NCBI GenBank assembly: GCA_029974175.1
Contig: JARKSS010000097.1
Location: 1 to 35,051 of the forward strand
DNA: 35,051 bases
Reading direction: 5' to 3'
DNA from: Vicinamibacterales bacterium
GTDB lineage: Bacteria; Acidobacteriota; Vicinamibacteria; Vicinamibacterales; Fen-181
Shown: in pieces, positions 1-35,051 of the stretch
How the letters are laid out: each line of letters opens with the position of its first letter
Position numbering within the stretch: the first letter of the stretch is position 1
Translations under genes and position numbers: made by a program
Notes under the pieces: model-generated
The model's database searches: none
The model's input: the letters and a program-made list of their open reading frames with translations, nothing else
Told to the model about the DNA's origin: nothing

Positions 1-204
1 GTGCGCGAGATGGACCGCGCCAGCAACCGCCTCGGCTTCGCAATCGTCATCGCCGCCCTGATCGTCGGCTCGTCGCTCGTCGTGCAGGGGGGCGGCGGCG
101 CACTCCTCTTCGGTTTGCCGGCGCTCGGGCTGATCGGCTTCGTCACCGCAGGCCTCCTCGGCCTGTGGCTGGCCATCGGCATCATGCGCAGCGGTCGCCT
201 CTGA
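1..204 (+). CDS. UbiB/AarF (ABC1) family kinase, C-terminal fragment cut by window edge
   Basis: Translated C-terminus REMDRASNRLGFAIVIAALIVGSSLVVQ...LGLIGFVTAGLLGLWLAIGIMRSGRL resembles the two-helix C-terminal tail of UbiB/AarF proteins. The frame is open to position 1, so the real start is outside. Confidence 0.8.
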   Translation: MREMDRASNRLGFAIVIAALIVGSSLVVQGGGGALLFGLPALGLIGFVTAGLLGLWLAIGIMRSGRL

Positions 205-218
205 CCACGACGGATACG

Positions 219-304
219 AACCACAAAGAACACAAAGAACACGAAGGACCGGAATCTCCTGCGACAGGCAGCGCAGTGTGACGTCCTTTGTATCTTTGTG
301 GTTG
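219..304. repeat. Inverted pair of period-9 CACAAAGAA-type repeats
   Basis: Left arm AACCACAAAGAACACAAAGAACACGAAGGAC (219-249). Right arm GTCCTTTGTATCTTTGTGGTT (about 283-303) is the near reverse complement. Lies between two + strand genes. Confidence 0.75.
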
Positions 305-340
305 AAACGGTGATCGCCGGGAATAGAATCAGCGGCAACT

Positions 341-1654
341 ATGAGCAGCAGAGACTTACTCCGATCATTCGTACTCGCCTTGCTGGTGGTGTCGGCGCCC
401 GTTCTCGTGCAGGGCCAGGAAGTGGTTCCGGCCGAGCGGCTGGCGGTGCGCGAGGCCTTCCGCGAGGCCCGGTTCGGCATGTTCATCCACTGGGGCGTCT
501 ACAGCATGCTCGGGCAGGGCGAGTGGGTGATGCACAACCGCGACATCCAGGTGCCCGCCTACGAGGCGCTCGCCTCGTCGTTCAACCCCATCCGGTTCAA
601 CGCCCGCGAGTGGGTGGCGCTCGCCAAGGCCGCCGGCGCCCGCTACATCACCATCACCTCGCGGCACCACGACGGCTTCTCGATGTTCGCGAGCAAGGCC
701 TCTGACTACAACATCGTGGACTGGACGCCGTTCAAGCGCGATCCCCTCAAGGAGCTGGCCGACGAGTGCCGGCGCGAGGGGATCAAGCTGTTCTTCTACT
801 ACTCGCAGCTCGATTGGCGGCGCCCTGACTACTACCCCCGCGGCCGCACCGGGAACGGCACGGGGCGGCCCGACGCGGGTGACTGGAACTCGTACCTCGA
901 CTTCATGGACCGGCAGCTCGAGGAGCTGCTCACCGGCTACGGCCCGCTCGGGGGCATCTGGTTCGATGGCATGTGGGACAAGCCGCAGGCGCCGTGGCGC
1001 CTCGACAAGACCTACGCCCTCATTCACAGGCTCCAGCCCTCGGCCCTCATCGTCGCCAATCACCACCAGCTTCCGTTGCCCGGCGAGGACGTCCAGGTGT
1101 TCGAGCAGGACCTGCCCGGGGCGAACACCGCCGGCTTCAACACGAAGGAGATCGGCACGCTCCCGCTCGAGACCTGCCTGACGATGAACCGGTCATGGGG
1201 GTTCAACATCACCGACCGCAACTTCAAGACGACGCGCGAGCTGATCGGCTACCTGGCACGAGCGGCCGGCGCCGACGCGAACCTCCTGCTCAACGTTGGG
1301 CCGCGCCCCGACGGGACGATCCAGCCCGAGGCCGTCGAGCGGCTGCGCGAGATCGGGAAGTGGCTGCAGGTCAACGGCGAGTCGATCTACGGCACCCGCG
1401 GCGGCCCGATCACGCCGAGGGCCTGGGGCGTGACGACCCGCCGCGGATCGACGGTCTACGTGCACGTCCTCGACTGGCCCGACCGCGCGCTGACCATCCC
1501 GTCCTGGGGGGCGCGCGTGACGAGCGCCCGGATGCTCGCGACCGGCGAGAAGGTTGGTGTCACGGAGGTGGAGGGAGGAATCGCGCTCGCGCTGCCGCCG
1601 GCCAAGCCCGACGACCTCGACCGGGTGGTGGTGCTCGAGACGGTGAGGGAATAG
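341..1654 (+). CDS. Alpha-L-fucosidase, GH29, secreted
   Basis: N-terminal signal-like segment; GH29-like motifs FGMFIHWGVYSM, ITSRHHDGFSMFAS and GGIWFDGMWD; 437 aa. Confidence 0.92.
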   Translation: MSSRDLLRSFVLALLVVSAPVLVQGQEVVPAERLAVREAFREARFGMFIHWGVYSMLGQGEWVMHNRDIQVPAYEALASSFNPIRFNAREWVALAKAAGARYITITSRHHDGFSMFASKASDYNIVDWTPFKRDPLKELADECRREGIKLFFYYSQLDWRRPDYYPRGRTGNGTGRPDAGDWNSYLDFMDRQLEELLTGYGPLGGIWFDGMWDKPQAPWRLDKTYALIHRLQPSALIVANHHQLPLPGEDVQVFEQDLPGANTAGFNTKEIGTLPLETCLTMNRSWGFNITDRNFKTTRELIGYLARAAGADANLLLNVGPRPDGTIQPEAVERLREIGKWLQVNGESIYGTRGGPITPRAWGVTTRRGSTVYVHVLDWPDRALTIPSWGARVTSARMLATGEKVGVTEVEGGIALALPPAKPDDLDRVVVLETVRE

Positions 1655-1677
1655 GGGCTAGCCTAGGGGCTAGGGGG
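1653..1677. repeat. GGGGCTA heptamer-family tract overlapping the stop codon of the upstream gene
   Basis: AGGGGCTAGCCTAGGGGCTAGGGGG; the TAG stop of the fucosidase is part of the repeat. Confidence 0.6.
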
Positions 1678-1680
1678 TCC

Positions 1681-3201
1681 ATGGAGCACAAGCACTCCGG
1701 CGTGTTCGTCGCGTGGCTCGTGCCGGCGCTGACGCTGCTGTTCCACCTGGCCACCTGGCAGGGATACGGCTACTTCCGCGACGAGCTGTACTACCTCGCC
1801 AACGGGCGCCACCTGGCCTTCGGGTACGTCGATCATCCTCCGCTCATCGGTCTCATCGCCGCGCTGGTGATGAACACCCTCGGGTCGTCCCTCTTCGCGA
1901 TCAGGCTGCTGCCGGCCGTCGCCGCCGCTGTCACGGTGTACGTGTCAGGGCGTCTCGCGAGGGAGATGGGGGGCACCACCTTCGGCGTGGTGGCGGCGCA
2001 GCTCTCGGCGGCGCTCGTCCCCGCGTTCATCGCGCTGTTCGGCTTCTTCTCGATGAACGCGTTCGACATCCTGCTCTGGGCAATCCTGTGGTGGATGGCC
2101 GCCCGCTACCTGCGGACCCGCGACGAGCGGCTCTGGCTCGCCTTCGGGATCGTGGCTGGCGTCGGCTTGCAGAACAAGATCAGTGTCCTGTTCGCCGGCT
2201 TCGGGATCGTGGTGGGGTTGCTGGCGGCCGGGCCGCGGGAGGCCTTTCGCCGGCGATGGCTCTGGGCGGGCGGCGGGATCGCGGCGCTCATCTTCCTGCC
2301 GCACCTGCTCTGGCAGGCTGCGAACGGGTGGCCGACAATCGAGTTCATCCGGAACGCCACCGCCACCAAGAACGTCGCGCTTTCGCCGCTGGGCTACCTC
2401 ACCGCCCAGGCGATCGACACGCTGCCGACGGTGCTGGTTTGGGTTGCCGGGCTGGCCGCGCTGCTGGTGGCGCCCTCCTTCAAGCCGTTCCGCGCGCTCG
2501 GTTGGGCCTGGCTGACGGTGCTGGCGGTGATGCTGGCAACCAACTCGAAGCCGTACTACCTCGTGCCTTCCTTCACGGTGCTCTTCGCCGCGGGCGCCGT
2601 GGTGCTCGAACGCCTCGGGCCGTCGGCCGCCGCGCGGGTTGCGCGGGCGGGGGCGCTGGCCGTGATCGTGGCGCTCGGCGTCGCGACGGCGCCGCTGGCC
2701 AAGGCGATGCTGCCCGAGGACACGCTGGTGGCCTACTCGTCGGCGCTTGGGATCCAGCCGCCGCGGGAAGAGCGCCACGAGATGGGCCGCCTGCCCCAGC
2801 ACTTCGCCGACCAGCACGGGTGGCCCGAGATGGTTGCCTCGATCGCGGCCGTCTACCACCGCCTGCCAGCCGCCGAGCGCGAGCGGGCCTGCATCTTCGT
2901 GCAGAACTACGGTGAGGCCGGCGCGGTGGACCTGTTCGGCCCGGCGCTCGGCCTGCCGCCGGCAATCTCGGGCCACAACAGTTACCACCTCTGGGGCCCC
3001 CGCGGCTGCACGGGCGACATCGTCGTGGTCTTCGGCGGCGACGAGCAGGAGATGCGCGGGGCCTTCCAGTCGCTCGAGCACGCCGCCACCTTCACCTGCA
3101 CCGACTGCATGCCGTACGAGAACGGCGCGCGGATCTGGATTGGGCGGGGCTTGCACCTTCCCTTGGCAGAGCTTTGGCCCCGGCTGAAGGAGTTCAACTA
3201 G
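1681..3201 (+). CDS. ArnT/PMT-like membrane glycosyltransferase (GT39/GT83-like)
   Basis: Multi-TM protein with the PMT_2-like motif YGYFRDELYYLANGRHLAFGYVDHPPLIGLIAAL near the N-terminus. ATG at 1681, stop at 3199-3201. Confidence 0.85.
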   Translation: MEHKHSGVFVAWLVPALTLLFHLATWQGYGYFRDELYYLANGRHLAFGYVDHPPLIGLIAALVMNTLGSSLFAIRLLPAVAAAVTVYVSGRLAREMGGTTFGVVAAQLSAALVPAFIALFGFFSMNAFDILLWAILWWMAARYLRTRDERLWLAFGIVAGVGLQNKISVLFAGFGIVVGLLAAGPREAFRRRWLWAGGGIAALIFLPHLLWQAANGWPTIEFIRNATATKNVALSPLGYLTAQAIDTLPTVLVWVAGLAALLVAPSFKPFRALGWAWLTVLAVMLATNSKPYYLVPSFTVLFAAGAVVLERLGPSAAARVARAGALAVIVALGVATAPLAKAMLPEDTLVAYSSALGIQPPREERHEMGRLPQHFADQHGWPEMVASIAAVYHRLPAAERERACIFVQNYGEAGAVDLFGPALGLPPAISGHNSYHLWGPRGCTGDIVVVFGGDEQEMRGAFQSLEHAATFTCTDCMPYENGARIWIGRGLHLPLAELWPRLKEFN

Positions 3202-3282
3202 TGATATCCTGCCCGTCGCCCCCCGCCACGGTTCGAGAACCCTGAAAGACCGACAACCGACAACTGAACGCTACACGAATCC

Positions 3283-3882
3283 ATGAGGTGTCCCATGTTC
3301 CTCTCCGTACGCCTGCCGGTCCTCGCGTGCCTGGGCGCCGTCCTGGTGCTGGGCGCCGCGGCGCCGGCCCAGGCCCAGAAGGCCGAGACGCCCGTCCTGG
3401 TCACCTCGTGCGGCCAGAGCCCGGGGCCGATCAAGCTGACGGTCTACATGAAGCGGCTCCAGATCGCGCACGACCTGAAGACGGACGCCACGGCCAAGGA
3501 TCTCGGTGCCAAGCCTTACAAGACCCTGATCGTCGTCACCGGCAGCAGCCTGAAGGGCATGGGTGCCGCCGGCGTATCGATCGACGACGAGGTGAAGCGC
3601 GTGGGCGCCCTGATCGACGAGGCCAGGAAGAAGGGGATCACCATCGTCGGCGCGCACGTGGAGGGCATGGAGCGCCGGGCCAAGAGCGCGGCGCCGGGCG
3701 ACAACTCCGACGAGATCTCGATCGACGCTGTCTGCCCGAAGTCGAACTTCCTCATCGTCCGGAAGGACGGGGACGAGGACGGCCGTTTCACGACGCTTTC
3801 GAAAAAGCACAACATTCCCGTCGTCTTCTTCCAGAAGAACACCGAGATCCAGGACGTCCTGAAGAACGTGTTCGGCAGCTAG
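3283..3882 (+). CDS. DUF6305-like exported protein
   Basis: Signal peptide, then PVLVTSCGQSPGPIKLTVYMKRL...YKTLIVVTGSSLKGMGAAGVSIDDEVKRV. Family assignment is from memory of the VTS.GQS.D motif. Confidence 0.65.
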   Translation: MRCPMFLSVRLPVLACLGAVLVLGAAAPAQAQKAETPVLVTSCGQSPGPIKLTVYMKRLQIAHDLKTDATAKDLGAKPYKTLIVVTGSSLKGMGAAGVSIDDEVKRVGALIDEARKKGITIVGAHVEGMERRAKSAAPGDNSDEISIDAVCPKSNFLIVRKDGDEDGRFTTLSKKHNIPVVFFQKNTEIQDVLKNVFGS

Positions 3883-3894
3883 GGGAGCCGCCCG

Positions 3895-5187
3895 GTGAGC
3901 ATGTTCACGCAGGCGGGGATCGTCCTCGCCACGATGCTGGCGGTCTACGTGGCCGCGCGGCTCTTCCGGCTCTCGACCGAGCTGGGGATGCTTGCCGCGG
4001 CCATCGGGGGAGCGCTGGTCGGCGGGTTCGGCCTGCCGGCCCGGCACATCGCCGAGGGGGCCGCCACCTACCTCGACATCAACCTGATCTTCGTGACGGC
4101 CACCCTCTTCATGAACCTCCTCAAGGAGTCGGGGGGCGTGGCCTTCGTGGTGCGGGCGATCCTCCAGCGGTTCCACCGCAGCCGCGTGCTCATGCTGGTG
4201 CTGCTGACGATCCTCCTGCTGGTGCCCGGCGCGCTGACGGGGGCGGGAAGCGTCACCGTCCTGGTGACCGGCTCGCTGGTGGCGGTCGTCCTGCACTACA
4301 TGGGAATCCCGAAGCACAAGGCTGCCGCGCTGGTGTTCGTCAACGCCTGCCTGAGCGCCGCGGCGCCACCGGTCAGCCTCTGGGCGATGATGACGGCGGC
4401 CGGCGTGAACATGCCGTACGTGGGTTTCTTCTGGCCGCTCCTGCTGCCGTGCCTGGCCGCCGGCCTGCTCACGAGCTTCATCCTGGGGTGGAAGGGTGAA
4501 CGGACCGACGCGATCAAGGCGCTCGCCGAGCTCCCCGTTCCGCCCGCCGGGATGAACTGGCTGCGGGTGCTGCTGCCGTTCGCCGTCTTCTTCGGCCTGG
4601 TGTGGATGGGCCGGCAGTTTCCGCACAGCACGCCGATCATCGGTTTGCCGATGATGTTCGCCGCGGCGGCGTTCGCCTCGTACCTGCTGTCGCCGGTGCG
4701 CCTGGAGTTCTTCCGGATCTCGCGGGAGACGATCGACCAGCTGCTGCCGCTGCTCGCGACGCTCACGGTGGCCGGCATCCTGGTGCAGATCATGACGCTG
4801 ACCGGTGCCCGGGGGCTGCTGGCGGTGACGGCCGTGACGCTGCCGGTCGCCGTCGTCTACGCGACCCTGTTCCTGGTGCTGCCCGCGTCGGAGGCGGTGC
4901 TCATGTGGGGCGCGGCGCCGGTGATCGGCGTCCCGCTCGTCCTGCTGTTCAACGCGCGCGGCCTCGACCCGATCGTCGCGCTGGCCGGGATGAGCCTGAT
5001 CTGGCCGCTCGGCGACGCCCTGCCGCCGACCGCGATCATCGGGCGACTCACCGTGGAGATCGTCGGCTTCAAGGGCGCCTACGGCAGGTTCCTTCGCGCC
5101 TGCCTGGTGCCGGCGATCGTGATCATCGTCATCGGGACGTTGATGGTGATCTACAGCAAGAAGCTCGGGTTCCTGACGGGGCTGTAA
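3895..5187 (+). CDS. TRAP DctM-like / C4-dicarboxylate-type multi-TM permease
   Basis: 430 aa, about 10-12 hydrophobic helices, with GALTGAGSVTVLVTGSLVA and NACLSAAAPPVSLWAMMTAAGVNMPYVGF segments typical of ion transporter/DctM-like permeases. Follows the DUF6305 gene by 12 nt. Confidence 0.75.
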   Translation: MSMFTQAGIVLATMLAVYVAARLFRLSTELGMLAAAIGGALVGGFGLPARHIAEGAATYLDINLIFVTATLFMNLLKESGGVAFVVRAILQRFHRSRVLMLVLLTILLLVPGALTGAGSVTVLVTGSLVAVVLHYMGIPKHKAAALVFVNACLSAAAPPVSLWAMMTAAGVNMPYVGFFWPLLLPCLAAGLLTSFILGWKGERTDAIKALAELPVPPAGMNWLRVLLPFAVFFGLVWMGRQFPHSTPIIGLPMMFAAAAFASYLLSPVRLEFFRISRETIDQLLPLLATLTVAGILVQIMTLTGARGLLAVTAVTLPVAVVYATLFLVLPASEAVLMWGAAPVIGVPLVLLFNARGLDPIVALAGMSLIWPLGDALPPTAIIGRLTVEIVGFKGAYGRFLRACLVPAIVIIVIGTLMVIYSKKLGFLTGL

Positions 5188-5243
5188 CCGGGGCGGCCGC
5201 GGACGGGCCCCGATGGCATTGGCCTGGAATCGGGATTGGCCAG

Positions 5244-5390
5244 ATGGTGACTCTTTTCTACTACGCTCTCGTCGCGTTCGTGTCATTGCTCCTGGTCGTC
5301 AACCTGGTCAGGTCGCGGAGCTGGGAGCGGGACGTGCTCTACGTGATCGTCCTGGTGCCGTTCCTCCTGCGCCTGCTCCGGCTCAAGTGA
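5244..5390 (+). CDS. 48-aa single-pass membrane microprotein
   Basis: MVTLFYYALVAFVSLLLVVNLVRSRSWERDVLYVIVLVPFLLRLLRLK. Sits between permease and hydrolase genes on the same strand; the next start is 8 nt after its stop. Confidence 0.6.
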   Translation: MVTLFYYALVAFVSLLLVVNLVRSRSWERDVLYVIVLVPFLLRLLRLK

Positions 5391-5397
5391 GGGCGCG

Positions 5398-6564
5398 ATG
5401 ACCACCCGGCTGCTCGCCCAGAAGATCGTCGTCGCCGCCCTCGGCCTGGCCTTGTTCGTCAGCGCCGGCATCAGCTTCCACCGCAGCCGCAACCTCGCCG
5501 AGCCGGTCGTCCTCGGCCCCGGTGTGACGTCCGTGAAGAAGCTCGGCGAGTACTTCGCCGCGATCCGCGGCACCGTCAACGACTGCAACCTTTACTTCAT
5601 GGAGGGGCGCGAGCCGGGTGGGACGATGCTCGTCCTCGGCGGCTCGCACGCCGAGGAGCCGGCGGGCCGCCTCGCGGCGTGGCTGTTCGTCGAGAACGGC
5701 ACGGTCGAGAAGGGGCGGGTGATCGTCGCCTTGTCGGCGAACCGCAGCGCCAGCACCATGACGCGCCTGGGCGGGGCCTACCCGCCCGACTTCACGATCG
5801 ACACCCCGTCTGGCCCGCGGATGTTCAGGATGGGCGACCGCTGGACGAACCCGCTCGATCAGTGGCCCGACCCCGAGGTCTTCATCCATTACCCGAGCGG
5901 GCAGGAACTGGCTTACGTGGACATCCGCAACCTGAACCGCACCTGGCCGGGACGGCCCAACGGCACCTTCACCGAGAAGACAGCCTTCGCCTTCATGGAG
6001 ATGATCCGCCGCGAGAAGGTGGACGTCGCCATCGACCTCCACGAGGCCGAGTTGCAGTACCCCGTCATCAGCACCATCGTCACCCATCAGCGCGGGCAGG
6101 AGCTGGCGACGATGGTCTCGATGATGCTGACCGACAACGAGGACTTCAAGATCGGCACCGAGTTCTCGCCGCTGACGCTGCACGGCCTCTCGCACCGCGA
6201 GATCGGCGATCACTCACCGGCGATCTCGCTGCTGTTCGAGGCGCCCGAGCCGTTCCTCGATGCGACGCGCGGCATCACCTCGCGCGAGCAGCTGCTGACC
6301 GGCAAGGACGAGTTCGTCGTCAAGGCGGGCAGGCACGGCCTGCTCTTCGAGGAGATCGACGAGAAAGGATGGCCCATTGCCGTTCGCGTGGGGCGCCATA
6401 CCTCGTCGATCCTCCAGGTGGCCGAGACCTGGTCCGAGGACAACCCTGCGAAGCCGCTGGCGATCTCGGGCGTGCCCCGGTACGCCGAGGTCATCGAGAA
6501 GGGGGTCGGGGCGTTCCTGCAGGACGTGACGAAGGCAGGAAAGGACCGCCTCGCGTACGAGTAG
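5398..6564 (+). CDS. Succinylglutamate desuccinylase/aspartoacylase (AstE/M14-like) zinc hydrolase
   Basis: Zinc-binding type motif GGSHAEEPAG (HxxE) and a later DLHEAELQYP; N-terminal membrane anchor/signal. Confidence 0.8.
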   Translation: MTTRLLAQKIVVAALGLALFVSAGISFHRSRNLAEPVVLGPGVTSVKKLGEYFAAIRGTVNDCNLYFMEGREPGGTMLVLGGSHAEEPAGRLAAWLFVENGTVEKGRVIVALSANRSASTMTRLGGAYPPDFTIDTPSGPRMFRMGDRWTNPLDQWPDPEVFIHYPSGQELAYVDIRNLNRTWPGRPNGTFTEKTAFAFMEMIRREKVDVAIDLHEAELQYPVISTIVTHQRGQELATMVSMMLTDNEDFKIGTEFSPLTLHGLSHREIGDHSPAISLLFEAPEPFLDATRGITSREQLLTGKDEFVVKAGRHGLLFEEIDEKGWPIAVRVGRHTSSILQVAETWSEDNPAKPLAISGVPRYAEVIEKGVGAFLQDVTKAGKDRLAYE

Positions 6565-6590
6565 CCCCGCGCATTTCCCCGCCTTGTCGT

Positions 6591-6607
6591 AAAGCCCGAG
6601 GGGCTTT
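6591..6607. other. Short hairpin AAAGCCC-GAG-GGGCTTT
   Basis: 7-bp perfect stem downstream of the AstE-like gene and upstream of the histidine kinase. No clear T-tract. Confidence 0.45.
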
Positions 6608-6682
6608 CGGCCGATTCTCCCGAGTAGGGGCCGGGTATTCCCACCCTTCTGCCCCCCGTACCTCTACCGTCCGGAGATATCG

Positions 6683-9600
6683 ATGCTCCTCGGGACGCTT
6701 CGGCGCCCTCTGCCCCACCTAAGGGTGGCAGGGGCACTGGCCTTGGCACTCGGCGTCGGCGGCTCGCGGGCGGAGGCCCTCGACCCTTCGGTCGGCCTGT
6801 CCCAGTACCACAGCCTCAACTGGCAGATTGAGAACGGCCTGCCCCAAAGCAGCGTCCAGGCCCTGCTGCAGTCGAGCAAGGGCTACATCTGGATCGGCAC
6901 CCAGGCGGGCCTCGCCCGGTTCGACGGCATCCGGTTCGTGGTCTTCGACCGCGCCAATACGCCCGTAATGGGGCGCGAGAACATCCACGCGCTGGCCGAG
7001 GACGTGGACGGCTCGATCTGGGCCGCCACCGACTCGGGCCTGCTCCGGTACGGCAGGGGCGCCTTCACCCGGATCTCGGCTGCCGACGGCCTGCCCTCGA
7101 ACCAGGTTCGCAGCCTCCTGGTCGATCGCGACGGCGTGCTGTGGGTGGGCACCGAGAGCGGCGTCTGCCGCCTCAAGGACGGACGCCTCCTGGAAGCGAA
7201 GGTGCCGGGCCTCGAGGGCGTCATCCCGGTCCGGATCCGCCAATCCGCTGACGGCGCCATCTTCTTCCCCACGATGCACGGTCTCTACCGGCTGCACGAG
7301 GGGAAGATCGTTCGCTTCGGGGCGGCCGACGGGTTACCCGACGAGGCGGTCTTCGACGTCTGCCGCGACGCCAGCGGCACCTTGTGGGTGGGGACGAGCC
7401 GCGGGGCGGCCCGGATGGTGAACGGCCGCTTCACTCGCCTGGCGCTTCCCCCAGACGTGGCGGACGACACGGTGCGCGCCGTGTGGCAGGACCGCCAGGG
7501 CAGCGTGTGGCTCGGGCTCGAACGCCGCGGCATCGTGCGCTGGCATGGCGACGGTGGCCGGGTCGAGGTCTACGGCCAGGCCGAGGGGTTGGCGGGCGCG
7601 CACGTCCGCGAGTTCGTCGAAGACCGCCAGGGGAACGTCTGGGTGGCTACCTTCGACGCGGGCCTCATCTGCCTTCGCGAGACGCCCTTCTCGGGGTTCG
7701 GAAAGCGCGAGGGGCTGCCCAGCGACGACGTCCAGGCCATCTTTCAGTCGAGCGATGGCACCGTCTGGCTGGGGTTGAACACCGGTGGAGTTGCGCGGGT
7801 GCGTAACGGCCGCGTCACCACTTACACGACCGCCGACGGCCTCGACGACGACACCGTCTTCTCGATCGCCGAAGGTCCTGCCCGCGACATCTGGGTGGGA
7901 ACACCGCGGGGCCTCAACCGCATCTGGGGTGGCCGCATCACCAGCGTTCGCGACAGCGGACAGCTGCTGGCCGGCGGGGCCCGGGCCCTTGCCTGGATGC
8001 CCGACGGGACGATGTGGATCGGCACCTCGCGGGGCGGCGTGTGGCGGCTCGTCGGCGATCGGCTCGAGCCGCTGAACGCCTCCGGCGATCCGATCTCGCC
8101 TCTCGTCTACGTGCTGCTGCCCGACGGGCAGGGGGGCGCCTGGGCCGGGGGCACCCGCGGTCTCAGCCACATCAAGGACGGCCGCGTCCGGACCTACACG
8201 ACCAAGGACGGCCTCGGTGACGACGTGGTGCTTTCCCTGCACCTGGATGCCGACGGCTCCTTGTGGGTGGGCACCTTCGGCGGCGGTCTCAGCCGCCTCA
8301 CGAAGGATGGGATCCGCACGCTCACGATTCGGCAGGGCCTCTACGACGATGCCGTCTTTGCCATCCTCGAGGACGAGACTCGCTCGCTCTGGATGTCGTG
8401 CAACAAGGGTCTCTTCCGGGTGAGCCGGGCCGACCTCGATGCCTTCTTCACCGGCCGCGCGACGCGCGTGCACTCGCCGAGCTACGGCGCGGCCGACGGG
8501 TTGCGCGGAAGCGAGGGCAACGGAGGTTCGCAGCCGTCCGCGTGGAAGATGCGCGACGGCCGCCTGTGGTTCCCCACGATCCGCGGTGCGGCCATCGTCG
8601 ATCCGACGTCCACGCACACGTCGGTGCCCGCGGTGACCATCGAGCAGGTGGTGCACGACTCGCGCGTGGTGGCGATGGCCGACGCACTCGAGCTGCCGCC
8701 CGGCGACGGGGACCTCGAGTTCCAGTACACGGCGCTCGACTTCTCGGCGCCGCAGGGCATCGAGTTCCGGTATCGCCTGGCGGGGTTCGACACCGCCTGG
8801 GTTCAGCCGGGCGGGCGCCGGGCCGCCTTCTACACGCATGTCCCGCCGGGGCGGTACGTGTTCGAGGTGATGGCGCGCAACAAGGACGGCGACTGGAGCG
8901 GCGAGCCGGCCAGGCTGCCCGTCAGGCTGCGGCCTCACTACTACCAGGCGACCTGGTTCTGGGTGCTCTGCGGCCTCGGTGTCCTGGCCCTGGCGGCAGG
9001 GGCCTACGGGCTGCGCGTGCGCGGCATGGCGGCGCGCGCGGCGCGGCTGGCTGCGCTCGTGGACGACCGCACGAGGGAGCTGCGGGCCGAGATCGAGGAA
9101 CGCGAGCGGGCGCAAACGAGGCTCGAGCAGGAGATCGTCGAGCGGCGGCAGGTGCAGGAGGAGCTGGGCCGCGCCAAGGAGCGGGCCGAGGCGGCCAACC
9201 GGGCCAAGGACATCTTCCTGGCCAACATGAGCCACGAGATCCGGACGCCGATGAACGGCATCATCGGCATGACCGGGGTGCTGCTCGACACCGAGCTGAC
9301 GCCGATGCAGCGCGATTACGCCGAGACGGTGAAGAGCTGCGCCGACTCGCTGCTGACGCTGCTGAACGACATCCTCGACCTGTCGAAGATCGAGGCCGGC
9401 AAGCTCGACCTCGAGATGCTCGACTTCGACCTGCGCGGGGCGCTCGAGGACATCAACGAGGTGCTCGCCGTCCGCGCCCACGAAAAGGGGCTCGAGCTGA
9501 CGGCGCTGATCGACCGCGAAGTGCCTTCGATGGTGCGGGGCGACCCGGGACGCCTGCGGCAGGTGCTCACCAATCTCATCGGGAACGGCATCAAGTTCAC

Positions 9601-10765
9601 CGAGCAGGGCGAGGTGTCGCTGCGCGTGACCGTCGTCGAACAGGACGAGTCGAACGTGACGCTGCGCTTCGCGGTGCGCGACACCGGGATCGGCATCCCC
9701 TCCGACAAGCTGGCGCTGCTGTTCAAGCCGTTCAGCCAGGTGGACGCGTCCACGACCCGGCGCTTCGGCGGCTCGGGCCTGGGCCTGTCCATCGCGCAGC
9801 GGCTCGTCACCCTGATGGGGGGGACGGTGGGCGTTGAAAGCCACGAGGGCCGCGGATCGACCTTCTGGTTCACCGCCCGCCTGGGCCGGCTCCCCGCGCT
9901 CCCGGCGTCAGAACCGCCCCGCCTCGCGCCCGACTTGAAGGGGCTGCGGGTGCTGGTGGTGGACGACAACGAGACCAACCACGAGGTGCTGCGGATCATG
10001 CTCGACGCGTGGGGGTGCCGGCACGACCACGCCTACAACGGCCCCGCGGCACTCGACCGGCTGCGCGCGGCGGCCATGCAGAACGATCCGTACCGCGTTG
10101 CGCTGCTCGACATGATGATGCCCGGCATGGACGGCGAAGAGCTGGGCAGCCGCGTGGCGTCAGACCCGGTGCTGTCGAGCACACAGATGGTGATGCTGAC
10201 GTCGATCGGCCTGAGGGCCGACCTGCGGCGCCTCGACCCCGAGCCGTTTGCCGCCTACCTGACCAAGCCGGTCCGCCAGGCGCAGCTGTACGACTGCCTG
10301 CGCAGCGTTGTCGGCCGGGTCACGCGGCCCGAGCCGAAGGTAGCTGTCTTCACTCCGGGACGTCCCGATACGCTCAGCCCGCGCCTGCGGATCCTGGTCG
10401 CCGAGGACAACCGGGTGAACCAGAAGGTGGCCTCGAGGATGCTCGAGCACATGGGGCACCGGGTGGACGTCGTCGCCAATGGCCTCGAGGCGCTCGCCGC
10501 ACTCCGGACGATGGCCTACGACCTGGTGCTGATGGACGTCCAGATGCCCGAGATGGACGGGTTCGAGGCCACCCGCCAGATCCGCGACCCGGCAAGCGGG
10601 GTCATGAACCCGCGGATCCCCATCATCGCGATGACCGCGCACGCGATGAAGGGCGACAAGGAGCGCTGCCTCGAGGCGGGAATGGATGGCTACGTGTCGA
10701 AGCCGGTGGAGCCGGCGGCGCTGCGCGAAGCCATCGAGGAATTGGGCGGCGTCACCATCCAGTAG
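6683..10765 (+). CDS. Two-component-regulator-propeller hybrid sensor histidine kinase with two REC domains
   Basis: Many Reg_prop repeats (xxDGxLWVGTxxGGLxR), Y_Y_Y segment ([45 protein letters not shown]), TM helix, His[21 protein letters not shown], HATPase ([17 protein letters not shown]), two receiver domains (LVVDDNETN...[20 protein letters not shown]...[11 protein letters not shown]). Confidence 0.95.
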
Positions 10766-10803
10766 GGCCGGCCTCGTCACCAGGGCCGGCCCCCTCACCG
10801 GTA

Positions 10804-10825
10804 GAGCAGGGCTTCAGCCCTGCTC
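10804..10825. terminator. Perfect 10-bp-stem palindrome between convergent genes (bidirectional terminator candidate)
   Basis: GAGCAGGGCT-TC-AGCCCTGCTC, in the spacer between the stops at 10765 (+) and 10841 (-). Confidence 0.55.
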
Positions 10826-10840
10826 CCCTTCAACCCTTTC

Positions 10841-11245
10841 CTACGTGTTCGACTTCATGTGGCAGCTGTTGCACTTGGTCGGTGCCTTTCCGCCCGCCGC
10901 GTTCTTCTGATGGCAGGTGATGCACGTGCCCGTCTTCGCCATCGCGTCGTGGAAGGCGGCCCGGTAGATCGTCTTCACCTGCGCCGTCGGGGTCTTCTGG
11001 TGGCAATCGCTGCACTTCTGGTGCGGCGTCTTCAACGGCATCGCAGGCTTCGACGGGTGATGGCACGTCTCGCACTTGTTGTCGGCGAGCTTGACGTGCT
11101 TGGGATGGTCGAACTTCACGCCGCCGAGCGGTGCGCCCTTCAGGATGACAGTGCCCGGAGCCTTCTCGGCCTGGCCCTGAACGGCGACGCCTGTCCCGAA
11201 CGCTACCGCCAGGGCCAGGACGACAACCACGAACACTCGATTCAT
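10841..11245 (-). CDS. Multiheme cytochrome c3/c7-like protein with four CxxCH motifs
   Basis: Signal peptide MNRVFVVVVLALAVAFGTGVAVQGQ; CETCH, CSDCH, CITCH and CNSCH; KFDHPKHV segment. ATG at 11245 preferred over the longer ORF. Confidence 0.88.
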   Translation of the reverse strand: MNRVFVVVVLALAVAFGTGVAVQGQAEKAPGTVILKGAPLGGVKFDHPKHVKLADNKCETCHHPSKPAMPLKTPHQKCSDCHQKTPTAQVKTIYRAAFHDAMAKTGTCITCHQKNAAGGKAPTKCNSCHMKSNT

Positions 11246-11389
11246 GCTGCCTCCTCCGCGACACGACACGATGTCGGGCTTTCGCAGCATCGTAGCACAG
11301 GGCGGGGCGCCCAACCTCGCCCTTGTCGCGCCGGGCTTCAGCCTCGATACCGCCCAAGCAAACCTCGCCCGGCGGCGTGAGCGCCTGGG

Positions 11390-12220
11390 CTAGTATTCGG
11401 CGGGGAGGGCGGCCAGTTCGGCGGCGGTGAAGACCGGCCCGTCCTTGCAGACGTAGACAGGGCCGACGTTGCACCGTCCGCACTTGCCGACGCCGCACTT
11501 CATCCGGTTCTCGAGCGTGGTGAAGATGCGGTCGGGCGGGAAGCCGAGCCGGCCGAGCACCGGGAGCGTGTGCTTGATCATGATCGGGGGGCCGCAAACC
11601 ACCGCGACGGCGTTCTCGCCCGTCGGAGCCGCCCGCTCGAGCACGGCCGGGACGAAGCCCACCTCGCCGTCCCACCCGGGCTCCTCCCCGCCCGGATCGA
11701 CCGTCGTCACCAGGCGGACGTCGGGCCGGTCACGCCACTCCGCCAGCTCGCGCTTGTAGACGAGGTCGGCAACGGTGCGCGCGCCGTACACCAGCGTGAC
11801 TTCGTCGAACCGGTCGCGGAGGTCGAGCACGTTCCAGAGGACGCAGCGCACGGGGGCGAGACCGATGCCGCCCGCGACGAACAGGACGCGCCGGCCCGAC
11901 CAGTCGTCAACGGGGAAGGCGTTGCCGTAGGGGCCGCGAAACCCCACGATCTCGCCCACCTCGAGCTCGCGGAGGGCGCGCGTGACCTTGCCGACGGCCT
12001 TGAAGCTGCACTCGATGTAGCCGCGGCGGGTAGGCGGGCTGGCGATGCAGAAGGTGCACTCGCCGGCGCCGAACACCGAGTACTCGCCGAACTGGCCGGC
12101 CTTGAACGAGAAGCTGTCGGCCAGGGCGGGGTCGCGGAAGGTGAGCCGAAGCGTCCGCGTGTCGGGCGTTTCGTCCTGGATCGCCTCGATCGTCATCAGG
12201 TGGGGCTGGTACAGGCTCAT
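11390..12220 (-). CDS. FAD/NAD(P)-binding ferredoxin-reductase-type subunit (FlxA / sulfhydrogenase gamma / AsrB-like)
   Basis: MSLYQPHLMTIEAIQDETPDTRTLRLTFRD...FKAGQFGEYSVFGAGE; FVAGGIGLAPVRCVLW; VVCGPPIMIKHT; C-terminal cysteine motif CGVGKCGRCNVG...VCKDGPVF. Confidence 0.88.
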   Translation of the reverse strand: MSLYQPHLMTIEAIQDETPDTRTLRLTFRDPALADSFSFKAGQFGEYSVFGAGECTFCIASPPTRRGYIECSFKAVGKVTRALRELEVGEIVGFRGPYGNAFPVDDWSGRRVLFVAGGIGLAPVRCVLWNVLDLRDRFDEVTLVYGARTVADLVYKRELAEWRDRPDVRLVTTVDPGGEEPGWDGEVGFVPAVLERAAPTGENAVAVVCGPPIMIKHTLPVLGRLGFPPDRIFTTLENRMKCGVGKCGRCNVGPVYVCKDGPVFTAAELAALPAEY

Positions 12221-12227
12221 CGCGTTG

Positions 12228-12301
12228 TGTCCGGGCAGCCATGACGGCTGCGTGTCCGGGCAGCCACAAGGGCTGCCCAACGGGCGGCCACAAAAGCCGC
12301 C
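12228..12301. repeat. Three consecutive short palindromic units GGGC(A/G)GCCACAARRGC(T/C)GCCC
   Basis: GGGCAGCCATGACGGCTGC, GGGCAGCCACAAGGGCTGCCC and GGGCGGCCACAAAAGCCGCCC, in the spacer between the flxB-like and flxA-like genes. Confidence 0.75.
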
Positions 12302-12302
12302 C

Positions 12303-13334
12303 CTACGAGGTCTCGAGCGCTCGCTCCGAGACGAGCGTGAGGATCTCGAACAGGTCCTGGCCCGCGGGGCAGGCGCGCGTGCAGCGGCCGCAGCCGGTGC
12401 ACAGGAGCCGGCCGAAGCGGCGCGGGAACACCTGGAACTTGTGCACCACCCGCTGGCGGACGCGCGCGTGCTGCCCTTCGCGCGGGTTGTGCCCCGAGGC
12501 GTGGACCGTGAAGCGCGAAGTCTGGCAGCTGTCCCAGTTCCGGCGGCGCGTGCCCGCGAGCAGCGAGTCGGGCTCGTCCACGATGTCGAAGCAGTGGCAC
12601 GCGGGGCACACGCTGGCGCAGGCACCACAGCCGTGACAGCGCAGCGCAACCTCGTTCCACGTCTCGTCCTCGAAGTGGTCGGCGAGCCAGCGCTGCACCC
12701 CGGCCAGGTCGATGCGGGGCGGGCCCGCCGCTGCCGTTTCGCCGGGTGTCACCTGCTCGTCCTCGCGGAAGCGGTGGGGGAACGCCGCGACCAGCTCGCG
12801 CCCCTTCGCGGTGACCTCCTCCACGGCGTAGCCGCCCGGATGCGGGATCAGCAGCAGGTCGGAACCGCGCGGGTGCGAGGGCCCCAGCCCGACGTCCGAG
12901 CAGAAGCACGCCTCGTCTGCGGGCCGTTCGCAGGCCACCGTCACCACGGTGGCGGCGTCGCGCCGGGCGAACCACAACTCGTCGCGGTAGTCCCAGCCCA
13001 TCACGCGGTCCATCGCGTCCGCGCCTGCCGCGTCGCACGGCCGGGCGCCGATCACGACAACCCTTCGGTTCGGCGGTGCGGGCGGAACGAGCCGGACCTC
13101 GGTCCCCTTGCGCTCCCACCAGAACAGCGGCTCGGTGGGCGGGAGGAAGACCTGCTTCAGGGGCAGGAACGGGAGGCCGGCGCCCAGGTCGAGTTCGGCA
13201 GCCTCGCGAAGCGGTCGGTACTCCACGCCGGGCCGCGGCGATCCCGGCACTCGCGCGGGGCCCCAGACCGTGGAGCCGGCCGCGAGCAGGTCGGCTGCCA
13301 GCCCGCGCAGGTCGGCGTCGGAGATGACTCTCAT
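12303..13334 (-). CDS. 4Fe-4S dicluster protein (FlxB / sulfhydrogenase beta / AsrA-like)
   Basis: VVVIGARPCDAAGADAMDRV; CHGCGACASVCPACHCFDIVDE; CTGCGRCTRACPAGQDLFEIL. Start overlaps the stop of the upstream gene. Confidence 0.85.
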   Translation of the reverse strand: MRVISDADLRGLAADLLAAGSTVWGPARVPGSPRPGVEYRPLREAAELDLGAGLPFLPLKQVFLPPTEPLFWWERKGTEVRLVPPAPPNRRVVVIGARPCDAAGADAMDRVMGWDYRDELWFARRDAATVVTVACERPADEACFCSDVGLGPSHPRGSDLLLIPHPGGYAVEEVTAKGRELVAAFPHRFREDEQVTPGETAAAGPPRIDLAGVQRWLADHFEDETWNEVALRCHGCGACASVCPACHCFDIVDEPDSLLAGTRRRNWDSCQTSRFTVHASGHNPREGQHARVRQRVVHKFQVFPRRFGRLLCTGCGRCTRACPAGQDLFEILTLVSERALETS

Positions 13335-14203
13335 CGGATGAACTCCTGCCCGTCGTCCACGCGGAACTCGCCGATCGGTGAGGGCGCGACGGGATCGTCG
13401 GAGACGACGAACTCGAAGCGCTCGCGGACCGATTGCTGCAGCCGCGCATTGAGGATCGACAACGGGATCCCGGCCGGGCACGCGCGCTCGCACTCGCCGC
13501 AGCCGACGCAGCGCCCCGCCAGGTGCAGGGCGCGGGCGAGATGCCAGGCGAGGTTGCCGCGCCGGTGGGGAGAGCTTTCAATCCACTGGGGCATCGACTT
13601 GTCGGCCAGGCACCGCTCGCAGAAGCACAAGGGGCAGATCTCCCGGCAGGCGTAGCACCTGACGCACCGCTCGAAGGCCGACGACCAAAAGGCCCAGCGC
13701 TCGGCCATCGGCAGCGCCTGGATCCGCTCGACCTGCGCCTCGAGGCCGGGGCCCCCGGATGGCTCGGGGCTGTCCTCGCCGATCAGGTAATCGCAAAGCG
13801 TGGGAGTCCGCTGGGGGCAGCTGACGCACCGTTCGGCCCACCTTCGGTTTCCGGGCTGGCCTTCAGCCTTGTTCTCCGCCCACACTCCCGGACATCTCAC
13901 CCCGATCAACACCACGTCCTCGCGGCGCAGCTGGTTGTCGCGGATCAGCCCGGCAACCGCGCGCGCGTCGCACCCCTTCACCACGACGGCCGGCCGTCCG
14001 AGCCCGCGGATGTGCTTGCGTCGCGGGTGGAGGTAGGCGGCCAGGTTGTGCACGCACCGCTGGTCGAAGACGAGGCGTTCGGCCTCGGCCGGCGTTTGCG
14101 CGAACGCCGGCCGCACGCCGCGGCGCGACTCCTCCCAGCCGATGACCACCTGCACGTCGCTCGTCTCGAGCAGCCGGACGGCCAGCTCTCTCAGCTCGCG
14201 CAC
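13331..14203 (-). CDS. 4Fe-4S protein (FlxC-like)
   Basis: VVVKGCDARAVAGLIRDNQL (FrhB-like), CVRCYACREICPLCFCERC, CVGCGECERACPAGIPLSIL; GTG start at 14203 overlapping the upstream stop. Confidence 0.78.
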   Translation of the reverse strand: MRELRELAVRLLETSDVQVVIGWEESRRGVRPAFAQTPAEAERLVFDQRCVHNLAAYLHPRRKHIRGLGRPAVVVKGCDARAVAGLIRDNQLRREDVVLIGVRCPGVWAENKAEGQPGNRRWAERCVSCPQRTPTLCDYLIGEDSPEPSGGPGLEAQVERIQALPMAERWAFWSSAFERCVRCYACREICPLCFCERCLADKSMPQWIESSPHRRGNLAWHLARALHLAGRCVGCGECERACPAGIPLSILNARLQQSVRERFEFVVSDDPVAPSPIGEFRVDDGQEFIR

Positions 14204-14634
14204 GCCAGCCTCCCTCGCCCCTCGTCTCCAGTGTCAGCGCGGCAGGGCCCCAGCTCGCGGATCGTGGCGGCAGCGCTGTCCACGATGTCGCGCCACTTGC
14301 CCCCTTCGGAAGCCGAGACCCAGGAGAAGATCACGCGGCGCGGATCGAGGCCGACGAAGTCGAGCAGGTCGCGGAAGATCGCGAAGCGCCGACGCGCGTG
14401 GTAGTTGCCGCTGTTGTAGTGGCAGTCGGCCGGGTGACAGCCGCTGACGATGACGCCGTCGGCCCCGCGCTCGAACGCCTTGATGACAAACAGCGGATCG
14501 ATGCGCCCGGTGCAGGGGAGCCGGATGATGCGCACCTCGGGAGCCATCTGCAGCCGGCTGGTGCCCGCGAGGTCGGCGCCGGTATAGGTGCACCAGTTGC
14601 AGACGAACGCCGTGATCTTCGGCTGAAACGCCAT
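14191..14634 (-). CDS. Hydrogenase iron-sulfur subunit MvhD/FlxD-like
   Basis: MAFQPKITAFVCNWCTYTGADLAGTSRLQM...RIIRLPCTGRIDPLFVIKAFERGADGVIVSGCHPADCHY matches the MvhD-type cysteine pattern. Confidence 0.9.
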   Translation of the reverse strand: MAFQPKITAFVCNWCTYTGADLAGTSRLQMAPEVRIIRLPCTGRIDPLFVIKAFERGADGVIVSGCHPADCHYNSGNYHARRRFAIFRDLLDFVGLDPRRVIFSWVSASEGGKWRDIVDSAAATIRELGPCRADTGDEGRGRLACAS

Positions 14635-14649
14635 TGAACCCCCCAAGGC

Positions 14650-14731
14650 GCAGGGCTGAAGCCCTGCGGTTGCCGCTGATGCCCGGCAGCCACCGCTGAT
14701 GCCCGGCAGCCACGCCGATGGCCGGCAGCCA
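14650..14731. repeat. Palindrome GCAGGGCTGAAGCCCTGC followed by tandem 20-bp repeats CCGCTGATGCCCGGCAGCCA
   Basis: Palindrome at 14650-14667; exact 20-mer at 14673-14692 and 14693-14712; diverged third copy CGCCGATGGCCGGCAGCCA at 14713-14731. Lies between hdrA-like and flxD-like genes. Confidence 0.75.
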
Positions 14732-14742
14732 CCGCCCCGCAG

Positions 14743-16764
14743 CTACAACGCCGCGATCTCCGCGTAGATCTGCTGGTCGGTGAACCCCTGCACCTCGACG
14801 TGCTTGCCGGGGCAGGTGGCCTGGCACGTGCCGCACCCCTGGCAGACACCCGGATTGACCTCGGCCACCACCTTTACCAGCCGGCCGGCACGGTCGCGGA
14901 CCTCACGGCGGCCGACGGCGCCGTACGGGCAGACGCGCTCGCACAGGAAGCAGCCCGCGCAGTGGGCCGCATCGACGCGCGCCACCGTCGGTTCGCGCTC
15001 GAGTTCGGCCTTCGAGAAGAGGCCGAGCACCTTGGCCGCGGCCGCGCTGCCCATCGCAACCGACTCGGGGATGTCGCGCGGCGCCTGGCAGGCGCCGGCC
15101 ACGAAGATCCCGGCCGTGTTCGTCTCGACGGGGCGCAGCTTCGGGTGTGCCTCGTTGATGAAGCCGTGCTGGTCGCACGACACCGAGAGCTTCTGCGCGA
15201 GCGCGCGGATTCCCGGCTGCGGGCGCACGGCGGTCGCGAGCACCACCAGGTCGGCGTCCAGCAGCAGCGGTTCACCGGAAAGTGTGTCGAACCCCTGCAC
15301 CTTGACGACGTCGCCGTCACGCCAGAGGCGTGCCACGCGCCCCCGCCGGTAGATCGCGCCTTCTTCTTCGATCGCCCGCCGCGTGAACTCGTCGTACCCC
15401 TTGCCCGCGGCCCGCACGTCCATGTAGAAGACCACCGCCTCGCCGTCGTGCACCTTGTGGCGGTAGAGCATCACGTGCTTGGCGACGTACATGCAGCAGA
15501 TCTTCGAGCAGTAGGGGATGCCCCTTGACGGGTCGCGCGACCCCACGCACTGCAGGAACACCACGCGCTTCGGCACCCGGCCGTCGGACGGGCGCACGAT
15601 CCGGCCGCCGGTCGGCCCGGACGCCGAGGCGAGCCGCTCGAACTGCAGGCCGTCGATGACGTCGGGCACCTGGCCGTACCCGTACTCGCCGTACCCCGAC
15701 AGGCCCTCGCCCTCGGGCTGCTCCTTCCCGATCGAGTAGAGCTGGTACCCGGTGGCGATGATGATGGCCCCCACCTTCTCGGTGACGAACCGGTCTTCCT
15801 GGGCGAAGTCGATCGCGCCGCGCGTGCAGGCCTCGGCGCACTTCCCGCAGACCGCCTTCGTGATCCCCTTGCGGATGGCCATGAACCGCGCGCACCGCTC
15901 GCGGTCGAGCACCGGCATGTTCGGGACCGCCTGCGGGAACGGCACCGAAATCGCGGGACGCTTCCCCAGGCCGCACTCGAACTCGTTCGGCACCTTGCGG
16001 TTCGGGCACGCCTGCGTGCAGGCGCCGCAGCCGTTGCACAGCGTCTCGTTGACCGAGCGGGCCTTGCGGCGAACCTTCACCTCGAAGTTGCCGATGTAAC
16101 CCGAGACCTCCTCGACCTCGCTGTAGGCGTAAAGGCGGATGCGGGGGTGCTGGGCGACCTCCACCATCCGCGGCGTGAGGATGCACTGCGAGCAGTCGAG
16201 CGTGGGGAACGTCTCGGAAAGCTGGCTCATGTGCCCGCCGATAGACGACTCCTTCTCGACCAGGACGACCTCGGCCCCCCCGTCCGCCAGGTCGAGCGCC
16301 GCCTGGATGCCGGCAATGCCGCCGCCGATGACGAGCGCCCGCCGCTCGATCGGGATCCGGATGGTCTCGAGCGGGGTGTTCGCTTTCACCTTCTCGACCA
16401 GCGCGCGCGTGATCGCGATCGCCTTCCCCGTGGCTTGCTCGCGGTCTTCGTGGATCCACGAGCACTGCTCGCGGATGTTGGCCATCTCGCAGAGGAAGGG
16501 GTTGAGGCCGGCCGCCGCCACCACCTTGCGGAACGTCCGCTCGTGCATGTGCGGCGAGCAGGCGGCGACCACCACGCCCGTCAGGCGATTGGCGGCAATC
16601 GCCTCGCGGACCAGCGTCTGGCCCGGGTCCGAGCACATGTAGCGGTAGTCTTCGGCATGAACCACGCCCGGGTGGCTGCGCAGCGCCTCGGCGACCGAGG
16701 AGGCATCCACGGTGCGGCCGATGTTCTCGCCGCAGTGACAGACGAACACCCCGATGCGCGCCAT
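14743..16764 (-). CDS. hdrA: Heterodisulfide reductase subunit A-like flavoprotein
   Basis: MARIGVFVCHCGENIGRTVD...; VIGGGIAGIQAALDLADGG; CNGCGACTQACPNRKVPNEFE; CVGSRDPSRGIPYCSKICCMY; C-terminal 2x[4Fe-4S] CAGCFLCERVCPYGAV/CQGCGTCQATCPGKHV. Confidence 0.95.
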   Translation of the reverse strand: MARIGVFVCHCGENIGRTVDASSVAEALRSHPGVVHAEDYRYMCSDPGQTLVREAIAANRLTGVVVAACSPHMHERTFRKVVAAAGLNPFLCEMANIREQCSWIHEDREQATGKAIAITRALVEKVKANTPLETIRIPIERRALVIGGGIAGIQAALDLADGGAEVVLVEKESSIGGHMSQLSETFPTLDCSQCILTPRMVEVAQHPRIRLYAYSEVEEVSGYIGNFEVKVRRKARSVNETLCNGCGACTQACPNRKVPNEFECGLGKRPAISVPFPQAVPNMPVLDRERCARFMAIRKGITKAVCGKCAEACTRGAIDFAQEDRFVTEKVGAIIIATGYQLYSIGKEQPEGEGLSGYGEYGYGQVPDVIDGLQFERLASASGPTGGRIVRPSDGRVPKRVVFLQCVGSRDPSRGIPYCSKICCMYVAKHVMLYRHKVHDGEAVVFYMDVRAAGKGYDEFTRRAIEEEGAIYRRGRVARLWRDGDVVKVQGFDTLSGEPLLLDADLVVLATAVRPQPGIRALAQKLSVSCDQHGFINEAHPKLRPVETNTAGIFVAGACQAPRDIPESVAMGSAAAAKVLGLFSKAELEREPTVARVDAAHCAGCFLCERVCPYGAVGRREVRDRAGRLVKVVAEVNPGVCQGCGTCQATCPGKHVEVQGFTDQQIYAEIAAL

Positions 16765-17642
16765 CAGTGCCTCCCGCCCGCCGGCGCCTGGCCGCGCCGC
16801 GCGAGCAACGGCGCCGGGCTGACGAAGTGGCGGTCGAGCCCCAGGCGCCGCGGCTCGATCCCCAACGCAAGCCCGACCAGCTCGGTGACGTAGAGGACGG
16901 GAATCGGCGGGCGGCCGTCCCGCGTCATCGCACGCTGGCGGAAGTCGAGGTTCGAATGGCACATCGGGCAGGCCACGAGCAGCGCCTCGGCGCCCGCCTT
17001 GCGGGCGTCCTCGAGGATGGCCCGCCCGAGCCGGATGACCGACCCGGTCCGGCTGACCGAGAGCGACCCGCCGCAGCACTCGAGCCCCATGTGCCACGTG
17101 ACGGGGGCGGCGCCGCACGCCCGGGCAATCTGCTCCATCGCGGTCGGGTGTTCGGGATCCTCCGCCGAGGTGACCGACGCGGGGCGCACGAGCAGGCACC
17201 CGTAGTAGCAGGCAAGAGGCAGCCCGCCGAAGGCGTGCACAAGCCGGGCCTCGATGACGGGCAGCGCGTCGGTGAGGAACTCCAGGATGTTCCGTACCGC
17301 CACCCGGTTGCCGAACGGCCGGCCCAGCAGCTCGGGCATTTCGCGCCGGAGCGCCTCGTCCTCTTCGATTACCCGCCGCGCCTTCGCGAGGCGGTTGTAG
17401 CAGGCGGCGCACGGCGCCAGCACCTGCTCGACGCCCTGCGCCTCGGCCAGCGCCAGGTTGCGCGCCGGCAGCGCGACGGCCAGTCGTTGCCCCACCACGT
17501 GCGCCGAGCTGGCGCCGCAGCAGTTCCAGTCGTCGATCTCGGCCAGCGGGGCGCCGATGGCGCCAGCCACCGCCCGCAGGCTTTCGTCGAACTCGCGGGC
17601 CGTGCCGTGCAGTGAGCACCCGGGGAAGTAGCCGGTCCTCAT
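16764..17642 (-). CDS. hdrB: Heterodisulfide reductase subunit B-like (two CCG domains)
   Basis: GYFPGCSLHGTAREFDES...DWNCCGASSAH...APCAACYNRL and CYYGCLLVRP...LECCGGSLS...VACPMCHSNLD. Start overlaps the hdrC stop. Confidence 0.93.
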   Translation of the reverse strand: MRTGYFPGCSLHGTAREFDESLRAVAGAIGAPLAEIDDWNCCGASSAHVVGQRLAVALPARNLALAEAQGVEQVLAPCAACYNRLAKARRVIEEDEALRREMPELLGRPFGNRVAVRNILEFLTDALPVIEARLVHAFGGLPLACYYGCLLVRPASVTSAEDPEHPTAMEQIARACGAAPVTWHMGLECCGGSLSVSRTGSVIRLGRAILEDARKAGAEALLVACPMCHSNLDFRQRAMTRDGRPPIPVLYVTELVGLALGIEPRRLGLDRHFVSPAPLLARRGQAPAGGRH

Positions 17643-18229
17643 CGGTCGTCTCCGCCGGCGCCCGTTCCGCCGGCACCGGTACCGGCGCTGCCCGTGCAGG
17701 CGTCGAAGATGCGGCGCACCTCGCCGATGCCCGAGATGCGTGACGGAGTGAGCGACAGCTTGCCGCGGGCGAGCAGTCCGGGCGCCGAGAGAGCGTCCTC
17801 GGTCAGCGCGCCGGTGCGCAGCTTGTACTCCATGACCATCCCCAGCTCGAAGGAGCGGCCGTGCCGCCGCACCTGGTCGAGGAACGCGCGGTGGAACGCC
17901 GCCACCGGCCGCGGCACCCCGCCCGGGGCCTCGCGTGCGAAGCGCTCGCGCAGGGCGTCGATCACGCGCGCCGGGTCGCAGCCGTTGGGGCACCGCGAAG
18001 CGCAGGTCTCGCAGGCAAGGCACAGCCAGATGGAAGGGTCGTCCTGGAGTGGGCCGACCGCGCCGGTGTTGACCATCCGCATGACGTCGTGCGGACGCCA
18101 GCGCGTCTCGGCGGCCATCGGGCAGCCCGCCGAGCACTTGCCGCACTGGTAGCAGCGGGCGGTGTTGACGCCGGTTTCCTGGAGGATCCGCTCGCGCAGC
18201 CCTCCATCGCTGACGGGTGATCGGGACAT
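17639..18229 (-). CDS. hdrC: Heterodisulfide reductase subunit C-like (2x[4Fe-4S])
   Basis: CYQCGKCSAGCPMA and CLACETCASRCPNGCDPARVIDALR; ATG at 18229; ATGA overlap with hdrB. Confidence 0.92.
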   Translation of the reverse strand: MSRSPVSDGGLRERILQETGVNTARCYQCGKCSAGCPMAAETRWRPHDVMRMVNTGAVGPLQDDPSIWLCLACETCASRCPNGCDPARVIDALRERFAREAPGGVPRPVAAFHRAFLDQVRRHGRSFELGMVMEYKLRTGALTEDALSAPGLLARGKLSLTPSRISGIGEVRRIFDACTGSAGTGAGGTGAGGDDR

Positions 18230-18358
18230 CGGGCGGACCTGACTGATGGACGGTTGTCGGGGGCCCGCGGCTCCGAGGCACACGCATCGGGGGAACGGGC
18301 GGATCGGGGAGGGGAAGGAAGGCGGTCCGGCCGTGAAGCGACGCCAACGGACGCACGT

Positions 18359-18383
18359 GCCGGCGCCCGTTTCGGGCGCCGGC
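18359..18383. terminator. Perfect 11-bp stem, TTT loop palindrome
   Basis: GCCGGCGCCCG-TTT-CGGGCGCCGGC, downstream of the - strand S9 peptidase (stop at 18485) and upstream of hdrC. No U-tract on either side. Confidence 0.5.
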
Positions 18384-18484
18384 CATCCATCGGCTCAAGT
18401 GTAGAAGAAATCAACAGCGGGGGCAATCGTTGAGCGTGCCGCCGCACCCGCCGCAGCGGGGCTTCAGCTCGGGGCTCTTCCCTC

Positions 18485-21283
18485 CTACTTGCCCTTGTAG
18501 GGGCGGCCCGACACGATCCACTCGGCCGGCGGTTCCCCCTTCAGGTAGTGGTCGAAGTACTCCTTCATCTTGATGGAGTAGTCGAGCTTGTTCGGGTACT
18601 TCTGCAGGTGATGCGGCTCGCCCCGGTACTGCAGGAAGATGCAGTCCTTGTCGAGGCGCCGCAGTGCCAGGTACAGCTCGATCGCCTGGTACCACGGCAC
18701 CGCGCCGTCCTCGTCGCCGTGCTGGATCAGCAGCGGCGTGGTGATGCGGTCGGCGTAGAACAGCGGCGAGTTCTCGATATAGCGCTCCGGGTACTTCCAC
18801 AGGCTGCCGCCGATTCGGCTCTGCGTCCGCTCGTATTGGAACTGCCGGGCGACCCCCGACTCCCAGCGGATGCCGCCGTACGCGCTGGTCATGTTGGCCA
18901 CCGGTGCGCCGGCCACGGCCGCGGCGAACAGGCTGGTCTGCGTCACCAGGTACGCCGTGCCGTAGCCGCCCCACGAGTGGCCGTGCACCCCGAGCGCCTT
19001 CGGGTCGGCGATCCCAAGGTCCACCAGCTTCTGCACGGCGGGGACCACCGACTTCACGACCGACGGCCCGGGGTGGCCGGGCGTGAAGACGATGTCGGGC
19101 AGGAAGACCGCATAGCCGGCGCCGGCGTAGACGGCGAACGAGGGCCGGTGATTCACTACCGGCTCGTTGAACTCGTACAGCCGCTGCGACTGGCGCTCGT
19201 AGATGTACGTGATGACGGGGTAGCGCTTGCCCGGCTCGTAGTCGGCTGGCTTGATCAGCACACCCTGCAGCTCGACGCCGTCGAGATTGGTGTAGGTCAC
19301 CAGCTCGGCGCTGCCCCAGGCGAACTCGGCCAGCTGCGGGTTGGCGTCGGAAATCCGGCGCGGCCGGGCGAAGGCCGTATCTGCCACCCACAGGTCCGGG
19401 AACTCCTCGTAGCTCTCGCGCGTGTAGACGATGACATCGGCCCGCTTGGCCTTCGCCACGAACTTGAACAGCTTCTTCTCGTCGAGCCCGCGCGTCACGC
19501 CCGGCTTGTCGAACGACGCGCGGTAGAAGCCCCAGTTCTTTTCCCGCTCGTGATAGGCGGTGAGCAGCAGTGGCTCGCGCGTCGAGAAGCTTGGGGCGTC
19601 GCGGTCGAGATCCACCAGGCGGAACCGCACCCGGCCCGCCCGGCCCTGCCCGGCGGTCAGGTTCTCGGGGCTGCCGCCCGCGGCCGGGATTCGCCACACG
19701 TCGAACGCGTCGTAGACCAGGAAGGACGATCCATCGCCCACCCAGCCCCCGAACCCGTACGCGCGCGGGGTTCCGGGCGTGTCGTGATCCTCGTCGTACA
19801 GCGTGACGCCGAGCGCCTCGGTGGCATTGCGCGTTGTGCCCTTCGCCACGTCGTAGACGTGCCAGTGGCGGTCGTGGAAGTAGGCTGCCCAGGCGCCGTC
19901 CGGTGAGAGCACCACCGGGCCGAGCACGCCACGGGCGATTGGCGTTCGCTTGCCGGTTTCCAGGTCCACCAGCCAGGCGTCGCGGCGGCCCTCGTCCCAC
20001 GTCGCCTGCCGGGCATACGGCACCGTCGTCGTACCGAGCGCCACGCGCGGGTTCTCGGGGACTGCGACATCGGGAACCTCGAGGTCGGCCAGCGCCACCA
20101 CGCGGCCGCTCTCGGGGTGGGCGACCGCGCGGTAGGTGCGGTCCTTCTGGCGGTTCCATCCAATCCGCTGCTGCGCCTGGATCTGCGGGTCCTTCCAGTG
20201 CCAGACGTCCAGCTCGACCTTCTCGAGCAGTCGGTCCACGTCGTACGGGTCTGGTTCGACGCCCTTCTCGTTGTTGCGATTGCCCGGCTCCGCCGCATCG
20301 GGCTTGAACCCGAAGAAGACGCGCCGGCCATCGCGCGACCACGTCACCTCGTTCTTGAGCGGCAGCGTCCATCCCTTCGGCGCCTGCCTGGCAGCTGCAA
20401 CCGTCCGTGCGCGCCGCGTCTTGCCGTCCCACGTCCAGAGCGTTGCCGCTCCCGCCTCGCCGGCCTTGGTCTCGACCGCCGCCAGGAAGGCCAGGCGCGA
20501 CCCTTCGCGCGACCAGGCAAGAGACTCATAGCGCCCCTTGGCGGCCTCCACCACCGCGAGCGGCTCTGCGCCCGGAGCGGCCAGGTCGCGCACGTAAAGG
20601 CCGTTGCCGGCGCCGTCGCCGGTTGCCGCGGCATACGCGAGGAGGTTCGAGGCCCGGTCGAAGGCGAAGGCGGTGGCGCCGCCCAGTTTCGTGTCAACGC
20701 CGGTGGAGAGGTCCCGCACGTGCAGCGTGGCCGGCTCGGAGGCCTCGCCGGGTTTCTCCCTTTCCTTCTCCTTGTCCTCCTTCTGCGGCTCGGGCGGCGC
20801 GACGAAATAGGCCGCCCACCGCCCGTCGTGGCTGAACGCCAGCCGATCGGCGTTCTCGATGGTGATGGTCTTTCCGGTGGAGGTCTCGAGGATGGCGAGG
20901 CCCGGCTTCGGCCGATCCTTTGCCGGCTTCTCGGTGTCGGCAAACGGGATCTTCACCGGCATCGCGACGTGCCGGCCGTCGCTCGCGATGATCGGCGCCC
21001 CGCCTCGCGGCACCCGATAGACCTTCCCGGTGGAGAGCACGTGAACGACCCCCTCGCCATCCCCGCGATCGGGTTGCAGCGCGTAGGCGACGATTGTGCC
21101 GTCCTCTGAGATGGCCGGCGACTGGATCGCCCTGAACTTCATCAGGTCCTGGAAGGTGATCGTGCGGCGCCCCTGCCCCGCAGCCGGACCCGGCAACGCA
21201 AGGCAGAGGACGAGGGCCAGCAGGGCGAGCGGCGGAAGGCCGGGCCGTGGCGCGGCTTGGCGAACCAGCAGGATCGGGCGCAT
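18485..21283 (-). CDS. S9 family (prolyl oligopeptidase/acylaminoacyl-type) secreted peptidase
   Basis: Signal peptide MRPILLVRQAAPRPGLPPLALLALVLCLALPGPAAG; WD40-like N-half; GVHGHSWGGYGTAYL nucleophile motif; QHGDEDGAVPWYQAIELYLALRRL; GEPHHL near the C-terminus. Confidence 0.93.
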   Translation of the reverse strand: MRPILLVRQAAPRPGLPPLALLALVLCLALPGPAAGQGRRTITFQDLMKFRAIQSPAISEDGTIVAYALQPDRGDGEGVVHVLSTGKVYRVPRGGAPIIASDGRHVAMPVKIPFADTEKPAKDRPKPGLAILETSTGKTITIENADRLAFSHDGRWAAYFVAPPEPQKEDKEKEREKPGEASEPATLHVRDLSTGVDTKLGGATAFAFDRASNLLAYAAATGDGAGNGLYVRDLAAPGAEPLAVVEAAKGRYESLAWSREGSRLAFLAAVETKAGEAGAATLWTWDGKTRRARTVAAARQAPKGWTLPLKNEVTWSRDGRRVFFGFKPDAAEPGNRNNEKGVEPDPYDVDRLLEKVELDVWHWKDPQIQAQQRIGWNRQKDRTYRAVAHPESGRVVALADLEVPDVAVPENPRVALGTTTVPYARQATWDEGRRDAWLVDLETGKRTPIARGVLGPVVLSPDGAWAAYFHDRHWHVYDVAKGTTRNATEALGVTLYDEDHDTPGTPRAYGFGGWVGDGSSFLVYDAFDVWRIPAAGGSPENLTAGQGRAGRVRFRLVDLDRDAPSFSTREPLLLTAYHEREKNWGFYRASFDKPGVTRGLDEKKLFKFVAKAKRADVIVYTRESYEEFPDLWVADTAFARPRRISDANPQLAEFAWGSAELVTYTNLDGVELQGVLIKPADYEPGKRYPVITYIYERQSQRLYEFNEPVVNHRPSFAVYAGAGYAVFLPDIVFTPGHPGPSVVKSVVPAVQKLVDLGIADPKALGVHGHSWGGYGTAYLVTQTSLFAAAVAGAPVANMTSAYGGIRWESGVARQFQYERTQSRIGGSLWKYPERYIENSPLFYADRITTPLLIQHGDEDGAVPWYQAIELYLALRRLDKDCIFLQYRGEPHHLQKYPNKLDYSIKMKEYFDHYLKGEPPAEWIVSGRPYKGK

Positions 21284-21349
21284 GGCAGGTTCCTTCAGGG
21301 GGGCCGGAGACTGCGGGCCATGATACGGCGAACTGCTGAGCCTTCGCGA

Positions 21350-22398
21350 GCACGCGACCTTCGAGGGGTTCGGCCGGTTGAGGGCCGGCACCAGCCCCCG
21401 CGCCGCATCCGCGTTCCTGCGCGACCTCGCAGCCCGCCTCGAGGCGAGCGCGGCGGCCGCACGGCCCCTTGACGGCTTCGTGCTTTCGCCGATGCGCGGC
21501 GCTTCCCACCCGTCCGATCGCGGCGACGTGACACGCCTGGCCGTCGTGGCGTTCGCCATCGCGGGCATCGTGCTGCTCGTCGCCTGCGCCAACGTGGCGG
21601 CGCTGCTGCTGGGCCGCTCGACCATGCGCGCGCGGGAGATTGGCATCCGCCTCGCGCTGGGCGCCGGCCGGGCGCGCGTGGTCCGGCAGTTGCTGATCGA
21701 AAGCCTGGTGGTGGCCGTCGTTGCCGGCCTGCTCGCGCTGATGCTCTCGTGGTGGACGATCGGGGCCGTCGTGGCATGGCTCGACGTGCCGCTCACGCTG
21801 GACGTGTCACCCGACCTCGTCTCGCTGATGGCCACGCTTGGCGTGTCCGCGATGGCGGCCGTGGCGTTCGGCCTGGTGCCGGCGCTGCACGCAACGCGGG
21901 GCGGCATTGCGGCCAGTGCGCTGGCTGGCGGGAACGTCGCCGGTGCGACGCCAGGCCGCGCCCGGCTTCAGCGCCTGTCGGCCATCTCGCAGATCGCGCT
22001 GTCGCTGGCCTTGCTGGCCGCAGCCGGTGTGCTGTTGCGCGGCGTCGCGCTGCTGCTGGCGGCGATCGGGGTCTACGGCCTGGTGTCGTGGCGGACGGCG
22101 CGGCGTCAGCGCGAGATTGGCGTCCGGATGGCCCTCGGCGCCACGCGGCTCGACGTGCTGCGGCTGGTGGCATCCGACGGGGCGCGCGTCGCGGCGGCCG
22201 GCTCGATCGCCGGGCTCGTGCTCGGCGTTGCAGCCGCGCGGCTCATAGCAGGCGTATCGGGCGGGTCGCCAGCTGCCGACGTGCCGATGCTGCTGGCGGT
22301 CACGGCCCTCGTCTGGCTGGTCGCCTTCGCCGCGTCGTGCCTGCCCGCCCCGCCGCGCCACGCGCGTCAACCCGGCCGAGGTGTTGCGCGCGGAGTAG
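21350..22398 (+). pseudogene. Decayed ADOP/MacB-like FtsX permease (5' truncated, internal deletion, 3' frameshift)
   Basis: GRLRAGTS...LLVACANVAALLLGRSTMRAREIGIRLALGAGRARVVRQLLIES and ALLLAAIGVYGLVSWRTARRQREIGVRMALGAT fused at about 22040 without the second periplasmic domain. RVNPAEVLRAE* C-terminus lies in a shifted frame ending at 22398. Confidence 0.8.
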
Positions 22399-22470
22399 CC
22401 GTTGGTGTGGCGCTCCGGTCGGGCAGGGCGCCGCTCCGCGGGGCGAGCTTGGGCTCCGGCGCGGCAAGCC

Positions 22471-22499
22471 ATGAGCCTGAGCCCTGAGCCGTGAGCCTT
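22471..22499. repeat. TGAGCCN heptamer tract
   Basis: ATGAGCCTGAGCCCTGAGCCGTGAGCCTT; contains the exact 20-mer AGCCCTGAGCCGTGAGCCTT found again at 25785-25804. Confidence 0.75.
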
Positions 22500-22524
22500 C
22501 TCCCGGGTGTGCTATAACACCCCG

Positions 22525-23484
22525 ATGGTCCGCACGCGCCGCTGGTTGATCGGAGCGCTCCTCGTCGCGATCGCAATCGCGGCGGCACTCGTCTTCGCCG
22601 CCCGCAGCCAGGCCTACGGTCCGTACTGGCTCGACGCGAAGGCGGCCGTGTCGTGGGAGAACCCGCTCTGCGGCGAGATCGATGCGTTCCGGGGCCTCGT
22701 GAAGGCGCGCGAGGTCAAGCAGCGGACCGACGAGATCCTCGCGGCCAGCCGCTTCCTCGCGGAGGATCCGTCAGGCCTCTACTTGTACCAGACCCCGGTC
22801 GGCGGCTTCTGGATGCCGGCGGCCGACGACCTCTGGAGCCTCTCGGTCGTGCTGGCCGAGCAGGAGCACGACATGTACGGCCGGCCGGGCGGCCTTGGCG
22901 TGCGGAGGGGCGATGTCGTGGTGGATGCCGGGGCCCACGTCGGCCTCTTCGCCCGGACAGCGCTCGCCGCCGGCGCCAGCAAGGTGATCACCTTCGAGGT
23001 GACGCCCCGCTCGAACGCGGCCCTCCGCCGCAACCTTGCCAAGGAGATTGCCGAGGGCAAGGTGGTGGTGGTCGAGAAGGGCGTGTGGCACGAGGAAGCC
23101 ACGCTACCGCTGGTCGTCGTCGAGAAGTGCTCGGTGTGCAACAGCGTCTCGCATCCCTGGATGAAGGCGACGGTGGACGTGCCGCTGACCACGCTCGACC
23201 GGGCGCTGGAGGAGCTGAAGGTCGAGCGCGTGGATTTCATCAAGCTCGACATCGAGAACGCCGAGGCGAACGCGATTCGCGGCGCCCGCCGCACCATTGC
23301 GCGGCACCACCCGCGCCTCGCGGTCGCACTCGAGAACTCGAAGACGCGCCTCGAGTACGCGCACGAGGTGCTCGGCCTGTTGCAGGAAATCCACGCCGGC
23401 TACCGTTACACGTGCGGTGCCGTCACCAACCCCGAGAAGAGCCGCCGCATCCTGCCCGAGGTGCTGCACCTCTACGCCCGCTGA
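22525..23484 (+). CDS. FkbM family methyltransferase with N-terminal membrane anchor
   Basis: VVDAGAHVGLFARTALAAGASKVITFEVTPRSNAALRRNL; VPLTTLDRALEELKVERVDFIKLDIENAEANAIRGARRTI. Confidence 0.9.
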   Translation: MVRTRRWLIGALLVAIAIAAALVFAARSQAYGPYWLDAKAAVSWENPLCGEIDAFRGLVKAREVKQRTDEILAASRFLAEDPSGLYLYQTPVGGFWMPAADDLWSLSVVLAEQEHDMYGRPGGLGVRRGDVVVDAGAHVGLFARTALAAGASKVITFEVTPRSNAALRRNLAKEIAEGKVVVVEKGVWHEEATLPLVVVEKCSVCNSVSHPWMKATVDVPLTTLDRALEELKVERVDFIKLDIENAEANAIRGARRTIARHHPRLAVALENSKTRLEYAHEVLGLLQEIHAGYRYTCGAVTNPEKSRRILPEVLHLYAR

Positions 23485-23525
23485 TCAGCGCCCCAGGGGC
23501 AGTGGCCCAGGCGTCCGGCCGGCCC

Positions 23526-24209
23526 TCACCCCAGCAGCTCGTCCAGCTTGGCGATTTGCGCGTTGTCCCCGAGCAGGACGAGCACGTCGTTCTGCTGGAT
23601 CCGCTCGTCGCCTCCGGGCGAGACCGTCGTCACCTCGGGGCCGCCGGTCGCCGGCTTCCGCTTGATCGCGATGATCGTGAGGCCGAGGCGCGGCCGCAGC
23701 TCCAGCTCCCTCAGCGTGCGGCCGACGAACGGCGGGGGAGCCGGGATTTCGACGATGCTGAAGTCGCGCGACAGCTCGATGTAGTCGATCACGTCGGTCA
23801 TCACCAGGCTGTGCGCCACCCGGATCGCCATGTCGCGCTCGGGGAAGATGACGCGCGACACGCCGAGCCGCTCGAGGATTCGGCCGTGCAGCGAGGTGAC
23901 GGCCTTGGCGACGATCGTCGGGATGCCCAGCTCCTTGAGCTGCATCACCACCAGCAGGCTCGCCTCGATGTTCTCGCCGATCGAGACCACCGCGACGTCC
24001 ACGTCCTGGATGCCGGCGGCGCGGAGCGCGCGCTCGTCGGTGGCATCGAGCTGGACGGCGTGCGTGAGCACGTCGGCCATCTCGCGCACGTGCTCCTCGT
24101 TTGCGTCCACCCCGATGACGTCGTGGCCCAGGTCGGCGAGCGTGGCCGCCATGGCCGATCCAAGACGCCCCAGCCCGATCACCGCGAACTGCTTCTTTCG
24201 TCGCACCAC
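23526..24209 (-). CDS. ktrA: KtrA/TrkA-type potassium channel regulatory (RCK) protein
   Basis: FAVIGLGRLGSAMAATLADLGHDVIGVDANEEHV (TrkA_N), TrkA_C-like C-terminus; GTG start; next to ktrB. Confidence 0.9.
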   Translation of the reverse strand: MVRRKKQFAVIGLGRLGSAMAATLADLGHDVIGVDANEEHVREMADVLTHAVQLDATDERALRAAGIQDVDVAVVSIGENIEASLLVVMQLKELGIPTIVAKAVTSLHGRILERLGVSRVIFPERDMAIRVAHSLVMTDVIDYIELSRDFSIVEIPAPPPFVGRTLRELELRPRLGLTIIAIKRKPATGGPEVTTVSPGGDERIQQNDVLVLLGDNAQIAKLDELLG

Positions 24210-24221
24210 GTCACCCTCCCG

Positions 24222-25565
24222 TCAGCCGATCAGGATCCTGCCCTCGGGGTGGCGGACGCGCGGAGGTGTCCGCCCGCCCGCCAGCGCAACGGCCAGCGTG
24301 AGGGGCCCGACGCGCCCGGCCAGCATCATAGCCATCAAGAGCAGCTTCCCCAGGACGGAGAAGTGGCCTGCGAGGCTGAGCGGCCCGCCCTCTCCCATCG
24401 ACAGGCCCACCGTGCCGAACGCGCTCGTGGTCTCGAAGAGCGTCGGCAGCAGCTGCCGGCCCTCGGTCACCAGCAGCAGGCCGGCAACCGTGTTGAGCGC
24501 GAGAAACGCGATCAGGCTGATGAAGAAGGCGCGCGCAACGACCTCGGGCGCGACCCGCCGTCGCAGGAGCGTGGTGTCCGCCCGCCCCCGCACGGTCGCC
24601 AGCAGCGCTGCCACGGTGATCCCGAACGTCGTCACCTTCACGCCGCCCCCCGTGCCGCCCGGCGACGCCCCGATGAACATCAGGATCATCAGCAGGAAGA
24701 GGCTGGCGGGGGCCATCGCGCCGATGTCGATCGTGTTGAAGCCCGCGGTGCGCGGCGTCACCGCCTGGAAGAACGAGGCGAGCAGCCGCTCGTGCAGCGG
24801 GAGCTGCGCGAGCGTCGCCGGGTTCCGCGCCTCGAGGAGGAAGAGCGCAGCCGTGCCGCCGGCGATGAGGAGGGCCGTCAGGGCGATCACCAGCCGCGTG
24901 TGCACCGAGAGCCGGCGAAGGCCCCGCGCGTGCCCGAGTTCCCTGAGCACGACGAACCCCAGGCCCCCGCAGATGATCAGGCCGCAGACGACGAGGTTGA
25001 CGAGCCAGTCGCCCCTGAACCGGACCAGGTTGTCGGAGAAGAGGGCGAAGCCGGCGTTGTTGAAGGCGGAGACCGCGTGGAACAGGCCGTAGTACGCCGC
25101 CCGCGCGGCGCCGAGGTCGTGCAGCCACCGGAGCGCGAGCAGGGCGGCGCCCGTCAGCTCGAAGATCAGCGTCAGCTTGAAAACCGAGAGGGCGAAGCGG
25201 CCCAGCCCTTCCAGCGTCTTCGTGTTGAGGGCCTCCTGGAGCGTCAGGCGCTCCGTCACCGTCAGCCGGCGGCCGATGGCCACCGCGATGACGGTGGTGA
25301 GGGTCATGTAGCCGAGGCCGCCGAGCTGGATGAGCGCCATCAGCACGACCTGCCCGAAGAGCGACAGGTCGCGCGGCGTGTCGAGGACGTTGAGGCCGGT
25401 GACGCAGACGGCCGAGGTGGAGGTGAACGCGGCGTCGAGGAGGGAGAGCCGCCCGCGGCCGCCGGCGACCGGCAGCGCGAGCAGCACGGTGCCGGCAGCG
25501 ATCAGCGCGACGAAGCTGACGGTCAGGAGCTGCGAGGGGGACAGGCGCCTGCGGGCGATCGGCAT
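24222..25565 (-). CDS. ktrB: KtrB/TrkH family potassium uptake transporter
   Basis: FTSTSAVCVTGLNVLDTP, HAVSAFNNAGFALFSDN, AVTPRTAGFNTID, FIGASPGGTGGGVKVTTFGI, FETTSAFGTVGLSMG pore motifs. Confidence 0.95.
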   Translation of the reverse strand: MPIARRRLSPSQLLTVSFVALIAAGTVLLALPVAGGRGRLSLLDAAFTSTSAVCVTGLNVLDTPRDLSLFGQVVLMALIQLGGLGYMTLTTVIAVAIGRRLTVTERLTLQEALNTKTLEGLGRFALSVFKLTLIFELTGAALLALRWLHDLGAARAAYYGLFHAVSAFNNAGFALFSDNLVRFRGDWLVNLVVCGLIICGGLGFVVLRELGHARGLRRLSVHTRLVIALTALLIAGGTAALFLLEARNPATLAQLPLHERLLASFFQAVTPRTAGFNTIDIGAMAPASLFLLMILMFIGASPGGTGGGVKVTTFGITVAALLATVRGRADTTLLRRRVAPEVVARAFFISLIAFLALNTVAGLLLVTEGRQLLPTLFETTSAFGTVGLSMGEGGPLSLAGHFSVLGKLLLMAMMLAGRVGPLTLAVALAGGRTPPRVRHPEGRILIG

Positions 25566-25617
25566 ACAGGATCGCAGATCCGCGAGAGTATACGCCTTTG
25601 CTGCCCGCTCAGCAGTT

Positions 25618-25810
25618 CAAGGCTCAAGGCTCAGGGCTCACGGCTCAAGGGCGGCTCAAGGCTCACGGCTCAGGGCTCCTGCACCTCCTGCACCTCCAGC
25701 ACCTTCTGCACCGCCTGCACCGCCTGCACCTTCTGCACCGCCTGCACCCTCTGCACGACGAACCATCCTCCCCCCTCCACCCTGAGCCCTGAGCCGTGAG
25801 CCTTGAGTCC
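25618..25810. repeat. Composite element: GGCTCAN heptamers in inverted orientation flanking a nine-copy GTGCAGNNG nonamer array
   Basis: 24-bp perfect inverted repeat 25655-25678 / 25784-25807 (CTCAAGGCTCACGGCTCAGGGCTC / reverse complement). 81-bp array of nine 9-mers at 25678-25758 ending CTGCACGA. Confidence 0.85.
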
Positions 25811-25845
25811 TCCTGCGTCATGCATAATGTCCCGGGGGTGGTGCG

Positions 25846-26856
25846 GTGAGGAGTGCCGGACGGGCGATCGGCGTGGCGGTGCTGGTGGCGTTGGCGTGCG
25901 GGCTGGTGTTCGGGCAGGAACCCGGGCGCGAGCTGGCGCCGTTCGAGGACTGGCTGAAGGAACTGCGCCAGGAGGCGCTTGCGAAGGGCATCAGCCAGTC
26001 GACGGTGGAGGCGGCGCTGGGCGAGGTGACCGTCCTGCCCGTGGTGATCGAGCGCGACCGGACGCAGGCCGAGCAGGTGATGGCGATCGACACGTACCTG
26101 AAGCGCCGGGTGGACGCCCGGACGGTCAGGACGGCCCGGCGCATGGCGCGCCAGCATGGCCCGCTGCTCCGCAAGGTGACCGCGCAGTACGGTGTCCCTT
26201 CCTCCATCCTCATCGCCGTCTGGGGCCTCGAGTCCACCTTCGGCCGCTTCAGCGGCGTTCGCCCGACCATCCCGGCCCTCGCCACGCTTGCCTACGACAA
26301 CCGCCGGGCGGCGCTGTTCCGCGCCGAGCTGTTCGACGCCCTGCGGATCCTCGATCGCGGCGACATCGAGCTCGCGCGGATGAAGGGGTCGTGGGCGGGC
26401 GCGATGGGGCAGCCGCAGTTCATGCCGTCGAGCTACCTCAAGTACGCCGTAGACTTCGACGGCGACGGCCGGCGCGACATCTGGTCGTCGCGGGGCGACA
26501 CCTTCGCGTCGATTGCCAACTACCTGCGCGAGCACGGCTGGACGACGGGTCAGCGGTGGGGAAGGGCGGTCCGGCTGCCAGCCGAGACGGCGGCCATCGA
26601 CGAGGCAGCCCCGCTGCGGGCCGAGGGGTGCGTGGCAGAGCGCCAGATGACGGTGAAGCTGCCGCTCTCGCGGTGGAGTGCGCTGGGCGTCCGCACGGAG
26701 ACGGGACAGAAACTGCCCCGCACGTCGTTCGACGCCTCGCTCGTGCGCGCCGGCTCGCGGACCTACCTGGTGTACGGCAACTACGAGGCGCTGCTCGCCT
26801 ACAACTGCGCCCACGCCTACGCGCTCAGCGTCGCGCTGCTCTCGGATCGGATGTAG
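25846..26856 (+). CDS. Lytic murein transglycosylase, MltB-like (SLT_2)
   Basis: FEDWLKELRQEALAKGISQSTVEAAL; YGVPSSILIAVWGLESTFGRFSG; GSWAGAMGQPQFMPSSYLKYAVDFDGDGRRDIW. Confidence 0.92.
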   Translation: MRSAGRAIGVAVLVALACGLVFGQEPGRELAPFEDWLKELRQEALAKGISQSTVEAALGEVTVLPVVIERDRTQAEQVMAIDTYLKRRVDARTVRTARRMARQHGPLLRKVTAQYGVPSSILIAVWGLESTFGRFSGVRPTIPALATLAYDNRRAALFRAELFDALRILDRGDIELARMKGSWAGAMGQPQFMPSSYLKYAVDFDGDGRRDIWSSRGDTFASIANYLREHGWTTGQRWGRAVRLPAETAAIDEAAPLRAEGCVAERQMTVKLPLSRWSALGVRTETGQKLPRTSFDASLVRAGSRTYLVYGNYEALLAYNCAHAYALSVALLSDRM

Positions 26857-26858
26857 GG

Positions 26859-26884
26859 AGGGGCTAGGGGCTAGGAGCTAGGCT
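26859..26884. repeat. GGGGCTA heptamer tract directly after the MltB stop codon
   Basis: AGGGGCTAGGGGCTAGGAGCTAGGCT, period 7; same family as 1653-1677. Confidence 0.7.
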
Positions 26885-27014
26885 GGCCAGGCTGGCCCCG
26901 GGCGACGAGCGGGCGTAAGATGATCCTCGGGTCGCGTCGGCAAGCGCGGCCCTTCCTCACCGCACACGAGTCGGCCGAGCGTCTTCCAACCGTCCTACGG
27001 AAAAGGAGGCCAGC

Positions 27015-27506
27015 ATGCCGATCCCCCCGTCGATCGCGGAATTCATCCGCCAGAAACCCCATACGGTGCTTTCACACCGGACCGCGTTCACCGCGCAGGA
27101 AGAGGCGGCCGCCACACACGTGCCGGGACGCCAGTGGGCCAAGACCGTCGTGTGCCTGGCCGACGGACAGCCGGTTCTCGCCGTCCTGCCCGCGCACTAC
27201 ATGGTCGACCTGGAACAGCTCCGGCACCTGGCGGGAGCGAACACGGTGCGGCTGGCGACCGAGGCCGAACTGCGTCAGCTCTACCCGGACGTCGAGACCG
27301 GCGCCGTGCCGCCGTTCGGGCCGATGTTCGGCCAGCGGACGTTCGTCGATCGGGTGATCGCGGAGGACGACGAGGTGGTCTTCCACGCGGGCACGCACGT
27401 GGACGCGGTGCGGATGCGCTATCCCGATTTCGCCGCGCTGGCGTCGCCGCTGGTGGGCGAGTTCGGCCGCCCGCCCGCCCGCAGCCACCGTGCGCAGACG
27501 CACTAG
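27015..27506 (+). CDS. YbaK/EbsC (ProX-like) aminoacyl-tRNA deacylase
   Basis: MPIPPSIAEFIRQKPHTVLSHRTAFTAQEEAAATHVPGRQWAKTVVCLADGQPVLAVLPAHYMVDLEQL; SD AAAAGGAGG upstream. Confidence 0.88.
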   Translation: MPIPPSIAEFIRQKPHTVLSHRTAFTAQEEAAATHVPGRQWAKTVVCLADGQPVLAVLPAHYMVDLEQLRHLAGANTVRLATEAELRQLYPDVETGAVPPFGPMFGQRTFVDRVIAEDDEVVFHAGTHVDAVRMRYPDFAALASPLVGEFGRPPARSHRAQTH

Positions 27507-27531
27507 CAGGCCGCTGAAACACGCGGCCTGA

Positions 27532-27600
27532 AATGCAAAACGCAAAAGGGAAAATGTAGAAACACGCCCTCTTTTCACTCTCCATTTTCCCTTTTACATT
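27532..27600. repeat. Low-GC inverted pair of AAAATGN/AAAAGGG heptamer repeats
   Basis: ATGCAAAACGCAAAAGGGAAAATG (left, about 27533-27556) and CATTTTCCCTTTTACATTGCA (right, from about 27583); AAAAGGGAAAATG/CATTTTCCCTTTT is a perfect 13-bp arm. Confidence 0.75.
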
Positions 27601-27751
27601 GCAGGCTTCTCTCTTCAGCAACCTGCTAGGGGCGGGCTTGTGCACTTTCACCACGAGGCGCACAGAGACGTACGCAGAAGACGCGGTTCGTTTTGAGGAT
27701 CCCGGCCTCAGGGCCGCGGCGGTGGCACCTGTGAAGACGGGGCGTCAGGAA

Positions 27752-27871
27752 TTCACCGCAGACGCAGAGCGCGCAGAGATTCACGACAGCGGCACAGAGC
27801 CACGGAACGTCACGAGCAGCGACCTCGAATCAATCCAAGGACCTCTGCGTTCTCTGCGTCTCCGCGGTGAA
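27752..27871. repeat. Inverted pair of TTCACCGC..ACGCAGAG repeats
   Basis: Left TTCACCGCAGACGCAGAGCGCAGAG (27752-27776). Right CTCTGCGTTCTCTGCGTCTCCGCGGTGAA (about 27843-27871) is the reverse complement with small indels. Confidence 0.75.
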
Positions 27872-27914
27872 ACGCTCGTCCCACGTGCGAGCCCGGGGAA
27901 CCGGTTTCCGCGGC

Positions 27915-28793
27915 TCAGGCGACGCCGTGGAACACCTCGATTGGGACGGGCAGGCGGTCGCGCACCAGGCGCGCTATCCGGTCGAGTTCGCCGTTGCTCA
28001 GCGGCGACACCGACGGCTCGGCCGGCTTCCGCGCGATGGTGTAGAGCTGGATTGACTTGAGGTGTCCGCCCGCCGCGCGAAGCTCTTCGAGCCGGGAGCA
28101 GAAGGCGGCAACCTCGGTGTCAGGAGGTGGTTCGCCGTCGAGGCGCACCCAGAGCGACTGGATGACGACGGGCCGGGCGCGCGCCGCGTCGAGGATGCTG
28201 TGGAGCACCTGCGCGAGCGTGGCCTTCGAGCGGTTCACCCGCCGGAACGACTCCTCCGTGCCGGCGTCCAGCTTGGCCCAGATCTCGCCGTTGTTCCGGT
28301 CCAGAAGCGCCAGCGTCTCGCGGACCTTCGGCCTCGCGAGGTAAGCCGCGTTGGTGATCAGCACGAGCTTCGCCTGATCGAGGCCGTGCCGTCGCCGGCC
28401 CGCCGCCGCAATCTCCACCGCCTTTCCCAAGCCGCGGAACGTGGTCGGCTCGCCGTCGCCCGAGAAGGCGATGTCGCGGATGGTCCGCTGGTCGGGCGCG
28501 AGCGCGTCGAACGGCGGCGACTGGTACAGCGAGCCGTCACGGGCGGCTGCCAATATCGTGTCGAGCTCGCGCGCGAGCACGTCGAGGTCCACCCGCCGTG
28601 TCCGTCCGGGCACCCCGCGATCCACCTGGCAGTAGATGCAGTCGAAGTTGCACTCCTTCCCGGGATTGAGGTTGATCCCGATCGAGACCCCGCGGCTTCG
28701 CCTCGAGACGACGGCGTAGACATAGAGGTGATCGGCCCAGCGACGCTCGTGCCGCTGCCAGGCCGACTGCAGGGCTGGCGAAGGGGTGAACAT
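27915..28793 (-). CDS. Radical SAM protein (Fe-S oxidoreductase)
   Basis: INLNPGKECNFDCIYCQVDR (CxxxCxxC), IAFSGDGEPTTFRGLGKAVE, KLDAGTEESFRRVNR; ATG at 28793. Confidence 0.9.
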   Translation of the reverse strand: MFTPSPALQSAWQRHERRWADHLYVYAVVSRRSRGVSIGINLNPGKECNFDCIYCQVDRGVPGRTRRVDLDVLARELDTILAAARDGSLYQSPPFDALAPDQRTIRDIAFSGDGEPTTFRGLGKAVEIAAAGRRRHGLDQAKLVLITNAAYLARPKVRETLALLDRNNGEIWAKLDAGTEESFRRVNRSKATLAQVLHSILDAARARPVVIQSLWVRLDGEPPPDTEVAAFCSRLEELRAAGGHLKSIQLYTIARKPAEPSVSPLSNGELDRIARLVRDRLPVPIEVFHGVA

Positions 28794-28918
28794 CCTCACG
28801 ATGATAGCAACGCCTGTCACGTGCGTTCACCACAAGGGCAACCAGAGCGGTCGGATGCATTCAGGCCGCGTTTTTTCAGCGGCTAGTGCAGGGGGTACCG
28901 AGAGCGCCGATCCGTACC

Positions 28919-29009
28919 AGCACCCTCGGCACCATCAGCACGAGCACCCTCGGCACCATCAGCACGAGCACCCCCGGCACCTTCAGCACCGTTTGCACCT
29001 CCTGCACGA
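28919..29009. repeat. GTGCAGNNG-family array with tandem 24-bp higher-order repeat
   Basis: CACCCTCGGCACCATCAGCACGAG at 28921-28944 and 28945-28968, degenerate third copy from 28969; ends CTGCACGA (29002-29009). Confidence 0.8.
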
Positions 29010-29167
29010 TCCGAGACCGAGAGATTCCTTAGAATGTTCAAGGATCCTCTGCACGTATCTCCGTGCTGCTGTGCCTCTGTGGTGAACGTGGACAAGCCGT
29101 TGTTGTCTGCTGCGCACCTCACCGCAGATACTCACGGGCGCGGAGTTCCGGGATCAGGAGGCGATTG

Positions 29168-30169
29168 ATGCAGAAGAAGCGACTCGGCAGGACGGGGCTC
29201 GAGATCACGCGCGTCGGGTTCGGGGCCTGGGCTGTTGGCGGCGGGGGCTACGCCTTCGGCTGGGGGCCGCAGGATGACAACGAGTCGATTGCCGCCATCG
29301 AGAAGGCGGCCGACCTCGGTGTGAACTGGATCGACACCGCTCCGGTGTACGGCCTCGGCCGCTCGGAGGAGGTGGTCGGGCGCGCCCTGAAGCGCATCCC
29401 CGCCGGGATGCGGCCGTACGTCTTCACCAAGTGCAGCCTCGTCTGGCCCGAGGGTGGGGGCGAGGTCGCGCACTCGCTCGAGCCTGCGTCGATCAAGCGC
29501 GAATGCGAGGCCAGCCTGCGCCGGCTGGGCGTCGAGGCCATCGACCTCTACCAGGTTCACTGGCCGCGGTGGACGAACGTGGCCGGCACGGACCCCATCG
29601 AGGAAGGGTGGGGCGCGCTGGCGGAGCTGAAGCGGGAGGGCAAGGTCAGGCACATCGGCGTCTCGAACTTCGGCGTGGACGACCTCGAGCGCGCCAACCG
29701 CGTGGCGCCGGTCGAGTCGCTGCAGCCGCCCTACTCGCTGCTGCGCCGGAAGATCGAGGCCGAGGTGCTACCGTACTGTCTCGCGCACGACATCGGCGTC
29801 ATCGTCTACTCGCCGATGCAGGCGGGGCTGCTGAGCGGCAAGATGACGCGCGAGCGCCTGGCCGCGCTGCCGGAGGACGACTGGAGGAAGCGCACGAAGG
29901 AGTACCAGGAGCCGAACCTCAGCGCGAACCTGGCCTTCGTCGAGGTGCTGCGCACCGTTGCGGCACGGCACGGCCGGACGCCCGGCGAGGCCGCGATTGC
30001 CTGGACGCTCCGCCATCCGGCCGTCACGGCTGCAATCGTCGGCTTCCGCCGGCCTGCCCAGGTGGCCGAGCTCGTCACGGCCGCCGATTTCCAGCTTCCG
30101 GATAGCGACGCTGCCGAGATCGAGCGGGCAATTCCAGGCGGCGACGCAAGCATCAAGGCCGGGAACTGA
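29168..30169 (+). CDS. Aldo/keto reductase
   Basis: MQKKRLGRTGLEITRVGFGAWAVGGG; GVNWIDTAPVYGLGRSEEVVGRAL; DLYQVHWPRW; KVRHIGVSNFGVDDLERA. Confidence 0.95.
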   Translation: MQKKRLGRTGLEITRVGFGAWAVGGGGYAFGWGPQDDNESIAAIEKAADLGVNWIDTAPVYGLGRSEEVVGRALKRIPAGMRPYVFTKCSLVWPEGGGEVAHSLEPASIKRECEASLRRLGVEAIDLYQVHWPRWTNVAGTDPIEEGWGALAELKREGKVRHIGVSNFGVDDLERANRVAPVESLQPPYSLLRRKIEAEVLPYCLAHDIGVIVYSPMQAGLLSGKMTRERLAALPEDDWRKRTKEYQEPNLSANLAFVEVLRTVAARHGRTPGEAAIAWTLRHPAVTAAIVGFRRPAQVAELVTAADFQLPDSDAAEIERAIPGGDASIKAGN

Positions 30170-31460
30170 AGGCCGAAATCTGACGAGTCTGCACGGTGAG
30201 TCCCAGCTCGGGGTTCACCAGCTCGCGGCCATTGAAGCGGGCGGGCACGTAGACCAGGCGGCGTTCGTGGACGTGGAGGTCGGCCGCCGCCAGGACCTCG
30301 CGTATGCCGCGGCGGGCCCGCCCGAGGGTCGCGAGCAGGACGAACAGCGCCTCGTCCAGCGCGGTTTCCGGCAGCGTCACCGCCTGGCACTTCCGCGGCT
30401 GCAGCGACGCCCGCGCCTCATCCGCGGGCGTCGCCGCCTGCTCGGCCGCTGCTGCCACCGGTCGCCCCGGCCTCGCGCAGGTGAGGGTCTGCGCGGCGCG
30501 GAGGAACTGCTCGGGGTGTGCGGTGAAGGCGGGGAACCAGAAGCCCAGCGGCTCGTGCTCCCAGGCTGGCTGCACGACGCGCGGGAGGTTGACGAGCCGC
30601 ACGAGGTCGGCCCACGTTGCCGCCGCGCGGGCCCCGGCGCGCCAGAACGGCAGGTGCGCATCGGGTGTCCAGCCGTCCGCCGGCAGGACGTCGAAGGGAG
30701 CCGGCACGAGTTGCGACTCGCCGGCGCGCCAGCCCCGGCCGCAGTTCACGCAGAGCAGGACCAGCGTGTCGGTTGCCCCCTCGAGTTGCCAGCCGCACTC
30801 GGGGCAGAGCGTGGCGAGGAACCGCACCGGCGCGGGGCGATCGTCGCCTTCCGGCACTGCGTTCTTCCACCTGTCCGCGTCGATTCCCGCGATCCTCCGG
30901 TTCAGCACGGCGTCGAAGACCGAGCGGGCCGACACCCGCACCGGCGTGTAGACCAGCGACGATGCCGTGGTGACTGTCGCCTCGGAGGGGGTGGTTGCTT
31001 CTTCCTCGCTTGCGCGCGGGCCCCTTGCAAGACCCTGCTCGACGCGCCTGATCCGTTCGAGCTGCTGAAACACGAGATCGGGCGGGCGCGTCGCCGGCAG
31101 GAATCGTCCCTCGGCAGCCGGCGTGGCGAAGCGAAGCGGAACGGCCTGGGCGCGTACGCCAAGCGAGGGGGCCAGGCCCGGCACGTCCGCTGCGATGGCC
31201 GTGCAGTCGGCTGCACCCGGCTCGACGCCGGACGGCAGTAGCCGGTAGCGGTGGGCCCGCAGGCGCCAGTACGGCACCATGACGATGGTGCCGATGGGCG
31301 CTGGCTTCACCGGAAGGCAGTACTTCGGGAGCGCGTTTCCGGCAAGCACGTACAGGCGCACCCTGCAGTAGGCGCACGTCAGGATGCGATCGGCCTCGTG
31401 CATCGATACCGGGCCGCCGCACTGCGGGCACCGCTCCTCGACAATCCAGTCGTTGGGCAT
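30153..31460 (-). CDS. Uncharacterised protein with two zinc ribbons
   Basis: MPNDWIVEERCPQCGGPVSMHEADRILTCAYCRVRLYV and a second CPECGWQLEG...LLCVNCGRGW; 435 aa. ATG at 31460 preferred over the 1357-aa ORF extension. Confidence 0.75.
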   Translation of the reverse strand: MPNDWIVEERCPQCGGPVSMHEADRILTCAYCRVRLYVLAGNALPKYCLPVKPAPIGTIVMVPYWRLRAHRYRLLPSGVEPGAADCTAIAADVPGLAPSLGVRAQAVPLRFATPAAEGRFLPATRPPDLVFQQLERIRRVEQGLARGPRASEEEATTPSEATVTTASSLVYTPVRVSARSVFDAVLNRRIAGIDADRWKNAVPEGDDRPAPVRFLATLCPECGWQLEGATDTLVLLCVNCGRGWRAGESQLVPAPFDVLPADGWTPDAHLPFWRAGARAAATWADLVRLVNLPRVVQPAWEHEPLGFWFPAFTAHPEQFLRAAQTLTCARPGRPVAAAAEQAATPADEARASLQPRKCQAVTLPETALDEALFVLLATLGRARRGIREVLAAADLHVHERRLVYVPARFNGRELVNPELGLTVQTRQISAFSSRP

Positions 31461-31631
31461 CTCGCGCGTTCCAGCTGTCCGGTTCCGGGACGTCGGTGCG
31501 CGCCTCCGAACGGCCGGGATGCCGTGGCGGCGCTCAACTCCTTTTCCAATGAAGACTTGCCGAAGCCGGGCCTTCGGCACGCTCTTCGCCTTCCGAGGTA
31601 CTGTCGGCACGTCCGGCCGGGAGATGCAGTC

Positions 31632-34130
31632 ATGGCCTTTCTCGCGACAGACCTCAAACACGCCTTGCGGATGGCGGGCAAGACACCCGGCGTGACCCTG
31701 GTGGCGGTTCTCACGCTCGGCCTTGGCATCGGCGCCGTGACCAGCATCTTCAGCCTGGCCAACGGCGTGCTGCTGCGCCCGCTGCCGTTCCACGACCCCG
31801 ACCGCCTGGTGGCGATCAGCGAGGGGCTCCCGCGCCTTGACTACCCGGTCGTTCCCTTCTCGCCGCCCGACTTCGACGCCTACTCGCGTTGGAACCAGAC
31901 GATGGAGGGTGTGGCGGCGTACGACAACAGGCAGGTGGAGTTGTCGGGTGTCGCGCAGCCCGAGCGCCTCGTGGCCGCCCGTGTCACGCCGAACCTGTTC
32001 CGGCTGCTCGGCATCGAGCCGGCGCTCGGCCGCGTCTTCGAGAGCGACGACGCCGCCGGCCCGGGGCGCCATGTCGTGATCCTCAGCGACGCGCTCTGGC
32101 GCCGCACCTTCGCCGGCGATCGCCGCCTCCTCGGGCGCACGATCGTCATCGACCGCACGCCGCACGAGGTTGTCGGCGTGCTCCGTCCCCGTCTCGAGTT
32201 CCCGCCGCGCGGCGACGGGGCGCCCTGGGCGGCCTTCAACAACCAGCCAGCCGATCTGTTCCTCCCCAAGTGGTTCACACCCGACGACCTGCAGGGCTAC
32301 GGCAACCAGTTCAACTCGTCGGTGATTGGCAGGCTGCGGCCTGGCGTCACCGTCGAGCAGGCGCGGGCCGAGGCCGAGGCGCTCGTCGCGCGGCTCGAGG
32401 CCGCCTATCCGGCCGGCGTCCGCACCGAGCCGAAGTTCAAGCTCCAGCTGTGGGTGTCGCCGCTCAAGCAGGCGATCGTCGGAGGCGTGCGCCCGTTGAT
32501 CCTCGTGCTGTTCGGCGGGGTCGTCCTGCTGCTCCTGGTTGGTTGCGCCAACGTCGCCAACCTGCTGCTGGCCCGCGGTGCCACGCGCCAGCGCGAGTTC
32601 GCGCTGCGTGTCGCGATGGGTGCCGGCCGGCGCCGCCTCGTCGCGCAGCTCCTCACCGAGGGCGCGCTGCTCGGCCTGGCCGGCGGGGTGGTGGGCGTGC
32701 TGCTGGCGATGTGGGGTACCGACGTCCTGGTTGCGGCCCTGCCCGTCAGCATCCCGCGCGCCGAAGCCGTGCAGGTGGACGCGACCGTCCTGGCGTTCGC
32801 GCTTGCGGCCTCGCTCGCGACGACGTTGATCTTCGGGCTTGCACCGGCCATCCCGTTTGCCCGCGGTACCCGCGGCGAGGCACTGCGGGAAGGAGGGCGT
32901 GGCGCCACCACCGGCCCTCGCACCCCGCGGCTGCTTGGCGGGTTGGTCGCGGTTCAGTTCGCGCTCGCGCTGGTCCTCGCCATCGGCGGGGGCCTGCTCG
33001 CCCGGAGCTTCGTACGCCTGCTTGCGACCGATCCCGGTTTCTCGCCCGGGCAGGTACTCTCGCTCTCGGTCACGCTGCCGGCCAGCTCGTACTCCGAACC
33101 GCGGCAGGTGCGGGGGTTCTACGACGAACTGGTGGACCGGCTGGCGCGGCTGCCCGGTGTCGAGGAGGTCGGCGGAGGAACAAGCCTGCCGATGAACGCC
33201 ACCGAGCGCCGGATGTTCTCGGTCGAGCGCCCTGCCAAGGGGGCCAACCGCGTGTCGGGCTCCACCACCCTGGCGTACGTCAACGGCAACTACTTCCCGG
33301 CGCTCGGCATTCGCTTCGTCGCCGGCCGGGCCTTCACCGGCGCCGAGATGAAGCACGACGCCCCGCCGGTAGTGATCGTGAACGAAACGCTCGCCCGGCT
33401 GTTCTTCGACGAGGGCCGCGCGGTCGGGGAGCGGGTGAAGTGGGGAGGCGCGCAGTCGGATGCGCCCTGGATGACGATTGTCGGCGTCGTCGGCGACGTG
33501 AAGCAGGGCGGCCTCGACAGCGCGGTCACGCCGGCAGTCTACCAGCCCTTCGCCCAGGCGCCGGACAGCGAGATCGCGTTCTTCTTCCGCTTCATGGACA
33601 TTGCCGTCAAGGTACGCGGGATCGATCCGCTCTCGCTCGTGCCGGCGGTGCGCCGCGAGGTGCGGGCAATGGACGCGGCGCTGCCGATTGCCAACGTGAG
33701 GACGATGGAGCGGGTCGTGACGGGGACGGTGCGCTCGCAGCGGTTCTATACCGTGCTGATTGCCGCCTTCGCCGGGTCGGCGCTCCTGCTCGCGGCGATC
33801 GGGCTCTTCGGCGTTCTGGCCACGGCTGTCGCCCAGAGGACGCAGGAGATTGGGGTGCGCGTGGCGCTCGGTGCGCCGCCGCGCTCGGTCTTCCGGCTCG
33901 TGCTGCAGGACGGCCTCGTCTACGCGGGCCTCGGCCTCGTTGGCGGCGTGGTGGCGGCCGCGGCCGCGACGCGGGTGCTCACCCGCTTCCTCTACGGCAT
34001 CTCGGCTTTCGACCCACTGACCTTTGCCGCCGGCACGCTCGTGCTGGCTGTCGTCGCGCTCGCGGCAGGCTACCTGCCAGCCCGCCGGGCCGCGAGGATC
34101 GATCCGATTGTGGCGCTGCGGGCGGAATGA
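31632..34130 (+). CDS. ADOP family FtsX/MacB-like ABC permease
   Basis: LKHALRMAGKTPGVTLVAVLTLGLGIGAVTSIFSLANGVLLRPLPF; LLLVGCANVANLLLARGATRQREFALRVAMGAGR; C-terminus GYLPARRAARIDPIVALRAE*. Confidence 0.93.
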   Translation: MAFLATDLKHALRMAGKTPGVTLVAVLTLGLGIGAVTSIFSLANGVLLRPLPFHDPDRLVAISEGLPRLDYPVVPFSPPDFDAYSRWNQTMEGVAAYDNRQVELSGVAQPERLVAARVTPNLFRLLGIEPALGRVFESDDAAGPGRHVVILSDALWRRTFAGDRRLLGRTIVIDRTPHEVVGVLRPRLEFPPRGDGAPWAAFNNQPADLFLPKWFTPDDLQGYGNQFNSSVIGRLRPGVTVEQARAEAEALVARLEAAYPAGVRTEPKFKLQLWVSPLKQAIVGGVRPLILVLFGGVVLLLLVGCANVANLLLARGATRQREFALRVAMGAGRRRLVAQLLTEGALLGLAGGVVGVLLAMWGTDVLVAALPVSIPRAEAVQVDATVLAFALAASLATTLIFGLAPAIPFARGTRGEALREGGRGATTGPRTPRLLGGLVAVQFALALVLAIGGGLLARSFVRLLATDPGFSPGQVLSLSVTLPASSYSEPRQVRGFYDELVDRLARLPGVEEVGGGTSLPMNATERRMFSVERPAKGANRVSGSTTLAYVNGNYFPALGIRFVAGRAFTGAEMKHDAPPVVIVNETLARLFFDEGRAVGERVKWGGAQSDAPWMTIVGVVGDVKQGGLDSAVTPAVYQPFAQAPDSEIAFFFRFMDIAVKVRGIDPLSLVPAVRREVRAMDAALPIANVRTMERVVTGTVRSQRFYTVLIAAFAGSALLLAAIGLFGVLATAVAQRTQEIGVRVALGAPPRSVFRLVLQDGLVYAGLGLVGGVVAAAAATRVLTRFLYGISAFDPLTFAAGTLVLAVVALAAGYLPARRAARIDPIVALRAE

Positions 34131-34143
34131 GCACTGACGCATA

Positions 34144-34337
34144 TCGTGCAGGAGGTGCAGTGCAGAAGTGCAGGAGGTGCTGGTGCCGGAGGTGCTGAGG
34201 GTGCTGCCAGCACCCCTGCACGGCACCCGCCTTCGCCGCGCGGTGCGCGGCTACGGCGCGGCAGGCGCCCCCAGCACCTTCTGCACCTTCAGCACTGCAC
34301 CTCCTGCACCCCTGCACCTTCTGCACCTTCTGCACGA
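34144..34337. repeat. Face-to-face pair of GTGCAGNNG nonamer arrays around a GC-rich palindrome
   Basis: Left TCGTGCAGGAGGTGCAGTGCAGAAG... (from 34144); right ...CTGCACCTTCTGCACCTTCTGCACGA (to 34337). Arms share the 18-bp inverted GTGCAGGAGGTGCAGTGC (34146-34163 / 34292-34309). Core palindrome GCCGCGC-GGT-GCGCGGC at 34235-34251. Confidence 0.85.
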
Positions 34338-35051
34338 CTATCGAAGAATCGTCGCCTTCACCTCCACCGACTGCTTCCGCTCGACGTTGTCCACGAAGTC
34401 GCTGGACTGCGCGACGAGCACCGGCTTCCCGTTCTCGAGGTAGAGCGAGATGCTCTGCGAGAAGGTCGGAAACGACGGGGCGCCCGCCGTGGAAGCCGAC
34501 TTCTCGTCCACGCCGCTGAACTCGACCTGCAGCAGCGCCCGGATGCGGTTGCCCGGCACCACCGCTGCCTGGTTCACGTCCACGTTCAAGCCCACCGAGC
34601 GGTAGTTGTAGGAGACCACCGGCTTGGGCGCAGGCGCCGCCGCCGGCGCCGGCGTTGATTCCTGGTGCGGCGCTCCCGGCGCCGGGATCGGCATGAACGT
34701 CGTCGAGGGGACCGGCACGTTGGTGCCCGACCGGAGCGAGCTGCGGGGGAAGCCGCTGCCGGTGTTGTTGGCCACCGTCAGCGTCGCGGTGCGCCGAATC
34801 GGTGCCGCCGTTCCGGCCTGGTAGGAGATCGTCACGTCGAACCGGATGTTCACCCAGTCGGCTTCGATGCGCTCGCGGCCCGGCGGCTTGGGCGCGGGCG
34901 GTGGTGGCGGCGGCGCCTCGGGCTCTGTGATCGGGGTGGCCGGTGCGGGCGGCGCCGCTGGCGGCTTGGGCGGTTTCACCTGCTGTGGCCGGGGCGCCGG
35001 GGCTGCCTGTGCGGCGGGTGTCGCCTGCGCGGCCTGCGCGCGCGCCGGTCT
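34338..35051 (-). CDS. Pro/Ala-rich uncharacterised protein, truncated by the window edge
   Basis: Frame open to the end of the window; APAP/PPKPP linker then a folded region RIEADWVNIRFDVTISYQAG...ALLQVEFSGVDE...FSQSISLYLENGKPVLVAQSSDFVDNVERKQSVEVKATILR. Confidence 0.65.
   Translation of the reverse strand, partial: RPARAQAAQATPAAQAAPAPRPQQVKPPKPPAAPPAPATPITEPEAPPPPPPAPKPPGRERIEADWVNIRFDVTISYQAGTAAPIRRTATLTVANNTGSGFPRSSLRSGTNVPVPSTTFMPIPAPGAPHQESTPAPAAAPAPKPVVSYNYRSVGLNVDVNQAAVVPGNRIRALLQVEFSGVDEKSASTAGAPSFPTFSQSISLYLENGKPVLVAQSSDFVDNVERKQSVEVKATILR

Follow-up and report, generated by a model that had tools for sequence, protein, structure and literature searches.

Palindromic GTGC-N5 tandem-repeat elements in a Vicinamibacterales genome as putative gene-less derivatives of intergenic S23/IVP elements

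Results

Elements in the Window

The window, i.e., the whole stretch of 35,051 nucleotides analyzed here, belongs to a MAG of a Vicinamibacterales bacterium (3.8 Mb, 83% complete). The repeat elements of the window all lie between protein genes, with no ORF inside them and none of them in an rRNA gene, and no known RNA families, rRNA included, were revealed in the window by Rfam. The following features were delineated:

34143..34338, minus strand: complete palindromic GTGC-N5 element (covariance model, nhmmer, folding)
34144..34215 (inner end approximate), plus strand: arm of the 34.2k palindrome, beginning TCGTGCAG (sequence, self-complementarity)
34229..34266, no strand assigned: REP-like hairpin GCCTTCGCCGCGCGGTGCGCGGCTACGGCGCGGCAGGC between the 34.2k arms (alignment of copies)
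34270..34337 (inner end approximate), minus strand: opposite arm of the 34.2k palindrome, TCGTGCAG from 34337 (sequence, self-complementarity)
28875..29010, minus strand: second GTGC palindrome, degenerate at one end (covariance model, nhmmer)
25676..25758, minus strand: single-arm array, nine 9-mers and the TC boundary (TRF)
25617..25675, plus strand: left arm of a GGCTCAN heptamer palindrome (TRF; palindrome 25648-25814)
25780..25811, minus strand: right arm of the GGCTCAN heptamer palindrome (TRF; palindrome scan)

The complete element occupies the whole spacer between two convergent genes, one for an FtsX/MacB permease, which stops at 34130, and one of unknown kind, with its stop at 34338. 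The covariance model, built on 170 positions, recovered it with 96 bits (E = 4e-17 on the minus strand and 6e-12 on the plus strand), and nhmmer with E = 7.6e-14; its minimum free energy with flanks is about -149 kcal/mol. Inserts related to its REP-like hairpin occur in other copies in the identical 9-mer phase. The second element (46 bits, E = 1.7e-6; nhmmer E = 1.1e-8) is located between a radical-SAM gene (minus strand) and an aldo/keto reductase gene (plus strand). The single-arm array has no opposite GTGC arm and sits in the loop of the heptamer palindrome.

An earlier, sequence-only reading of this DNA had listed four nonamer arrays, starting at 25758 (-), 29009 (-), 34144 (+) and 34337 (-), and all of them are present there; the second is included in the 28.9k element. 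The gene orientations it gave for the spacers (divergent at 25.7k and 28.9k, convergent at 34.2k) are correct. For the 25758 array, TRF gave period 9 and 9.0 copies. The arrays at 34144 and 34337, which had been treated as separate, are instead opposite arms of a single 195-bp palindrome.

A Fixed Array Boundary

Arrays of nonamers bounded by TCGTGCAG were found in approximately 41 places of the MAG. With up to two mismatches, TCGTGCAGNNGGTGCAG matches the window 17 times, where 0.15 matches would be expected; in the whole MAG, GTGCAGNNGGTGCAGNNGGTGCAG with up to one mismatch gave 80 matches and its reversed control 0, and TCGTGCAGNNGGTGC gave 28 matches versus 3 in the control. For a test of the boundary itself, 46 array starts were picked without reference to it. 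At position -1 a C was present in 39 of these starts, at -2 a T in 32 and at -3 an A or G in 43, while upstream of -3 the information did not exceed 0.2 bit; the units inside the arrays are directly preceded by G rather than C. Because the base bias at -1 to -3 persists without selection for the boundary, the boundary is genuine, and the fixed start that had been proposed from the window holds genome-wide.

Palindromic Build and a Common Master

A strict palindrome scan found five palindromes, and a relaxed version was used thereafter. The palindromes, 150-240 nt long, fold with minimum free energies between -83 and -150 kcal/mol, and the GTGC elements rank near the top in strength of all palindromes detected over 321 kb of the MAG. 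With their CAG(A)TCGTGC ends and palindromic body, they have the MITE build, short and non-coding with conserved ends and terminal inverted repeats; no clear target-site duplication was revealed at the copies in the MAG. The elements are enriched in convergent spacers (9/17 vs. 28/140, p = 0.001).

For six core copies, same-orientation alignments to other copies mostly outscored the alignment to their own reverse complement, C176 being a partial exception. This shows dispersal of the copies from one asymmetric master, and an independent inverted duplication at each locus was rejected for the core copies, as they match each other in one orientation better than their own reverse complement. Within most copies the arms are no more tightly complementary than between copies; thus, arm pairing has not been visibly kept after dispersal.

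The sequence-only reading had also described a progressive decay of the units to GTGCTG/GTGCCG toward the distal end. This is not the case: the inner units are common to the copies, with the inner part somewhat less conserved than the outer one (0.69-0.80 vs. 0.80-0.90). Its proposal of an element that is defined, dispersed and fixed at its end stands and random slippage is ruled out, whereas the polarity reflects the structure of the master and not a one-ended degeneration. An intrinsic terminator is likewise ruled out, as had been argued, since the ends read ...GCACGACTG with no T-run after the hairpin.

Distribution Across the Order

Arrays of the GTGC-N5 type were found in 69 of 162 genomes of the order, with up to 1096 matches per genome. 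GTGC is invariant in these arrays and the spacers are genome-specific; an exact search of named genomes with the pattern of the MAG returned 38 scattered single matches of no informative value. The distribution is patchy even inside genera (204 matches in G003 and 0-1 in its congeners; 142 in G027 and 0 in its congener). Elsewhere in the phylum, such arrays are rare and mostly coding-like.

Inverted Arms at S23/IVP Genes

In IVP-bearing relatives, inverted repeats that can pair into a stem surround the S23/IVP ORF, as in rRNA IVSs. Across the order, an inverted-flank score of at least 40 was obtained for 36/48 IVP loci, compared to 18/1535 control ORFs (Fisher 2e-49), with detectable arms missing at about a quarter of the IVP loci. 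Many of the arm families are not GTGC; inverted GTGC arms occur at 4/49 IVP loci (in G003, G013, G020, and G112) versus 1/1535 controls (p = 4e-6). IVP genes were present in all 22 GTGC-rich genomes tested and in 11/20 GTGC-poor ones. Between the upstream arm and the IVP gene, no conserved RNA was revealed at 43 loci (mean fold z-score -0.1).

The MAG contains an IVP pseudogene flanked by GGCTCAN arms that match the window arms at 25.6-25.8k, and another IVP gene in GGATTC arms, close to which lies a GGGATTC palindrome lacking a gene. At its 83% completeness, the MAG yielded no IVP gene flanked by GTGC arms, and for this reason the GTGC-IVP link rests on the relatives together with the GGCTCAN and GGATTC families.

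Filled and Empty Sites on Cyanobacterial Plasmids

On plasmids, 8/15 IVP loci exceeded an inverted-flank score of 40, which is the 99th percentile of mismatched flanks. Five cyanobacterial plasmid sites were chosen on account of a gap seen there in the search; at each of them, related plasmids retain the flanks but lack both the IVP gene and its arms. Since both are absent together, the IVP gene and arms insert as a unit. No target-site duplication at these sites is clean, the best being a 5-nt TTCTA repeat at one of them; in the comparison of Anabaena sp. 90 with Dolichospermum (cas6-cas4), there was no clean empty site.

Discussion

According to our analysis, the nonamer arrays are probably arms, or leftover arms, of gene-less, MITE-like, non-autonomous derivatives of intergenic IVS-like S23/IVP mobile elements; we assign this reading a probability of roughly 60%. 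The mobile unit would be a gene for S23/IVP, an Avd-like four-helix-bundle protein, placed between inverted short-tandem-repeat arms. The gene-less GTGC palindromes may move, or have moved, in the same manner in trans. Because the arm unit differs from locus to locus, arm pairing (as hairpin DNA or RNA) rather than a fixed sequence would be recognized, putatively by the IVP protein, and slippage may lengthen and shorten the arms.

A rather unlikely alternative is that slippage and hairpin template switching make short-tandem palindromes grow, that some other mechanism spreads them, and that IVP genes merely tolerate them or sit in them by preference. The different arm units at every locus, the variable number of units among copies, the many gene-less palindromes, and the lack of a mobilizing enzyme assigned to the elements would fit this scenario; however, the empty plasmid sites lack both the gene and the arms, and therefore both arrive together. 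Moreover, the association of IVP genes with arms is far above that of other genes, and the IVP genes extend to every GTGC-rich genome tested. A role at gene ends, as mRNA stabilizer, RNase III site or bidirectional transcription block, has a small probability. Such structures could explain very stable intergenic hairpins and their excess in convergent spacers, but this excess is also expected if insertions are tolerated away from promoters; in addition, the lack of a T-run, the patchiness among congeners, and arms that are mostly matched no better by their own partners than by those of other copies argue against it.

Mobilization of REP/REPIN-type miniature elements by a Y1 (RAYT) transposase is very improbable, despite the palindromic, intergenic and dispersed character of the elements, the GTAG-like REP hairpin nested in some copies, and the Y1 genes of 18/22 GTGC-rich genomes. 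No Y1 gene was found in the MAG, G081, G027, or G013, and GTGC arms were present on both sides at 0/20 Y1 loci, several of which had their own inverted repeats; thus, among Y1 genes, the family examined, there was no transposase partner with the same ends. Furthermore, REPs are 20-40 bp long with 5-13-bp stems (PMC3733652) and not tandem 9-mer arms. Least probable in our view is copying by a reverse transcriptase, in which IVP would play the part that Avd has in DGRs. The IVP protein of the MAG does match Avd models, weakly and below both cut-offs (NF033474, E = 2e-10; bAvd, E = 3e-8), but RVT_1 was not found in the MAG or in the nearly complete, element-rich genomes G097, G112, G030, G020, and G082, which largely refutes this as a general mechanism.

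Overall, S23/IVP genes in intergenic positions act like discrete insertions that bring their own arms with them, and they do so in two distant groups; the gene-less palindromes look like their dependants. This provides a possible shared origin for several families of enigmatic tandem repeats between genes. More tentatively, and with considerable doubt, IVP might define a widespread class of mobile elements without a transposase, recombinase or reverse transcriptase of their own, in which it mobilizes any unit with inverted short-tandem arms, in cis and in trans, by arm pairing and not by sequence. If so, gene-less copies would lie behind many heptamer and nonamer repeats that have no explanation yet in bacterial intergenic regions, and IVSs would represent the special case in which such an element inserted into an rRNA gene. 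No published description of such elements was found in the open-access literature.

Comparison With Known Systems

In Coxiella and Leptospira, the intervening sequences (IVSs) of 23S rRNA genes hold an S23p ORF (about 125 aa) within a long inverted repeat folding into a stable stem; tandem heptamers (GACAGAT) precede the ORF in Coxiella, and the distribution of IVSs is sporadic (PMC4990558). Since their description, no function or means of spread has been agreed upon for S23/IVP proteins and rRNA IVSs (PMC4990558). Mobility was once proposed (Ralph and McClelland 1993, cited in PMC4990558), and the early idea of a role of the ORF in mobility is now directly testable. The elements described here share with IVSs, in their IVP-bearing form, the S23/IVP ORF in a stem-forming inverted repeat, the tandem heptamers and the sporadic distribution. 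They differ in being intergenic instead of located in a 23S or 16S rRNA gene, in having arms made of tandem 7-9-nt (sometimes longer) arrays with a locus-specific unit, and in including gene-less palindromes in dozens of copies.

Like MITEs and REPINs (PMC3116915), they are short, palindromic, non-coding, dispersed and intergenic, with defined ends, but their arms are tandem 9-mers, neither a transposase partner (among Y1 genes) nor a clear target-site duplication was found, and the putative partner is S23/IVP. GTAG/CGTC-tagged REPs (PMC3733652) are also intergenic palindromes distributed unevenly among related species, and a GTAG-like hairpin is nested here; in contrast to their 5-13-bp stems, the arms here comprise about 70-100 nt of tandem units, and the elements do not flank Y1 genes. 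The heptamer short tandemly repeated repetitive sequences (STRRs) of cyanobacteria and the TAACTGA repeats of Beggiatoaceae (PMC4679880) are similarly intergenic, short, degenerate and tandem, with many copies, whereas the arrays here form inverted pairs flanking S23/IVP genes, the comparison with STRRs being by description. Finally, the Avd protein of diversity-generating retroelements (PMC10053308) is a four-helix-bundle protein related to IVP, but the elements here have neither a reverse transcriptase nor a template/variable repeat pair.

Arrays and Their Fixed Boundary

All four nonamer arrays claimed by the sequence-only reading were found at their positions, and, with at most two mismatches allowed, TCGTGCAGNNGGTGCAG matched 17 times in the window, where chance predicts 0.15. 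The window corresponds to contig C498 in a genome of 3.79 Mb (539 contigs, 83% complete; hereafter the own genome), in which three consecutive GTGCAGNNG units occurred at 80 positions (control, 0); together with other matches, these fall into about 41 places. The fixed boundary is genuine: at 46 array starts picked without demanding TC ahead of the first GTGC, the preceding bases were A/G in 43, T in 32 and C in 39, with no conservation farther upstream of these three bases.

The arrays are intergenic and often occupy the entire spacer. Convergent spacers were enriched for them (9/17 versus 28/140, p = 0.001) on sampled contigs that were picked because they bear arrays. Neighboring genes in the window encode TrkH, SLT_2, tRNA_edit, radical SAM, aldo/keto reductase and MacB/FtsX proteins and one unknown protein.

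Palindromes From a Common Master

For many arrays in the own genome, an inverted partner lies no more than about 200 bp away, and the best copies align over their full length as a single palindrome of about 140–225 bp with the layout CAGA-TCGTGCAGGAGGTGCAG... GTGCAGTGCTGATGGTGCCGGAAGTGCTGGTGCCG ... centre ... CCTGCACCTCCGGCACGA-CTG. The predicted folding energies of copies range from -83 to -150 kcal/mol. The window contains:

34143–34338, palindromic GTGC element with arms at 34144 (+) and 34337 (-)
28875–29010, second GTGC element, one end damaged
25676–25758, single-arm array inside the loop of a GGCTCAN heptamer palindrome

The arrays at 34144 and 34337, previously read as separate, are thus the arms of one element. 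Nor does the polarity reflect directional decay, as had been proposed: the inner units are GTGCTG and GTGCCG in good copies too, which makes the polarity a property of the master, the shared ancestral palindrome; conservation of the inner part is only moderately lower than that of the outer part. Core copies mostly align better to other copies in the same orientation than to their own reverse complements (for the copies on contigs C151 and C465, 211 versus 145 and 104). The copies therefore go back to a single asymmetric palindrome and did not form anew at every site.

In some copies, a further, REP-like hairpin is inserted at an identical 9-mer phase. This GTAG-containing hairpin is nested in the GTGC arms at window 34229–34266 and at loci on C438, C477, C376 and C51; its phase is constant, yet no Y1 (RAYT-type) transposase was found in the own genome.

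Other short-tandem-armed palindromes of the own genome include GGGATTC, CACAAAGGA and others. A dispersed palindromic repeat of 106–131 bp (CAGGNNGCTGAA...AATGCAAAAGGGAAAATGTAGAA...TTCAGCNNCCTG, with short-tandem-like arms) lies at window 27501–27631, L157 4669–4774 and L159 11966–12091 (L-numbers denote extracted loci). Palindromes with the core GCCGCTGAT...ATCAGCGGC occur at L157 8500–8677, L158 14713–14826 and L163 9884–9970. Window 27740–27880 holds CGCAGAG-type short repeats as an inverted pair (TTCACCGC..GAGACGCAGAG / CTCTGCGTCTCCGCGGTGAA), and this sequence recurs at the edges of several GTGC arrays at other places in the genome.

Distribution

A covariance model built from seven full copies detected palindromes at about 20 loci of the own genome; in relatives, the palindromes keep GTGC and the spacers differ (TGAAG/TGGAG, CTAGA/CTGGG, GTACG, TCCAG; also 7-mers GTGCNNN). 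Of 162 genomes from the order, 69 contained four GTGC at five-base spacing (GTGC-N5), patchily within genera. Matches numbered up to 1096, and the reversed control gave few in most genomes. Counts elsewhere in the phylum were low, with the appearance of protein repeats. In G027, G081 and the own genome, the top-ranking periodic tetramer was GTGC/GCAC at period 9; the stretches counted were partly selected for having arrays.

Genome G112 (5 Mb) far exceeded every other genome with its 1096 matches; hardly any fell in 100 kb sampled, so they are probably clustered. G171, from outside the order, had six matches of similar look (GTGCAGAAAGTGCGGGAGGTGC), some as inverted pairs.

Association With S23/IVP Genes

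In genome G003, a palindrome adjoins a 23S_rRNA_IVP (S23; hereafter IVP) gene, with another GTGC arm past the gene. PF05635 genes were present in 22/22 GTGC-rich versus 11/20 GTGC-poor genomes tested, and the IVP proteins match TIGR02436, PF05635 and the solved structure 2GSC. IVP genes are flanked by inverted short-tandem arms, chiefly heptamers, whose unit differs per locus (CAGTAGC, GGGATTC, GGGAACA and GAGTGAC, among others). When the upstream flank was locally aligned to the reverse-complemented downstream flank, 36 of 48 IVP loci scored at least 40, against 18 of 1535 ORFs of the order (p = 2e-49). Inverted GTGC arms surround the gene in G003, G013, G020 and G112 (4/49 versus 1/1535); in G020, unlike arm units stand in mirrored order across it. 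The own genome has three IVP loci, with arms of GGATTC, GAACTAA and GGCTCAN heptamers. The GGCTCAN locus holds a broken gene, whose arms match those in the window at 25.6–25.8 kb (scores 60 and 76 versus shuffled maxima of 25 and 32).

Short-tandem inverted arms were also found at 8 of 15 S23/IVP genes of cyanobacterial plasmids, often within one operon, e.g., between cas6 and cas4 or among ribonucleotide reductase genes. An S23/IVP gene is inserted between two CRISPR genes at plasmid loci L324, L336 and L337 (cas6-cas4 twice, cas10-cmr3 once). Five insertions share flanks with related plasmids that lack the unit:

GGGAACA arms, Nostoc C052 (filled) versus C057 (empty)
TAGGGAG arms, N. edaphicum versus Calothrix NIES-4105
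GGGAAAA and AAGTCAG arms, two adjacent junctions, Nostoc ATCC 53789 versus C052
TAGGGTG arms, Calothrix brevissima versus N. carneum

In the alignments, the IVP gene and both arms (about 410–510 bp) are jointly missing from the empty sites, the arms form the insertion ends, and no clear target-site duplications are seen at the five insertions.

Interpretation and Comparison With Known Systems

Overall, the palindromes come from a common master, arms are associated with IVP genes, and gene and arms insert as a unit in cyanobacteria. The GTGC palindromes of the own genome are probably gene-less dependants of such units and would be recognized through arm pairing. As mobilizing enzymes, neither Y1 transposases nor reverse transcriptases fit. 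Y1 genes in other genomes of the order (L250, L256, L257, L258, L260 and L267) have inverted repeats of their own alongside, including GGGGTCAGATCTTGA and GGTGTCAGACACC.

We found no description in the open-access literature of non-rRNA S23/IVP genes with short-tandem arms, although one may exist elsewhere. The nearest known system is the rRNA intervening sequence with an S23p ORF, in which inverted repeats form a stem and the Coxiella version also has heptamers in tandem (PMC4990558). The present elements resemble it in build, but they lie outside rRNA genes.
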